Source: Methanocaldococcus sp. (GTDB lineage Archaea > AGJL01 > Methanococci > Methanococcales > Methanocaldococcaceae). From it: a DNA stretch of 59,809 nucleotides. Position numbers and translations under genes: made by a program. The notes under the pieces are model-generated. The model had not been told where the DNA came from and ran no database searches. It saw only the letters and a list, made by a program, of their open reading frames with translations. Numbering within the stretch: the first letter of the stretch is position 1; every line of letters begins with the position of its first letter. This document shows, one piece after another, positions 1 to 59,809 of the stretch. The DNA is taken from contig NZ_JACCLX010000003.1 of assembly GCF_024490875.1 (NCBI RefSeq), positions 1 through 59,809 of the forward strand. The letters run 5' to 3'.

Positions 1-2
1 CA

Positions 3-509
3 ACAGAAGAGCAAATAAATAAGTTAGTAGAACTTGCTAAAAGCGTTAATAAAAAACCTTATGTAGCTCCTGCAGATGTAGTTCCAGTAGTCGCTGATAT
101 GGGTGTGTTGGTTACTGCTATTGCATTGGCTGGTATTTTAGATTATTATAGAGTTGGAAAAACAATAATAAAAGTCCCAAAGGATATGATGGAAAAGCAA
201 ATATTGGTTTCTCTTCAAACTATTGCCTCAATTATTGAAACTTCCGGAATTGAAGGTTTAATGAAGATTTTAGACAAAGATGTTTTAATTACATCTGCAA
301 AGAATATACTAATTGATAAAAGGCAGGAGGATTTAATGTTGGCTTTAAAGATTCTTGAAGAGTTCGATAAATCAACAATTGGAGAAAAAGATGTTAATCA
401 AACATATTTAGTAGCTCCTCAAGCTTTAATAAAAGAAGCCACATCATTAGTTGGAAAAAATGTTGTTGAAGGAATGATTAGAAGATGTTCCAATAAGTTA
501 TTTAAATAA
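3..509 (+). CDS. C-terminal part of an unrecognised protein (cut by the window edge)
   Basis: The reading frame is open from the first bases of the window to the TAA at 507-509, giving 168 visible residues with no start, so the gene begins upstream. The internal ATG at 99 is not preceded by a convincing ribosome binding site and the frame before it reads as ordinary protein (TEEQINKLVELAKS...), so it is not taken as the start. The visible part is mixed alpha/beta with a hydrophobic stretch (MGVLVTAIALAGILDYY) and helical segments rich in Lys and Glu. It lacks cysteines that would suggest a metal site, apart from one near the C-terminus (RRCSNK). I do not recognise the family. It converges on the ZIP remnant next to it, leaving only a few bases between them. 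Confidence 0.6.
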   Translation, partial: TEEQINKLVELAKSVNKKPYVAPADVVPVVADMGVLVTAIALAGILDYYRVGKTIIKVPKDMMEKQILVSLQTIASIIETSGIEGLMKILDKDVLITSAKNILIDKRQEDLMLALKILEEFDKSTIGEKDVNQTYLVAPQALIKEATSLVGKNVVEGMIRRCSNKLFK

Positions 510-516
510 AACTTTT

Positions 517-1222
517 TTAAATCAATTTAAATTTAAAGAGAATTATAATAGCATAACCTAACAGTATATATAAGAAAGATTTTTCTTTTTTATGCTCATA
601 AATATGAGGAGATATAGTAAGAAAAGTTCCTAAAAATACTCCTCCAGAAACTGCTAATAGTGATTTTAAAGAGATTTTAAAGATATTTGAGAAATATTAT
701 TAAATACTATTAAACCAACGATGGTTCCTATAACCGATACAATAACTCCTGTAATTAATGGATTTTTATAAACTGTTTTTAATGGAGATATTAATACAAA
801 ACCTGCTGGTAATTTATGCATTAGTATAGCAAGATATAGAGGAAGTCCAATATTACTAATGTAAGATATAGAAATTATTAATCCATCTATAAGAGTATGT
901 ATGAAGAAAGATATTGGATAAAGGAATCTAATTTTAAACTCTCCTATATCACTACATTTTAAGCAGTATTTTTTGATAAGGGGCAATATGAAAGATATTT
1001 CTCAATAATATAAACTAAACCCATTCCCAACACTACAAATATTTCAAATCCTTTAAAAAATGCCTTTGGAATTAATATTAATGTTGCAACGCCCAAAATA
1101 AACCCAAAAGATATTGCCTCTATTTCATATTTATATTTTAGTGAGATAGAATAATATGCTAATATCTCTCCAAGGCACATAATAATAAAACTCAATACTG
1201 CAAAAAATAGTGGAATTTCCAT
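517..1222 (-). pseudogene. ZIP family metal transporter, broken by two frameshifts
   Basis: Three consecutive minus-strand frames together make a ZIP/ZupT-type divalent metal permease of about 235 residues. Frame 1 (1222 to about 975) has three membrane segments. Frame 2 (about 985 to 680) carries the ZIP signatures IHTLIDG and MHKLPAG, which are the His-containing helices IV and V. Frame 3 (about 672 to 517) gives the last helices (AVSGGVFLGTFLTISPHIYEH). The first break is at a run of six A (minus strand) near 975; a seventh A would restore the frame. The second break coincides with an 11-bp tandem duplication at 662-683; removing one copy rejoins frames 2 and 3 exactly as QISLKSLLAVSGG. 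Either the gene is dead, or the first lesion is a sequencing error, or frameshifting is used. Confidence 0.75.
662..683. repeat. 11-bp perfect tandem duplication inside the ZIP gene
   Basis: GATTTTAAAGA occurs twice head to tail at 662-672 and 673-683. Eleven bases are not a multiple of three, so the duplication shifts the ZIP frame. Deleting one copy restores a continuous membrane protein sequence, so replication slippage is the simplest origin. Confidence 0.85.
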
Positions 1223-1260
1223 AATCTCACATTGTTTTTATATTAAAATAAAAAACTTTT

Positions 1261-1524
1261 TTAAACATTATTTTTTATTATTTTGCAAATTTCTTTTAAT
1301 AACATTAATTTATTTCCTTTATAATCAACTTCTACACATCCACAAATCTCCCAATGTTGTCTTGGATATCTCTTTTCTCTATGTATTATAGGATCTAAAC
1401 CAAGTTTTTTTAAAGCATTCTCAATTTCTTTTAAACTGGGATTCTCTACTGCTAAATTTTTTGGAACTCTCCTTCCTTCTCTCCTACTTTTGTTTTTATC
1501 AATATATGAAGGCCAAATAATCAT
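1261..1524 (-). CDS. srp19: Signal recognition particle subunit SRP19
   Basis: An 87-residue basic protein with the archaeal SRP19 pattern: MIIWPSYIDKNKSRREGRR at the N-terminus, then KRYPRQHWEICG and a Lys-rich C-terminal helix. SRP19 binds the tips of helices 6 and 8 of 7S RNA and prepares the RNA for SRP54, in the co-translational targeting pathway. The start at 1524 is chosen because GAGGTGA lies just upstream and the protein then starts at the conserved MIIWPSY; a longer upstream extension would overlap corA. It lies downstream of corA in the same direction with a 14-base gap, so the two may be co-transcribed. Confidence 0.95.
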   Translation of the reverse strand: MIIWPSYIDKNKSRREGRRVPKNLAVENPSLKEIENALKKLGLDPIIHREKRYPRQHWEICGCVEVDYKGNKLMLLKEICKIIKNNV

Positions 1525-1538
1525 AAACTCACCTCTCA

Positions 1539-2492
1539 CTAAATCCATCCTGACCTTTTGAATATATATACAAATATTATAATAATAATAATCATTAAAG
1601 ATAGTATAATCCAAAAACCATCTGGATTATTTGCTAATGGTAAATAGGAAAAGTTCATTCCATATATTCCTGTAATCCACATTGGAACAGCAAAAATTGT
1701 AGTAACCATAGTCAGAATTTTCATAATTTGGTTCATCTTTATATTCTCCAACGATAAAGTTATGTCCATCATAGAAGTTAAAACTTCTCTATAAGTTACA
1801 GACATATCTATTAACTGCAAAGTGTCGTAGTATAAATCTTCAAAATTTTCTCTATCTTCTTTTGTAGTTATTGGTAAATACTTTCTTTTTAATATAACTA
1901 AGACATCTCTATTAGCAATTAATGATTTGTTAAAATAAACTAACGTTTTTCTTAAACTAAGTATATCTTCCATAACTACCTTATCGTATCCTACTAACAC
2001 TTTATCCTCCAACTCTTCTAACTCTTCCTCTAAACTAATTAAAATCCTCGAAAAACTTCTCGTTATTTCATTCAGTATGTTGTATAATAAAAAACCAATA
2101 CCTCTTTCAAATATAACTTTTGGCTTTTTTGTCAATATTAACTTGTGTAATCTTCCAATAGCCTTTATTTTATTTGTATGAATTGTCAATAATATATTAT
2201 CTTTGATAAAAATACCTAAGGAAGTTGTAGTAATGTCCTCTTCAAGTAGAGGGGCTTTGTAAATAATCAAATAGTAATCTTCATTTTCTTCAACTCTTGG
2301 AATTTCTTGTTCATCTAACCCTACATACAATTCAGAGATCTCAATACCTATTTTTTTAGAAAGTTTATAAATTTCTTCATCATTAGGATTATAACAATCA
2401 ATCCAAATAAGTTTGTAATCCTCTAAATTGAGATTATCAAATTTTACTTCCACAATTTTACCATCCTTAGATATTCCCATTACAGTAATCAT
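1539..2492 (-). CDS. corA: CorA-type magnesium channel
   Basis: A 317-residue protein with a large acidic cytoplasmic domain, long helical stalk and two C-terminal membrane helices. The first helix ends in the diagnostic YGMNF motif of CorA, the periplasmic loop that selects hydrated Mg2+. CorA works as a homopentameric Mg2+ (and Co2+) channel gated by intracellular Mg2+. The C-terminal tail ends in the basic KRSGWI expected after TM2. Its ATG overlaps the stop of the upstream DUF373 gene as ATGA, so translation is probably coupled. As I recall, the M. jannaschii homologue has the same length and a solved structure. Confidence 0.95.
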   Translation of the reverse strand: MITVMGISKDGKIVEVKFDNLNLEDYKLIWIDCYNPNDEEIYKLSKKIGIEISELYVGLDEQEIPRVEENEDYYLIIYKAPLLEEDITTTSLGIFIKDNILLTIHTNKIKAIGRLHKLILTKKPKVIFERGIGFLLYNILNEITRSFSRILISLEEELEELEDKVLVGYDKVVMEDILSLRKTLVYFNKSLIANRDVLVILKRKYLPITTKEDRENFEDLYYDTLQLIDMSVTYREVLTSMMDITLSLENIKMNQIMKILTMVTTIFAVPMWITGIYGMNFSYLPLANNPDGFWIILSLMIIIIIIFVYIFKRSGWI

Positions 2493-3568
2493 AATTTAGC
2501 CCTATTTTTATTGTTTGATTTAGTGAATAAGATAACAGAAAGGATAATTATAATTGATATATAAACTATTATTTCAAGAACGAATGTAATAAATTCAATA
2601 TTACCTAACAGATAGTTACCTCCACTTATAATTAATTCTCTTGCAATAAATATGCATATTAAATAGAAGAAATACTTTTTAAAAATCTCTAAAATTTCAT
2701 TATCAGAGTGTATAACACTGTCTATAAACTTTCCAACCATTAAAACTATTAATGATAAGGTTAAAAAATTCACAAAATGTAGGAAAAATTTTCCAATTAG
2801 TAGGTTAAGTTCTTTTATTTGATGAATTAAACTTATAGAATATGTAAGTCCTATAATTAGTATAAACAAGGAAATAGTTGCAGAGATTGGGAATATTCTT
2901 CCTATTGAAAACTCTTCTTTCTTTTTAATTTTTTCATAAAGTAACTTTCTAACACCTAAACCTTCTGATAGTATGTAAAGTCCTAATATTCCTACAACAA
3001 TTCTCCAACCAATGTCTGCAAATATTGCATAAAGCAACAATGAAAATCCAACAAACGATAAAATTAGTGGAATGTATTCTTCCATTGTCTTTTTTATAAA
3101 TTCTTGAATTAAATAGTATGTAGATTCTAAGGTTTCACTCTGTTTAACAATAATCCTCTTTTTCCAAACAAAAACATCTTTTGATTCTAAATATTTTAAA
3201 ATTAACTCATCTTCCTTACCATCAGAAACCAAGTAAATAAAATCTGGATTATACAAATAAAGAATAAAATCAATCTGTTCCTTTAATCTTAAAGCACATT
3301 TTTCCGATTCAACATTCACATCTCCTGATATCGTAACTATTTCAACATTTTTTCCAGAACTTTTTAATTCATCATAAATTTTAACTCCCCCTAAAATTGC
3401 ATTAACATCACTATCTCCGGGGTCTGCTAAACCTAATTTTATCAATGCCTTTATATTTTCATCTCTTCCCAATATAGGAGTATTTAATCCTGCCTTTCTT
3501 CCAATGTCATCATCAATATCAACAACAAGAACAAGATAATTTTTTATAGAGTTTTTTCTTTTTGTCAT
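2489..3568 (-). CDS. DUF373 family integral membrane protein
   Basis: A 359-residue protein with a soluble N-terminal half (about 1-165) and six to seven predicted membrane helices after it. The N-terminal half reads YLVLVVDIDDDIGRKAGL, then LADPGDSDVNAILGG and VEIVTISGDVN, a Rossmann-like fold with conserved acidic residues. This is the pattern of the archaeal family DUF373, whose function is unknown. It overlaps corA by four bases (ATGA), which suggests shared expression and perhaps a role in ion or envelope homeostasis. That link is inference from context only. Confidence 0.85.
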   Translation of the reverse strand: MTKRKNSIKNYLVLVVDIDDDIGRKAGLNTPILGRDENIKALIKLGLADPGDSDVNAILGGVKIYDELKSSGKNVEIVTISGDVNVESEKCALRLKEQIDFILYLYNPDFIYLVSDGKEDELILKYLESKDVFVWKKRIIVKQSETLESTYYLIQEFIKKTMEEYIPLILSFVGFSLLLYAIFADIGWRIVVGILGLYILSEGLGVRKLLYEKIKKKEEFSIGRIFPISATISLFILIIGLTYSISLIHQIKELNLLIGKFFLHFVNFLTLSLIVLMVGKFIDSVIHSDNEILEIFKKYFFYLICIFIARELIISGGNYLLGNIEFITFVLEIIVYISIIIILSVILFTKSNNKNRAKL

Positions 3569-3609
3569 TTTAATCCCCTACATAATAAATTTTACAAAAA
3601 TATTAAAAA

Positions 3610-4524
3610 TTAACAAAGAATCCAATTCCAAAGACCTATAACCAATAAAGATAAAGTTGTAGTTATAAATATAGAGGATGCTATTAATTTAATGTCCAAT
3701 TCATACAATGTTCCTAAGACAAGGGACATCATTGCAGAGGGCATAGAACTCTCAACTAATAAAACATTTCTATCTAATCCTACTATCTTGATTATATCAG
3801 ATAGCGTAAAAGATAATGTTGGAGAAATAATAAATCTAAATAAAGATGCTACCAATCCCCAAAAGATTCCAAACTTTAAGGATTTTGGAGATAAAGATAA
3901 ACCTAAGGACATCATAATTAAGGGAACTGTTGCAGAAGACAGATAATTTAAAGATTTTAATAGGAAGTTAGGCAAATAACTTAACTTAAAATTAAAAATT
4001 GTTAATATTATAGAAAAAATTCCAGTCAAAAGAGGAGGAAACTTTATCATTTCTTTTAAAACACTTTTATTTTTACTCTTTCCAAATCTTATTCCTACAT
4101 AAGTACCTAAAAGCATAGTGGCAAAAACACTTCCTAAGTCGCAAAAAATGGCTCTTGCTAATCCTTCCTCTCCAAACATTCCTAAAATAACTGGATAACC
4201 CAAGAAACCTGTATTTCCAAGCATTGAAACTAATATTAATCCACCAAGTTTTTTATCATCCAATTTAAATATATACTTTCCTAATAGATAAGATAGTAAT
4301 CCAACTAACATAAAGGAAATAAAAATAATTATTGGTAGTTTTAAAAAATTTAATATTTGATTAGAGGAGACATTTTTTATTATAGTTAAAAATATTGTTG
4401 ATGGCATTGCAAAATAGATAACAATACTATTCAAAATTTTTGCATGTTCTTCATTTAATATATTTAAAACTTTTGAGATATAGCCAACCATAATTAAAGT
4501 TAATATAATTAGAACTACATCCAT
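3610..4524 (-). CDS. AEC family (auxin-efflux-carrier-like) permease
   Basis: A 304-residue protein made almost entirely of hydrophobic helices (about ten), in two similar halves of five. The glycine/asparagine-rich stretch GNTGFLGYPVILGMFGEEG around residue 105 is the conserved crossover region of the AEC/malate permease family. Prokaryotic members move small organic anions; the substrate here cannot be told from sequence. The start at 4524 follows GTGATACT. It is oriented with the DUF373-corA genes and lies just downstream of coaD. Confidence 0.85.
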   Translation of the reverse strand: MDVVLIILTLIMVGYISKVLNILNEEHAKILNSIVIYFAMPSTIFLTIIKNVSSNQILNFLKLPIIIFISFMLVGLLSYLLGKYIFKLDDKKLGGLILVSMLGNTGFLGYPVILGMFGEEGLARAIFCDLGSVFATMLLGTYVGIRFGKSKNKSVLKEMIKFPPLLTGIFSIILTIFNFKLSYLPNFLLKSLNYLSSATVPLIMMSLGLSLSPKSLKFGIFWGLVASLFRFIISPTLSFTLSDIIKIVGLDRNVLLVESSMPSAMMSLVLGTLYELDIKLIASSIFITTTLSLLVIGLWNWILC

Positions 4525-4559
4525 AGTATCACATTTTTAAATAAAAATTTAACAAAAGA

Positions 4560-5003
4560 TTATTTTATTAATCTACCCTCTTCATCTATTTTTCCCTTTC
4601 TGATCCTTGTCGTAGATATTGGTTTTCCATTTTCAGCAGTAATTTGTTTAAAAACAATTATTTTTAATGGCTTTAAACCTTTAAGTTTTCTAATTTCATT
4701 TATTTTTTCAGCATTTTTTAAAGTTTCTTTAGTTACTACAATAATATCATAATCTTCTGTAATTGCATCTCCATATGGGTCATTTATAACTTTAATCTCA
4801 TAATCTGCATTTATACTATCTAAAAATTTTTTTAAATTTTCAATTCTTGTTTTTAAATCATTTATTTCATGTGTTTTATATTTTTTTGCAAAATTATCAC
4901 TTGTTATTCCAACGGTTAATTTACCCAACGAAGAGGCAAACTTTAACAGTTCCTTATGCCCCTTATGTAATATATCAAATGTTCCTCCTACAACTACTTT
5001 CAT
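4560..5003 (-). CDS. coaD: Phosphopantetheine adenylyltransferase, archaeal type
   Basis: A 147-residue nucleotidyltransferase that should transfer AMP from ATP to 4'-phosphopantetheine, the penultimate step of coenzyme A synthesis. The N-terminal [12 protein letters not shown] (residues 5-16) contains the HxGH nucleotide-binding motif of the cytidylyltransferase superfamily, and the C-terminal ISTTRIRKG is the second ATP-binding signature. The short archaeal form is more like the eukaryotic PPAT domain than bacterial CoaD. It starts 5 bases after the ksgA stop, which indicates co-transcription. Confidence 0.92.
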
Positions 5004-5008
5004 ACTAT

Positions 5009-5830
5009 CTAACCTTCGGACAAAAATCTATAAAATTTATTTGAAAGATTAACAATTTCATCAACAGAAAGTTTAAAAACCTTTTTATTCATTAAATCTT
5101 TTACATCTAAATTATTTTTCACGAATTCATCTAAAATTTTTTTCATCTCTTCTTTACTATAATTTAATTCCTTAGAGGAATCAATTAAAGATTTCCTAAC
5201 TGATTTATTTCTATGCTGAAATATTGCTCTCAAAAAATTATCAAAAAATTCTTCGTTCTCTATTTTTTTCTTTTTCTCAATGTTTGGGGTTATTTTGACC
5301 AAGGCAGAATAAACCTTTGGTTTTGGATTAAATGCAGTTGGAGGAACTTTACACAATATTTCTGGGTCAGATCTTGCTTTTACTGCAACTGTTAATCTAC
5401 CATAATCTTTTGTTCCTTCTTTTGCTACCATTCTCTTTGCAAATTCATATTGATACATCAAAACTGCCAAATCAAAACCTCTCTTTAACAGTTTAAAAGT
5501 TATTGGAGATGAGATTTGATAAGGAAGATTAGCAACAACTTTATTAAAATCTAATTTATTTAAATCAAATTTTACAGCATCTCCCCAGATAATCTCAACA
5601 TTGTCATAATTTTCCATTAATTTTTTAGCATAAGGTTCTAAATTTTTGTCAATTTCAATAACATAAACTTTTTTAGCATTTTTAGATAGTTTTTCAGTTA
5701 AAATCCCCTTTCCCAAGCCAATCTCTAAAACAATGTCATTTTTTGTTAAATTTGCAGATTCTATTGCCTTATCTACAAAGTTTTTATCTATTAAAAAACA
5801 CTGTCCTAATTTTTTCTTTGGTTTGAACAT
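5009..5830 (-). CDS. ksgA: 16S rRNA dimethyladenosine transferase KsgA/Dim1
   Basis: A 273-residue SAM-dependent methyltransferase that dimethylates the two adjacent adenosines in the 3'-terminal 16S hairpin (helix 45) late in small-subunit assembly. The SAM-binding motif EIGLGKG is at residues 36-42 and the catalytic NLPYQISSP at about 101-109. The C-terminal [15 protein letters not shown] is the family's helical RNA-binding domain. I start at 5830 ([13 protein letters not shown]), where the conserved family begins; the frame is open 24 codons further upstream but would run into top6B. It is followed immediately by coaD. Confidence 0.96.
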
Positions 5831-5858
5831 TGTTTCACTTATCAAATAAATGTAAAAT

Positions 5859-7832
5859 TTATTTTGATAATAGTTCAATAACTCTCTTCTCAATTTCATC
5901 AACTGGCTTATTTAATATGTTTGCCAATGCCTCTGCAAATATCTTAGCATACTTCATAACATACTTTCTTTTCTTTTCTTCTTCTGCCTCTCTTCTAATT
6001 CTTGATAAATACTTCTCTAACGCTCTTGCACAAATCATAAGAGCATGTCTAATCTCATTATAAATTTCTTCATTTTCATTTTCACTACATGCTACTGCCT
6101 GCTTTCCAGCAGATGTATAAGGGATAAATGTAGATATCAAATTAACAAACACTGTTATTGGAGCGTCTTCCCCTCTTAAACCATATCTTCTCCAATTTAT
6201 GCTTTTAACTGCCTTAGTTAAACCGCATGCAGAAGCATCATACAGCAAAGGAACATGATTGGCAAACCTCATAATTTCCATTCTTCTACCTTCATCACTC
6301 TGCCTTCCTGCATTACCTCCATAAGCTATTGCTACTTCAACAGCAAAGGGTATTCCTCCTCTATATGTTTTTGGATTTCTTGTAATTGCCTTTACGAAAT
6401 CAGGATTTAAGAATTCTTTTAATGACTTTTCAATATTTTCAGCCCCTATTGGTCTTAATCCAGTTGTAGGAGGGGCCATGAACTCCATACTTTGGAGGCT
6501 ATTAACAATCATCTCTGCTTCATCCCAAGTCAATTCCTTAGGATTTTTATTTAAGATATTTTTAACATCCTTTTCTAATTTTTTTAACTCTTCATCAGAA
6601 ATTAATCCTTTCTTTTTTATAGTAGCAATAAACTCCTCTGGTGGCTTTACAATATTTTTAATTTTTTTATTTAATTCTTCAACTACTGAGGCAGATAAAT
6701 AATTCTTTTCAGCCCATTCCATGAAGTTTTCTGGTATCTTTTTAAAGTGATTTTTTATTTTATTAATTTCCTCTTTATTTAACTTACTAAATAGATATTC
6801 CATAGTTATATATTTTAAAGCATATCTCTTCAACTCATCCAAACTTTCTGGAAGGTTTGCAATTAACATCTTTACAGTATCTATTTCCTCACTACTTAAA
6901 TAATCTTTAAATTTGGTTAAATATTTATCAATATCTATATTTAAATAGCATTGTATAATCATACTCCAAAATACACTATCTTTAAATTTTTTTAATATTA
7001 AATCTCTCAACAAATATTTTTCAAGTTCCTTAATTCTTTTTGTTGTAACTCTTGAAAGTTCAGAAACGAGCATTGAAGAAACTTTTTTTGATTTTGTTTT
7101 TCTTGCAATATAGAGTAGTTCATCAGTAGTTAATCCATAAGGGTGGGGCTTCATCTCTTCTGGTTTTTTTGGTAGTTCTTTAACAACTCTATCAAATACA
7201 ACTTCTCCATAAGGATCTTTTAATATAATCTTAGCGTGAGGCGTTGCTAAACTAATCCTTCTCAAATACTCAAATGGACCAAATTCTCCTCTATTATAAC
7301 TAACTTCTTTAAACTCTCCTTCTACTCTTGTTCCTCTCCACTTTCCTTTTCTAACTTTTTTTGATACTATTTCCCCTTCATTTTTTTCAACATTCATTTT
7401 TACTTCAACTTCGTAAATCTTACCGTCTCCCGTAGATGTTATAATTTTTAATGGCTTTCCAGTAGTTATTTGTGAAAATAATAAAACACCTGCCGCTCCA
7501 ATTCCCTGTTGTCCTCTTGATTGAATAAATCTATGCATCTTAGAACCAGCTAACATTTTCCCAAATACCTTTGGAATAAACTCTAAGGGAATTCCTGGTC
7601 CATTATCTTCAACCGCCACTTTGTAATGATCAGCCCCTAACTTCTCAATCTCAACTTTTATATCTGGTAAAATTCCTGCCTCTTCACAAGCATCTAAACT
7701 GTTAGTGACTAACTCATGAATTATAGTCGTTAAACTTCTAACTTTTCCACTATATCCCAGCATGTGCTTATTTTTTCTAAAAAATTCAGCAACAGAATGC
7801 TCTTTAAATTCTTTAAATAAATCTTTGCTCAT
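5859..7832 (-). CDS. top6B: DNA topoisomerase VI subunit B
   Basis: A 657-residue GHKL-type ATPase subunit of archaeal topoisomerase VI, the type IIB enzyme that passes duplex DNA through a double-strand break. The ATP-binding Bergerat motifs are clear: [15 protein letters not shown] (residues about 41-55), [18 protein letters not shown], then [10 protein letters not shown] transducer region follows with the switch lysine context ([11 protein letters not shown]). The C-terminal region is charged, as in other Methanococcales. Subunit A (Spo11-like) is not in this window. A TATA-like AATATATAAATATAAC on the minus strand lies about 60-70 bases upstream. Confidence 0.96.
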
Positions 7833-7989
7833 TTTATCACCATGATAATCTTAATGTCAATACAAAAATTGAAATTGAATTAGTTATATTTATATATTCT
7901 TTAATTAAATAAGGGAGACAATAAAAATAATGGGATAAATTATTTAGTAAGTGCAAGTATATAAAGAGCATTGGAAAAAGAATCATTTT

Positions 7990-9111
7990 TTATTTCTTTT
8001 CTTTAATAACAATCATTCTATCAGTGCAAGTAAAGCAAGGATCACAACTTGCTATAATTAATTCAGCATCTGAAACATGATGCTCAGGAAGAATAGCCTC
8101 CATACATGCCAAGTTAGTTAATGTAGGAGTTCTAACTTTCACATGTCTAACTCTTCCATTTTCATCTAATCCGTAGGAATAATAAACCTGCCCCCTTTGA
8201 GCTTCATTATAAACATCTATTGGTTTAAATTCTTTTAATTCATAGTTTGGATTATATATCTTTTTATCTAAATTTGGCAACTCTTTCAATCCTTGCCTAA
8301 TAATCTTAATACTTTCAAAACATTCGTAAAATCTTACTGCCAATCTACTGAAAACATCACCATCGTCAAATATAACTTCTTCAAATTCAAAATTATCATA
8401 TACTGGCACTATTCCCTTTTTTCTCATATCACAAGATAATCCTGAACCTCTTGCTGTTGGTCCAGTTGCATGCAATTTTTTAGCAGTTTTTTTATCTAAG
8501 ACACCAACATCTTTAATTCTTGCCATAATCATTGGGTCATTTATAGTTCTATTCATCAATTTATTTAAATTTTCTTCAAATTTTTCTAATCTTTCCAATA
8601 TTGATGAGATTTTGCTATCCTTTATATTACATCTCGGTCTAATTCCTCCAATTATTGGGCAAGAATTTTGGACTCTTCCACCAGTAATTTCTCTCAAAAT
8701 TTGCATTATTGGCTCTCTAATCATAAATGCCCTAAAAGCCATAGTTTCAAAGCCAATAACTTCAAAGGCGTGACCAAATAATAACATATGAGAGTGTAAT
8801 CTTTCAAATTCTTCAACTATTGCCCTTATATACTCTGCCCTCTCTGGAACCTCTATATCACAACCTTTTTCAGTTACCATTACATTAGTCCATACGTGAA
8901 TGTGAGAACAAATTCCACAAATTTTCTCTGACAATATACTAATTTTTTCGGGTGGTAGCCCTTCCATAATGAGTTCTATTCCTCTATAATTAACGCCAAT
9001 TACTAATTCAGCCTCCTTTATAATCTCATCTTCAATAAATAATCTTAATCTATGAGGTTCAAGCATTGTAGGATGAACTGGACCTATGGCAATCTCTCCT
9101 TCATACTTCAT
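7990..9111 (-). CDS. ehbN: Energy-converting hydrogenase B large subunit EhbN
   Basis: A 373-residue [NiFe]-hydrogenase large subunit. It has both pairs of Ni-ligating cysteines: [12 protein letters not shown] near residue 65 and the C-terminal [11 protein letters not shown]. Ehb is a membrane-bound ion-translocating hydrogenase that supplies low-potential ferredoxin electrons for carbon assimilation in methanogens. The protein ends soon after the second Cys pair, leaving a short tail (MIVIKEKK) of the kind lost during maturation of other large subunits. The ATG at 9111 is chosen because GGTG lies 6 bases upstream; an in-frame GTG three codons earlier would overlap that site. No other ehb gene is in the window. 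Confidence 0.9.
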
Positions 9112-9242
9112 AATCAACACCTAATTTTAAATATTAATCTAAAAGAATTAACTATAAAATTTGTCATAATTAATAATGATAATTTAATTTATATAGTTTT
9201 GTTTTAATAGGACATTTACAGAATTTTTAATTGGTGATAGTT

Positions 9243-10520
9243 ATGACTCAAATGGACGATGCAAAAAAGGGAATTATCACTGAGGAGATGAAAATTGTAT
9301 CTGAAAAAGAAAAAATTGATGTTGAAAAACTTAGAAACCTTATAGCCAAAGGTTACGTTGTTATTCCAAAAAATGTTAATAGAAATACTGAGCCAGTAGG
9401 TATTGGTAAATATTTGAGAACTAAAGTGAATGCAAACATTGGAACATCCCCAGATTTCGTAGATATTGACTTAGAGATAAAAAAGGCAAAAGTTGCTGAA
9501 AAATATGGGGCAGATACTATAATGGATTTAAGTACTGGAGGAGATTTAGAAAAAATTAGAAAGGCTATTATGAACGCTGTTAATTTGCCAATAGGAACAG
9601 TTCCAATTTATGAGGCTGGAAAAATAGCGAGAGAAAAGTATGGAAGAGTTGTAGATATGAATGAAGATTTGATATTCAATGTTATTGAAAAACAGGCAAA
9701 GGAAGGCGTAGATTTTATGACACTACATTGTGGAATAACTAAACAATCCGTTGAAAGATTAAAAAAAAGTGGTAGAGTTTTGGGAGTAGTTAGTAGAGGA
9801 GGAGCGTTTTTAACAGCCTATATTTTATATCACAACGAAGAAAATCCTTTATACAAAAACTTTGATTATCTCTTAGAGATTTTAAAAGAGTATGATGTAA
9901 CCATAAGTTTGGGAGATGGAATGAGACCGGGATGTTTATTAGACAATACAGACAGGGCTCAAATTGAAGAACTTATAATATTAGGAGAATTAGTAGAAAG
10001 ATGTAGAGAAAAAGGAGTTCAATGTATGGTTGAAGGGCCAGGACATATTCCTTTAAACTATATTGAAACTAACATTAAATTACAAAAGAGTTTATGCAAA
10101 AATGCTCCATTCTATGTTTTGGGTCCAGTAGTTACAGATATAGCCCCTGGATATGACCACATAACAGCCGCAATTGGAGGAGCGTTAGCAGGCTACTATG
10201 GGGCTGATTTCCTTTGCTATGTAACTCCAAGCGAGCATTTAAGATTACCAACAGTAGAGGATGTTAAAGAGGGAGTTATAGCCACTAAAATAGCGGCTCA
10301 GGCGGCAGATATTGCCAAAGGTAATAAATTGGCGTGGGAAAAAGAGAAAGAGATGGCTTACGCAAGGAAAAACCACGATTGGGAGAAACAATATAAGTTG
10401 GCAATAGATAAAGAAAAAGCAAAAAAAATGAGAGAAGAGATTCCTTCAAAAGAAAAAAGAGCGTGCTCAATTTGTGGTGACTATTGTGCCTTATTGATGG
10501 TCGAGAAATTTTTAAGGTGA
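9243..10520 (+). CDS. thiC: Phosphomethylpyrimidine synthase ThiC
   Basis: A 425-residue radical-SAM enzyme that converts aminoimidazole ribotide to HMP-phosphate in thiamine synthesis. Conserved stretches include NIGTSPDFVDIDLEI, MDLSTGGDLEKIR, TLHCGIT, SRGGAFL, EGPGHIPLN and DHITAAIGGALAGYYGADFLCYVTPSEHL. The C-terminal Fe-S motif reads CSICGDYC, spacing C-x2-C-x3-C, one residue shorter than the C-x2-C-x4-C I recall for bacterial ThiC. The start at 9243 follows GGTGA. The stop codon TGA forms part of the ribosome binding site AAGGTGA of the next gene, so the two are translationally close. Confidence 0.93.
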   Translation: MTQMDDAKKGIITEEMKIVSEKEKIDVEKLRNLIAKGYVVIPKNVNRNTEPVGIGKYLRTKVNANIGTSPDFVDIDLEIKKAKVAEKYGADTIMDLSTGGDLEKIRKAIMNAVNLPIGTVPIYEAGKIAREKYGRVVDMNEDLIFNVIEKQAKEGVDFMTLHCGITKQSVERLKKSGRVLGVVSRGGAFLTAYILYHNEENPLYKNFDYLLEILKEYDVTISLGDGMRPGCLLDNTDRAQIEELIILGELVERCREKGVQCMVEGPGHIPLNYIETNIKLQKSLCKNAPFYVLGPVVTDIAPGYDHITAAIGGALAGYYGADFLCYVTPSEHLRLPTVEDVKEGVIATKIAAQAADIAKGNKLAWEKEKEMAYARKNHDWEKQYKLAIDKEKAKKMREEIPSKEKRACSICGDYCALLMVEKFLR

Positions 10521-10525
10521 ATTTT

Positions 10526-11698
10526 ATGGAAAAAAATGAATTAATTACTGAAATTTTAAAGAAAGAGATTGTTAAGGCATTAGGTTGCACTGAGGTGGGA
10601 TTAATTGGCTATACAGTTGCTAAGGCTAAGCCAGATGATGCATATTCAATAAAAGAGATCAAAATAATTTTAGATAAAGGAACTTTTAAAAATGCATATT
10701 CAGTAGGAGTTCCAAATACTGGAAAATTTGGGATACTTCCAGCTGTTGTTGGTGGTTTGTTGGGAAATAAAGAAAATGGTTTAGAAATATTTAAAGATAT
10801 AAAATATGATGAAGAATTAGAAGAATTTATAAAAGATAAATTGAAAATTGAAGTTATAGATTCTGAAGTTTATTGTAAAGTATATATTGAGGCGGATAAA
10901 ACTTATGAGAGTGAAACTAAGGGTAGTCATTCTGGAAAAGTCATAGATGAAACTTTGAAAGAGGCTTATAAAAATCTAACTCTCAAAGACTTTATAGATT
11001 ATTTAGATGACATTCCAAAAGATGTAATTAATTTGATAAAAGAAACAATAAATATAAATAATAATCTCTCAATTCCAGAAGTCTCAGAAGATTTTATAAA
11101 TTTAAATATAAATGATGATGTTTTAAATAATATGGTAAAAAAAACAGTTTCAGGTGTTTATAATAGAATGATTGGTGTTAATAAGCCAGCGATGGCTATT
11201 GCTGGCAGTGGAAATATGGGTTTAGTATCTACTTTACCAATAATTGCTTACGATGAAATTAATGATAAAGATGAAGAAAAACTAATTAAATCAATTACTT
11301 TATCTTCTTTAACTACTATATATTCAACCTACTATTCCTCTTATATTTCATCAATGTGTGGATGTGTAAATAGAGGTGGCATAGGGGCGGTTTCTGGTTT
11401 GTCATATTATAATCATTACAATGAGGAAAATATCATTAACTATATAGAAGAGAGTATTAAGAGTTTTACAGCAAATTTAACTGGAATTATTTGCGATGGA
11501 GGTAAAATAGGCTGTGCTTTAAAAATAGTATCAGGAGTTTTTGGAATCTATTTATCTCTATTTTCAAAGGTTCCATACAACAATGGAATTGTTGGAAAAA
11601 ACTTTGAGGAATGCATTAAAAACATTGGAAAAATTGGAAAATCTATGAAGTTAGTAGATGATGCAATAATAGAGATATTAAAAAGTAAGGAATTATAA
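10526..11698 (+). CDS. cyuA: L-cysteine desulfidase
   Basis: A 390-residue member of the UPF0597/serine dehydratase-alpha-like family. The M. jannaschii member was shown biochemically to break L-cysteine into sulfide, ammonia and pyruvate with a [4Fe-4S] cluster. Candidate ligands are Cys21 (KALGCTEVG) and the C-terminal cysteines in SSMCGCVNRGGIG and GIICDGGKIGCALKI. Sulfide release fits with the ThiC upstream and the SufBC genes elsewhere in the window, but it is not proof of a shared pathway. Start at 10526 after AAGGTGA, 5 bases after the thiC stop. Confidence 0.9.
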   Translation: MEKNELITEILKKEIVKALGCTEVGLIGYTVAKAKPDDAYSIKEIKIILDKGTFKNAYSVGVPNTGKFGILPAVVGGLLGNKENGLEIFKDIKYDEELEEFIKDKLKIEVIDSEVYCKVYIEADKTYESETKGSHSGKVIDETLKEAYKNLTLKDFIDYLDDIPKDVINLIKETININNNLSIPEVSEDFINLNINDDVLNNMVKKTVSGVYNRMIGVNKPAMAIAGSGNMGLVSTLPIIAYDEINDKDEEKLIKSITLSSLTTIYSTYYSSYISSMCGCVNRGGIGAVSGLSYYNHYNEENIINYIEESIKSFTANLTGIICDGGKIGCALKIVSGVFGIYLSLFSKVPYNNGIVGKNFEECIKNIGKIGKSMKLVDDAIIEILKSKEL

Positions 11699-11708
11699 AT
11701 TAGATGTT

Positions 11709-12905
11709 TTATTTGTTCAATATAATTTTTATAACTTTTTTTAAAGTTAAATTTTCCTCATATAACAATACTCCAATTTTAAACAGTTTTATTGACAAAA
11801 CGAAAGATAATACAATACTAACAACCATAATTAATGTTGATATTATTATTTCAGTTAAAGGTAGTTGAGTTACACTTTCTCTTAAAACTACTGTATATGG
11901 TAATGTAAAGGGTATATATGATAAAATTTTAGCGATGTAGTGATTTGGATTAACCATTATAGTGTTCATAAACATTATTGGTATAATTTGAACAATTATT
12001 ATTGGAGATATTAGTTGAGAGGCATCCTTAGGATGAGAGAATAATGAGACAATTCCGCACAACAAAGAGGAATAGAACAAATATCCAAGTATAAAGTAAA
12101 TTAATGCAAATAATACTAAGTATAATGAAACTTTAACTGCATATATTATAATTACAGGTAAAGCAAATATAAGCCAAATACCTATTTGAATTAAACCTAC
12201 TATAGATATTCCTAATATTTTTCCAAACATTAAATTTTCTGATGATGCATAACACAGTAGAATTTCCATAATTCTATTTTGTTTCTCTTCAATAATTGAG
12301 GAGACAATAATTCCAGATAATGATGTAATAGCCATATAAAGCAAAAATACAAAGCCCATTGGCAATAGTTGAGATAAAAATGATTCTTTTTCAACTCCTT
12401 TCTTAGAAACAAAATAGATCTTTGCATTTATAGGATTTACAACCCTATTGTAAGTTAAATTATCTACTTTCCCTTTTAGTAAGTTCTTAATTATAATATT
12501 AGATAATGTATCGGTTATTAAAGGATTTGGCGATTTTGTTGCCGAGTAAATAATTATATTCCCTGTTTTTAAATAATCTTTGGGAATAACAATTAAAGCA
12601 TCTATTTTTTTATTTAAAATCTCCTCTTTTCCCTTTTCTATATTTTGGTATTTTATAAAGTATATTGTTATAGTTTTATTACCGATATTGTTTTTTACCA
12701 CTTTATTTGGAATTTCTAAGCCAAAATTATCTATATAACCCACTTTAAGTTCTTTAATGTCAAACATCATTAAACTACCCATTACAGCCAAAGATATCAT
12801 AATTATGGGAACTATTACAGTAGATATTAAGAACTGTTTTCTTTTTACATTACTAAAAATCTCTCTCTTTCCAATTGTAAATATTTTTTTAATGTCTATT
12901 TTCAT
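11709..12905 (-). CDS. ABC-2 type permease, NatB-like
   Basis: A 398-residue membrane protein: one N-terminal helix (residues about 25-48), a long extracytoplasmic domain (50-180), then five to six C-terminal helices. The SSIIEEKQNRIMEILLCYASSENLMFGKILG segment is the coupling region of NatB/ABC-2 exporters. Paired with the ATPase gene just upstream (14-base gap, same strand) it should form a complete exporter. The substrate is unknown; Na+ or a small peptide or lipid are the usual guesses for this class. The gene converges with cyuA. Confidence 0.85.
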   Translation of the reverse strand: MKIDIKKIFTIGKREIFSNVKRKQFLISTVIVPIIMISLAVMGSLMMFDIKELKVGYIDNFGLEIPNKVVKNNIGNKTITIYFIKYQNIEKGKEEILNKKIDALIVIPKDYLKTGNIIIYSATKSPNPLITDTLSNIIIKNLLKGKVDNLTYNRVVNPINAKIYFVSKKGVEKESFLSQLLPMGFVFLLYMAITSLSGIIVSSIIEEKQNRIMEILLCYASSENLMFGKILGISIVGLIQIGIWLIFALPVIIIYAVKVSLYLVLFALIYFILGYLFYSSLLCGIVSLFSHPKDASQLISPIIIVQIIPIMFMNTIMVNPNHYIAKILSYIPFTLPYTVVLRESVTQLPLTEIIISTLIMVVSIVLSFVLSIKLFKIGVLLYEENLTLKKVIKIILNK

Positions 12906-12919
12906 ATTTCCACCTTTAA

Positions 12920-13705
12920 TTATTCAAAAAATAACTCCTCTAATGAGTATCTAACTTCAAATTTAATGACATTTTCAGCACTTTCCTTTAAAATTTTTAT
13001 TGCCTCATTGTATGGAATTTCTTTTTTTATCAATCTTCCATTTTCTAAATATTCGATGTATGCCATTTTTCTACAAATATTTTCAATTCTTCCATAATGA
13101 ACTACTTTTCCATTTTTTATTATTAAAACTCTATCACACAATCTCTCAATTTTTTCCAACTGATGCGTTGATAAAAGTATAGTTTTACCTTCGTTTTTTA
13201 ATTCATACAATATATTTTTTAATAATTTAGTGTTAAAAACATCTAAACCAGAAAATGGCTCATCTAAAATAATAATATCTGGATTGTGCATAACTGACAC
13301 AATAAACTGAACTTTTTGTTGATTCCCCTTAGATAACTCTTTAATTTTTGAAAATTTGTAATTGTAAATATTTAATTTATTTAACCAATAGTTAATACTT
13401 TTATTAATTTCTTCTTTTTTCATTCCCGCCAATTCTCCAAAAAATTTTAACACATTTACAACTTTTTCATCTCTATAAAGCCCTCTTTCTTCTGGTAAAT
13501 AACCAATTTTTCCATTAATTTCAACATATCCTTCATAATCTTCAATAATCCCCGCCAATACCCTCAAAGTAGTTGTTTTTCCCGCCCCATTATGTCCCAA
13601 TATTCCAAAAATTTCTCCTTCATAAACCTCAAAAGAAATATTATTAAGAACTTTTTTATTACCAAAATATTTAGACAAGTTTTTCACAAATACTCTTGGT
13701 TTCAT
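12920..13705 (-). CDS. ABC transporter ATP-binding protein, NatA-like
   Basis: A 261-residue ATPase with Walker A GHNGAGKTT (residues about 37-45), signature LSKGNQQK, Walker B IIILDEP and H-loop STHQLEK. The DUF4162-like C-terminal tail is typical of NatA-type exporters. It drives the ABC-2 permease encoded just downstream. Its start at 13705 follows GTGA and it is transcribed divergently from arcS, with about 120 bases between them that hold promoters for both. Confidence 0.92.
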   Translation of the reverse strand: MKPRVFVKNLSKYFGNKKVLNNISFEVYEGEIFGILGHNGAGKTTTLRVLAGIIEDYEGYVEINGKIGYLPEERGLYRDEKVVNVLKFFGELAGMKKEEINKSINYWLNKLNIYNYKFSKIKELSKGNQQKVQFIVSVMHNPDIIILDEPFSGLDVFNTKLLKNILYELKNEGKTILLSTHQLEKIERLCDRVLIIKNGKVVHYGRIENICRKMAYIEYLENGRLIKKEIPYNEAIKILKESAENVIKFEVRYSLEELFFE

Positions 13706-13828
13706 ATTTTCACTTTATTTAATTTTAATTATCTATCTTTGTTTTAACTATTCAACATTAGGTATTTATTTAAGTTTTTATCTAAAATTAATTAAAAAGA
13801 TAAAATTAAAACTTAAAAATGTGATAAG

Positions 13829-15433
13829 ATGCTTGAACCGATTGCCTACGATATTGGAAGATTATGCAAAGAAAAAGATAAAGAATTGACTCCAAATTTA
13901 ATAAACATTGACATTGAAGTTAATGGTATTAAGATGCCATTTGATGTTCATAGAGAACTAACAACTCTATTTAAAAAATTTTTTACTGGAACTGTTGAAT
14001 ATAAGGGAGAGATAATTAAGTATCAAATATTAAATTTTGGTAAGCATATTGATTTAATTGAACTGGAAGATGTAGATTTATACATAATAGGTGATGGTAG
14101 AAGATTGATAGAAAGAAAAGAACTACAAATAATTCCAAAGATTAGAGAAAAAATATCTCCAAATTCAGCAATTTACTTTCCAGCAGTGTTTCCTTGGGAA
14201 ATTCCACTTTTGGTTTATATGGGTGTTGATTACTTCGATGATTCATTGGCAAAGTTATATGCTTCATTAGGATACAAATTTACAAAAAATAGAGTTTTAA
14301 AACTAAATAATTATAATTTTGATGAGTTATTAAATTACAATAGAGAAGTTTATAGAGAGATATTGGAAGAAGTTAGATTAGGTATAAAAAATGGATTTTT
14401 AAGAAATATTGTAGAGGAAACATCTATATCTTATCCATATCTATGGGCAAATTATAGAAGGTATAAGCCAGATTTAAGAAATATTCCCTTATCAAAAGAG
14501 AATAAAATTATAGTTACCGCAAATATAGATATTCCAGAAGTTCAAAAATATTTAGATAGGTTGGATAGATATGAGCCTTATTCTAATATAGTGGTTTTAC
14601 TTCCTTGCTCATCAAAAAAGCCATATTCTATATCTCAATCACATCAAAAGTTCATAAATGCAATAAAATCTGCAAAGGTTGTAGTAGAGGAAGTTATACT
14701 TACATCTCCTTACGGTTTAGTTCCAAGACCTTTGGAGGGAGTAGTAAATTATGACATTCCAGTAACTGGAAATTGGAGTTTTGAAGAAATAGAATTAATA
14801 AATAAATGTCTAAAAAACTTTTTAAAGAAAGTTAAGAATAAATTCAAAGATTTTATTGTTATTGCTCATCTACCAAAAAATTACCTTGAAATTTTAGATT
14901 TAGATAATATAATTGTTACTTCAAAGGATAATCCTACATCAAAAGAATCTTTAGAGAATTTAACAAATACATTAAAAGAATATAAGTATTTAACAGAAAA
15001 CCTAAATATTAATAAAAAAGAGCAGAAAATTCATAACATTCAGCAACTTGCAAAGTTTCAGTTTGGTATAAATTTCATTCCTAATGAAATATTTATAAAT
15101 CACAGAAAGCAAATATTTATAAATAAAAATATACAGATCGCCTCTATAAATCCTAAGAATGGATTACTTGTATTAACATTGAAAGGAGGAGAGTTATTAT
15201 GGAATGTTGGAAAGAGAAATATTAACTATGTGGAAGTAAATTATAATATTAAAAAAGGTTCTCTTTTCCCTCCAGGATTCATTGATTGCAATGAAAATAT
15301 ATCCTACAACGATGAAGTAGTCTTAATAAAGGATGAAGAATTTTTAGGCGTTGGAAGATCTTTAATGAGTGGATTTGAGATGAAAAAGGCAAGGCATGGA
15401 GCATTAGTAAATATAAGAAATGTTAAAAGGTGA
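13829..15433 (+). CDS. arcS: Archaeosine synthase ArcS
   Basis: A 534-residue TGT-related protein that converts preQ0 at position 15 of archaeal tRNA to archaeosine (G+). The catalytic-type TGT zinc site is absent, and the ArcS-specific block LLPCSSKKPYSISQSHQKF lies near residue 265-285. The C-terminal 75 residues look like a PUA RNA-binding domain (NPKNGLLVLTLKGGELL ... VGRSLMSGFEMKKARHG). As I recall, the M. jannaschii homologue was tested for this activity. The stop overlaps the GTG start of the next gene (AGGTGA), so the two are probably one operon. Confidence 0.93.
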   Translation: MLEPIAYDIGRLCKEKDKELTPNLINIDIEVNGIKMPFDVHRELTTLFKKFFTGTVEYKGEIIKYQILNFGKHIDLIELEDVDLYIIGDGRRLIERKELQIIPKIREKISPNSAIYFPAVFPWEIPLLVYMGVDYFDDSLAKLYASLGYKFTKNRVLKLNNYNFDELLNYNREVYREILEEVRLGIKNGFLRNIVEETSISYPYLWANYRRYKPDLRNIPLSKENKIIVTANIDIPEVQKYLDRLDRYEPYSNIVVLLPCSSKKPYSISQSHQKFINAIKSAKVVVEEVILTSPYGLVPRPLEGVVNYDIPVTGNWSFEEIELINKCLKNFLKKVKNKFKDFIVIAHLPKNYLEILDLDNIIVTSKDNPTSKESLENLTNTLKEYKYLTENLNINKKEQKIHNIQQLAKFQFGINFIPNEIFINHRKQIFINKNIQIASINPKNGLLVLTLKGGELLWNVGKRNINYVEVNYNIKKGSLFPPGFIDCNENISYNDEVVLIKDEEFLGVGRSLMSGFEMKKARHGALVNIRNVKR

Positions 15434-15948
15434 AAAATTTGGACAATGTTGAGAGAATTGTTAAATTGTTATTGATGGAGAAAGATTTTAATGATAAAGA
15501 GAAATTGAGGGATTTATATAAAGAATACATAAAAACAAAGGATGAAATTAGTTATTTAGAAAATATTCTTGAAGATTTTGAAACCTTGGATACAAATATA
15601 AATCATATTAAAAGATATTCTGAAATTGTAAAGTCATTATTACCTAAGTTGAGTAAATTTACTAATATTCCTATTTTTGTTGATATTGTTAAAATGTTGG
15701 AAACTGTTGATAATATTGATACAAAAGAACTTGAATCATTAAGATGGGAAATTAATAAAGAGATAGAGGAGTTAAATGATAAATTGAAAACTATAAAAAA
15801 TGAAATAATGGCTATAGTTGTTAATGAGTCATTATCAAAAATAGGATCTTCAAACTTAGAAGAATTTTTAAAATACTTAGAAAATAACAAAGAAAATAAA
15901 AAACTTGAAATTGATGAATACAAAGAAGAGCCAAAAGTCGTTGATTAA
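15430..15948 (+). CDS. Small charged coiled-coil protein, function unknown
   Basis: A 172-residue acidic, Lys/Glu-rich protein with no membrane segment and no cysteines. Heptad-like spacing of Leu and Ile suggests long helices (residues about 20-55 and 95-125). The GTG start at 15430 overlaps the arcS stop; no other start has a better site. The C-terminus (KKLEIDEYKEEPKVVD) looks disordered. It overlaps the convergent HD gene by four bases. Position after arcS hints at a role near tRNA modification, but nothing in the sequence shows this. Confidence 0.65.
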   Translation: MKNLDNVERIVKLLLMEKDFNDKEKLRDLYKEYIKTKDEISYLENILEDFETLDTNINHIKRYSEIVKSLLPKLSKFTNIPIFVDIVKMLETVDNIDTKELESLRWEINKEIEELNDKLKTIKNEIMAIVVNESLSKIGSSNLEEFLKYLENNKENKKLEIDEYKEEPKVVD

Positions 15949-16712
15949 AAGTTAATCTCTTCAAATACTGGTTTTTCCTTCTCTACTTTTGCATATACTG
16001 AGATGTAATCTTTTATACCACTCCACTTTATTTTTTCCCCTAAAATTTCTTGAATTTGGAATATTCCTGCCTCATTTGATAAAATTACTTCAATTTTAAC
16101 CGGTTTTTCCTTTCCTTCCTTTATTATAACTTTCTCTACAGATGCCGCTGAAATTGAATGGATATCATAGCATTTTTTACATATTGGAATTCTTGATCTT
16201 CCTTTTGTCATATCCGTTCCATCAGCAACTGCAATAACTCCTGCTTCGATAGTTAAAGACATAATTCCCTCGCTGTGTGAATAAATAGCGTGTAATATTT
16301 CAGTAGTCATTTGATAAGCCTTTTCTTCATCGTAGTATTTTTTTAATATCTCTTCAATAATATTTATAGATAAATAGGCAGAGTGTAAATGATGTATATC
16401 TCTATGAACAGCATTTCCTATATCGTGTAAATACGCTCCCATAATTGTTATAACCAAAGAATCTTCAAAACTTCCTTTACAATCCTTCATAAAACTTGGC
16501 TTTATCCCTTTTTTATATAATATTTTCAATATCTTTATTGCGTTATTAGTTACAATTTTTGAATGTGTCTTTCCGTGATCGTTATATCCTAACCTACCCA
16601 CAGCCATTATATTAGACATTTTTAAAAAAGTATTGACTTTTTTATTTTTAGATAACTCGTTGTAAATTTTTTTTGGAATTCCAATTAATGATTTAATCTC
16701 TTCATAGCTCAT
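15945..16712 (-). CDS. HD domain phosphohydrolase
   Basis: A 255-residue HD-superfamily enzyme. Metal-binding residues are visible as HSKIVTNNAIKIL (first His), GAYLHDIGNAVHRDIHH (the HD pair) and later ADGTDMTKGRSRIPICKK. It should hydrolyse a phosphoester, possibly a nucleotide, as do related archaeal proteins; the substrate is unknown. The C-terminal 60 residues are beta-rich (PVKIEVILSNEAGIFQIQEIL) and may bind a ligand. The start at 16712 follows GGAG. Confidence 0.8.
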   Translation of the reverse strand: MSYEEIKSLIGIPKKIYNELSKNKKVNTFLKMSNIMAVGRLGYNDHGKTHSKIVTNNAIKILKILYKKGIKPSFMKDCKGSFEDSLVITIMGAYLHDIGNAVHRDIHHLHSAYLSINIIEEILKKYYDEEKAYQMTTEILHAIYSHSEGIMSLTIEAGVIAVADGTDMTKGRSRIPICKKCYDIHSISAASVEKVIIKEGKEKPVKIEVILSNEAGIFQIQEILGEKIKWSGIKDYISVYAKVEKEKPVFEEINF

Positions 16713-16972
16713 ATTTCTCCCCAGAATAATTTTACTATTTACATTTAAATATTTTAATTAATAGACAAAATTTAAAATTAAAGAAAATAAAAAAATAATA
16801 AATTATTAAACACTAATTCAATAATTATCTGATCAATTAATAAATTATTAGAATTAACTTAGAGGTAATATAGAGTTAGCAATAATTTTAGTTATTATTT
16901 TACTCTTAGGTGACTACGTTTTATTATTTTCATCAAAAAATTAACTGTGTAAATGTCTAAATTTTATAATAA

Positions 16973-18037
16973 TTATTTTCTATCCTTTAACTTAATCATC
17001 TCATCAAATAAGAACATTGTATCATGTGGTCCAGGTCTCGCCTCTGGGTGGAATTGAACTGAAAATATTGGTAGATCATTATGCATAATTCCTTCAACTG
17101 TAATATCGTTTAAGTTTATAAAACTCACTTTGACATCGTCAGGCAAACTTTCCTCTCTAACGGCAAATCCGTGGTTTTGAGAAGTTATATAAACTTTATC
17201 TGTTTTTAGGTCTTTAACTGGCTGATTTCCACCCCTATGACCAAACTTCATTTTGTATGTTTCTCCTCCAAAAGCTAAGGCTAAAAGTTGATTTCCTAAA
17301 CAAATTCCTGTTATTGGCACCACTCCAATTAAATTTTTAATGCATTTAATAACTTCTTTTAACCTTGCAGGGTCTCCAGGACCGTTAGAAATTAAAACAA
17401 AATCTGGTTTATATTCCAATATCTCGTCATATTTTGTATTGTATGGAACTTGAACTACTTCGCAGTTTCTTTTAACCAAACTTCTTATTATATTCATCTT
17501 AACTCCGCAGTCAATTAAAACACACCTTGCTTTTCTGTTGGTAGTTTTATGAATTATCGTTTCTTTAGTGGAAACTAATGGAACTAAATCAATATCTGAT
17601 ATATCTTTATATTTTTTAACTTTATCTAATAAATCTTTAATTTCCTCATCACTTATTTCTTCAGCAACTTTTAAACAACTTTTTACGACCCCTTTATCTC
17701 TAATGTTTCTTGTTAAGAATCTTGTATCTATATCTTGAATTCCAGGGACATTATACTCTTTTAAAAAGTCATCTAAGGCTTTATTAGTTACTTCTCTAAC
17801 TACAAAGCCCTCTGCCTTTATTCCATCTGACTCAAACCATTCTTTTTTAACGCCATAGTTTCCTTGTAGGGGATAGGTCATCATTACAATCTGTCCTTTA
17901 TAGGAAGGATCTGTTAAAACTTCCACATAGCCAGTCATAACTGTTGTAAAAACCAACTCTCCAAAAACTTCTTTTTCTGCTCCAAAACCTTTTCCTTTAA
18001 AGACAATTCCATTCTCTAAAACTAACACTGCCTCCAT
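16973..18037 (-). CDS. carA: Carbamoyl phosphate synthase small subunit
   Basis: A 354-residue glutamine amidotransferase subunit that feeds ammonia to CarB for carbamoyl phosphate (arginine and pyrimidine synthesis). The N-terminal CarA domain includes [20 protein letters not shown]. The class I GATase domain has the nucleophile in GICLGNQ and the catalytic His-Glu in [11 protein letters not shown]. CarB is not in the window. The ATG at 18037 is preceded by GGTGA; an in-frame GTG four codons upstream is part of that site. The mRNA has an unusual structured leader (see 18079-18115). Confidence 0.95.
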
Positions 18038-18384
18038 AATTTTCACCAAAATACCTATATAAAGTAGTTATAATAAATAAGGCATTAATGAATGCCTTCC
18101 AAAAGGAAGGCATTCAAATTTCCTTATAAAATTTATTTTATTTTGCACAAAGCTATAAACTATACACATATATATAGGATTAGGATAAATCATCTATACT
18201 GAACTGATCTTATATTGCATTATTATAGTTTATTATATAGTTTTGTTTATGTTATAATGTATTAATGAGATTTGAATACCTCTCATAAGGAAGATCTAAT
18301 TTCTTCATTATTAATTTAAAAACTTTTATACCCCCTCTATAAATGACATTAATACAAAAAACATCCTATGTTGGTGAATAGATT
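18038..18384. other. Divergent carA/serA intergenic region (347 bases)
   Basis: No open reading frame of note. It holds, from left to right, the carA ribosome binding site, a three-arm hairpin block (18079-18115), a minus-strand TATA-like stretch at 18166-18178, a short inverted repeat ATGAGA...TCTCAT around 18264-18280, and a plus-strand TTTATA-type box near 18325-18333 that fits serA. No tRNA or C/D box pattern is seen. Confidence 0.6.
18079..18115 (-). promoter_or_regulatory. Three-arm hairpin leader upstream of carA
   Basis: On the carA sense strand the order is arm A GAAUGCCUUCC (18115-18105), loop UUUU, arm B GGAAGGCAUUC (18100-18090), a 3-base linker and arm C AAUGCCUU (18086-18079). 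A pairs perfectly with B over 11 bp; B can instead pair with C over 8 bp. The block is GC-rich for this genome. A TATA-like CCTATATATATG on the minus strand (18178-18166) would start transcription near 18145, so the arms fall in the 5' leader of carA mRNA. A switch between the two stems is plausible but unproven. Confidence 0.5.
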
Positions 18385-19962
18385 ATGGTTAAAATATTGG
18401 TTACAGATCCACTGCACGAAGAGGCTATAAAGATATTGGAAGAGATTGGAGATGTTGAAATCGCAATAGGATTGTCTAAAGAGGAATTATTGAAAAAAAT
18501 TAGAGATGTTGATGTTTTAGTTGTAAGAAGTGGGACTAAGGTTACAAGAGATGTTATTGAAAAGGCTGAAAAATTGAAAGTTATAGGTAGGGCTGGGGTT
18601 GGAGTTGATAACATAGATGTTGATGCCGCTACTGAAAAAGGGATTATTGTAGTTAATGCCCCAGACGCTTCATCAATTTCAGTGGCTGAATTAACAATGG
18701 GTTTAATGCTTGCCGCTGCAAGGAATATTTCACAAGCTACGGCATCTTTAAAAAGGGGAGAATGGGATAGAAAGAGGTTTAAGGGAATTGAGTTATATGG
18801 AAAAACTCTTGGAGTTATTGGTTTAGGAAGAATTGGACAACAAGTTGTTAAAAGGGCTAAGGCATTTGGAATGAATATTATCGGATATGATCCTTACATC
18901 CCAAAGGAAGTTGCTGAAAGATTAGGAGTTGAGTTGGTTGATGATATAAATGAATTATGTAGGAGATCTGATGTAATAACACTTCATGTTCCTTTAACTC
19001 CAAAAACTAAACATATTATTGGTAAAGAACAAATTGCATTAATGAAAAAGAATGCAATAATTGTCAATTGTGCAAGAGGAGGATTAATAGATGAAAAAGC
19101 ACTATATGAGGCATTAAAAAATAAAAAAATTAGAGCGGCGGCATTAGATGTTTTTGAAGAAGAACCTCCAAAGAACAATCCTTTATTAACATTGGATAAT
19201 GTTATTGGGACTCCTCATCAAGGGGCATCTACTGAAGAGGCTCAAAAGGCGGCTGGAACAATAGTTGCTGAACAAATAAAAAAAGTTTTGAGAGGAGAAC
19301 TTGCCGAAAATGTTGTAAATATGCCAAATATACCTCAAGAAAAGTTAGGAAAATTAAAGCCATATATGTTATTGGCAGAACTTATGGGTAATATAGTTAT
19401 GCAGGTATTAGATGGATCAGTTAATAGAGTGGAAATTACTTACTCAGGAGAATTATCAAAAGAAAAAACTGATTTAATAAAAAGAGCCTTTTTAAAAGGA
19501 TTATTATCTCCAATATTGCTGGCAGGAATTAACTTAGTTAATGCTCCTGTTATAGCCAAAAATAGAAACATCAATGTAGTTGAAAATACTACTACATCTG
19601 AGGAAAAATATGGAAATGCTATTAAGATAAATGCTGAAAGTAATAATAAAAAGTTTTCAATTGTTGGAAGTATAATAAACAATAAACCAGTTATCTTAGA
19701 AGTTGATGGATATGAAGTTAATTTTATTCCAGAGGGTGTTTTGGCAATTATCAAACACATAGATAGACCTGGCACAATTGGTAAAGTTTGTATAACTCTT
19801 GGAGATTATGGAATAAACATTGCAAGTATGCAGGTTGGTAGAAAAGAGCCGGGAGGAGAGAGTGTAATGCTGTTAAACTTAGATCACACAGTTCCTGATG
19901 AGGTTATAGAGAAAATAAAAGAAATTCCAAATATTAAGGATGTGGCAATAGTTAATTTATAA
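18385..19962 (+). CDS. serA: D-3-phosphoglycerate dehydrogenase
   Basis: A 525-residue enzyme that oxidises 3-phosphoglycerate to phosphohydroxypyruvate, the first step of serine synthesis. It has the NAD-binding GLGRIGQ motif with ITLHVPLTPKTKHII, NCARGGLIDE and the active-site His in GTPHQGASTEEAQ (residues about 275-288). After residue 310 come the substrate-binding-like intervening domain and a C-terminal ACT domain (HIDRPGTIGKVCITLGDYGINIASMQVG), the long form that can be feedback-inhibited by serine. It is divergent from carA. Confidence 0.96.
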   Translation: MVKILVTDPLHEEAIKILEEIGDVEIAIGLSKEELLKKIRDVDVLVVRSGTKVTRDVIEKAEKLKVIGRAGVGVDNIDVDAATEKGIIVVNAPDASSISVAELTMGLMLAAARNISQATASLKRGEWDRKRFKGIELYGKTLGVIGLGRIGQQVVKRAKAFGMNIIGYDPYIPKEVAERLGVELVDDINELCRRSDVITLHVPLTPKTKHIIGKEQIALMKKNAIIVNCARGGLIDEKALYEALKNKKIRAAALDVFEEEPPKNNPLLTLDNVIGTPHQGASTEEAQKAAGTIVAEQIKKVLRGELAENVVNMPNIPQEKLGKLKPYMLLAELMGNIVMQVLDGSVNRVEITYSGELSKEKTDLIKRAFLKGLLSPILLAGINLVNAPVIAKNRNINVVENTTTSEEKYGNAIKINAESNNKKFSIVGSIINNKPVILEVDGYEVNFIPEGVLAIIKHIDRPGTIGKVCITLGDYGINIASMQVGRKEPGGESVMLLNLDHTVPDEVIEKIKEIPNIKDVAIVNL

Positions 19963-19966
19963 AAAA

Positions 19967-20557
19967 TTAAACTTTAATTTCAAATTTTTTAATTTCATCA
20001 ATATGCATTCTTTCTTTTAAAAACTCTTTTGGTATTAAATATAAATATTTTGGCTCATAAGGTTCTCCTTTTAATCCCAAAATAACTGCATCAATATTTT
20101 CAGGATAATTTAGTTTTATAATTTCATTTATCGGATAAGTTTTTTTAAATATAGGATATACTTTGTATCCTTTAAAGTATATTCCATCATCTTTTAACTC
20201 CGCCCCCACATTTTTTAAATAATATATAAAGGTTTTTGTAGTTTCATCTAAGTTATCTAAATTATTTAAGGAAATATTTTTTAGTTTATCTGAACTATCT
20301 TCTATCTCTATCCTCTTACCAAAGTTTATTTTTACATAGCCATTATTTGAAACATCTTCAATTTTTATCTTCTTTCTCTTAAGTTTATACCATATTTTTT
20401 TAAAAAAACCTTTTACTTTATATTTAACCAAAATATAGATTAAAAATACCCCCAATATTACTAAAAATAAAGGTAGCATCAATATAGCTAATATTAATAG
20501 AATTAAAAATATTATAAAACCTTCTAAAATTCCCAATCTATAAACTTTAATTTTCAT
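19967..20557 (-). CDS. Membrane-anchored protein of unknown function
   Basis: A 196-residue protein with a hydrophobic hairpin at residues 10-48 (two helices, Ile/Leu rich), a very basic stretch ([19 protein letters not shown]), and a soluble C-terminal domain of about 130 residues that would face the cytoplasm by the positive-inside rule. No cysteines or known motif. Its start overlaps the end of the upstream PP-loop gene by 11 bases, so the two are likely co-translated. I do not recognise the family. Confidence 0.65.
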
Positions 20558-21431
20558 ATAAATCCCTCAAAGATTTTTTAATTAACCTTACATATTCCTC
20601 CTTTCTTGGAACTACGATAATTTTTTTAGATGGAAGTTTTATTGACGCCCTAAAATTATATTTTTTTGCAACCTCTGTAACTATTTTGTTGTATTTATAT
20701 AGTTCATTAAATAAATCTTCACTTAATTTTACATCTTCATCAGCATACTGCAAACAACAACCTTCTCTCCAAAAACCAAACTTGTCTCCAACTTCATGTG
20801 CCTTTTCTATTTCAATATTGTAATATTTCATCAAATTTAAAACATCTTCATAAGATAATCTTATCAATGGTCTAAAAAATAAAATTTCCTTATCTTTACC
20901 TTTACTATACTTTTGAGGAACTGGTGTGAGTTCCATTTTATTATAGACAACTTCTCCATAAACCTCTCTCAAATAGTTCATTACAGCCCCAGAAACTTTT
21001 TCAAGAGCAGAGTCTCCCGTCATAATTATTCTAATATCCCTCTCTTTTGCTATATCTACTGCCTTATCTTTCATTATATTTTTGCATATTCTACAAATAC
21101 TACTTCCCTTAGCCCCTTTAATCCTTTTTAGCAATTCGTTAGTTATATCGTAATATATGACTGGGATATTGTATCTTTGAGAGATTTTTTCAACCATTTT
21201 TTTTGAAACATCCCAACTCCATTTATGGTAAAAATGTATTAATGCATCTATTTTTAAATTTAAATCTTCAGCTAAAGCTATTGCAGTTGAAGAATCCTTT
21301 CCACCACTTGCCATAACTACAATTTTTTCATTTAATACATTCTTTTCTTTAAATTGCTCAATAATATCTTTTTTTAATTCATCCAAATTATTTAACTTTC
21401 TCCTATTTTTTGTCCATTCTGAAAACTCCAT
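20547..21431 (-). CDS. PP-loop ATPase with zinc-type cysteine motifs, possible sulfur transfer enzyme
   Basis: A 294-residue N-type ATP pyrophosphatase. The PP-loop [16 protein letters not shown] is at residues about 38-53. Cysteines in [11 protein letters not shown] (a CxxC pair) and [10 protein letters not shown] could hold a metal or Fe-S cluster as in TtcA/TtuA-like tRNA thiolases or phosphoadenylylsulfate reductase-like enzymes. [20 protein letters not shown] resembles the region after the PP-loop in these families. The target is not determinable. It precedes and overlaps the membrane-anchored unknown gene. Confidence 0.75.
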
Positions 21432-21443
21432 ATTTTCACTATT

Positions 21444-22505
21444 CTAAATCTTCCTATAAACATGAATATGCCTTATAAGTCCCTTATGAATGTATATCTT
21501 ATAAAGACTTTCTAATTCCATATCATTAAGGTCTATTTTTTTAGGATAGGCAAAAACAAAATATCCATTCTTTTTAATGACATCTGGAAGTATTTTTAAT
21601 ATATTTTCAATTTCTCCTTTTTTAGCAGTAGAAATTCCATAAGGAGGATCTGTCACAATAGCATCAACTTCTTTTATTCCCAACTCATTTAAAAAATCTT
21701 TTACATATTTAGCATCTAACCTCTTAACCTTTATTACTTTATCTATTAAATTATATTCTTCAAGGTTTATTAAAGTTCCAGAGGACATTCTCCAATCAAT
21801 ATCACAACCAATAAGTTTAGCCCCAATTAATCCCGCCTCAATTAAAAATCCACCAGTTCCACAGAATGGGTCTAAAACAATATCTCCCTCTTTTACTCTT
21901 GCTAAATTTACCATAGCCCTCGCTAATTTAGGCAATATACATCCTGGATGAAAATATTTTCTTAAATGAGGTCTATTTTTTTGGAAATATTCTCTATCTC
22001 TCATGCCTAATACATTCCCAATAATAAATGAATCCTTTAAGATAACTACTCTAACTAATACATCTGGTTTTGTCAAATTTACTTTAGCATTAGTTTTTAG
22101 TTTTATAATTCCTCCTATCTCTCTCTCAATCTTTAAAGAATCTATCTTTTTTGTAAAATCATCTTTATGTAGTTTTAAAACTCTAACGGCAAATGATTTA
22201 TTTTCATCAATATCTGGATAATATTCTATATTATCAATAAATGATTTAAATGTATTAATAAAATCTTTTGTAATCTCATCTATTAAGTTTATATCCCTAT
22301 TTTCTAAATTATATCTAAAAATAACTCTATGTCCCTCATCTACATATCCACTTCTCTTAATTATTTCTTTAACTGGGCTATTTTCAGTTAAAACATATCT
22401 CTTTAACCTCTCAACATTTCCTTTATATTTATATATGTTCAACAATGCCATAAGTTCTCCATAAGGAAGTTCTTCATACTCTCCACTTAAAACATATCCA
22501 AACAT
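21444..22505 (-). CDS. tRNA (guanine-10-N2) methyltransferase, TrmG10 type
   Basis: A 353-residue protein with an N-terminal THUMP-like RNA-binding half and a C-terminal Rossmann methyltransferase. Motif I is VLDPFCGTGGFLIEAGL (residues about 213-229) and the catalytic N-methyltransferase motif IV is TDPPYGIST. This matches the archaeal Trm11-like enzyme that makes m2G or m2,2G at tRNA position 10. The HLRKYFHPGCILPKLARAMVNLA segment before motif I is typical for the family. The start at 22505 follows GGAGAT. Confidence 0.85.
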   Translation of the reverse strand: MFGYVLSGEYEELPYGELMALLNIYKYKGNVERLKRYVLTENSPVKEIIKRSGYVDEGHRVIFRYNLENRDINLIDEITKDFINTFKSFIDNIEYYPDIDENKSFAVRVLKLHKDDFTKKIDSLKIEREIGGIIKLKTNAKVNLTKPDVLVRVVILKDSFIIGNVLGMRDREYFQKNRPHLRKYFHPGCILPKLARAMVNLARVKEGDIVLDPFCGTGGFLIEAGLIGAKLIGCDIDWRMSSGTLINLEEYNLIDKVIKVKRLDAKYVKDFLNELGIKEVDAIVTDPPYGISTAKKGEIENILKILPDVIKKNGYFVFAYPKKIDLNDMELESLYKIYIHKGLIRHIHVYRKI

Positions 22506-22560
22506 ATTAATCTCCTAAGTAGTTTTTTGATTTATTATAATATAGTTTTAAATTAAAAAA

Positions 22561-23928
22561 TTAACTTCTATATTTTCCCTCTAACTTTAACATTGAATTT
22601 ATTGCAATTATTCCAAATATCAGAGAAAAAATTCCAGATGTAAAGTCGCCAAATACTAAACTTATATATATTCCAAATATCCCTAAGCCCAAAATTATTG
22701 CAAATATGTATGCATAAGAGATATGACATATTAGAGATCTAAAAATAGCGATTATTAAAGATTTTTCCCCTTTTCCAATACCTTGAAATAACGCTGATGT
22801 AGTTAATATAAAAGGAGTAAAGATTAAGTATAATGGAATAATTCTTAACGCCTTAACTAACTCCTCGTGAATTCCCATTGAAATTTTAGTATAGGTAAAT
22901 AAATACGCTAATATTGGTGCAAATAGAATTATTAAAGAAACTATAACAATCTCCATCAAAACTCCTATCTTTATAGTATAAAAATATGCTGTTTTTAGTT
23001 TTTTGAACTCTTTTGCTCCATAAGACGCTCCTATAACTGATGTAGCACCACTTGCTAATCCTAACATTGGAATAAATCCAAATTCAGTTATTCTCAATGC
23101 TCCAGTATATACAGCCAAATCTCTACTATCTCCAACTAACATAATTAAATATGTCATTATGAAAAATGATAATGCAACAGTTAAATCTATACATGATGTA
23201 GGGAGTCCTACTCTAATTAAGTCAGAAATAATCTTAAAATCTGGTTTAAAATTTTTTAAATTAACGGTAATGTAAGATGATTTTTTTATAAATAATTTAT
23301 ATGAAAGTATCAAAAGAGATATAAAAACTGATAATATTGTGGCTATACTTGCTCCACTAATTCCTAAGTTCAGGTTGTAAATAAATATTGGGTCTAAGAT
23401 GATGTTTGAAACTGTCCCAACAATGCTCGCTATCATAACAATTTTTGTATTACCCTCTCCTCTAAATATTCCATAAAGAGCGTCGCATAAATTAATTATA
23501 ATAACTCCTAAAACTAAGATTTTAGAATATTCTACTGCCAAAGTTTTACACAATCCATAGGTTCCCATTAAACTAAATATACTATTAAGATTTGGATAAA
23601 CTAATATAATAAACAAAATCCCCATAATAATTGCCAAAACAATTCCATGATTAGCCACTTTATTTGCCTCTTTTTTATTTCTTTCTCCTATTTTTCTTGA
23701 AATTCCAGAACTTATTCCTATACTTAAACCCCAACTAATTGCATATACACTTATCAGTATAGGAAAACTCGCCCCTATGGCGGCTAATGCATTATATCCC
23801 AATCCAGAAACCCAAATACTATCTACTAAACTGTATATTGACTCAATAAATGTAGCAACAATTATAGGCTTAGAAACATAAATAACTGCCTTTTTTGGAT
23901 CATCTAACAGTATTTTAACATTGTCCAT
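22561..23928 (-). CDS. MATE family multidrug/cation antiporter
   Basis: A 455-residue protein with twelve predicted membrane helices in two similar halves. The N-terminal [30 protein letters not shown] and the later [18 protein letters not shown] are the repeat signatures of MATE exporters, which swap Na+ or H+ for organic cations. The C-terminal tail is basic. Ribosome binding site GGTGATAG. It is divergent from tsr3, sharing a promoter region of about 85 bases. Confidence 0.9.
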
Positions 23929-24014
23929 TTGCTATCACCACAAAACAGTAAAGGATAAATATCACTTTCACATTTTAATTCTTTTTACTACACTCTAAAA
24001 TCACTGTGATAAAA

Positions 24015-24527
24015 ATGCCCAAACTTTTCATATATCACGCAAACCAATGTAATCCAAAAAAATGCACATCTCTAAAAATGGCTAAAATGGGTAAAGCAAT
24101 TTTATTAAAAAACCCTTATAAAGTTCCAAAAAACTCAATTATTTTAAATCCTTTTTCAGAAAAAGCTATTTCTCCAGAAGATAGAAAAATTGTAGAAAAG
24201 TTTGGAATTACTGCCTTAGATTGCTCTTGGAAAGAGGCAGAATTAATATTTAAAAAATTTAAATTTAAGAATCAAAGAGCATTGCCATATTTAATTGCCT
24301 GCAACCCAGTAAATTATGGTAAGCCGTGTATGTTGTCAACCTTAGAAGCATTTATCGCCGCACTATATATAACTAACTTTAAAGAGGAGGCACTAAAATT
24401 AACTGGATGTTTTAAGTGGGTAGAAACATTTATAAATGTTAATTACGAACTATTAGGAAGATATTCTCAGGCTAAAAATTCAACTGATATTATAAAAATC
24501 CAAGAGGAATATTTAAAAAATAAATGA
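24015..24527 (+). CDS. tsr3: 16S rRNA aminocarboxypropyltransferase Tsr3
   Basis: A 170-residue SPOUT-like enzyme that uses SAM to add the 3-amino-3-carboxypropyl group to a pseudouridine of the small-subunit rRNA decoding region (the acp step of m1acp3-psi in eukaryotes). Family marks are [74 protein letters not shown] and [12 protein letters not shown]. The start at 24015 follows GTGAT; an in-frame GTG at 24006 belongs to that site. It is followed 10 bases later by the L40e gene. Confidence 0.9.
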
Positions 24528-24537
24528 AGGTGAAACA

Positions 24538-24681
24538 ATGCCATTCGAAGAGGCAATGAAAAGATTATTTATGAAAAAAATATGTATGAGATGTAATGCA
24601 AGAAATCCATGGAGAGCTACAAAGTGTAGAAAATGTGGTTATAAAGGTTTGAGACCTAAAGCTAAGGAGCCAAGAGGATAA
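24538..24681 (+). CDS. rpl40e: 50S ribosomal protein L40e
   Basis: A 47-residue basic zinc protein: [20 protein letters not shown], then two CxxC pairs (CMRC and CRKC) forming a C4 zinc ribbon, ending KAKEPRG. It is the archaeal counterpart of the ribosomal part of ubiquitin-L40 fusions. AAGGTGA sits 5 bases before the ATG, 10 bases after the tsr3 stop, so the two genes are probably one transcript linking rRNA modification and ribosome assembly. Confidence 0.95.
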
Positions 24682-24906
24682 ACAAAATATTTGTTATTTT
24701 TCAAAATCTTTTTTTATTTTAAAAATCTATATAAACATATTGTTATATATAAATATAATAATCTCGAATTCTGCGTAATATATTAAAAAGACTAAAACGA
24801 AATACGAACCGTTAGGTTATTATAATATTCATTCATAACATCTTAATATAAGGTAATAATTTTAAAAATTTAAAATAAAATAAATATTAATAAAGTGGTG
24901 TCTATT

Positions 24907-25389
24907 ATGAGGAAACTCCTTACCATCTTATTATTTTTATCAATATTAACATTATCCTATGCTTGGAATGACTGTCCTTTTGGAAAAGTTAATGATCCCT
25001 ATCCTGGAATGTGCAGAATGTATATAGATACTAATCATGATGGAATTTGCGATCACAGTGAGCCACCACCTACAATTGTAAATAAATTCGTAAATATGTC
25101 TTATAAAGATCTAGAATCATATAATATTGAAGAAATCTGTAAATTATATAAGATAGATCCAAAAAGTTTAAAAGAAAAGTTAAAAATAAATGTTCCTAAT
25201 AATACTAGTTTAAAATATATTGTAAAAAATTATCATATTTCACCAATATTTATAAAAGTTGCAATAGCTGAATGTATTATTGAAAAAAATAAAAATTCAT
25301 CAAATAAAAACTCATCGTGGATTGATAAAATAATATCTTTCCTATTCTCAACGATAAATTTAAGAGATATTTTACTTGGGTGGTTATAA
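24907..25389 (+). CDS. Secreted Cys/Asp-rich protein of a NapH redox cassette
   Basis: A 160-residue protein. An N-terminal signal peptide (MRKLLTILLFLSILTLSYA) is followed by a compact motif with CPFGKVNDPYPG, a third Cys four residues later, and DTNHDGICDHSEPPP. This resembles a Cys/Asp module seen at the N-terminus of some membrane ferredoxin proteins; the DxNxDGxCD part also looks like a dockerin/EF-hand-like Ca2+ loop. The middle (about 55-120) is helical and the C-terminus is hydrophobic. The start at 24907 follows GTGGTG. The next gene starts on the base after its stop. Likely periplasm-facing partner of the NapH-like protein. Confidence 0.75.
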   Translation: MRKLLTILLFLSILTLSYAWNDCPFGKVNDPYPGMCRMYIDTNHDGICDHSEPPPTIVNKFVNMSYKDLESYNIEEICKLYKIDPKSLKEKLKINVPNNTSLKYIVKNYHISPIFIKVAIAECIIEKNKNSSNKNSSWIDKIISFLFSTINLRDILLGWL

Positions 25390-26094
25390 ATGGATAAAAT
25401 TCAGATATTGAGAAAAATATCTCAAATTTTCTTTTTTATTTATTTTGTTTTCTTAACAAGTTTTTGTTTGTGCTTTTTTGGAATTATTGAAAAATTTATT
25501 TTAAAAGGAACTTTTGGACAGTTGATTGTTAAATTAATTATTATTGTTGTTTTAACTTTATTATTGGGGAAGGTATTTTGTGGCTGGATGTGTCCATTGG
25601 GATTTTTGTTTGAATTATCCTATAAATTAAGAGTAAAGATTTTTAAGATAAAAAAACTTCCTAAGGTTGATGAGAAAATTCACAATAAATTAATATATTT
25701 AAGATATGTAGTATTAATACTTTCTTTAATATTAACTTACTATTTATCAACTTATGCCTTTTGTCAAGTTTGTCCAATTGGATTTTTAACTAATCTTTAT
25801 GGAACAGTTATTTCTCTTATAATTTTAATTATCTTTTTAATTATTTCTTTCTTTATTCCCATGGCATTTTGTAGGTATTTTTGCCCATTAGGTGCATTTT
25901 TATCGATATTTTCAATAAAGCCAATATTTCAACTAAAAACAAATGATAACTGCGTTAAATGTAAGTTATGTGAGTTCAAATGTCCGATGCAAATAAAAAT
26001 AACTGAAAATCTTGACCAAAAAGAATGCATTAGATGTTTCGAGTGTAAAAGTAACTGTAAAAAAGGAGGTTTATCATTTTCATACAAAAACTAA
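25390..26094 (+). CDS. NapH/MauN-like membrane polyferredoxin (first copy)
   Basis: A 234-residue membrane protein with about five helices and several Cys motifs: FCGWMCPLGF near residue 62, CQVCPIGF, FCRYFCPLGAF, then two [4Fe-4S] sites in the C-terminal tail, CVKCKLCEFKCP and CIRCFECKSNC. This is the architecture of NapH/YccM/NosR-type quinol- or thiol-linked electron transfer proteins; in a methanogen lacking nitrate reduction the donor and acceptor are unknown. The ATG directly follows the stop of the secreted-protein gene, so the pair is translationally coupled. A second copy follows 176 bases later. Confidence 0.85.
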   Translation: MDKIQILRKISQIFFFIYFVFLTSFCLCFFGIIEKFILKGTFGQLIVKLIIIVVLTLLLGKVFCGWMCPLGFLFELSYKLRVKIFKIKKLPKVDEKIHNKLIYLRYVVLILSLILTYYLSTYAFCQVCPIGFLTNLYGTVISLIILIIFLIISFFIPMAFCRYFCPLGAFLSIFSIKPIFQLKTNDNCVKCKLCEFKCPMQIKITENLDQKECIRCFECKSNCKKGGLSFSYKN

Positions 26095-26252
26095 TTATTT
26101 TTATGAATAATTGTGTATATTTTATATTTAGAATTATCTAATTTTGTATAACCTTCTTTTTAAATAATTAGTTAAAAATCTTTTTATATAGTATAGATAT
26201 AAGATTATTTTAATGATTTTGAATTTTTTTATTCCATAAATATGGTGAAAAT

Positions 26253-26273
26253 ATGACAAAATTCAAATATTGA
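26253..26273 (+). promoter_or_regulatory. Six-codon leader ORF overlapping a TTG start
   Basis: GGTGAAAAT-ATG is a good ribosome binding site and start, but the frame reads only MTKFKY before TGA at 26271-26273. That TGA overlaps the TTG (26270-26272) that opens the second NapH-like frame. Compared with the first copy (ATGGATAAAATTCAGATATTGAGA), this copy has lost one base after the ATG. Either the start is damaged and TTG reinitiation rescues it, or the overlap is used for coupling. Confidence 0.6.
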
Positions 26274-26923
26274 GGAAAATATCTCAAACATTCTTTTTTG
26301 TAAGGGCATTATTAACAGGTTTTTATTTGAGTATAATAGGTTTTGTTTGGAACTTTATTTTTGGATATGGTAACTTTTCTAATTTTAGAATTATAGCCAT
26401 TATCTTGGCAATTATTGGTGGAAGAATATTTTGTGGCTGGATGTGTCCTTTTGGATTCTTATTTGATTTAACATATAAATTGAGAGTAAAAATTTTTAAG
26501 ATAAAAAAACTCCCAACGGTTCCAGAGTATATACACAATAAACTAAAATATTTTAAGTATTTTGTTTTAATTGTAGTTATTGTCTTAGGTTATACATTTG
26601 GATTTAAAGTATTTACTGATTTATATTTATTATCTGATTCATTGCTAATTTTATTTTTAATTTTAGGTTTTATTTATCCAAGATTCTTTTGTAGATATGT
26701 ATGTCCAGTAGGGGCATTGTTAAGTATATTTTCAAAGATTTCAATATTTAAATTAAAATTAAATAAAGATAAGTGTGTTGGTTGTAAATTGTGTGAGAGA
26801 AAATGTCCAATGCAGATAAAAATAGTAGATGTTGATAAAATAAACCAGATGGAATGTGTAAGATGCTTTGAGTGTATGAGTGCATGTAAAAAAGAAAGTT
26901 TATCATTTTCTTATAAAAAATAA
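26270..26923 (+). CDS. NapH/MauN-like membrane polyferredoxin (second copy)
   Basis: A 217-residue paralogue of the preceding NapH-like protein, with shared blocks FCGWMCPFGFLFDLTYKLRV, KIFKIKKLP, FCRYVCPVGALLSIFSK and the two C-terminal [4Fe-4S] motifs CVGCKLCERKCP and CVRCFECMSAC. It lacks the middle CQVCP motif of the first copy (FKVFTDLYLLSD at that place), so its membrane redox site is simpler. The frame opens at TTG 26270, overlapping the stop of a six-codon leader; the ancestral ATG start is out of frame. A TATA-like CTTTTTATATAG lies near 26180-26192, suggesting its own promoter. Confidence 0.8.
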   Translation: MRKISQTFFFVRALLTGFYLSIIGFVWNFIFGYGNFSNFRIIAIILAIIGGRIFCGWMCPFGFLFDLTYKLRVKIFKIKKLPTVPEYIHNKLKYFKYFVLIVVIVLGYTFGFKVFTDLYLLSDSLLILFLILGFIYPRFFCRYVCPVGALLSIFSKISIFKLKLNKDKCVGCKLCERKCPMQIKIVDVDKINQMECVRCFECMSACKKESLSFSYKK

Positions 26924-27078
26924 TTATTTTAATTTAATAATTTTTATATTCACATATTATATTTAAAAGTAATACTTAACCTCAATAAATTTTCAAAAAT
27001 TTTAAAATCAGAAAAAATCTAAGATTAATTATTATTAAATACATATTTTTGCTACAAAATAATAAAAAATTTTTAACT

Positions 27079-28257
27079 CTATTTCAGCCATCTATCTAAT
27101 GTTATTTCCTCCTTATACCAATCAACTTTTTGTGGCTTGAACGATATTTTTCCATACTCTCCACCACCACCTGGATAGATATATATTCTTCCCTCTCTAA
27201 ACCTCTTTATAGTTTCAGCCACTTTTGGGTTAATTTTAGATAATTCCTCAATATTTGCATTTATCAATACTTCTATCTCATTACCATATTTTTTAATAAA
27301 TTCTTTCCATAAACTTTGAACAGTTTTTGTAAATATTCCTTTATTAAGGGTTAAACTTATAATCTCTGCCAATGGAATTATTCTATAATATGGAGGTCTA
27401 AATTTAGGATGTTCTATTTTCCCATCACTTAACTCTTCAACTCTACTTAAAACTCCTTTCTTTATACTTCCACCACATCTTGGACATTTCCAATGGTATT
27501 TTTTAGCATCCTCCAACTTAAACCTTGTATGGCATTTAGAACAGGCAGTTAAATGATACTTTCCTAATTTTGGGTCTAATCCATAATTGGCAATTATTTT
27601 ATTATGCTTTATTGCTTTTTTTATTTCTTCAAAGTTATCCTCTATTCCACCTATATAATCAACCTCTATTTGATTAAATTCTCTACCCAATCTGTGTAGA
27701 TGATAGGAATGAGCATCTGAATTTGATAAAAATGGCAAATCTCTTAGTTCTGGAACCATATCTGCCATATCGGTATCTGCCGATAAACCGAGTTCAACAA
27801 AATCTGGTTTTTTTTCATAACACTCGTATATTGAATTAAACGACTTATAAACTGATGTCCACGGCGTAAAAGAATGTGCAGGCCCTATCAAACCACCAAT
27901 TTCTTTAACGATCTCTAATAACTCTTTTCCACCAATATTTACCTTAGGTCTTCCTTCTGTGTCAATATTCTTAGAGAATTTTTTTAAACTTTCTCTAAGT
28001 TCTTCTGCCTTACTTATTGAAGGTAGTAAAATGAGATGATGAACTCTATCTTTATCTTCAATTTCAGTTGTTAAAATTAGTTCTCTATCTTTATATTCCT
28101 TTATTTCCTTTAAATATTCTGGATGTGTGCAATCACCAGTTCCAATAATGTTTAATCCTTTCAACTTTCCATACTTTAATATATTCTCTATGTTCATATC
28201 TTTTGATGTCCCGCCGGAAAATCTTGAATGTATGTGTAAATCCACATTAGCAATCAT
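27079..28257 (-). CDS. PHP-domain DNA repair nuclease, endonuclease Q family
   Basis: A 392-residue protein with an N-terminal PHP domain: DLHIHSRFSGG (residues 6-16), GTGDCTHPEYL, HSFTPW and SNSDAHS hold the expected metal ligands. A C4 zinc finger (CSKCHTRF ... CPRCGG) lies near residues 239-263 and the C-terminal region ends in a conserved Gly-rich YPGGGGEYG. This is the layout of archaeal EndoQ, which nicks DNA 5' of hypoxanthine, uracil and abasic sites. That activity is known for a Thermococcales member; here it is inferred. Divergent from pus10. Confidence 0.8.
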   Translation of the reverse strand: MIANVDLHIHSRFSGGTSKDMNIENILKYGKLKGLNIIGTGDCTHPEYLKEIKEYKDRELILTTEIEDKDRVHHLILLPSISKAEELRESLKKFSKNIDTEGRPKVNIGGKELLEIVKEIGGLIGPAHSFTPWTSVYKSFNSIYECYEKKPDFVELGLSADTDMADMVPELRDLPFLSNSDAHSYHLHRLGREFNQIEVDYIGGIEDNFEEIKKAIKHNKIIANYGLDPKLGKYHLTACSKCHTRFKLEDAKKYHWKCPRCGGSIKKGVLSRVEELSDGKIEHPKFRPPYYRIIPLAEIISLTLNKGIFTKTVQSLWKEFIKKYGNEIEVLINANIEELSKINPKVAETIKRFREGRIYIYPGGGGEYGKISFKPQKVDWYKEEITLDRWLK

Positions 28258-28344
28258 ATTACCACCTTAAATATATAATTTAAATTTTTATAAAATTAGA
28301 ATTTAATAAATCGACATAACTATAAAACTACATAGGGCGAGATT

Positions 28345-29703
28345 ATGGAAATAATAAATTATGAAATATATGAAATATTAAAAAAGTATCCACTCTGTGA
28401 TAGATGTTTTGGAAGATTATATGCTAAGTTGTTACATGCAACAAACATTGAGAGAGGTAAATCTTTAAAATTATATAAAGCATTAGAACTTGAAGCAAAA
28501 ATAAAAAAATGCAAAGAGGAAGGAATTGACTATAAAGAAGAGTTAGAATTATTAAAAGTTTTAGTAAGAAGTGGTTTTAATAAAATAAGGTTGAAAGAAG
28601 TTTTAGATGAAAATATAGAAAAGGAAAACTGCCCTTGGTGTAGGAATATATTTGATAAACAAAAAATTGATAGGTTATTAAATAAAACTATTGAACTTTT
28701 GAAAGATTACGATTTTGATACTTTTTTAATTGGAACTCATATACCAACTGAAATTAAAGAACTTGAAAAAGAGATTGAAACAGAATTTATGGAAAGTATA
28801 AAACAAGAATTTGGTAGAGAGTTTGGTAAATTATTGGCGGTTAAATTAAACAAAATGCCAAATAAGGAGTATCCAGACATAGTTGTTCATATAAATCCAT
28901 ACACTGAAAATATTTATTTGCAGGTTAATCCATTATTTATAAAAGGTAGATACAGAAAATTAGTTAGAGGGATTCCACAAACAAGATGGCCGTGTAGAAA
29001 GTGTAGAGGAAAAGGTTGTGAAGTTTGTAATTACACAGGGAAGAAATATCCAACATCTGTAGAGGAAATCGTTGCAAAACCATTCTTAGAGGCAACAAAA
29101 GGAACCGATGCAAAATTTCATGGTGCAGGGAGAGAAGATATAGATGTTAGAATGCTTGGAGATGGGAGACCTTTTGTCTTAGAAATTAAAGAACCAAAAA
29201 TAAGAAAAATTGATTTAAATAAACTTGCTGAAGAGGTTAATAAAGATGGAAGAGTGGAGATTTTAAATTTAGAATTTGGCAAAAGAGAGGATAAAGTCAT
29301 AATAAAAAATACTCCTCATAAAAAAACATATAGAGCATTAGTTGAATGTTCTGAAAAAATAAATGAGGAAGAATTAAAACTTCTTGAAAAAGAACTTGAA
29401 AATAGAACCATATATCAAAAAACTCCTAAAAGAGTTTTGCATAGAAGGGCTGATTTAGAAAGAGTCCGTAAGGTATATAAAGTTAAAGTTAATAAAGTAG
29501 ATGACAATCATTTTGAGATGATTATATATTGCGATGGTGGATTATATATTAAGGAATTAATTAGTGGAGATGATGAAAGAACTTATCCATCAGTTTCATC
29601 TATATTAAATAAACAATGTATTTGTAAAGAATTGGATGTTTTAAAAGTGCATGATGATGAAGTAAATAATATAGAGGGTGGAAACAATGGTAGAAATGAG
29701 TGA
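28345..29703 (+). CDS. pus10: tRNA pseudouridine(54/55) synthase Pus10
   Basis: A 452-residue Pus10: N-terminal domain with paired cysteines (CDRCFGRL and CPWCRNIF) plus [12 protein letters not shown] zinc sites, and a C-terminal pseudouridine synthase domain with the catalytic Asp in [20 protein letters not shown]. Archaeal Pus10 makes psi55 and often psi54 in the T-loop of tRNAs. The 3' end overlaps the start of rpl21e by 17 bases in another frame, so the two are co-transcribed. Confidence 0.93.
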
Positions 29704-29983
29704 AGGATTTAGAAGAAAAACAAGAAAGAAGTTATCAAAACATCCAAGAGAAAGAGGTTTATATCCAATAACAAGAGCTTTAAAGGAGTATAAAGAAGGA
29801 GATTATGTCCATATTGTTATAGATCCATCAGTCCATAAAGGAATGCCTCACCCAAGATTCCACGGAAGAACAGGAATTGTTGTTGGAAAACAAGGAAGAG
29901 CGTTTATTGTAAAAGTGAGAGATGGAGGAAAATACAAACATATAATTACTTATCCACAACATTTAAGACCAGCAACTGCATAA
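29687..29983 (+). CDS. rpl21e: 50S ribosomal protein L21e
   Basis: A 98-residue basic protein: [43 protein letters not shown] and [12 protein letters not shown] are the L21e signatures. The start at 29687 is preceded by GGGTGG and lies inside the end of pus10. Followed downstream by rpoF with a short gap containing its own GAGAGGGAG site. Confidence 0.95.
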
Positions 29984-30071
29984 ATTTTAAAAATTTAAAT
30001 AGATTATTTTGATTTTTATCTATTAATAAACACTACCATTTTGTTTTTCTAATATTATTGAGAGGGAGAGA

Positions 30072-30395
30072 ATGATTGGTAAAAAAATTTTAAGAGAGAG
30101 ATATGTAACGATCTCTGAGGCATTAGAAATTATGAATGAAAGGGCAAAAATTGGAGAACTGTCTTATGAACAATGTTGTGCATTAGATTATTTACAAAAA
30201 TTTACTAAGTTAGATAAAGAGACTGCAAAAAAATTAGTTGAAGAATTAAAATCATTAGGAGTAGATGAAAAGACAGCAGTGAAAATAGTCGATATTCTAC
30301 CCGTAGATATAGATGATTTAAGGGCAATATATTACAAAAGAGACCTTCCAGAAAATGCTGAGGAAATTCTAAAAACTGTTAAAAAATACATTTAA
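30072..30395 (+). CDS. rpoF: DNA-directed RNA polymerase subunit F (Rpo4)
   Basis: A 107-residue protein of the Rpb4/RpoF family: MIGKKILRERYVTISEALEIM, YEQCCALDYLQKFTKL and a C-terminal HRDC-like part (VKIVDILPVDIDDLRAIYYKRD). It pairs with Rpo7 to form the RNA polymerase stalk that contacts nascent RNA and TFE. Position between rpl21e and DUF655 is the conserved archaeal order. Confidence 0.93.
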   Translation: MIGKKILRERYVTISEALEIMNERAKIGELSYEQCCALDYLQKFTKLDKETAKKLVEELKSLGVDEKTAVKIVDILPVDIDDLRAIYYKRDLPENAEEILKTVKKYI

Positions 30396-30446
30396 TTTTT
30401 TTATTGCAAATTTTAATTCATAGATTTAAATAAAGGGTGGAATTTT

Positions 30447-31088
30447 ATGGTTAGAGGACAATATAAAAAAGAAACAAAATTTCCTAAAAAAAACAAGCCA
30501 CAAAAATTTGAAAAATATGCTTGGGTTTTAGATTATCTACCTTATGGTTATCCTGATAAACCTGATGAGCCAATTGTTCAAGGACTTGGTGAGTATCAAT
30601 TTTTATTAATGGAGATGATCCCAAAGCCTGATACCGATATTCAATTGGGTGAAAGAGTTTATATTGGTAGAGGGAAGAGGGATAAAATAGACCATGTAAG
30701 AAGAATGATAAAATATGAGTATTTAACACCAACTGCTAAGGCAGAACTTTTATATGTCATTATGGAGGCTGTAAAGATGCAGGAACCAAGATTTATAAGA
30801 TTTTTAAATGAATGTCCCCCAATTACTACAAAATTACATACATTAGAGTTATTGCCTGAAATTAAGACAAAATACATGTGGAAAATAATTGAAGAGAGAG
30901 AATCAAAAAAATTTGAAAGTTTTGAAGATTTTAAAGAGAGAGTGGGTAAAGACCCTATAAGAATTATAGCTAAAAGAATAGAAAAAGAACTGTCAGATGA
31001 TAAAAAAGATAAATATTACTTATTTGTAAAGTGGAAAAAAGGAATAATATTGGATGAAAAAAATATGGCATATTATTTAAAAGAATAA
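30447..31088 (+). CDS. DUF655 family nucleic-acid-binding protein
   Basis: A 213-residue protein with the DUF655 pattern: basic N-terminus, [30 protein letters not shown], then helix-hairpin-helix-like C-terminal repeats ([27 protein letters not shown] ... [21 protein letters not shown]). Function unknown; an RNA-linked role is suggested by the OB/HhH folds predicted for the family and by the conserved L21e-RpoF-DUF655-KsgA gene neighbourhood in archaea. Here ksgA is elsewhere. It overlaps the convergent phosphoesterase gene by 12 bases. Confidence 0.85.
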
Positions 31089-31799
31089 ATGTGTTTTTGC
31101 AAACTCTTGTAGTTTTTTAAGAGTTCCAAAATTTAACAATCCAATATCAGTTATTCCAATAATTTCAGAATTTAGATAATCTTTTTTTATAATTTTTGAT
31201 GAGGGAGGATTGTTAATTAGATCATTCCCCGGAGACAGTGGATTAAATGCTGGTAAAACAATATATTTTCTATTTAATAAATAAATTGGAAATTTTATAA
31301 TTGCTCCTACTTCATCTCTAAGTTTTATTGAAGGATGCTCATGTCCCAAAATCCAATATTTTTTCTCTAACAAATCATTAGAAACTTTTAGATATTTATC
31401 TCCGTGAAAAATTAAATAATTATCTAATATGAAATAATCATAAACTTCATAACCAGTAGAAGAAATAAATGTGTCATGATTTCCTTTAATTAAAATAACA
31501 TTAACATATTCTTTAACAATATCAATAAACTCCTTCAATAATTTAATTTCTCTTGGATAGGGCTTAAAATTATGCTTTATATCTCCATTAATTATTAAAT
31601 TGTTAATTTTATATTTTTCAATTATTGATAATATATTTTTTACAACAATATCCTTTTGTAACAGTGGAAAATTAGCTCCTCCCTCGTTGAAAAATATATC
31701 AAAACCTATATGTGTATCTGAAATAATCCCATAATCTTTATAAATCAAACATCTATCAATTGTTATATAAAAATCTTTAATTTTAAGTTTATTTTTCAT
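31077..31799 (-). CDS. Calcineurin-like metallophosphoesterase (ICC-like)
   Basis: A 240-residue metallophosphoesterase. The two-metal motifs are ISDTHIG (residues about 26-32), [15 protein letters not shown] and ILGHEHPSI. It resembles the archaeal ICC-like family (COG1407), which sits beside helicase or recombination genes in many genomes, but the substrate is not known. It converges on DUF655. Confidence 0.85.
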
Positions 31800-31841
31800 A
31801 AAATCACTCTTAAAAAATTAAAATAAGAGAATTCATTAACT

Positions 31842-32303
31842 TTATGCCTGCTCGACCAACAATCTTGCAGTTTCTGGAGTGTATCTCCAATCTGGTGGTA
31901 AGACTCCTCTTGACTTGTAGTATTTTACTAATCTTCTAATTTTTGATTCTATTAATTGTAATCCTCTCTTTGAGTGTAAATCCTTCGGATGCTGTTCTAA
32001 GTGTTTTCTTAAATTGACTGCTCTTCTCATTAAGTTTAATAAATCTTCTGGAACTTTTGGATATAAGCCATGTTCTTTCATAATTTTACTTATTTTTTTA
32101 CCAGTAATTAATTTAACATCTGGTATTCCATAAGTGTCTCTCAATATTAAACCAATCTGTGCTGACTGATAACCTTTCTTAGCTAACTCTACTACTAACT
32201 GTTCTACTTGCTCCGGTGTGTATTGGACCCATTCAGGAGGTTCTTTCCTGAAGGGTCTCTTTGAACCGGAGCGACCTCTTTTTCTTGCATGCATTCTTGC
32301 CAT
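31842..32303 (-). CDS. rps15: 30S ribosomal protein S15
   Basis: A 153-residue archaeal/eukaryotic-type S15 (S13e): [20 protein letters not shown], then the archaeal N-terminal extension and the core [34 protein letters not shown]. It binds the central domain three-way junction of 16S rRNA. The ATG at 32303 follows GGGTGATAATA; an in-frame GTG three codons earlier lies inside that site. The 5' end of the mRNA, including codons 10-26, is unusually GC-rich and self-complementary (see 32254-32344). Confidence 0.96.
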
Positions 32304-32344
32304 TATTATCACCCGATGGTCGCCAGTCCAAAGAGACCTGGCGT
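32254..32344 (-). promoter_or_regulatory. Long-range RNA fold enclosing the rps15 start, candidate autoregulatory leader
   Basis: In the sense strand, leader GGUCUCUUUGGAC (32338-32326) pairs with coding GUUCAAAGAGACC (32266-32254, codons 13-17) over 13 bp with one G-U. Next to it leader GCGACC (32323-32318) pairs with coding GGUCGC (32276-32271). The two helices would enclose GGGTGA and the ATG. Alternatively the leader forms its own hairpin CGCCAG...CUGGCG (32343-32338 with 32326-32321), whose 11-base loop is exactly the sequence that pairs with the coding region, so a pseudoknot is possible. A further hairpin UUCAGGA/UCCUGAA follows in codons 18-22. Confidence 0.6.
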
Positions 32345-32470
32345 TTTTAACTTTTTATTTATTTTTTTAATAGAAATGTTTTTATTTATGTTGTCAAAAT
32401 TTATATTTTAACTTTTGTAGTTTTTAATGAAAATCTATAAAAGACCTATTTATAATTTTTGGTGAATACC

Positions 32471-33205
32471 ATGTTATTAAAAGTGGAAGATTTGCATGTT
32501 CATAGAGGTAACAGAGAAATATTAAAGGGAATAAATTTAGAGGTAAAGGAGAATGAGATCCACGCCATAATTGGGCCGAATGGAGCAGGTAAATCCACAT
32601 TGGCATACACAATAATGGGAGTTTCTGATTACAAACCAAGTAAGGGAAGAATTATTTTTAAAGGAGTTGACATAACAAATAAGAGCATTACTGAAAGAGC
32701 AAGGATGGGCTTAACCTTAGCGTGGCAAGAGCCCGCGAGATTCGAAGGAATTAAGGTTAGAACATATTTAACCTTAGGTATGAATGAGAAATATAAAAAA
32801 GATAAAGAAACTATGGAGCAAAAAATTAGGGAATCTTTGGAGTTAGTTAAATTAGACCCTGATAAGTATTTAGATAGATATGTTGATGAAACATTAAGTG
32901 GTGGGGAAAGAAAGAGGGTTGAATTGGCATCCATAATATGTATGGAACCAGATTTAGCTATTCTTGATGAGCCAGATAGTGGAATTGACATTGTATCATT
33001 TGATGAAATTAAAAGAATTTTTGATTATTTAAAAGAAAAAGGATGCTCTTTATTGGTTGTTACCCATAGAGAGGAACTTGCAGAGAGTGCTGATGTTGTT
33101 TCTTTAATTTGCAATGGAGAAGTTATAAAAAGTGGAGATCCAAAGGAAGTTGGAGAATTTTACAAGAAAAATTGTGGAAAATGTTATAAATTTCAAAGAA
33201 ATTAA
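32471..33205 (+). CDS. sufC: Fe-S assembly ATPase SufC
   Basis: A 244-residue ABC-type ATPase: Walker A IGPNGAGKST, Q-loop LAWQEPARFEG, signature TLSGGERKR, Walker B LAILDEPDSGID, and H-loop VVTHREE. SufC drives conformational change of the SufB scaffold. No membrane component is nearby, and sufB follows 25 bases later, so this is an assembly ATPase and not a transporter. Start at 32471 follows GGTGA. A CxxC pair near the C-terminus (NCGKCYKF) is visible. Confidence 0.93.
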   Translation: MLLKVEDLHVHRGNREILKGINLEVKENEIHAIIGPNGAGKSTLAYTIMGVSDYKPSKGRIIFKGVDITNKSITERARMGLTLAWQEPARFEGIKVRTYLTLGMNEKYKKDKETMEQKIRESLELVKLDPDKYLDRYVDETLSGGERKRVELASIICMEPDLAILDEPDSGIDIVSFDEIKRIFDYLKEKGCSLLVVTHREELAESADVVSLICNGEVIKSGDPKEVGEFYKKNCGKCYKFQRN

Positions 33206-33230
33206 AATTTAAAGTGTATGGGGGATTAAT

Positions 33231-34178
33231 ATGGTTAAAGAAGAATTGATGGAAATAATGGAAGCATTAAAATATACATCAGATAATCCTGAAAAAGTTG
33301 TTCATGGAATAGGTCCAAGAATTATAGTTAAAGAAAATAAAATAATAAATATTGAAAGATCTGAGGGAATTATATTGGATGGAAAAGAAGAAGGAGATAG
33401 GTTAAAAGTAAAGATGGTCGTAAAGAAAGGTTATAAATTTAAAGAACCAATACATATGTGTTTTGGTATTACTAAGGAAAATGTATCTCAAATTATAGAT
33501 GTAGAAATTGTATTAGAGGAGAATAGTGCTATATCATTAATGTCTCACTGTTCATTTTTAAAGGGTAAGGGAATTAAGCATATTATGAATGGAGTTATAA
33601 AAATTGGAAAAAATGCAAGATTTTCTTATAATGAGTATCACTATCACGGTATGGAAGGAGACATTTTAGTAAAACCAACAGTAAAAGTAGAAATTGACGA
33701 AGGGGGAATATATACTTCAAACTTTACCCTAACAAAAGGTAGAATTGGTACATTGGACATTTATCAAGAAATTGATGCTAAAAAGGATGCTATAATTGAT
33801 ATAATGACGAGAACTTATGCTATAAAAGATGATGTGGTTAAAGTTGATGAAATAGTTAAATTAAATGGAGAGAATGCAAAGTGTATTATAAAAAGTAGAG
33901 GAGCGGCGATGGATAACTCTAAAATATCCTTAAAGTTAAAAATTGAAGGAAATGCTCCATACTGTAAAGGACATATTGATTGTGCAGAAATTATAAAAGG
34001 AAATGCAGAGGTTGAATCAATTCCAATACTCGTTGTTAGAGATGACAGAGCGAGAATTACACATGAAGCGGCAATAGGTAGCGTTGATAAAAAACAGTTA
34101 GAGACATTAATGGCTAAGGGATTAGATGAAGAGGAAGCAACTGAAATAATAGTAAAAGGGATGATTGGAGATTTATAG
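33231..34178 (+). CDS. sufB: Fe-S assembly scaffold SufB (short archaeal form)
   Basis: A 315-residue right-handed beta-helix protein. The C-terminal SRGAAMDNSKISLKLKIEGNA, CKGHIDCAEII and ITHEAAIGSVDKKQLETLMAKGLDEEEATEIIVKG are the SufB/SufD signature. It lacks the N-terminal region of bacterial SufB, and no sufD is present, so a SufB2C2 complex is expected. It builds Fe-S clusters for the many Fe-S proteins of the cell. Ribosome binding site GGGGGAT. Confidence 0.92.
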   Translation: MVKEELMEIMEALKYTSDNPEKVVHGIGPRIIVKENKIINIERSEGIILDGKEEGDRLKVKMVVKKGYKFKEPIHMCFGITKENVSQIIDVEIVLEENSAISLMSHCSFLKGKGIKHIMNGVIKIGKNARFSYNEYHYHGMEGDILVKPTVKVEIDEGGIYTSNFTLTKGRIGTLDIYQEIDAKKDAIIDIMTRTYAIKDDVVKVDEIVKLNGENAKCIIKSRGAAMDNSKISLKLKIEGNAPYCKGHIDCAEIIKGNAEVESIPILVVRDDRARITHEAAIGSVDKKQLETLMAKGLDEEEATEIIVKGMIGDL

Positions 34179-34187
34179 ATAACAATT

Positions 34188-35498
34188 TTATATTTTGGAA
34201 GTTATTTTCATATTAAAGAATGATCTGTTAGTCATTTTTCTATAAATTATTTCAAAAATTAATGATCCCATAAGGGTTACTATTATACCATAAAATGCAA
34301 ATTTATTATTTATCCATTGATAATATAATAAAATTAAAAAAACACTTAAAACCACAATAAAACTAAAAATAACTATCTCTTTTCTACCTCCTACTTTATC
34401 AATAAGAATATAATGGGAAATTATAACAAAGAGATAAATTATTATAAATATGGCACTAATTATTGAAGCTACACCTTCCATATTAAACAATAATGCAAAC
34501 AATAATCCTAAGGCTGAAGTAATATAAAGCCCCTCTGTGGAGTTAAACCACACCTTTCTCTCAAAATATTCTGGAAGTTCTCCATTTTTTGCTAAGGAAT
34601 ATGCTACATTAGCTCCTCCATATATTGTTGCATTCATTGCAGATGAAATTGAAAATATTGCCCCAATAGATATTAATAAAAATCCTAATTCTCCTAAAAA
34701 TGGCTTTGCTGCCACTGCTAAAGCATTTTCACTTGCCTTAATTAATTCATCTATTGGTAAATTTCCTATCGCTGAAATGGCTACTCCAACATATACGCAC
34801 ATTACTATAAATATACTTATGAATATAGCCCTTGGAACATTCTTTGTAGGATTTTCAATATGCTCTGAAGCATTTGTTATTACACCAAAACCCATATAAG
34901 ATAAGAAAAATATAGCAGAAGCAAATATTGTTCCGTATATTGAAGATAATGAAATGTTAGGAATTAAATAGGATATATGTAAAGTCATCAATCCAGCAAA
35001 GATAAATAATCCTAATATTAACAGTTTTATTAAAACTATAAAAAACTCTGCCCTTCCAACTGTTTTGGAGCCAAAAAAGTTTAATGCTGTAAAAAACGCT
35101 ACAATACCAATTTCACAAATAGATACATTAAATTTAGTTATTGGAGCTCCTATAAGAGGTAAAAAATAACCTGCAAAACCCTTTGCAAATAAGGCTATTG
35201 AAACAACATAACTCATCCAGAGTAAAATACTCAAAGCACCAGTTATTATATTATCTCCAATAGCCGTATGTATGTATGCAATAGGTCCAGCGTTTGAAAC
35301 TATCTTAGATCCAAGTTTTGTATAAGAATATGCTACTAAAAGAGCATAGAATCCAGATAACATAAATGTTTCTGGAAGACAGTTTCCTGCTATTTTAGCA
35401 CCTACTCCAAATATAGAAAATATACTTGCTCCAATCATAACTCCAACAGCCATAGATACGGCTTCCCATAAACTAAGTTTTTTATTTTTTATTTCCAT
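34188..35498 (-). CDS. APC superfamily amino acid permease, ApcT-like
   Basis: A 436-residue transporter with twelve membrane helices. The N-terminal SLWEAVSMAVGVMIGASIFS holds the unwound TM1 GxxxGxG substrate site, and MGFGVITNASEHIENPTKNVPRAI is the conserved TM6-loop region. It is close, from memory, to the M. jannaschii proton-coupled transporter ApcT whose structure is known, including the TM5 region KLLILGLFIFAG with its lysine. The ATG at 35498 is chosen as the match to that N-terminus. The gene converges on sufB with 9 bases between. Confidence 0.88.
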   Translation of the reverse strand: MEIKNKKLSLWEAVSMAVGVMIGASIFSIFGVGAKIAGNCLPETFMLSGFYALLVAYSYTKLGSKIVSNAGPIAYIHTAIGDNIITGALSILLWMSYVVSIALFAKGFAGYFLPLIGAPITKFNVSICEIGIVAFFTALNFFGSKTVGRAEFFIVLIKLLILGLFIFAGLMTLHISYLIPNISLSSIYGTIFASAIFFLSYMGFGVITNASEHIENPTKNVPRAIFISIFIVMCVYVGVAISAIGNLPIDELIKASENALAVAAKPFLGELGFLLISIGAIFSISSAMNATIYGGANVAYSLAKNGELPEYFERKVWFNSTEGLYITSALGLLFALLFNMEGVASIISAIFIIIYLFVIISHYILIDKVGGRKEIVIFSFIVVLSVFLILLYYQWINNKFAFYGIIVTLMGSLIFEIIYRKMTNRSFFNMKITSKI

Positions 35499-35608
35499 AT
35501 TATGCAACCTCTAAATTAACTTTATAAAATATAAAATTAATAATTTATATTTTATATTATTAAATTATATAAAATTCTTTTTAGTTAAAATATTAATTTG
35601 GTGGTTTT

Positions 35609-35755
35609 ATGAATTGGATTGAAAAATATATAGAAATATTTCAATGTCCTTATTGTAAGGGAGATATATATTTGAATAAAGATAAATTAATATGTAAAAA
35701 GTGTAAGAGAGTTTATGAAATAATTGAAGGAATTCCAGTATTATTAAGATATTAA
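35609..35755 (+). CDS. Trm112-like zinc ribbon mini-protein
   Basis: A 48-residue protein: FQCPYCKGDIYLNKDKLICK with a second CxxC (CKKC), then YEIIEGIPVLLR, the Trm112/UPF0434 ending. Trm112 proteins activate SAM methyltransferases for tRNA, rRNA and release factors. Start ATG at 35609 follows GTGG. Its stop is 9 bases before thpR, so the two look like an operon. Confidence 0.85.
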   Translation: MNWIEKYIEIFQCPYCKGDIYLNKDKLICKKCKRVYEIIEGIPVLLRY

Positions 35756-35764
35756 AGTGATAAA

Positions 35765-36286
35765 ATGAGATTGTTTATAGCAATAGATATTCCAGAGGAG
35801 TTAAAAGAAAAAATTAGCAATTTCCAAAAACAGATAAAAATGAAAGGAATAAAATTAGTTGAAAAAGAAAATTTACATATAACAGTAAAATTCTTAGGAG
35901 AAGTTGATGAAAATCTACTGAATGAAATATTAAATTTAGATTTATCAATCAAACCTGTAAAAATAAAATTAAATCAACTTAATGTCTTTCCAAATATGAA
36001 TTATATAAGAGTTATATGGATTGGGGCTTATGGAGATAATCTTATAAAAATCTTTGAAGATGTTGATAAAAAACTGGCGAACTTGGGATTTAAAAAAGAG
36101 AGGGAATATGTTCCCCATTTAACAATTGGTAGAGTTAAATTTATTGAAAATAAGAAACAACTAAAAGATAAAATTGAGAAATTCAAAGATATTGATTTTG
36201 GTGAATTTGAGGCTAAAAAATTAAAGTTGTATAAATCAACTTTGACACCAAATGGACCAATATATGAAGTCATTAAAGAGTGGTAG
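35765..36286 (+). CDS. thpR: RNA 2',3'-cyclic phosphodiesterase ThpR (LigT family)
   Basis: A 173-residue 2H phosphoesterase with the two HxT motifs: [10 protein letters not shown] (residue about 38) and [10 protein letters not shown] (about 118). N-terminus [13 protein letters not shown] is typical. It hydrolyses 2',3'-cyclic phosphate RNA ends to 2'-phosphate. The last codons and stop sit 2 bases before the next ATG, so the downstream unknown pair belongs to the same transcript. Confidence 0.93.
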
Positions 36287-36288
36287 TA

Positions 36289-36813
36289 ATGAATGAAAAT
36301 CAGCAAAAAATTCATTATATTATAAATTTATTGACAAATGGTGATAAGAGAAAAGGTTTAAGGCAGATAGTTTTGTTTGCCCTAATCTACTATTTTATAA
36401 AATTAAAGGTTTTTAAAGATTATGACTATTCTCCAACCCCATTTATGTGGGAAGATAAGATAAAATTTATAAATATCTCCTATGAAGCGTTAAAGGATAT
36501 AAATTTTTTATTAGATACTGGATATTTAAATGAAATTCTTATGTCAGTTATAGGAGTAAATGAATTTATAGTTGGGTATAGTATTGGAAAAAAAGTTGAA
36601 TATAAATTTAATATTGAAGACAAGAAGGTTATTGATAGATCTCTATTAGAAGAAAATGGTAAAATAAAAAATATTGAAATTACTGATAATGGTATCATAA
36701 TAAAATCCAAAGATGGAGATAATGTTGAAATAAATATCACACAAATAGATAAAATTAAGTATAAATCAAGAGAATATAAGATGAAGGTATCATTATGGGA
36801 TACAAAATTGTAA
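36289..36813 (+). CDS. Unrecognised protein in the thpR operon (first of a pair)
   Basis: A 174-residue protein with one weakly hydrophobic segment ([13 protein letters not shown], residues about 28-40) and no cysteines. The second half is beta-rich with many Lys, Asp and Asn. ATG at 36289 is preceded by GTGGTA, directly after thpR. Its 3' end overlaps the next gene by 19 bases in another frame, which points to tight coupling. I do not recognise the family. The frame has no lesions and codon use matches neighbours. Confidence 0.65.
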
Positions 36814-38138
36814 AGATAGAAAAACCAAGAGTTATATTAACAGAGTGGATTCCATTTGGAAAAAACTATATGACCGAATTTATTGACAGAATTACATTAA
36901 AGGAGTATCAAAAAAAGAGAATAAAATATTTTACAACTTCAAAAAATAGAGAAGTAATAAATAAATCTATTTTTGAAACATCTGAATATCAAACAACAGT
37001 AAATATTATTGATTTCATTCCAGAAACTTCTGTAAAATTCACTGCTGAAATAAGAGGAGAGGCAAAAAAAGATTTTTTTATATATGTTGATTACCTTGGA
37101 AGATGTATATATTCCTCAGAAATTTTTAAGGCAGAAGAAGAAGAGAATTTTATAAGTTTAGATTATCTATCCTTTATTTTACCCGACTCAATATTAACAT
37201 CTTCAAGAATAATGTCTCATTTAATAGCGGCATCTCAGAGATATCTCTTAGAAACTTTATATGGAGAATTGAAAGTTTATAAACATGTTACAATTTTAAC
37301 AGAGACAAAAATAAACATAACTGAGGAATCTTTACCCGAAATTAATCAAGTTATAGGTCAGGTAAAAAATATTATTAATATAGATGATAGTTTAATAATC
37401 TTTGGAGATTTTGGAATATTAATTTCAAGTCCAAATCCAGAGAAGTTTGAGAGATTTATATGTTATTATCCATTCATAAGGAGTATTACAGGAGTTTCAA
37501 GAGATTTGTTTTATAAATTAAATAGTATTGCCTCAAAGTTAGAAATTATAAGTAGAACTCTCGAATCAGGAATAAATTTGGAAAAAATTGGAGATATTAG
37601 AGGAGAGTTAAGTAGAATAGATAGAGAACTGTCAGTTATAGAAATTGTCTGTGGATATTTAAAAGAGATTATTGAATTGTTAGATAATAACTACCCTCCC
37701 AACTTTGGAGATTTTGACCTAATGCTCTTAGAAAAGGTTGAGGCAGAAAGAAAAATAAAACGACTTGTTTATAGAATCATCGAAATAGAGAATATCTTAG
37801 AAAGTAATGAAAAATTGGCTACAAGTTTAACAAGATTACTAACAACGATATCAGAAGATTTGGAGAGAAATATAGCAAACCAATTGGCTGAAAACACAAA
37901 ATATCAAGTAGCCATTGGAGAGGCAATGGAAATTCTTGAAATTGGAATCTTTGGTGTCTATGCCTTAGAAGCGACTCATGTCTTATTAATAACTTCTGGG
38001 AAAGAGGAAATCTTAGAGCATTTTAAAATATTAGGATTTCCACTAAATTTTTGGATAATGGTATCTGTTATAATTCTTGGAATTTACATTGGGAAAGTAT
38101 GTATTGAATATAAGAAGAAGAAAGCTTTAAAACAGTAA
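36795..38138 (+). CDS. Unrecognised large protein with C-terminal membrane anchor (second of a pair)
   Basis: A 447-residue protein. The N-terminal 190 residues are beta-rich, then comes a long helical region (about 245-385) with heptad-like Leu/Ile spacing ([22 protein letters not shown]). The segment [19 protein letters not shown] is moderately hydrophobic, and a clear membrane helix [19 protein letters not shown] ends the protein with a basic tail, so most of it is cytoplasmic or extracellular with a tail anchor. It overlaps the previous gene by 19 bases. No family recognised; the pair may form one complex. Confidence 0.65.
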
Positions 38139-38167
38139 CTCAATAATCTTAAAATTTGGTTCAATAT

Positions 38168-38632
38168 TTATTCACTCTTTTTAAATTCAGTTTCTGTATT
38201 ATTAGTTTCTTTTACAGTTTCTAATTCATCCTCATTAATTATAACTCCTCCTTTTGTTCTTGGAGCAATGTCTTTTATAATTTTTATAATATCTTCATTT
38301 TTATCAGCAACTATTTTTACAAAAATTCCTCCATGTGTATCTATGTCAAAATTTACCGCCCCTACATAGGCAGCTTGCTTATTTAAGTAAAATTTAGTTG
38401 AACTTTCCATAATTCCTTTTTCTAAAACCATTCTTGCAGTGTCTAAAATTGCCTGCCGTCTCAAAATTTCTTTAAATTTCTCTACATTCTTAGTAACTCC
38501 TTCCCACTTACCAAATTCATCCTCTCCTTTAACAAAATTAAGTTTTGCCTTTGGAAATATGTTTAATATTGCCTTTTTAACTTTATATTTATCCTCAGTT
38601 GGCTTTACCTTTGCTTTAATTATAACATCCAT
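38168..38632 (-). CDS. UPF0201 family RNA-binding-like protein
   Basis: A 154-residue protein with the UPF0201 pattern: DVIIKAKVKPTEDKYKVKKAILNIFP at the N-terminus, RRQAILDTARMVLEKG in the middle and DIDTHGGIFVKIV towards the end, followed by an acidic tail. Members have an L5-like RNA-binding fold but no known role. The ATG at 38632 follows GGTGATAATA. It is divergent from tfrA. Confidence 0.82.
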   Translation of the reverse strand: MDVIIKAKVKPTEDKYKVKKAILNIFPKAKLNFVKGEDEFGKWEGVTKNVEKFKEILRRQAILDTARMVLEKGIMESSTKFYLNKQAAYVGAVNFDIDTHGGIFVKIVADKNEDIIKIIKDIAPRTKGGVIINEDELETVKETNNTETEFKKSE

Positions 38633-38742
38633 TATTATCACCTTAAAAATTTCATTTATTTTCCTATTTTTGTTTGATAAATATTAAAATTTAGATAACT
38701 TATTTATGTTTATTTATCCTTAATCTTATTGTTGGTGATAAG

Positions 38743-40365
38743 ATGAAAACTGATATTCTAATTATAGGTGGAGGAGGTTCAGCAGTTAGAGCGGCAATAG
38801 AATGTAGAAATAAAGATGTTATAATAGCAGTAAAAGGATTATTTGGAAAAAGTGGATGCACAGTAATGGCTGAAGGAGGTTATAATGCAGTATTTAATCC
38901 AAAGGATAGTTTTAAAAAGCATTTTTATGATACAGTAAAAGGTGGAGGATTTATAAATAACCCTAAATTAGTGGAAATATTAGTAAAAAATGCTCCTAAG
39001 GAACTTTTAAACTTAGAAAAGTTCGGCTGTCTATTTGATAGGGATGAAAATGGTTTTATAGCTCAGAGACCTTTTGGAGGGCAGAGTTTTAATAGAACAT
39101 GTTACTGTGGAGATAGAACTGGACATGAAATAATGAGAGGTTTGATGGAATATATATCAAAATTTGAAAGGATTAAAATCTTAGAAGATGTTATGGCAAT
39201 AAAGTTAATTGTAAATAATAATAGATGCTATGGAGCTATTTTTTTAGATTTGAAAACTGGAGATATATTTCCAATATTTGCAAAGGCAACAATATTGGCA
39301 ACTGGAGGAGCTGGACAACTCTATCCTGTAACATCAAATCCTATTCAAAAGGTTGGAGATGGATTTGCTATAGCATATAATGAAGGAGCTGAACTTATAG
39401 ATATGGAAATGGTTCAATTTCATCCAACTGGCATAGTGGGTTCAGGAATCTTAGTTACAGAGGCTGTGAGAGGAGAGGGAGGAATACTATATAACAAAAA
39501 TAAAGAAAGATTTATGGCAAGATACGACAAGGAAAGAATGGAGTTATCCACAAGGGATATAGTTGCAAGAGCTATTTATAAAGAGATTCAAGAAGGTAGA
39601 GGAGTTAATGGAGGAGTTTATTTGGATGTATCCCACTTACCTAACGAAGTTATTGAGAAAAAATTAGAGACAATGCTTAAACAATTTTTAAAGATTGGAA
39701 TTGATATTAGAAAGGAGCCAATGATTGTCTCTCCAACCGCTCATCATTTTATGGGAGGTTTGAGAATTAATGAAAAATGTGAAACTAATATAGAGGGATT
39801 GTTTGCTTGTGGAGAAGTTACTGGTGGAATTCATGGGGCTAATAGATTAGGAGGAAATGCCTTGGCAGATACTCAAGTTTTTGGTTCTATCGCTGGAAAA
39901 TCAGCAAAGGAATTCGTTGAAAATTGTGAATTTGAATATATTAATGTAGAGGATTTAATTAAAGAATTTAAAGAAGAAGTAAATGACTTAGAAGGAAATT
40001 TAAATCTTTACAATTTAATTAAAGATTTAAAAAAAGTAATGTGGGATTATGTATCTATTGTTAGATGTGAAGAAGGTTTAAAAAAAGGTCTAAAAAAAAT
40101 TGAAGAAATTGAAAAAAATATAAAATATGTTAAAGTTAGTGGAATAATTGACATGCAAAAATATTTTGAATTAAAAAATATGATTACCGTTGCTAAATTA
40201 GTTACAAAATCAGCCTTGTATAGAGAGGAAAGTAGAGGAGCACATTATAGAGAAGATTATCCAGAAAGTAAAGAAGAATGGAGAGGAAATATAATTATAA
40301 AAGATAATAAAATATGGTTTGAAAAGGTAGATTATGATGTTGATGAATATTTAAAGAGAATTTAA
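38743..40365 (+). CDS. tfrA: Thiol:fumarate reductase subunit A / fumarate reductase flavoprotein
   Basis: A 540-residue FAD-dependent flavoprotein of the SdhA/FrdA family. FAD motifs: ILIIGGGGSAVRAAIEC at the N-terminus with MAEGGYNAVF (the covalent His position is not conserved as HSxAA here), ILATGGAGQLYPVTSNP, and HPTGIVGSGILVTEAVRGEGG. Active site HHFMGGLRIN and GEVTGGIHGANRLGGNAL. Methanogen TfrA with TfrB reduces fumarate with coenzymes M and B in the incomplete reductive TCA pathway. TfrB is not in this window. Confidence 0.9.
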   Translation: MKTDILIIGGGGSAVRAAIECRNKDVIIAVKGLFGKSGCTVMAEGGYNAVFNPKDSFKKHFYDTVKGGGFINNPKLVEILVKNAPKELLNLEKFGCLFDRDENGFIAQRPFGGQSFNRTCYCGDRTGHEIMRGLMEYISKFERIKILEDVMAIKLIVNNNRCYGAIFLDLKTGDIFPIFAKATILATGGAGQLYPVTSNPIQKVGDGFAIAYNEGAELIDMEMVQFHPTGIVGSGILVTEAVRGEGGILYNKNKERFMARYDKERMELSTRDIVARAIYKEIQEGRGVNGGVYLDVSHLPNEVIEKKLETMLKQFLKIGIDIRKEPMIVSPTAHHFMGGLRINEKCETNIEGLFACGEVTGGIHGANRLGGNALADTQVFGSIAGKSAKEFVENCEFEYINVEDLIKEFKEEVNDLEGNLNLYNLIKDLKKVMWDYVSIVRCEEGLKKGLKKIEEIEKNIKYVKVSGIIDMQKYFELKNMITVAKLVTKSALYREESRGAHYREDYPESKEEWRGNIIIKDNKIWFEKVDYDVDEYLKRI

Positions 40366-40374
40366 AAAAGGTTT

Positions 40375-40434
40375 GGCTCAGCTGCGGGAGTAGTCATCAT
40401 ATACAAATCAGATAGCGAAATTGTCATCATCGCC
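40375..40434 (-). ncRNA. Box C/D guide sRNA (2'-O-methylation guide)
   Basis: Read on the minus strand: terminal stem GGC, box C AUGAUGA (40430-40424), a 12-nt guide CAAUUUCGCUAU, box D' CUGA (40411-40408), a 7-nt linker, box C' AUGAUGA (40400-40394), a 12-nt guide CUACUCCCGCAG, box D CUGA (40381-40378) and closing GCC. Both guides being exactly 12 nt is the archaeal standard. The D' guide is complementary to UAGCGAAAUU, a conserved 23S domain IV sequence; the N+5 rule points to the C of UAGC. The D guide would pair with CUGCGGGAGUAG; no target is recognised. A TATA-like TTATAAATAG lies about 30 bases upstream at 40470-40461. L7Ae, the core sRNP protein, is encoded at 50012-50365. Confidence 0.9.
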
Positions 40435-40460
40435 AAATATTAGAAATATTAATCTATTAA

Positions 40461-40480
40461 CTATTTATAATTTTATATAA
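40461..40480. promoter_or_regulatory. Back-to-back TATA boxes between the C/D sRNA and the PP-loop gene
   Basis: On the minus strand TTATAAATAG (40470-40461) is placed correctly for transcription of the C/D sRNA. On the plus strand TTTTATATAAG (about 40471-40481) ends 15 bases before the ATG at 40496, and no GGTGA site is seen there, which fits a leaderless or nearly leaderless mRNA. Assigned by spacing only. Confidence 0.45.
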
Positions 40481-40495
40481 GTTTAGGTTATAAAT

Positions 40496-41293
40496 ATGGA
40501 AATAGAAAAAATTATTGAAGAAAAAATAAATAAAAAATTGATTGAATTAAGATTAAAAAATTCTTTGGAAATTTTAGAAAAATTAAATTTAAATAATAAT
40601 GTAAAATATGCTTTAAAAAATATGCTTTTAAGGAGATTAAATGGAGAAAAGGATTTTTATAAAATCTCTATTGAGGAAGAGAAAAAACCAAAATCTGTAA
40701 TTGCATTCAGTGGTGGAGTTGATAGCACAACATCCTTAATAATTGCCAAACAAATATTTAATGTAAAGGCTGTTTCTTGCTATTCAAAATATATAATAAC
40801 TGATGATATGAAAAAAAATATTAAAAGTTTGGCTAAACATTTAAAGGTAGATTTGGAATTTATAGACATTGATTTAGAAGATGTTTATAAAAAGGTTGTT
40901 GAGGGGAGATTTCATCCCTGCGGTAGATGTCACAAAATCATTGAAGAATCTGTTTTAAATTATGCAAAGAAAGTTAAGGTAGAATTTGTTATATTTGGAG
41001 ATTTATTAGCGTTTGGATATCTATCACTATATAAGATAGACAATAATATTTTTAGGTTTAATTTACCTTCTTTTTTTGCTCTAACTAAGGATGAAGAAAG
41101 AGAGATATTAAAAAATAATAAAATTTTTATAAAATCATCTTATGGTTGCCCTTTGCTAAAAGTTTATCATAAATACAATAGAGGATATAAATTTTCAATC
41201 CAAAGAATATTGAGAGAAGTCAGAGGGAGAGTTATTAGTGAAGAGGAAGGATTTAAAAATATAGTTGAACTTATTGAAAATTTAGAGGATTAA
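40496..41293 (+). CDS. PP-loop ATP pyrophosphatase, function unknown
   Basis: A 265-residue protein with an N-terminal helical region (1-60) and a PP-loop VIAFSGGVDSTTSLIIA at about residues 65-81. A CGRCH motif (FHPCGRCHKIIEESVLNYAK) and a later Cys (SSYGCPLLK) could bind a metal. This resembles the archaeal ExsB/LarE-like ATPase group that activates carbonyl or carboxyl groups or transfers sulfur. The start has no obvious Shine-Dalgarno site. It is followed 18 bases later by pssA. Confidence 0.75.
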   Translation: MEIEKIIEEKINKKLIELRLKNSLEILEKLNLNNNVKYALKNMLLRRLNGEKDFYKISIEEEKKPKSVIAFSGGVDSTTSLIIAKQIFNVKAVSCYSKYIITDDMKKNIKSLAKHLKVDLEFIDIDLEDVYKKVVEGRFHPCGRCHKIIEESVLNYAKKVKVEFVIFGDLLAFGYLSLYKIDNNIFRFNLPSFFALTKDEEREILKNNKIFIKSSYGCPLLKVYHKYNRGYKFSIQRILREVRGRVISEEEGFKNIVELIENLED

Positions 41294-41311
41294 AAATTAG
41301 ATGGGATACTT

Positions 41312-41914
41312 ATGTTTAATATTAGAAAAATCTTAACAGTATCAGATTATGTAACAATGCTAAATATTATCTCTGGTCTCTTAGCAATATTTTTAAATAG
41401 TTTTTCCTTTGTTTATTTAGCAGTTATTTTTGATTCCTTAGATGGCTATGTTGCGAGAAAAACAAATACTGTCTCTGACTTCGGGGCTGAACTTGATAGT
41501 ATTTCAGATGTCGTTAGTTTTGGAGTGGCTCCCGCATATTTATTATATACTAATTATGAATCTACATTATCTTTAATATCTGCCATAATATTCTGCCTTT
41601 GCGGTGCTTTGAGATTGGCGAGATTTGGAATATTGAATGTTAAGGGCTTTATTGGACTACCAATACCGGCTGGGGCTTTATTAGTTGTAAGTTTTTGTCA
41701 ATTAATTAATAATAAAATGATAGATTCAATATTTGCCATATTTGTGGGATTACTAATGATTAGTGATGTAAAATACCCAAAATATCCAAAGAAAATATTT
41801 ATTTACATGTTTGCAATATCTTTAATTTTAGCAATGTTTGGAATTCCTCACTTTGCCTTATTATTATGTTTAATATATGCAATCTATGGTTTAATTAAAC
41901 ACTTTAATAGGTGA
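41312..41914 (+). CDS. pssA: Archaetidylserine synthase (CDP-alcohol phosphatidyltransferase)
   Basis: A 200-residue membrane enzyme with about six helices. The CDP-alcohol phosphotransferase signature runs DSLDGYVARKTNTVSDFGAE with LDSISD following, giving D-x2-D-G-x2-A-R-x8-G-x3-D-x3-D. In archaea it joins serine to CDP-archaeol, giving archaetidylserine. Its stop is directly followed by the TTG start of the kinase-like gene. Confidence 0.92.
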   Translation: MFNIRKILTVSDYVTMLNIISGLLAIFLNSFSFVYLAVIFDSLDGYVARKTNTVSDFGAELDSISDVVSFGVAPAYLLYTNYESTLSLISAIIFCLCGALRLARFGILNVKGFIGLPIPAGALLVVSFCQLINNKMIDSIFAIFVGLLMISDVKYPKYPKKIFIYMFAISLILAMFGIPHFALLLCLIYAIYGLIKHFNR

Positions 41915-42553
41915 TTGAAAATTAAAGAGGAGATTTTAAAAAAAATTCCAGAAAATATATTAAATATAGATGTCTTAAATAAATTAGAGGAGATTAAAAA
42001 AGTAAAAATTATAGATGTCTTAGGAAAGGGACATAAGGGGGTTGTATTAAAAGGAATATACAATAATAAAGAGGTGGCTATAAAAATTCCAAGAAAGGAT
42101 AGTCCAAAAAATACTATAAAAAATGAGGCAATGATTTTAAAGATGTTAGAAAAATATAACATTGCACCAAAAGTTTATGACTATGGTGAAGATTATTTAA
42201 TTATGGAATTTATAGATGGGGAGGAGTTAAAGTCAGCAGTAGATAAGTTAGAAAAAAATAAATTATTAAAGGTTGTTGAAGATATATTAAGGATTACTTT
42301 AAAACTTGACAACCTTGGAATAGAGCATAAAGAAATTCAAGGGGGAAGACATTTTTTAATAACCAATGAAAAAACTTACATTATTGACTTTGATAAGGCA
42401 AAGATAAAAAAAACTACTAAAAACTTTACTGGGGCAATTGCATTATTATTTGGTGAAGGTAAAATATCAAAAACAATTAGAGGAAAACTGAATATTAATA
42501 ATGATGAAATAACTTTCATAAGAAAATTTGCAAAAACTTATAAAAAACTTTAA
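41915..42553 (+). CDS. Atypical RIO/Bud32-like protein kinase (COG2112 type)
   Basis: A 212-residue kinase-like protein. A glycine loop GKGHKGVVLKG (residues about 38-48), ATP-binding Lys in EVAIKIPRKD, catalytic-loop equivalent HKEIQGGRHFLI and metal-binding YIIDFDKAK are visible. The usual HxD Asp is replaced by Glu or lost (HKEIQ), as in some archaeal members where a His is kept. Substrate unknown. The TTG start immediately after the pssA stop is the only good in-frame choice. Confidence 0.78.
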   Translation: MKIKEEILKKIPENILNIDVLNKLEEIKKVKIIDVLGKGHKGVVLKGIYNNKEVAIKIPRKDSPKNTIKNEAMILKMLEKYNIAPKVYDYGEDYLIMEFIDGEELKSAVDKLEKNKLLKVVEDILRITLKLDNLGIEHKEIQGGRHFLITNEKTYIIDFDKAKIKKTTKNFTGAIALLFGEGKISKTIRGKLNINNDEITFIRKFAKTYKKL

Positions 42554-42582
42554 GGATAATAAAATTATTAAGGTGATGCCAT

Positions 42583-43350
42583 ATGGTTAAGATTATTACA
42601 AGAGTTATAAAAGAGATTGAACCTCTAAAAAATGCTCTATTAATTGAAGGATTACCTGGAATTGGACACGTTGGTAGATTAGCGGCTGAGCATTTAGTTC
42701 ATGAATTTAATGGAGAATTATTTTTAGAGTTGTTCTGTTATGATTTCCCTCCACAAGTTTTAGTTAGGGATGATGGAACAATTGAGTATATGAGTGCTAA
42801 ATTTTATGCCATAAGAGAGCCAAAGCCAATGATAGTTGTTTTAGGTAATACTCAGGCATTATCCTCTATAGGACAGTATCATTTAGCAGAAGAAATCGTA
42901 AAAATTGGAATAAAGTATGGGGCAAATTTCGTTTATACATTAGGTGGTTTTGGTGTTGGAAAGTTATGTGAAGAAATTAAGGTTTATGGAGCCACAACAT
43001 CAAAAGAACTTGCTGAAAAACTTAAAGAGCATGGAATTTTGTTCAGAACAGATGGAGGAGGGATTGTTGGAGCTGCTGGTTTAATGCTAATGTTTGCAGA
43101 CTTAAATGGAATTCCCGGAATTTGCTTAATGGGAGAAACTCCTGGTTATTTAATTGATCCAAATGCGGCAAAGGCTGTTTTAGAAAAATTCTGCAAACTT
43201 GAAAATATAGAAGTTGATATGACAGAGTTAGAGAAAAGAGCTAAGGGTATGGAGCAGTTTATTGAAAAGATTAAAAAGTTTGAAGAAGAGATGTTAAAGG
43301 CAGCTCAAGCAAAACCACCAAGTGATGAAGATTTAAGATACATTGGATAA
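42583..43350 (+). CDS. PAC2 family protein (proteasome-assembly-chaperone-like)
   Basis: A 255-residue PAC2-like protein. NALLIEGLPGIGHVGRLAAEHLVHEFNG, FPPQVLVRDDGTIEYM, VVLGNTQALSSIGQYHLAEEIV and YTLGGFGVG are the family blocks. The C-terminal helix is charged. Archaeal members form ring assemblies and may act as proteasome-assembly chaperones or ATP-grasp-like adaptors; the role is not established. Start follows GGTGAT. Confidence 0.85.
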   Translation: MVKIITRVIKEIEPLKNALLIEGLPGIGHVGRLAAEHLVHEFNGELFLELFCYDFPPQVLVRDDGTIEYMSAKFYAIREPKPMIVVLGNTQALSSIGQYHLAEEIVKIGIKYGANFVYTLGGFGVGKLCEEIKVYGATTSKELAEKLKEHGILFRTDGGGIVGAAGLMLMFADLNGIPGICLMGETPGYLIDPNAAKAVLEKFCKLENIEVDMTELEKRAKGMEQFIEKIKKFEEEMLKAAQAKPPSDEDLRYIG

Positions 43351-43460
43351 ACAATTAACTTTAGATATTATCTTCTCTTTTTAATTTTACTAAATTTTCC
43401 TCATTTTATTAAAAATTTAAATCCATTTTTAGTTCTAATCTTTAAGTAATGGTGATTATT

Positions 43461-44237
43461 GTGAAAATCTGGAATAAAATCAATGGAATAACTCTAATAA
43501 ATGACGATTTTTTAAATGTGAATTTGCCTAAGAAGAGTATTGATTTAATAGTTACTTCTCCTCCCTATAATGTAGGAATTGACTACAACCAACACGATGA
43601 TACAATTCCCTATGAAGAATACTTAGATTGGACAAAACAATGGTTAAAAAAGGCATTAACACTTTTAAAAAGAGATGGACGACTTTGTTTGAACATTCCG
43701 TTAGATAAAAATAAGGGAGGTATAAAACCAGTTTATGGGGATATAGTCAAAATTGCTTTAGATGTTGGATTTAAATATCAAACAACAATTATATGGAATG
43801 AACAAAATATATCAAGAAGAACAGCATGGGGCAGCTTTATGAGTGCCTCTGCCCCTTATGTTATTACCCCAGTTGAAACTATTGTAGTATTATATAAAGA
43901 AAGTTGGAAAAAGCTTTCAAAAGGAGAATCTGATATAACAAAAGAAGAATTTATTGAATGGACAAATGGTTTATGGACTTTTCCAGGAGAGAGTAAAAAA
44001 AGAATAGGACATCCTGCACCGTTTCCATTAGAACTCCCAAAAAGATGTATTAAACTTTTTAGCTATGTGGGGGATACTGTTTTAGACCCATTTTTAGGTA
44101 GTGGAACAACAGCAATAGCTGCATATAAATTAAGAAGAAAAGCTATTGGTGTGGAAATAGACGAAAAATATTTTGAATTAGCAATAAAAAGAATAACAAG
44201 AGAATGTTGCACTTTGGAGGGTATATTATGGAGATAA
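43461..44237 (+). CDS. Type II DNA methyltransferase (N4-cytosine or N6-adenine type)
   Basis: A 258-residue amino-methyltransferase of the beta class, with motif IV (TSPPYNVG, residue about 32) before motif X/I (VLDPFLGSGTTAIAAYKL near the C-terminus). TSPPY is most usual in N4-cytosine enzymes. GTG at 43461 is preferred because GGTGAT sits 5 bases upstream; the in-frame ATG at 43449 lies before that site. The gene overlaps the restriction gene by 10 bases. The locus lies between PAC2 and SAM synthetase genes, as I recall for the M. jannaschii MjaIV system, but specificity cannot be read from sequence. Confidence 0.85.
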   Translation: MKIWNKINGITLINDDFLNVNLPKKSIDLIVTSPPYNVGIDYNQHDDTIPYEEYLDWTKQWLKKALTLLKRDGRLCLNIPLDKNKGGIKPVYGDIVKIALDVGFKYQTTIIWNEQNISRRTAWGSFMSASAPYVITPVETIVVLYKESWKKLSKGESDITKEEFIEWTNGLWTFPGESKKRIGHPAPFPLELPKRCIKLFSYVGDTVLDPFLGSGTTAIAAYKLRRKAIGVEIDEKYFELAIKRITRECCTLEGILWR

Positions 44238-44884
44238 CCAACATATCTAAGATTTTAGAAAAAGAAAGAGAAAAATACATCAAAAATAAAGTTGAAGAAT
44301 ATTTAAAACAAGGTTTTTCCAAAGATGATGCGATAAATAAGGCAAATCAATCGTGGAGAACCTATATTGGTCATAGAATTCAAGATGTAATTTATAATCT
44401 TCTCAAAAAATTCTTAGAAAATAGTGAATTAAAAGTAACAACAGACAAAGTTTTAAGTAGTCAAAATCTATCTGAAGAGTTAGATAAAGTTAAACGATTG
44501 ATAGCAGTAAGTTACGGCAAATACTTATTCCTTCCAGATGCAGATATTATCGTTTATAAAGTTGAAAATAATAATGTGAGAATAATAGCAATTATTTCAG
44601 TTAAAAATTCTTTTAGAGAAAGAGGATTCGAAACAACATATTGGAAACTAAAATTAAAAGAATCTCCTGTAACTTCCCATATAAAGGTATTTTTAGCTAC
44701 TCCAGATAAAGATAATGAAATTTCATATAAATGTCCTAATGGAAAGCCTAAAAAAATGAGGATAATTTTAGAATACGAACTTGATGGAATATATTTCCTA
44801 AAAGATGACTTTGAAGAAACAGAAAAAGCAAAACATTTTGAAAAAATTGTTGAAGATATTATAGAAATTTCTAAGAAATTATAA
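44228..44884 (+). CDS. Type II restriction endonuclease, PD-(D/E)XK fold
   Basis: A 218-residue protein with an N-terminal helical domain, then DADIIVYKVENNN followed by IIAIISVKNSFRERGFETTYW. The Asp of DADII and the S-V-K pair fit the PD-(D/E)XK catalytic triad. The basic RERGFETTYWKLK segment is seen in several type II enzymes. Start at 44228 follows GGAGGG inside the end of the methyltransferase gene, a common R-M arrangement that makes expression of the nuclease dependent on the methylase. Confidence 0.8.
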   Translation: MEITNISKILEKEREKYIKNKVEEYLKQGFSKDDAINKANQSWRTYIGHRIQDVIYNLLKKFLENSELKVTTDKVLSSQNLSEELDKVKRLIAVSYGKYLFLPDADIIVYKVENNNVRIIAIISVKNSFRERGFETTYWKLKLKESPVTSHIKVFLATPDKDNEISYKCPNGKPKKMRIILEYELDGIYFLKDDFEETEKAKHFEKIVEDIIEISKKL

Positions 44885-44911
44885 AAAATTATTTTTTTTG
44901 TATTTTTAGAT

Positions 44912-46132
44912 TTAGAATGTATTTACTTTCCCTTCAACTATCATTTTTTGAACTTCCATAATATTATCTAACCATTTATTGGCGATTTCTTTTGCCTTTG
45001 GCTCAATATCCTTTATATCATAACCATCTTCTGTTATAATCTCTATATCTAATGCCTTTGGTTCATTTATTGGCTTACCAATTTGACTCAATATTCTTAC
45101 ATAACACTCCTTAACTCCTTCTAATTTTGCTATATCATTTGCTATTAAGTTAGCTAATATATTATAAATCTTTCCAACATGATTTACTGGGTTTTTACCG
45201 CTCGCCGCTTCCATACTCATAGGTCTAAATGGTGTTATTAATCCATTAACCCTATTCCCTCTACCAACAGAACCATCATCTCCCATTTCTGAAGAAGTTC
45301 CTGTAACAGTTAAATAGACACTTCCTCTTTCATAATCATCTGCAGTATTTATATTTACTTCTACTTCATATCCATTTGCTATTTTTTTAGCCAAATCTTC
45401 AACTTTTTCTTTTACTTTTCTAATAACTTCTTTATATTCCTCTATGTTTTTAACATACTTATCAACAACAGCCATAGCAATAGTTAAAGTTATCTTATTC
45501 CCTTCTCTTAAACCCATAACTTTTATATCCTCTCCTACTGCTGGAATTTCTTTTTTTAATTCATCACTGTTTAAAAATCTCTCTGTTTCTAAAACTAATT
45601 TTTCAGTTGTTGATAATGGAGCGTAGCCAACACCAAATGATGTATCATTTGCCAAAGGAACTTTATTTTTTTGCCTTTCAAAAACATCTATTAAATCCAT
45701 ACTCCCCTGTCCAATTCTACAATCAATAATTACATCTTTATCAACATCAATATTTCTTAGAACCTTTTTTAAGTATTCTTTGGCGGCTTTAACTGCTGTA
45801 GTTCCAACAGGCAATTTAATAATTTCGTTCTTTTCTCTATCATAGATTTCCATTGTGGCTCTACCAGATAATAAAATATATATTGGACTTACAAGTTCTC
45901 CTCCACCAAACTTTGGATAAGCATGACCTCCAACAAGTTCTACCTGATCTGTATTGTGGTGCAAAATAGTTCCAAATTTTTCAATATACATTTTACATAA
46001 TGCCCTACTAACGCTTTCTGCTATACCGTCACAAATTGAATCCGGATGTCCCAACCCTTTTCTTTCAACGATCTCAACCTCTCTTTCTTCTATTGGCTCA
46101 ATATCTAATTTTTTTACAATTATGTTTCTCAT
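44912..46132 (-). CDS. mat: S-adenosylmethionine synthetase, archaeal type
   Basis: A 406-residue archaeal MAT, which makes SAM from methionine and ATP. Family blocks: [63 protein letters not shown] and [35 protein letters not shown] feeds the many methyltransferases in this window. RBS AAGGTGAT. Confidence 0.96.
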
Positions 46133-46215
46133 TATGTATCACCTTAAACAATAGATAAAAAAGATAAGATTAAATTTTTATATTTAAAGTTAATCCTCAT
46201 AATTATTACAATCAT

Positions 46216-46911
46216 TTATAGCCTTTTTATCATTCTTAGCCATTCTTTAACCACTTCTTTTTCTTCAAATCCTAATTTTTTGTAAAATTCTCTTGCATTT
46301 TTATTTTCTACCCCAACCCATAGTTCAACTAAATCTTTTCCTCTTTTTTTAGCATAATCTATTGCCTTGTTCATTAACAATTTACCTATTCCTCTACCCC
46401 TATAATCTGGATCTACAAATATTTCATGTATTTCAGCAACATCTCTTTTCTCTATATTACTAATCCAATTACAATCACAACCTATAAATCCAACTGGTTT
46501 ATTGTTAATTTCACAGACAAAAAATCCATCCTTATCTCTTTTCATTAACCACTTAAAATACCACTTAGCCCATCTTCTTGTCTTGTAATAGTATTTATCA
46601 AAACCTCTATATGCTTTAAAATATAAATTTAAAAAACTATCTAAGTCATCCTTAATTACATTTCTTATTACAAGTTTTTCATCTTTATCTTTTTTTGTTA
46701 AATAATAAGTTTTCATACTGACATCTAAACATCTGAAAAAATCATCTAAAATTGACTTTAAAGAACCGATAGAATGGGTTTTAACATATAATATTGGCTC
46801 TTTTTCACATTGTAATTTAATCGTAATATCATCTTTAATATAGTTATCAACCTCTAAACTTTTACAAACTTCTTTTGGAATGTCTAATTTAAGTTTTAAA
46901 TTGACCCTCAT
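46216..46911 (-). CDS. Fusion of a Pcc1-like (KEOPS) domain to a GNAT acetyltransferase
   Basis: A 231-residue protein in two parts. Residues about 1-75 match the Pcc1 pattern (KSLEVDNYIKDDITIKLQ ... SIGSLKSILDDFFRCLDVS), the small dimerisation subunit of the KEOPS complex that makes tRNA t6A37. Residues about 80-231 are a GNAT domain with the acetyl-CoA loop DPDYRGRGIGKLLMNKAI and ENKNAREFYKKLGF. The start at 46911 is the only ATG before the Pcc1-like part. Kae1 and Bud32 are not in the window. Whether the acetyltransferase acts on a KEOPS partner, ribosomal protein or RNA is unknown. Confidence 0.75.
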   Translation of the reverse strand: MRVNLKLKLDIPKEVCKSLEVDNYIKDDITIKLQCEKEPILYVKTHSIGSLKSILDDFFRCLDVSMKTYYLTKKDKDEKLVIRNVIKDDLDSFLNLYFKAYRGFDKYYYKTRRWAKWYFKWLMKRDKDGFFVCEINNKPVGFIGCDCNWISNIEKRDVAEIHEIFVDPDYRGRGIGKLLMNKAIDYAKKRGKDLVELWVGVENKNAREFYKKLGFEEKEVVKEWLRMIKRL

Positions 46912-46982
46912 AATCTCACAAAGAATTAAAAAAGTTAATTTGTTGATTTAATTCTATAAATATATTGTTCAAAAATAAAAAA

Positions 46983-47058
46983 TGGTGCGCCGGCCGGGAT
47001 TTGAACCCGGGTTGCTGGCTTGGAAGGCCAGAGTGATACCAGGCTACACCACCGGCGC
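46983..47058 (-). tRNA. tRNA-Gly (anticodon TCC)
   Basis: Folds as a full cloverleaf on the minus strand: acceptor GCGCCGG/CCGGCGC, D arm, anticodon stem CTGGC/GCCAG with loop CTTCCAA (anticodon TCC), T arm with GGTTCAAATCC, discriminator A and an encoded CCA. No intron. It follows the tRNA-Gly(GCC) gene after 25 bases in the same direction, probably as one transcript. Confidence 0.97.
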
Positions 47059-47083
47059 TTATTTAACAGATACTCAAATTCAG

Positions 47084-47159
47084 TGGTGCGGCCTCCGGGA
47101 TTTGAACCCGGGGTCCGGGCGTGGCAGGCCCGTGTGTTACCAGGCTACACCAAGGCCGC
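47084..47159 (-). tRNA. tRNA-Gly (anticodon GCC)
   Basis: Cloverleaf on the minus strand: acceptor GCGGCCT/AGGCCGC, anticodon stem CGGGC/GCCCG with loop CTGCCAC (anticodon GCC), T arm GGTTCAAATCC, discriminator A and an encoded CCA. No intron. It is the promoter-proximal gene of the glycine tRNA pair. Confidence 0.97.
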
Positions 47160-47474
47160 TCATTTGAGCGGTTGTAAGCAAGAATAACATACTCAAAACT
47201 TATATATATAATTTTCGGTCATAAGATTGAAATATATAAAAGTTTTTAAATAAAAATGTAATATTAAAATATTTTTTAAAATATTTTTAGTCGTTTATTA
47301 GCATAATAGACTGTAATAGTGTACTAAAACATCTTATAAAACTTATTTAATTTTCTTAAATTTAGTAACACTTATACACATAAAAATAATTTTTTATACT
47401 TTGATTTGTTTTATTAATATCATTGAGAGATTACTATTCTTTGGTGAGAATCAAAATTATTACTGGTGATGATT
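47160..47474. other. Intergenic region between tRNA-Gly genes and dnaG (315 bases)
   Basis: Very AT-rich with no supported ORF, tRNA or C/D box pattern. It holds the tRNA TATA box at the left, several A/T tracts in the middle (around 47240-47290) and, close to dnaG, the ribosome binding site GGTGATGATT. A TATA-like TTTTTATACTTTG near 47391-47403 may serve dnaG. Confidence 0.5.
47200..47211 (-). promoter_or_regulatory. TATA box for the tRNA-Gly pair
   Basis: TTATATATATAAG on the minus strand, centred about 46 bases upstream of the mature 5' end of tRNA-Gly(GCC). Position and sequence fit an archaeal box A with a short 5' leader removed by RNase P. Confidence 0.6.
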
Positions 47475-48728
47475 ATGAATAATTTGGGGACTACTAAGTA
47501 TATAATTCATGCTGAACTTATTGCTGATGGTTATGTTGAGAAACATGACGTTATTGGAGCAATATTTGGACAAACAGAGGGACTTTTAGGAGATGAATTA
47601 GATTTAAAAGAATTACAAAAGTCTGGGAGAATAGGAAGGATTGATGTAGAATTAACTAATATAAACGGAAAGTCTATTGCTAAAATTACTGTTCCTTCAA
47701 GTTTAGATAAAATAGAAACTTCTATACTGGCGGCTACCTTGGAGACAATAGATAGGGTAGGGCCATGTGTAGCTACTGTTAAAGTAGTAGATATTGAAGA
47801 TATTAGAAAGAAAAAGAGAGAATATATTATTGAAAGAGCTAAGGAGATATTAAAGCAGTTAATGAGTAATATTGATGTAAATACAATAATTGAGGAGGTT
47901 AAAGAAAGCGTAAGAATGGGAGAAATTATTGAATATGGTCCTGAAAAACTACCTGCTGGACCAGCAGTTGATATATCTGACGATATTATTGTAGTTGAAG
48001 GAAGGGCGGATGTTTTAAATTTATTAAGATGTGGTTTTAAAAATGTCATAGCAGTTGAGGGAACATCAGTTCCTAAAACCATAATAGAGCTTAGTAAAAA
48101 AAAGATAGTAACCATCTTTACAGATGGAGATAGAGGAGGAGAACTTATTTTAAAAGAATTACTACAAGTTTGTGATGTTGATTTTATAGCAAGAGCTCCT
48201 CCTGGAAAAGAAGTTGAAGAACTTTCTAAAAAGGAGATAATAAAATGTTTAAGAAGTAAAATTCCAGTAGAACATTTTTTAACCCAACAATTATGTAGTG
48301 AGAAAAATAGGGATAAACTTGAATATGAAAAATTTTTATATGCTGCTGATAATAATAACAATAATACTAATGTTGATATTATTTCAACAGTAAAAACAGA
48401 TTCTGATATAGAAAATAATATAGAAAAATATCCACAAACATTAAAACATATAAAATATAAAAAATATTATGAGAAATTTGTTAATTTAAAAGATTCTGAA
48501 GTTTTAGTAATTTATAATGGTGAAGAGAAAATTGTAAATCTTAATGAATTGATATCTAATATATCTCACTATGACCTATTTGATGCCATTATAATTAAAG
48601 GAACTGTAAATCAAAAGTTAGTAGATATTTTATATGAAAAAACTAACTTAATTTTTTGTAATGATGCCAAAATAATAAAAAAGCCAGCAAACTTGAGAAT
48701 TATCTCTTTTGGTGATTTAAATGCATAA
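47475..48728 (+). CDS. dnaG: DnaG-type primase-like protein (archaeal)
   Basis: A 417-residue archaeal DnaG. It has an archaeal N-terminal domain ([27 protein letters not shown]) and a central Toprim domain: [28 protein letters not shown] with the Glu, and IFTDGDRGG with the DxD. In archaea DnaG is an exosome subunit that helps bind poly(A)-rich RNA and may also have primase activity. A linker of Asn and Asp around residues 295-310 is low-complexity. The last 8 bases overlap the next gene. Confidence 0.93.
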
Positions 48729-49038
48729 AGATGAACTTATTCAGTTACATCAACTACTTGTTTATTTAAGAAAATACATTGAAAAAAAATATAACTGTAG
48801 TAATGATGAATTTAAAGAGTATGATGACTTAAATATTTATCCCCATCACATTCATAGGACTAAAGCAGAGCATATATATGCGATATTTTTACTCTCTACA
48901 ATAATCGCAAAGGTATTATCTGACAATGGAAAAATACCAAGAAGTGTCTCAAATCTACTTAGAGCAAGTGGAGAAGAAGTAAAAAAAGAAATTCTGAGAA
49001 AAAGATTAAAAATAAAAAATAAATTAAAAAAAAGATAG
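48721..49038 (+). CDS. UPF0058 family protein
   Basis: A 105-residue all-helical protein: [52 protein letters not shown] and a basic C-terminal helix ([13 protein letters not shown]). The HHIHRTKxEH block is the UPF0058 mark. Function unknown. It overlaps dnaG by 8 bases, so the pair is likely co-translated. The His cluster could hold a metal. Confidence 0.85.
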
Positions 49039-49054
49039 AATATAATGGGATAGA

Positions 49055-49921
49055 ATGATAATGTTTGCTTTACCAAATAAGGGAAGGATTTCAGAACCCG
49101 TTATGAAAGTTTTAGAAAAGGCAGGTTTAAAAATTACTGTTCAAGGTAGAAGTTTATTTGCAAATACAGTAGATGAGGATATTAAGGTAATGTTTGCAAG
49201 AGCAAGAGATATTCCAGAATTCGTTGCTGATGGTGTTGCTGATGTTGGTGTTACAGGATATGATTTAGTGTTAGAGAGAAATGTAGAGGATAAAGTTGAG
49301 TTTTTATTAGATTTTGGTTTTGGATTTGCAAAATTAGTTTTAGCCGCTCCAGAAGACTCAAATATTAATAGTGTTGATGATATAAAGGATGGTATGAGAG
49401 TAGCAACAGAATTTCCAAATTTAACAAGAAAATTTTTTGAAAAATTAAATAAAAAAGTTGAGATTATTGAACTTAGCGGAGCCACAGAGATAGCCCCATT
49501 TATAGGAGTAGCGGATATAATAAGTGATTTAACATCTACAGGAACTACGTTAAAGTTAAATAGATTAAAGGTTATTGAAGAAATTGTATCATCAACTACA
49601 AGGTTAATAGCAAATAAAAATAGTCTAAAAGATAAAGAAAAGAGAGATAAAATAAATAAAATTGTATTGGCGATAAAAAGTGCATTATTTGCAGAGACTA
49701 AGAGATTAATTATGATGAACGCTCCTAAGGATAAAGTTGAAGAAATAAAAAAGTTAATTCCTGGAATGAGTGGCCCTACTGTTGCAAAAGTTTTATCTGA
49801 CGATAATATGGTGGCTATTCACGCAGTTGTTAATGAAGATGAAATATTTAATTTAGTTCCTAAACTTAACGCCTTAGGAGCAAGAGATATATTAATAGTG
49901 CCAATTGAAAGAATTTTATAA
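49055..49921 (+). CDS. hisG: ATP phosphoribosyltransferase (long form)
   Basis: A 288-residue HisG, first enzyme of histidine synthesis. [60 protein letters not shown] and [20 protein letters not shown] are the conserved blocks; the PRPP loop is in [10 protein letters not shown]. The C-terminal 75 residues are the regulatory ACT-like domain of the long form ([23 protein letters not shown]), so histidine feedback is expected. Start at 49055; the second ATG at 49061 is possible. Confidence 0.95.
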
Positions 49922-49931
49922 ATCCAAAAGT

Positions 49932-49940
49932 TTTATATAC
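49932..49940 (+). promoter_or_regulatory. TATA box upstream of rpl7ae
   Basis: TTTATATAC at 49932-49940, about 75 bases before the L7Ae ATG. It would start transcription near 49962-49966, leaving a leader of about 45-50 bases before AGGAGGTCG. No kink-turn was recognised in the leader. Confidence 0.5.
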
Positions 49941-50011
49941 TAAAAATAATTAAGTTGTTATACCTTCTTAACCAATGACTGAAAAATAAAAAGATGAAGG
50001 AGGTCGAAAAT

Positions 50012-50365
50012 ATGGCAGTTTATGTAAAGTTTAAAGTTCCAGAAGAAATTCAAAAAGAATTATTAGACGCTGTAGCAAAAGCTCAAAAAATCAAAAAAGG
50101 AGCAAATGAGGTAACAAAAGCAGTAGAGAGAGGAATTGCAAAATTAGTTATAATCGCTGAAGATGTTAAACCAGAAGAAGTTGTTGCTCATTTACCATAC
50201 TTATGTGAAGAAAAAGGAATTCCTTATGCTTATGTAGCATCAAAACAAGATTTAGGTAAAGCTGCTGGATTGGAAGTTGCAGCATCATCAGTGGCTATTA
50301 TCAACGAAGGAGATCCAGAAGAATTTAAAGCGCTAATTGAAAAAATAAATGCTTTAAAACAATAA
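50012..50365 (+). CDS. rpl7ae: 50S ribosomal protein L7Ae
   Basis: A 117-residue L7Ae: [63 protein letters not shown]. It binds kink-turns in 23S rRNA, box C/D and H/ACA sRNPs and RNase P. Start at 50012 follows AGGAGGTCG; a longer frame upstream would overlap that site. It precedes rps28e and rpl24e, a conserved archaeal order. It is the direct partner of the C/D sRNA found at 40375-40434. Confidence 0.97.
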
Positions 50366-50495
50366 AAACATGATGATATAAAGTTAAAAAATAAAAAGTA
50401 TGAATTATCACTTTTTTATAGATTTTTTATATTAAACCTTTAAATTTTCTTTTAAGATATAAATATATTAACATTTTTATTATTAGGTGATGAGG

Positions 50496-50723
50496 ATGGA
50501 AGACGAATTTGTATATAAAGAGGCAGTAGCAGCTGAAGTTATTGAAGTAATTGGTAGAACAGGAGTTACTGGAGGGATTATCCAAGTTAGATGTAAAATT
50601 TTAGGGGGCAAAGATACTGGAAGAGTTTTAGTTAGAAACGTTAAAGGGCCAGTAAAAGTAGGAGATATAATTATGTTAAGAGAAACAGAAAGAGAAGCAA
50701 GACCATTAGACAGAAAAAGATAA
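50496..50723 (+). CDS. rps28e: 30S ribosomal protein S28e
   Basis: A 75-residue protein: [51 protein letters not shown] and the highly conserved C-terminal [14 protein letters not shown]. The start at 50496 follows GGTGATGAGG. It lies between rpl7ae and rpl24e. Confidence 0.96.
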
Positions 50724-50756
50724 AACATTAAAAAATTAATTTTAAGGTGAAGAACT

Positions 50757-50972
50757 ATGCCAGAGTGGAAAGTTTGCAGTTTCTGTGGATATGAAATTGA
50801 GCCTGGAAAAGGAAAAATGGTTGTAGAAAAAGATGGAACAGTATTATATTTCTGCTCATCAAAGTGTGAGAAAAGTTATAGAATGGGAAGAAACCCAAGA
50901 AAATTAAAGTGGACTAAAGTATATCAAGATATGAAAGCTGAGTTAAAGAAAGCTCAAGCCGCAAAAGAGTAA
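50757..50972 (+). CDS. rpl24e: 50S ribosomal protein L24e
   Basis: A 71-residue zinc protein: [22 protein letters not shown], then [23 protein letters not shown]. The zinc ligands are CxxC and CxxxC as in TRASH-like L24e. Start at 50757 follows AAGGTGA. End of the rpl7ae-rps28e-rpl24e run. Confidence 0.96.
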
Positions 50973-51134
50973 AAAACTATAACAACCAAATTATAAAATT
51001 TTTTCCTATTTTACTTTAAAATTAATTTAAACTTAAGATATATTTTTGATATGATATTTTATTTATTTAGTGTTAATTTTTATCTAATTAATTTTATATT
51101 TTTGAATTGGAAAATATTTATTTTGGTGATAAGG

Positions 51135-52220
51135 TTGAAATTTATAGACTTATTTTGTGGATGTGGGGGATTTTCAAGAGGTTTTGTAGAGGAAGGTTTT
51201 GAACCATTGGTGGCTATTGAATTAGATGAAGATGCCGCTTTTTCCTATGCATTAAACTTTAATGGAGAGATATATGAAAAAGTGAGAGATGGAGAATATA
51301 GATTAAAGGAATTAAAAGGCTATGTAGGAAGTTACCCATTCAAATTTCCTTTTGAAGATGAAGATATAAAGTGGTTAAGAAGATTGGGAACATTAAATGA
51401 GAAAACTAAAAAATTAAAGCCAATAGTTATTAACGATGACATTAGGGAGATACATTCCTTAGATATAAAAAAATTCTGTAAAAATAAAAAAGTAGATGTT
51501 ATTATTGGAGGACCTCCTTGTGAAGGATATACAGGGGCTAATCCTAAGAGAGAAAAAAATCCCTATGATAGATTGTATAAAGATGAAACTGGAAGGTTAG
51601 TTTTAGAATTTATAAGGATAGTAGGAGATTTACAACCAAAAATATTTGTTATGGAAAATGTTCCTGGAATTAAAGAAGTTAGAGGAGAAATAATAAAGGA
51701 GTTTAGAGAAGTTGGCTATGAGGATGTATATTTCAATATCTTAAGAGCAGAAGATTATGGAAATCCATCTGTAAGAAGAAGAGTTTTTGTATCAAATATA
51801 GAAATTAATCCTGAAAAGAAAGAACCAAAAACTGTTATTGAGGCAATAGGAGATTTAATGTATAAAGGTAGAGACATCCCAAATCATGAATTTGCCGCTT
51901 TACCAGCAAGGTTTAGGAAGAGAGTTCATAAATTAGGTTGGGGAGATGCTTTTATATATTTCAAAGGGGCAAATAGAAGATTAGGTAATTATATAAGATT
52001 ACATCCTCTTAAATTGTCTGAAACTGTTATGGGTAAGAGATTCTTTATCCATCCTTATGAAGATAGATTATTAACACCAAGAGAACAAGCGAGATTAATG
52101 AGTTATCCTGATTATCATCTATTTGCAGGAGGTATAAGAAGTTGCTATAATCAGATTGGAGAAAGTGTTCCTGTAGCTTTAAGTAGAGCTATAGCACGAG
52201 AAATTAAAAATAATTTATAA
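51135..52220 (+). CDS. DNA (cytosine-5) methyltransferase
   Basis: A 361-residue m5C methyltransferase. Motif I FIDLFCGCGGFSRGF, catalytic motif IV GGPPCEGYTG (PC then Glu instead of the usual Gln), motif VI VMENVPG, motif VIII RRRVF and motif X NQIGESVPVALSRAIA are present in order. Start at TTG 51135, which gives MKFIDLF after GGTGATAAG; the frame extends further upstream but only as AT-rich hydrophobic sequence. No restriction partner adjoins, so it may be an orphan. Its last 20 codons have a near-copy 60 bases downstream (52286-52351). Confidence 0.9.
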   Translation: MKFIDLFCGCGGFSRGFVEEGFEPLVAIELDEDAAFSYALNFNGEIYEKVRDGEYRLKELKGYVGSYPFKFPFEDEDIKWLRRLGTLNEKTKKLKPIVINDDIREIHSLDIKKFCKNKKVDVIIGGPPCEGYTGANPKREKNPYDRLYKDETGRLVLEFIRIVGDLQPKIFVMENVPGIKEVRGEIIKEFREVGYEDVYFNILRAEDYGNPSVRRRVFVSNIEINPEKKEPKTVIEAIGDLMYKGRDIPNHEFAALPARFRKRVHKLGWGDAFIYFKGANRRLGNYIRLHPLKLSETVMGKRFFIHPYEDRLLTPREQARLMSYPDYHLFAGGIRSCYNQIGESVPVALSRAIAREIKNNL

Positions 52221-52224
52221 AGTT

Positions 52225-52252
52225 ACACCTCCGAGCGTAAGCGAGGAGGTGT
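52225..52252. repeat. GC-rich hairpin with GNRA-like loop after the m5C methyltransferase
   Basis: ACACCTCC (52225-52232) pairs perfectly with GGAGGTGT (52245-52252). The inside reads GA-GC-GTAA-GC-GA: a GTAA tetraloop of GNRA type on a 2-bp GC stem, separated from the outer stem by symmetric GA/GA mismatches that can form tandem sheared pairs. It may be a 3' end signal or a processed stem. Confidence 0.55.
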
Positions 52253-52285
52253 TATGTTTTGGTGAAGCTTTTACTAAAAGGTTCG

Positions 52286-52351
52286 GAAGAGAGTGTTCCA
52301 GTATCTTTGAGTAGAGCTATAGCTAAGGTAGTTAAAGAAAACTTAAAATAA
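52286..52351 (+). pseudogene. Remnant of a second m5C methyltransferase C-terminus
   Basis: The frame ending at TAA 52349-52351 reads EESVPVSLSRAIAKVVKENLK, almost the same as the end of the upstream methyltransferase (GESVPVALSRAIAREIKNNL, motif X). Nothing else of a methyltransferase is found before it. It is too diverged at the DNA level to be a recent copy error, so a tandem paralogue that was deleted except for its tail is more likely. Confidence 0.75.
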
Positions 52352-52416
52352 AATATTTTAGAATAAATAATCTGTCTTATAATAATAAAAAACTAAAAAA
52401 GAATAAAGGTGAAAAA

Positions 52417-52848
52417 ATGTTTATCTGCTTACATAATACATACAGTGCTAAGCAAGTAGAGGAGTTTGGTAGAATTGCATATGGGTTTGACATAAACACA
52501 ATAGTTGTAACGAAGGCAACGGCTTCAGCGGCACAAAGTGGAGTTCCTACATTGCACAAGATGGCATATAAATTAGGTAAAAATGTTTTATTCTTTGAGG
52601 AGTTGGATGACGCTATAGAAGTTTTAAGACCAGAAAAAGTATTTTTAATAGGAAATAAAAATATTTGTGAAGAAAAACTAAATTTTGACGAAGTTGGAAA
52701 AAATGATTTAATTGTTTTCTGTGGAGCATCAACAGGATTTACGCAGTTAGAGTTAGAAAAAGGATTAGGAAGATATATTGTAGAAAATGAAATTGGAGCA
52801 TTGGGGAATTTATCAATCTTTTTATATGAAATGAGTAAAAGACTTTAA
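52417..52848 (+). CDS. SPOUT/SpoU-like family protein (COG4080 type)
   Basis: A 143-residue protein: MFICLHNTYSAKQVEEFGRIAYGFD, VTKATASAAQSGVPTLHKMAYKLGKNV, then GASTGFTQLELEKGLGRYIVENEIGALGNLSIFLYEM. The C-terminal part resembles the knotted SAM-binding end of SPOUT methyltransferases (GxGxxxVExEIGALxNL). The group has been labelled SpoU-like or RecB-like; the first fits the visible pattern better. Target unknown. Start follows AAGGTGAA. Confidence 0.65.
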   Translation: MFICLHNTYSAKQVEEFGRIAYGFDINTIVVTKATASAAQSGVPTLHKMAYKLGKNVLFFEELDDAIEVLRPEKVFLIGNKNICEEKLNFDEVGKNDLIVFCGASTGFTQLELEKGLGRYIVENEIGALGNLSIFLYEMSKRL

Positions 52849-52902
52849 AAACTGAATATTCAATTAAATCAATAAATAGAGCTAAATAAAAAAGTTTTTA
52901 AT

Positions 52903-55185
52903 TTACTCTTTTGGCTTCATATTTCTAATAATTTCTATAAATCTACTAATTACTTTATTTCTCAATCCCTCCACAAATTTTAAACTACCTGCACACTCAT
53001 GACCTCCTCCATCTAAAGATGCTTCAGGAATCTCTTCCATTAACTGCTCAACTATTAAGTTTAAATTAAAGTTGTATTTTTCATGAACTGCGTCTGTTGC
53101 TCTAACAACTCCAAAGTCAGGACCATAGGATAATGTTATAATTGGCTTGTCTTCACCATACTTTTGAACTATGTAGTCATGAGCAAATCCTGTTGTTTTT
53201 CCTGGTGGTGGGAAAGTAAATTTGTGGGCATATTTCTCAACATCTAAGGTATTTAATATAATTCCATTCTCTAAGAACTCTGTTTTTAATGCAGGTATTA
53301 CTGCCTTCATCTGTCTTTCAACCATCTTTATTGCTTGTTCATATAATATTTCAATTAAATCCTCGTGTCTCTTAAATTCTTTTATGTTTGTTGCCAATAT
53401 ATCATCAACAATTCCCTTTCCATCCATAAATCTTAAATAAAATGCTTCAAAATCCATACATAAGGATATTTTTTCTAAATATTCTCTATCATATTCTCTT
53501 CCTTTGCCATACTTTTTACTTAGTTCAGTCAATCTCTCAATTGCTATTTTTACATACTCCTCTACTTCATTTCCTTTGGCGTGATCTCCAACAACTGCTA
53601 TTCCAGGAATATGTTTTATTTCATCTTCAACATCTGGATTAATCATCCTTGCTATCTCAGTTCCTAAAACTCCTGCTGTTAAATTGCTATCTCCACCAAC
53701 TAAGTAAGGATTTACATGAGCATCGACATAGTCATCAACTTCTACTCTACCATCAACAACCTCTCCAGGGTAGTGGTGATCAATAACTATAACTTCAATA
53801 CCGTAAGCCTTTGCCTTTGATATAGCAGGAATATCCTCATCAGTACTTCCATTATCAATTAACACAATCAAAGGTAATTTTTGCCCAAATTTTAATGAAT
53901 CTTCTATGGAAAATACTAAATCTTTTGTTACATCCTCTAACTCATAGAATGGAGCTTTTGAAGGTCTTCTTTTGAAGAAGTGCCATATTGCATCGACATC
54001 TATGGCGAATTGGTCAATTATTGGCAGTATTGCCTTCTCTAAGGCTATTCCTCCACAGTAACCATCTGTATCAGCGTGATGTCTAATAATTATTGGTCTT
54101 CCATCTAAAACTGCTTTTCTAATTCTTTTAGCAACATCAGCCATTTTTGGTCTTAATTTTTCTAAAACCTCACTTTTAACTAAGAATTTTATATCTCTTG
54201 CTGGCTCTGCTCTTTTATCTATTTCTGCCTCTATTTTTTTCTTAATTTCTTCTGCCTCTTTACCTTCTAATTTTACAAGTTTTATTCTTTCAATTTGTAA
54301 TCTACCTTCCCTTATTGTAACCCTACCTATAACATCAACTATATCCCCAACTTTAACTTCTGGATGAGCCCTTAAACCAGCAATCTCTAATGCCGCCACC
54401 CACGTAAAGTCAGTTCCATCAGTTATAGTAAATACAGTAGGTCCAGGAGTTTGAACTATTTGGACTACTTCTCCTCTTATATGAACTATTTGATCTCTCA
54501 TTTCAACTAAATTTTTGGTTATATCTTTTATTTGAGAAATAGGAATCTCTTTTTCATATTTAACTAAATCATAAGTTGTTAGTGGGATATATTTAAAGTC
54601 AATTTCTCTCTTTTCTGGTCTAACATCTATTGCTTGGACAATAATCTCATCGCCAACATTTAAATCCTCTAATTTTAAACTTATCATGTCTCTTGGTCTT
54701 AAAAGTCCTCTAACTTGATCGTTTAAGTTAATAAATGCTCCATACTTTTCAATTCTTGTTACAACACCTTTGTAAAACTTACCCGGCTCTACATCGTAAA
54801 ATGTAGCTAACTCATCAAACACATAAACATTTCTTAATCCTTTCTTTCTTTCTTCCTCCTCTTTTAAACATTTATCACATAAAGTTCTATCTTTAAAGTC
54901 AGGATACTTTCCAATTATTGCTCCACATCTGTCACATTTAACTACCTTCCCACTACCTCCACAAAAATCACATTTTGCATAAATTGGAACTTTTCCTGTT
55001 CCTTTACACTTTGGACACTCTATTTCTCCATAATCTAAGTCATATTTTGCTCTCTTAGAAACTCTTTTTATATGTCTTTTTGGAGAAAATTCATCTATGT
55101 ATCCAGTTCCCTCACATACAGGACATATTCTATATTTAACTATTTTTTTACCAGTTCCATCACAAATAGGGCATTTAACTATCAT
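52903..55185 (-). CDS. RecJ-like DHH phosphoesterase with zinc-finger and S1/OB domains
   Basis: A 760-residue archaeal RecJ-like protein. Residues 1-100 hold DnaJ-like CxxCxGxG zinc fingers (CPICDGTG, CPVCEGTG, CPKCKGTG, CDFCGGSG) and a further CDRCG/CDKC pair. An S1 domain follows (FYKGVVTRIEKYGAFINL), then an OB fold (VHIRGEVVQIVQTPGPTVFTI), then the DHH core: IIRHHADTDGYCGG, LIDNGSTDED, VIDHHYPG, HVNPYL and C-terminal DHHA1 GGHECAGS. This matches COG1107, whose members include RNA/DNA exonucleases linked to replication or RNA decay. Activity here is inferred. Confidence 0.9.
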   Translation of the reverse strand: MIVKCPICDGTGKKIVKYRICPVCEGTGYIDEFSPKRHIKRVSKRAKYDLDYGEIECPKCKGTGKVPIYAKCDFCGGSGKVVKCDRCGAIIGKYPDFKDRTLCDKCLKEEEERKKGLRNVYVFDELATFYDVEPGKFYKGVVTRIEKYGAFINLNDQVRGLLRPRDMISLKLEDLNVGDEIIVQAIDVRPEKREIDFKYIPLTTYDLVKYEKEIPISQIKDITKNLVEMRDQIVHIRGEVVQIVQTPGPTVFTITDGTDFTWVAALEIAGLRAHPEVKVGDIVDVIGRVTIREGRLQIERIKLVKLEGKEAEEIKKKIEAEIDKRAEPARDIKFLVKSEVLEKLRPKMADVAKRIRKAVLDGRPIIIRHHADTDGYCGGIALEKAILPIIDQFAIDVDAIWHFFKRRPSKAPFYELEDVTKDLVFSIEDSLKFGQKLPLIVLIDNGSTDEDIPAISKAKAYGIEVIVIDHHYPGEVVDGRVEVDDYVDAHVNPYLVGGDSNLTAGVLGTEIARMINPDVEDEIKHIPGIAVVGDHAKGNEVEEYVKIAIERLTELSKKYGKGREYDREYLEKISLCMDFEAFYLRFMDGKGIVDDILATNIKEFKRHEDLIEILYEQAIKMVERQMKAVIPALKTEFLENGIILNTLDVEKYAHKFTFPPPGKTTGFAHDYIVQKYGEDKPIITLSYGPDFGVVRATDAVHEKYNFNLNLIVEQLMEEIPEASLDGGGHECAGSLKFVEGLRNKVISRFIEIIRNMKPKE

Positions 55186-55279
55186 ATTATCCCTCTCAAT
55201 TTAATAAACTTTAAAAAGTTTGTTATTAATATTAATTTTAATAGTAGTTTAAGATAACTTTAATTAATAATAAGATAGA

Positions 55280-55319
55280 ATAGTAAGTATTACTATCGCT
55301 AATAACTTGGAAGTTATTA
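55280..55319. promoter_or_regulatory. Two palindromes upstream of the FecCD genes, candidate operators
   Basis: ATAGTAA-GTA-TTACTAT (55280-55296) and TAATAACTT-GG-AAGTTATTA (55300-55319) are both perfect inverted repeats. A TATA-like TATAAAATTA lies about 15 bases downstream at 55335-55344, before the permease start at 55366. Palindromes just upstream of a TATA box suit a metal-responsive regulator of the DtxR/MntR/Fur kind, but no known consensus is matched. Confidence 0.4.
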
Positions 55320-55365
55320 ATATAATTATCGAAGTATAAAATTACAGAAAATGTAGGGTGATAAC

Positions 55366-56421
55366 ATTTCAAAAATTAGTTTAAAAATTAGAGTATCTTT
55401 GCTTATATCGTTTCTTTTATTATCAATATTTTTTTTATCAATACTAAGTATAACTACTGGAACTATTAAAATAGAGCCAAAAAAATTCTACAATTATTTA
55501 GTAGAGGGAACTACTGGAAATCCTATTTATGATAAAATTATAAAATGTAGAATACCAAGAGCTCTTGGAGCTATATTTGCAGGAATGGGATTGGCTATTG
55601 CAGGCTTGTTAATGCAAAGTTTATTTAGAAATCCACTTGCTGATCCCTATTTAATAGGAGTATCAGGTGGAGCTTCATTAGGAGTTGCTCTCTATATATT
55701 TACCTCATTGTTATTTAAACTTGGAATACCACAATCTATTTGGGGATTTATAATATCTGCATATTTAGGCTCACTAGTGTCTATGTTTATTGTTTTAGCC
55801 CTTGCAAAGAAGGTTAAACAAATTACTACGCTTTTAATTGTAGGTCTTATGATTGACTATATATCATCTGGGTTAATTACAATTGTCATTGCATTTAGTA
55901 ATTTTCTTGGAGTTAATAATGAAGTTTTAGCAAGTTTTCTAATGTGGAGATATGGTTCTTTAAATTCATTAATTTTGAAGGAAGCAATAATTATGAGTAT
56001 TTTTGTAGTTATATGTTGCTCTATAACCTATCTTATGTCAAAATACCTTGATTCTTACTTACTTGGAGAAATGTATGCAAAAAGTGTAGGAGTTGATATA
56101 AAAAAATTGAGAATTTTTATTATTCTAATATCTTGTATGATTACAGCAACTGTTGTAGCATGTGTAGGACCAATAGGATTTATTGGATTTATGTGTCCAA
56201 TAGTTGCAAGATTGTTGTGTGGAACTTCAAAACATATCTATGTAATTCCAAATGCTATGTTAATTGGAGCAGTTTTTTTAATTATATCAGACATTCTCGT
56301 TAGGCCAGGAGTAGTAATACCAACAACGAGTAAAGAACTTCCTTTAATGTGTCCTTTATCACTAATTGGAGCCCCAATTGCCATAATAATTTACTTAAAA
56401 ATAAAAAAGATGGGGATATAA
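55366..56421 (+). CDS. FecCD/BtuC family ABC permease (first of two)
   Basis: A permease of about 350 residues with nine to ten helices. Signature blocks [41 protein letters not shown] and [18 protein letters not shown] are those of siderophore/cobalamin/haem importers. The best-placed start is an ATT at 55366, directly after GGGTGATAAC, giving a normal basic N-terminus ([12 protein letters not shown]); the first standard start is TTG 55399, with no ribosome binding site. The second permease begins on the base after its stop. No ATPase or binding protein adjoins. Confidence 0.85.
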
Positions 56422-57450
56422 ATGAGGAAGATCTTTATTATTCTGATATTAATATTACTTACTTTTTCTTTATTTGTATATGGAATTTTTAAAGGAGGAA
56501 ATGCAAAATCTATAAGTATTGAAGATGTAAAGAATTTTCTACTATATGGAACTACTGGAAATAAGTTTAAAGATATGTTAATATGGGATGTTAGAATACC
56601 TCCGCTAATAACTGCCATAATAGTAGGTGGAGTTTTAGCGGTTTCAGGATTAAAACTACAAACATTATTTAGAAATATTTTAGCATCTCCATATACAACA
56701 GGAATATCGAGTGGTGCAGTACTTGGAGTTGCTATTGCTATATTTCTTAGATTTCCATTTACTTCTTTAAATTTTATTTTAAATATTTCTAAACCTAACT
56801 ATGTAATTGGTGGTTGGATAGGTGCAGCTTTGGCATTGGTTGTTTTATTATTACTTGCTTCAAAAGTTAGAGATGTTACTGGTGTATTGGTTTGTGCATT
56901 ACTATTTTCATACTTCTACTATGGAATTGAAAGTTATCTTATAACTTTTGCTGAAAATATGCAAATTCAAGAATTTTGGATGCTTTTACAGGGAAGTTTT
57001 ACTGGTGTTGGATGGAATGACATAAAATTAATGGCTATATGTTCAATAATTTTCTTAATTTCATCATATTTATTATCAAAGTTCTTAAATGCCTTACTTT
57101 TTGGAGAATCTTATGCAAAAAGTTTTGGTTTAAATATTAAAAGGGTTAGAATATTAATTCTATTACTTTCTGGATTTATTGTAGGATCTATAATTCCATT
57201 TGTAGGTTTAATTCCATTTATTGGTATTGCCTCTCCATATATAGCCAGAATTATTATGAGAACATCTGATCATAGATGGACAATTCCTGCATCAATGCTT
57301 GTAGGAATGTGTCTCTCATTACTGTGTTATTTGGTGTCTATAAAGATATTTGCTCCACAGATAGTTCCTGTAACATCAATTTTAGATTTATTAGGTGGAG
57401 CATTAGTTGTTTATTTAATATATAGTTCAGAGAAAAAATATAGATTGTAA
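56422..57450 (+). CDS. FecCD/BtuC family ABC permease (second of two)
   Basis: A 342-residue permease similar to the preceding one: IEDVKNFLLYGTTGNKFKDMLIWDVRIPPLITAIIVGGVLAVSGLKLQT, ILASPYTTGISSGAVLG, and VPFVGLIPFIGIASPYIARII-like region near residue 255. Two different FecCD subunits side by side suggest a heterodimeric channel, as FecC/FecD, for a metal chelate. The nucleotide-binding and substrate-binding subunits must be encoded elsewhere. Confidence 0.88.
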   Translation: MRKIFIILILILLTFSLFVYGIFKGGNAKSISIEDVKNFLLYGTTGNKFKDMLIWDVRIPPLITAIIVGGVLAVSGLKLQTLFRNILASPYTTGISSGAVLGVAIAIFLRFPFTSLNFILNISKPNYVIGGWIGAALALVVLLLLASKVRDVTGVLVCALLFSYFYYGIESYLITFAENMQIQEFWMLLQGSFTGVGWNDIKLMAICSIIFLISSYLLSKFLNALLFGESYAKSFGLNIKRVRILILLLSGFIVGSIIPFVGLIPFIGIASPYIARIIMRTSDHRWTIPASMLVGMCLSLLCYLVSIKIFAPQIVPVTSILDLLGGALVVYLIYSSEKKYRL

Positions 57451-57531
57451 ATTATTATATAATAGTTGTGTGAAATAGTGTTTATTATAAACCATTATTA
57501 TAAATTAAAAATAAAACTTGTGGGGATATTT

Positions 57532-59091
57532 ATGAAACCAACAGCTTATTTTTGTATGGAGTTTGCTATTCATCAACCTTTAAAAACTTATGCAGGGGGC
57601 TTAGGTTTCTTAGCAGGTTCCCATTTTAGAGCGGCTAAGAGATTAAATCAACCTCTTGTAGGAGTTTCAATATTGTGGAGTTATGGATACTATGACCAAT
57701 TGAGAGATAGAGAAGGTAATATGAAAGTTGAATACATAAGGAAGTATTATGATTTCTTAGAGGATATTAATCTAAAAGTTCCAGTTACTATAAACAATAA
57801 TACAGTGTGGGTTAAGGCATATAAATTAGAAGAAGATATCTTTGGAACATGTCCAATATATTTCTTAACCACTGATATTCCAGAAAATGATGACTTTTCA
57901 AGAACAATAACCCATAGGTTGTATGATGCTAACAATATATTACACATTGCTCAACAGATAGTTTTAGGAGTTGGAGGTTATAAGGTTATAAAAGAGTGTG
58001 AAAATGTAAAACTCTATCATATGAACGAACCTCATCCTCTACCTCTTGTCTTTAAACTTATAGAGGATTATGGGCTTGAATACACTAAAAATCATGTAGT
58101 ATTTACTACTCACACTCCTTTACCAGAGGGAAATGAAACTCAGGACATTAATTTATTAAAATCTATGGGTTTTTTTGGAAATGTGGATATAAAATTAGCT
58201 GAAAAATTAGGAGGGAATCCATTTAACTATACTGTATGTGCTTTAAGAACATGCAAAAGGGCTAATGCAGTATCTAAGAAACATAAAGAAATTTGCGATA
58301 AAATGTGGAGTTGGGTTAAAGACAAATGTGAAATAATAGCTATAACGAACGCCCAAGATAGACATTACTGGCAAGATCCTATAATAAGAGAGGCGGCAAA
58401 AAAATATGATATTGATATGTTGAGAGAGAGAAAGATGGAGTTAAAGGAAATATTATTTGAAGAAGTGGCTGATCAAACAGGTAAGATATTTAAAAAAGAT
58501 AGATTAACCGTAGTTTGGGCAAGAAGATTTGTAGCTTACAAAAGACCATATATTTTACTGTATGATGAAATGAGATTACTTGAATTATTAAAAAAGAAAA
58601 AGATACAAGTTATTTGGGCTGGGAAGCCACATCCTAATGACCATAATATGATAGCCACATTCAACTGGATAGTATCAAAGACGAGGGATATGAAAGGGGC
58701 TACAATATTAACTGGATATGAGTTAAAATTAAGTAAATTATTAAAACAGGGTTCAGATATCTGGCTTAATACTCCAAAATTAAATCACGAGGCATCAGGA
58801 ACTTCTGGAATGACTGCATCAATGAATGCATCAATACATATGAGCACATTAGACGGTTGGCATGTAGAATGGGCTAAGATGTATCCAGATGATAGTTTTA
58901 CAATTGGAGATGGAGTTAGAGATGATGATCCTTATGTGGCTAACTGCATTTATAATTTATTGGAAGAAGTTGCCGACATGTATGACACTGAAAAATGGTG
59001 GATGAAGGCATGTAATTGCGTTAATCATATTGTTGAATATTTCGATGCCGAAAGATTAGCAAAAGAATACGCTGAAAAACTTTATAAATAA
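57532..59091 (+). CDS. Alpha-glucan phosphorylase family (GT35) protein lacking the PLP lysine
   Basis: A 519-residue short-form GT35 protein. TYAGGLGFLAGSHFRAAKRL, FTTHTPLPEGNE, VWARRFVAYKRPYILL and IWAGKPHPNDHNM match the phosphorylase family. In the cofactor motif, usually EASGTSGMKAxxNG, it reads EASGTSGMTASMNAS: the Schiff-base Lys is Thr and the following Gly is Ala. Such a protein would not bind pyridoxal phosphate in the usual way. It may still be a glucan-handling enzyme with another mechanism, or non-catalytic. Start at 57532 follows GTGGGG; the frame upstream is AT-rich non-coding. M. jannaschii has, as I recall, a similar protein. Confidence 0.8.
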   Translation: MKPTAYFCMEFAIHQPLKTYAGGLGFLAGSHFRAAKRLNQPLVGVSILWSYGYYDQLRDREGNMKVEYIRKYYDFLEDINLKVPVTINNNTVWVKAYKLEEDIFGTCPIYFLTTDIPENDDFSRTITHRLYDANNILHIAQQIVLGVGGYKVIKECENVKLYHMNEPHPLPLVFKLIEDYGLEYTKNHVVFTTHTPLPEGNETQDINLLKSMGFFGNVDIKLAEKLGGNPFNYTVCALRTCKRANAVSKKHKEICDKMWSWVKDKCEIIAITNAQDRHYWQDPIIREAAKKYDIDMLRERKMELKEILFEEVADQTGKIFKKDRLTVVWARRFVAYKRPYILLYDEMRLLELLKKKKIQVIWAGKPHPNDHNMIATFNWIVSKTRDMKGATILTGYELKLSKLLKQGSDIWLNTPKLNHEASGTSGMTASMNASIHMSTLDGWHVEWAKMYPDDSFTIGDGVRDDDPYVANCIYNLLEEVADMYDTEKWWMKACNCVNHIVEYFDAERLAKEYAEKLYK

Positions 59092-59106
59092 TACTATTTT
59101 TACAAG

Positions 59107-59273
59107 TTTTCATATTTTTATAATATTTACTCTCGGGTCTTGATAATATTGTTATAATAAAAATTTTCTATTTTTTATTATAATATATGAAGATTTTAGA
59201 ATTTTTCATATTACCATAATATTTTTTTGATATTTTTCATATTTTATAATATTCAGATCAAGATTTTCCCGAG
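59107..59273. repeat. Long imperfect hairpin with three 20-21-bp AT-rich repeats
   Basis: Outer arms ACTCTCGGG (59130-59138) and CCCGAGGGT (59268-59276) pair over 9 bp with one G-T, continuing inward as TCTTGAT with ATCAAGA and AATATT with AATATT. Inside, TTATAATAAAAA (59152-59163) pairs perfectly with TTTTTATTATAA (59172-59183). Three copies of a TTTTCATATT...ATAATATT repeat occur at 59107-59127, 59203-59223 and 59234-59253. The block lies between the phosphorylase gene and the distal end of the CRISPR array. Confidence 0.55.
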
Positions 59274-59344
59274 GGTCAGTATTACTCTTAAAAAGAATAT
59301 GAATATATAAATTCGTAAATATTTTATACTATTAAAAAATTTAT

Positions 59345-59678
59345 ATTTCCATCCCCTTTGGGACATGATTTTATACCCATAGGGCTTCGCCCTATTGGGA
59401 TACCCCGATGCATTGCTTCTTAAAAGAAGCAATGCCTCTTTTTGCCTTTCCCCTTTGGGGCCTGATTTTAGACCAAAAGAAGACTATGAAATCTTAAACG
59501 GTTTGTTCCAGTTTCCATCCCCTTTGGGGCCTGATTTTAAACCAACTTTAATTTGTTTAAATAATAGTTTTTTAAATTTGTTTCCATCCCCTTTGGGGCC
59601 TGATTTTAAACTATGAAATTGTTCATATTGCTTCAAAACCTTCTATGTTTCCATCCCCTTTGGGGCCTGATTTTAAAC
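59345..59678 (-). CRISPR. Short CRISPR array, 3 clean repeats and 2 degenerate ones
   Basis: Three identical 32-bp repeats at 59511-59542, 59580-59611 and 59647-59678, with 37- and 35-bp spacers. To the left, a degenerate repeat at 59442-59473 (37-bp spacer after it) and another at 59345-59376. On the minus strand the repeat starts GTTTAAAATCAGGCCCC and ends AAAGGGGATGGAAAC, the usual archaeal crRNA tag end; CCCC/GGGG can form a small hairpin. Degenerate copies on the left mark the old end, so the leader should be on the right and transcription leftward. No cas gene is in the window. Confidence 0.93.
59376..59435. repeat. Two GC-rich hairpins inside an oversized CRISPR spacer
   Basis: Between the two degenerate repeats lie 65 bases instead of about 36. 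They hold CCCATAGGGC (59376-59385) pairing with GCCCTATTGGG (59389-59399, one bulged T) and a perfect 12-bp stem GCATTGCTTCTT (59410-59421) with AAGAAGCAATGC (59424-59435). The second is followed by CTCTTTTTG on the plus strand. This looks like an insertion in, or decay of, the oldest spacers, and could be a terminator. Confidence 0.55.
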
Positions 59679-59809
59679 AGGACACAATTTAAAGAGATAA
59701 TTTTCTAAAATTACTTTATTATTCTCCTTTATATAGGGGTTATAGTTCGGAGGGTCAATTACCCTTGTTATTTATATACCTCCGAACTTATATATAAATT
59801 TTTTTATTC
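59679..59809 (-). promoter_or_regulatory. CRISPR leader with an inverted repeat bracketing a TATA box
   Basis: AT-rich, ORF-free sequence adjoining the last clean repeat. AGTTCGGAGG (59744-59753) and CCTCCGAACT (59779-59788) form a perfect 10-bp inverted repeat. On the minus strand TATATAAATAA (59778-59768) lies directly inside the right arm, so the arms flank the TATA box and the expected start site. A smaller GGGT...ACCC pair (59752-59764) is nested inside. A second TATA-like box, TTTATATATAAG, lies at about 59786-59797. The window ends here, so the leader may be longer. Confidence 0.55.

Follow-up and report, generated by a model that had tools for sequence, protein, structure and literature searches.

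A candidate autoregulatory element of rps15 in Methanococcales that pairs the mRNA leader with early codons

Archaea have few known cis-regulatory RNAs, and searches for them are mostly confined to leaders. Within the order Methanococcales, the regulatory site for protein L1 of Methanococcus vannielii lies inside the coding region, some 30 nt past the ATG; it is a local site and is not known to have a long-range leader partner. Another archaeal r-protein mRNA, that of L7Ae, has a leader that folds on protein binding, as is proposed here, but the protein is again different from S15 and the k-turn lies in the leader only (PMC5539422, PMC6298567). Bacterial S15 represses its own mRNA through several different RNAs, of which the gammaproteobacterial one includes early coding nucleotides, and one bacterial survey included 25 coding bases (PMC4137082). 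Archaeal S15 leaders were predicted earlier by bioinformatics; the main text of that study places them in Halobacteria and Methanomicrobia only, says that they mimic the multistem junction of 16S rRNA, and finds them in operons that also contain recJ and rps3ae (Eckert and Weinberg 2020, PMC7247131). The preliminary description of the present locus, which took an archaeal analogue of the bacterial S15 leaders to be new, thus went too far for archaea as a whole, but the same main text contains no word beginning 'Methanoc' and does not describe pairing with coding sequence.

The element described here lies at the start of rps15 (rpsO) in a Methanocaldococcus sp., in a window (the whole stretch of DNA that was analysed) of 59,809 nucleotides. 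Like the leaders of Halobacteria and Methanomicrobia, it is a predicted RNA structure before rpsO whose presumed ligand is S15; compared with their description in the main text of PMC7247131, it differs in that it needs codons 9-17 and that its alternative fold reaches to codon 32. Moreover, it has no significant 16S sequence likeness (in 10 leader/16S pairs, the primary sequence did not resemble the 16S S15 site to a significant degree), in contrast to the 16S mimicry reported in that text. The E. coli rpsO pseudoknot likewise involves mutually exclusive folds around the start, with early coding nucleotides in the RNA (PMC4137082), but it is an H-type pseudoknot near the start codon, whereas here a long-range nested helix with codons 9-17 faces a competing coding hairpin. 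The bacterial three-way-junction and GU/GC-type leaders share with it the S15 gene, the enclosed start and a C-G/U-G step in the conserved strand; however, the three-way-junction leaders have a third helix, at whose entry point the present element has only a 2-nt bulge, and the U-G of the step is replaced by U-A in two of the loci (L028 and L029). Searches of Rfam, including the bacterial S15 leader, gave the element no gathering-score match in the window, in L058, in L036 or in 12 loci, and at E up to 10 only chance matches appeared. Because it has neither an Rfam match nor significant 16S sequence likeness, we class it by function and not in a published structural family: it is probably, as judged from sequence, an S15 r-leader, in that it stands at the start of the rpsO mRNA and has a conserved structure with covariation from few independent events.

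The leader-coding helix in this genome

The gene, its start region and the strands of the helix are as follows.

31845..32303, minus strand: rps15 (aS15/uS15), 153 aa, with ATG at 32303-32301 and Pfam domains PF08069 (1.5e-29) and PF00312 (2.2e-20)
32308..32313, minus strand: Shine-Dalgarno-like GGUGAU, within the loop closed by the leader-coding helix
32324..32338, minus strand: leader arm of helix A, GGUCUCUUUGGACUG, 15 pairs, from the best leader-coding duplex
32254..32268, minus strand: coding arm of helix A, CGGUUCAAAGAGACC, codons 12-17, from the duplex scan and pair counts
32318..32323, minus strand: leader arm of helix B, GCGACC, with two pairs that differ in both partners between Methanocaldococcus and the others
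32271..32278, minus strand: coding arm of helices B and C, GA (codon 9) and GGUCGC (codons 10-11), from the duplex scan and pair counts
32315..32317, minus strand: bulged purine A32317 and UC, where UC 32316-32315 pairs with GA 32278-32277 (codon 9)
32269..32270, minus strand: invariant 2-nt UC bulge (codon 12), paired with codon 31 in the alternative fold
32448..32464, minus strand: promoter candidate CACCAAAAATTATAAAT, putatively BRE/TATA-like, 152 nt before the rps15 ATG

Leader positions 32338-32315 pair with rps15 codons 9-17 (32278-32254) in a helix of 15 + 6 + 2 pairs, interrupted on the coding side by the UC bulge and on the leader side by a single bulged A, and the loop of ~36 nt that it closes holds both the ATG and GGUGAU, which we take to be a Shine-Dalgarno-like site from what is generally known of the archaeal 16S 3′ end. 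The preliminary description had reported a leader-coding fold of 13 + 6 bp, in which GGUCUCUUUGGAC (32338-32326) is complementary to GUUCAAAGAGACC (32266-32254) and GCGACC (32323-32318) to GGUCGC (32276-32271). Its coordinates and sequences are correct, and its fold is real and forms part of the longer helix, the 15 pairs of helix A being those 13 together with U-G and G-C. The block is also GC-rich, as had been remarked, with a GC peak of 48% compared with 14-43% in neighbouring 100-base windows. An archaeal bulge-helix-bulge splicing motif was considered and rejected, since that motif has a 3-nt bulge on each strand, with 4 bp between them, whereas the bulges here are of 2 nt and 1 nt and lie 6 bp apart.

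The strength of this pairing was scored as the duplex energy between leader and codons 7-22 in 55 genes of the window, each compared with synonymous recodings in which the protein and its codon usage (drawn from 43 ORFs of the window) stay the same. For rps15 the duplex was -36.8 kcal/mol against -18.8 kcal/mol for recodings (z -5.55), which ranks it first of the 55, the next gene having z -1.86 and the other genes a mean of +0.27 (sd 1.08); such z-scores come partly from GC-rich codons, and hence the comparative evidence given below weighs more. These 55 genes have a single CGC codon (CGC was counted in 1 of 579 Arg codons), which is codon 11 of rps15, inside the helix, and the RNA structure accounts for such very rare codons in the gene. 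The leader motif has no second copy in the genome at up to 2 mismatches.

A transcript from the promoter candidate CACCAAAAATTATAAAT would begin upstream of the leader element. This sequence is kept, at other distances, in seven other Methanocaldococcus loci (in one with a single change), one of which is without the leader element, and because it shares bases with the start of the divergent ABC ATPase gene it is weak evidence for the transcript start. On the other side, the gene that follows rps15 (31077-31799, minus strand) encodes a calcineurin-like phosphoesterase (PF00149), and the neighbours reported for other archaeal rpsO operons, recJ and rps3ae, are absent directly after rps15 here.

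Conservation and loss in Methanococcales

In 36 genomes of the order Methanococcales, rps15 was found in 34 (30 as loci and 4 more), and the leader motif CTGG[CG][GA]A[TC]C[AG]TC precedes it in 29 of the 34. Where the scanned stretch included the motif, as it did in 28 motif-bearing genomes, the identical helix with its bulges was every time the best leader-coding duplex. Pair counts over 16 distinct rows gave 85.6% paired cells, compared with 29-51% when the partner was slid, and the covariation score was 0.182 compared with 0.123 for shuffles, none of 500 shuffles scoring as high. Four helix pairs change on both sides on these rows, and double changes fill 14 cells where shuffles give 5.9; with a slide of +2 columns there are again four double-change pairs, but 9 cells rather than 14. 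The clearest compensation is at codon 11, where Methanocaldococcus has CGC (Arg) opposite CG and the others have UCC (Ser) opposite GA, a change of two neighbouring pairs (CGC:GCG versus UCC:GGA). This change is one event on the Methanocaldococcus branch of the 16S tree, and therefore the independent compensations are few; separate double changes are U-A to A-U in L013 and C-G to U-A in L021. Within the order there are thus compensatory changes, together with joint loss of both arms, and not the loss of pairing without compensation that would have refuted the preliminary description.

Several parts of the element are more constant than the helix as a whole. The U-A and C-G pairs with codon 9 are invariant, the leader bulge is A or G in all, and codons 9-13 are synonymously fixed in leader-bearing genomes, bar one amino-acid change at codon 13. 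Ser12 is TCC, which makes up ~6% of Ser codons, in 18 of 18 leader-bearing representatives. Several genomes of Methanococcus type and some of Methanocaldococcus have lost the outer part of helix A, and the distance from helix to ATG ranges from 9 to 55 nt, with about 170 in L027. Because this distance is variable, conservation does not extend to a tight burial of the start; of the earlier proposal that the fold seals the ribosome binding site and ATG, what holds is the conserved enclosure of the start. In L027 (G022) the leader element lies 181 nt before the rps15 ATG, and the intervening stretch contains an inverted repeat, AGTTAATCTTC/GAAGATTAACT, that might draw the two arms close to each other. 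In L005 and L008, GC-rich stretches (CACTACGTTC... and TAGGGCGAAGCC...), perhaps an inserted repeat element, replace the usual AT-rich leader about 30-110 nt before rps15.

An explanation by chance complementarity or by an inverted repeat at the DNA level has virtually no likelihood left, as it is refuted by the conservation of the helix, the pair counts and the fixed codons, and nothing in its favour came to light. The first rank among 55 genes, the compensatory changes and the fixation of rare codons all speak against it, and moreover the conserved G-U pairs are not expected of a DNA palindrome and thus indicate that RNA is the conserved form.

The leader motif is absent from 5 of the 34 genomes, namely L014 (G012), which sits inside Methanocaldococcus, and L017-L020 (G028, G021, G025 and G032). 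The 16S tree, which does not include G025, forces two separate leader changes, so that there were two independent losses (for the present genome, 16S of relatives was used). In four of the five leaderless genomes, codons 10-12 have drifted, to GGA AAA TCA in L014 and to GGA GCC TCA/TCT in L018-L020; L017 retains GGT TCC, but its codon 12 is TCT. Codon 31 is GAG in 18 of 18 leader-bearing representatives compared with GAA in all five leaderless genomes.

Competing folds of the leader and the coding sequence

The preliminary description had also pointed to a local hairpin of the leader that uses the same bases as the helix, and to a further hairpin in codons 18-22. These and the associated helices are located as follows.

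32321..32343, minus strand: local leader hairpin CGCCAG/CUGGCG with an 11-nt loop (arms 32343-32338 and 32326-32321), present here, not conserved
32265..32272, minus strand: 5′ arm of helix P2, GCUCCGGU, codons 11-13, alternative coding fold
32210..32217, minus strand: 3′ arm of helix P2, ACCGGAGC, codons 29-32, including codon 31, alternative coding fold
32226..32257, minus strand: hairpin P3, GACCCUUCAGGA...UCCUGAAUGGGUC, codons 16-26, with an outer pair that is G-C, A-U or G-U

The local leader hairpin exists in this genome, but as a conserved competitor or pseudoknot it does not stand: its extra stability against shuffled upstream sequence is z -0.3, and it is kept in the nearest relatives and lost in the congeners L006 and L009-L013. 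A pseudoknot with this hairpin is rejected, given its lack of conservation and the fact that the long helix itself requires the CUGGCG strand. An H-type pseudoknot of the E. coli rpsO type is rejected as well, since the conserved helices are nested and the local hairpin that it requires is not conserved. Other lineages have different local hairpins against the leader arm, some of them strong, and local competition for this arm may thus be recurrent but not homologous. In L011 and L012, an upstream anti-arm copy CCAAAGAGACA and the leader arm UGUCUCUUUGG form a perfect 11-bp hairpin (z -8.8 and -6.4), and this anti-arm is a possible third partner for the leader strand.

The conserved competitor lies wholly within codons 10-32, where codons 11-13 pair with codons 30-32 around P3; the suggested hairpin of codons 18-22 was found over codons 17-24 and belongs to this larger fold. 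In the present genome, codons 10-32 fold at -33.6 kcal/mol compared with -12.2 kcal/mol for synonymous recodings (z -7.6), while the control stretch of codons 41-63 had z 0.2. The same z ranges from -1.9 to -8.4 in leader-bearing genomes, and in leaderless ones it is -0.6 (L014), +0.8 (L017) and -1.8 to -2.5 (L018-L020). Furthermore, the pair between codon 11 and codon 32 flips from G-C to C-G along with the leader change, so that three strands changed together. Thus, two mutually exclusive conserved folds, as modelled, share codons 11-17. Because the decisive strands lie in codons 9-32, a survey of leaders only would miss the element.

Alternatively, the RNA could be under structural constraint, for mRNA protection or slowed early elongation, and not switch. 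The variable spacer suits this explanation, but two mutually exclusive folds that are kept together and lost together are not expected of mere stability, and we regard it as very unlikely.

For comparison of energies, both folds were imposed at 37 °C in 29 genomes. The leader-coding and coding folds differed by -3.5 to +5.5 kcal/mol in 29 of 29, so that they are predicted to be nearly equal, usually with a slight advantage for the coding fold; it is uncertain how far these energies apply at growth temperature and salt, and the values at 80 °C are small and unreliable, with the imposed helix unformed in some genomes. The coding fold is the predicted MFE in most genomes and is also what departs most strongly from synonymous recodings (close relatives have z -7.6 to -8.4), as would be the case if S15 bound the fold of codons 10-32 and the leader were an anti-binding strand that releases it, with repression after initiation by a roadblock in the coding sequence. 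However, a leader that only disrupts would hardly account for the invariant CUGG/CRYC strand and the bulged purine, and the register of helix P2 differs between families, and we consider binding to the coding fold quite unlikely.

A proposed switch and a strand common to Thermococcales

We propose that the element is probably a translational autoregulatory element (r-leader) of rps15, a switch built partly from coding sequence. In the OFF fold, the leader strand GGUCUCUUUGGACUGGCGACCAUC and codons 9-17 would form the long helix with the Shine-Dalgarno-like site and ATG looped out; in the ON fold, codons 11-13 would pair with codons 30-32 around the hairpin of codons 16-26, leaving leader and start free. 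We infer that S15 is the ligand, that free S15 most likely stabilises the OFF helix through the conserved strand CUGGNNNNCRYC, and that S15 in excess would thereby lower its own translation, while S15 taken up by 16S rRNA would let the coding fold win and translation proceed. The S15-bound helix at codons 9-17 may also serve as a barrier or trap. Tentatively, and with somewhat less confidence than in the switch as such, we suggest in full that codons 11-17 pair either with the leader (OFF, S15-bound) or with codons 26-32 (ON), that rare codons are kept for a switch that extends over the first 30 codons, and that the S15-recognition strand CUGGNNNNCRYC is common to Thermococcales, where its partner would be a local hairpin. 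The element allows a direct test of archaeal S15 self-regulation in the genetically tractable Methanococcus.

A real conserved switch could respond to a signal other than S15, such as temperature, Mg2+, another r-protein or cotranslational folding. The near-equal energies of the two folds in all genomes, the strong fall in stability at 80 °C and the lack of significant resemblance to rRNA agree with such a signal. Against it, S15 autoregulates in many bacteria and, according to the main text of PMC7247131, is predicted to do so in other archaea; moreover, CUGG, the bulged purine and UC are invariant beyond the needs of pairing, which suggests recognition by a protein, and the motif strand recurs at rps15 of Thermococcales in another fold. 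A signal other than S15 therefore appears unlikely.

In the present genome the strand is located at a single site.

32315..32326, minus strand: strand motif CUGGNNNNCRYC, the sole match on either strand of the whole window

The comparison outside Methanococcales comprised loci L036-L054. In the Thermococcales (L036-L044), a conserved local hairpin, AAGGGGCGGCUGGC-N4-GCUGGCCGUCACC, stands directly before the Shine-Dalgarno site, about 12-45 nt before the rps15 ATG; its tetraloop is variable and its pair changes are one-sided only. The 3′ strand of this hairpin, CUGGCCGUCACC, begins 25-28 nt before the ATG and fits CUGGNNNNCRYC, and in the strands of both groups position 2 belongs to a U-G pair and position 10 is a bulged purine. 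No consistent leader-coding duplex was found in Thermococcus, where the local hairpin is present instead, and within 200 nt upstream of rps15 the motif has no match in the more distant archaeal loci L045-L054. The motif was defined after inspection of the data and the Thermococcales count as one observation, so that the recurrence is support and not proof. The Thermococcales hairpin, which has no Rfam match, is nevertheless a candidate S15 leader, and if the reading is true, the strand with its different partners in two archaeal groups would be a clean example of a single protein-binding site set into more than one RNA scaffold. The motif occurs once in each of five Thermococcus loci in which it was counted. 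Elsewhere in the window of the present genome, a C/D box sRNA, sR39, is found at 40376-40434 on the minus strand (Rfam RF01122, 72 bits).

Follow-up and report, generated by a model that had tools for sequence, protein, structure and literature searches.

What is encoded on the minus strand of the short intergenic gap at positions 40375-40434, and on what does its product act? The gap lies within the window, here meaning the whole 59,809-nt stretch of Methanocaldococcus DNA that was analyzed, between a flavoprotein gene (38743-40365, plus strand; FAD_binding_2 and Succ_DH_flav_C), called tfrA in the initial annotation, and a QueC/NAD-synthase-like PP-loop gene (40496-41293, plus strand), so that the element is on the strand opposite to both of its neighbors. 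It almost certainly encodes a double-guide box C/D sRNA of the sR39 family, predicted to act at two 23S rRNA sites flanking helix 69. We take this helix to span about positions 1906-1924 in E. coli numbering; the two sites, equivalent to E. coli G1906 and C1934, would then bracket it. The parts of the locus are as follows.

40375-40434, minus strand: box C/D guide sRNA of the sR39 family (Rfam RF01122, matched over 40376-40434)
40424-40430, minus strand: box C, AUGAUGA, invariant in 14 genomes
40412-40423, minus strand: D' guide, CAAUUUCGCUAU, pairing with 23S UAGCGAAAUU; N+5 at the equivalent of E. coli C1934
40408-40411, minus strand: box D', CUGA, from the sequence and a 14-genome comparison
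40401-40407, minus strand: spacer (k-loop), UUUGUAU, differing in sequence and length from one relative to another
40394-40400, minus strand: box C', AUGAUGA, from the sequence and a 14-genome comparison
40382-40393, minus strand: D guide, CUACUCCCGCAG, with 23S GCGGGGGUA as best conserved target; N+5 at the equivalent of E. coli G1906
40378-40381, minus strand: box D, CUGA, from the sequence and a 14-genome comparison
40463-40469, minus strand: TATA-like TATAAAT, centered 32 nt upstream of the RNA 5' end

Read from 40434 to 40375, the minus strand is GGCG-ATGATGA-CAATTTCGCTAT-CTGA-TTTGTAT-ATGATGA-CTACTCCCGCAG-CTGA-GCC, and the four boxes, two 12-nt guides, and GGC/GCC ends described in the initial annotation are all present exactly as claimed. 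Boxes C and C' agree with RUGAUGA and boxes D and D' with CUGA, in the correct order, with a 7-nt spacer between D' and C' and with each guide directly upstream of its D or D' box, at the upper end of the 10-12 nt typical of such RNAs. Complementarity to a stable RNA extends over the N+5 position for both guides, strictly for D' (as read on the 23S rRNA of relatives) and by a relaxed rule for double guides in the case of D. A scan of both strands of the window with a strict four-box pattern (C-N9-15-D'-N1-16-C'-N9-15-D) returned this single match. The minimum-energy folding of the sRNA was no better than that of shuffled sequences (z 0.36), a null signal that is to be expected, since the fold of a C/D sRNA depends on non-canonical pairs and on protein.

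Using cmscan, the window matched RF01122 at 72.1 bits (E 1.2e-15) over the full length of the model (positions 1-56), relative to a gathering score of 50 bits. The RNA is, therefore, a member of an already catalogued family and not new in kind. An RF01122 search gave a single hit per genome in 14 Methanocaldococcus genomes, the window's own among them, and no hit in the 22 genomes from the sister family, the other family of the order; the control genome of Methanocaldococcus jannaschii was also positive. A phylum-wide search gave no genomes beyond these same 36. Twelve of the 14 genus copies passed the curated cut-off in the genome search, and the other two (L046 and L047), at 48.6 and 48.4 bits, pass the gathering score when run by cmscan. 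Scanning named genomes for the exact pattern also located sR39, with both guides present, in four contigs of Thermococcaceae, all of them Rfam-confirmed; these copies share the D' guide, and their D guide differs by compatible changes. The sole bacterial match to the pattern (L048, Bacteroidetes) comprised the first half only; lacking a second guide and unmatched in Rfam, it was attributed to chance.

The initial annotation had staked its reading on conservation of the boxes in related genomes, and such conservation was found: boxes and guides are kept throughout the other 13 Methanocaldococcus genomes and in Thermococcaceae. In the full set of 14, the boxes never vary except at the first base of C', the guides differ at few positions, and the spacer ranges from 4 to 13 nt (counting the first C' base). 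The surroundings of the gene are fluid. While a convergent flavoprotein gene is retained 3' of the sRNA in nine genomes of the 14, the gene upstream varies among relatives and includes SufB/D-like, HNH-like, cation-ATPase-like, PP-loop, and other genes (of these, SufB/D and PP-loop were checked against Pfam, and HNH-like and cation-ATPase-like were assigned by eye). Retention of the RNA while its neighborhood changes argues for a function of the RNA itself. It also bears on the suggestion that the boxes came together by chance in intergenic DNA. The motifs are indeed short and the region is AT-rich, but no such arrangement arose in 60 Markov-simulated windows, the Rfam E-value is far too low, and conservation of the RNA through changes of genomic neighborhood refutes the idea, leaving it a practically negligible probability.

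Relative to the Rfam family, the window RNA has the same boxes and D' guide, but its D guide differs, though only by C/U changes in the paired core (UACUCCCGC versus UACCCUCGC in RF01122) and at end positions, and its D'-C' spacer is three nucleotides longer. RF00095 (snoPyro_CD, the Pyrococcus C/D family) resembles it in general anatomy but not in its guides, and its score of 27.7 bits falls below the gathering score of 45. Other archaeal double-guide C/D sRNAs are alike in having two guides, 23S targets less than 100 nt apart, and a hotspot at helices 68-71, with no notable difference from the window RNA (PMC4644070). It should be mentioned that the label sR39 covers unrelated RNAs: the "sR39" of Methanopyrus kandleri targets 16S rRNA at C122 and G152 (PMC4644070), whereas the sites discussed here for Rfam's sR39 are in 23S rRNA. 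In the literature searched, no published targets were found for Rfam's sR39.

In archaeal C/D sRNAs, the methylated nucleotide lies opposite the fifth guide position upstream of D or D', and guides are 10-12 nt long (PMC7994747). The 44-contig assembly of the window's own genome contains neither 16S nor 23S rRNA despite 99.78% completeness, probably reflecting a gap where the rRNA operons should be, and targets were therefore read on relatives' 23S rRNA. These comprised 13 archaeal sequences, nine from Methanocaldococcus (full-length) and four from Thermococcus; 23S rRNA is missing too from the Thermococcaceae genomes with sR39, and the Thermococcus sequences come from congeneric genomes rather than from the sRNA-bearing ones. 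The D' guide forms 10 contiguous Watson-Crick pairs with UAGCGAAAUU in 9/9 Methanocaldococcus and all four Thermococcus sequences, placing N+5 at a C exactly equivalent to E. coli C1934, just as first proposed. Of 150 shuffled D' guides, 3 were equally good against the rRNA of relative G005.

For the D guide, to which the initial annotation assigned no target, the best conserved one is 23S GCGGGGGUA, which lies 28 nt upstream of the D' site and offers nine contiguous pairs, placing N+5 at a G that corresponds to E. coli G1906. The segment containing this target core, CGGCGGGGGUAA, is identical in 13/13 archaeal 23S sequences. On it, the guide core of most Methanocaldococcus (UACUCCCGC) and that of Thermococcus (UACCCUCGC) each make one G-U pair, and the core of G002 (UACCCCCGC) is all Watson-Crick; since the core differences are all C/U opposite G, pairing is never lost. 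When Watson-Crick pairs were scored 1 and G-U pairs 0.5, every tested Methanocaldococcus and Thermococcus 23S rRNA had a common D site scoring at least 8.5 and at most 100 nt from the D' site. When every guide was permuted in the same way, none of 500 shuffles reached a common D site this good less than 100 nt from the D' site. The G1906 duplex, with nine contiguous pairs including one G-U in most genomes, sits at the low end of published criteria: it agrees with the relaxed double-guide rule (PMC4644070), and nine Watson-Crick pairs, as in the strict rule, occur only in G002. In double guides, the two sites are usually less than 100 nt apart, and G-U pairs are then tolerated; helices 68, 69, and 71 are listed as hotspots of methylation (PMC4644070). 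Judged from pairing, the D guide probably directs ribose methylation at the G1906 equivalent, less certainly than the D' guide would at C1934.

A different 23S segment, CUGCGGGGGUAG, could instead be the real target of the D guide in this species, which would make the RNA a guide with two distant targets. This segment (positions 1318-1329 of the G005 23S rRNA; E. coli about 1200-1211) would place N+5 at a G corresponding to E. coli ~A1204. Two close relatives, G005 and G006, share the window's D guide; in both, the segment forms 11 Watson-Crick pairs and one G-U, better than the G1906 site, and 0/150 shuffled guides equaled this pairing in G005 rRNA. The guide is conserved, however, while the pairing has at least one mismatch in 7/7 other Methanocaldococcus 23S sequences and is absent from those of Thermococcus. 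Replacement of the G1906 site is thus unlikely, and CUGCGGGGGUAG (~1204) may serve as a second D-guide target in the window species.

It is very unlikely that the D guide is an orphan or is directed to tRNA, with the D' guide alone functional. Orphan guides are common enough, accounting for 28% in Pyrobaculum (PMC7994747), but conservation across the 14 genomes is equally strong for the D and D' guides, and the D guide recurs in Thermococcaceae with the C/U core changes described above. Its tRNA matches, moreover, were no better than those of shuffles (52/300; 30 of 34 tRNAs examined). One tRNA match (score 10.0) owed its strength to bases preceding the 5' end of the tRNA; with mature tRNAs, it dropped to the shuffle level.

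With G1906 and C1934 as the preferred targets, the sRNA would be transcribed from the minus strand and fold so that boxes C and D form a kink-turn and C' and D' a k-loop. By analogy with the family, L7Ae would bind both, and Nop5 and fibrillarin, each encoded in the window's own genome, would then join. The particle would pair with 23S rRNA on both flanks of helix 69, at sites separated by 28 nt, where fibrillarin would methylate the ribose of the C1934 equivalent (D' guide) and, less certainly, that of the G1906 equivalent (D guide), and it may help with folding around helix 69. It is quite unlikely, albeit conceivable, that sR39 is mainly a clamp or chaperone that pairs with both flanks at once and keeps helix 69 open or isolated during 50S assembly; such a role would account for both guides, and not the neighborhood, being kept across two archaeal families. 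As a double guide, the RNA is foremost a clear-cut and automatically detectable member of a known Rfam family, and a likely D-guide target is the only addition to what is known of sR39. This addition is modest, presenting sR39 as a double guide that would bracket helix 69, an intersubunit-bridge helix. Equally modest is the example provided of a guide RNA gene retained while neighboring genes change.

With regard to expression, the initial annotation had noted a TATA-like box at the right distance. TATAAAT is present at that distance, but the upstream region is not common to relatives, and a promoter role for 40463-40469 is thus uncertain and without support from conservation. No more than about 20% of C/D sRNA genes in archaea carry such a motif (PMC7994747). 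In two relatives, G012 and G009, box C, the D' guide, and box D' are also read as protein, giving the C-terminal ...GDDENFAI in two unrelated products, one SufB/D-like and the other a phosphopantothenate synthetase, with the stop codon inside box D' (locus L012, with the sRNA at 1501-1555 on its minus strand, and locus L013, 1501-1527). Archaeal C/D sRNA genes are known to overlap the 3' ends of protein genes in this way (PMC7994747). Finally, two adjacent tRNA genes are found elsewhere in the window, at 46986-47058 and 47087-47159 on the minus strand.
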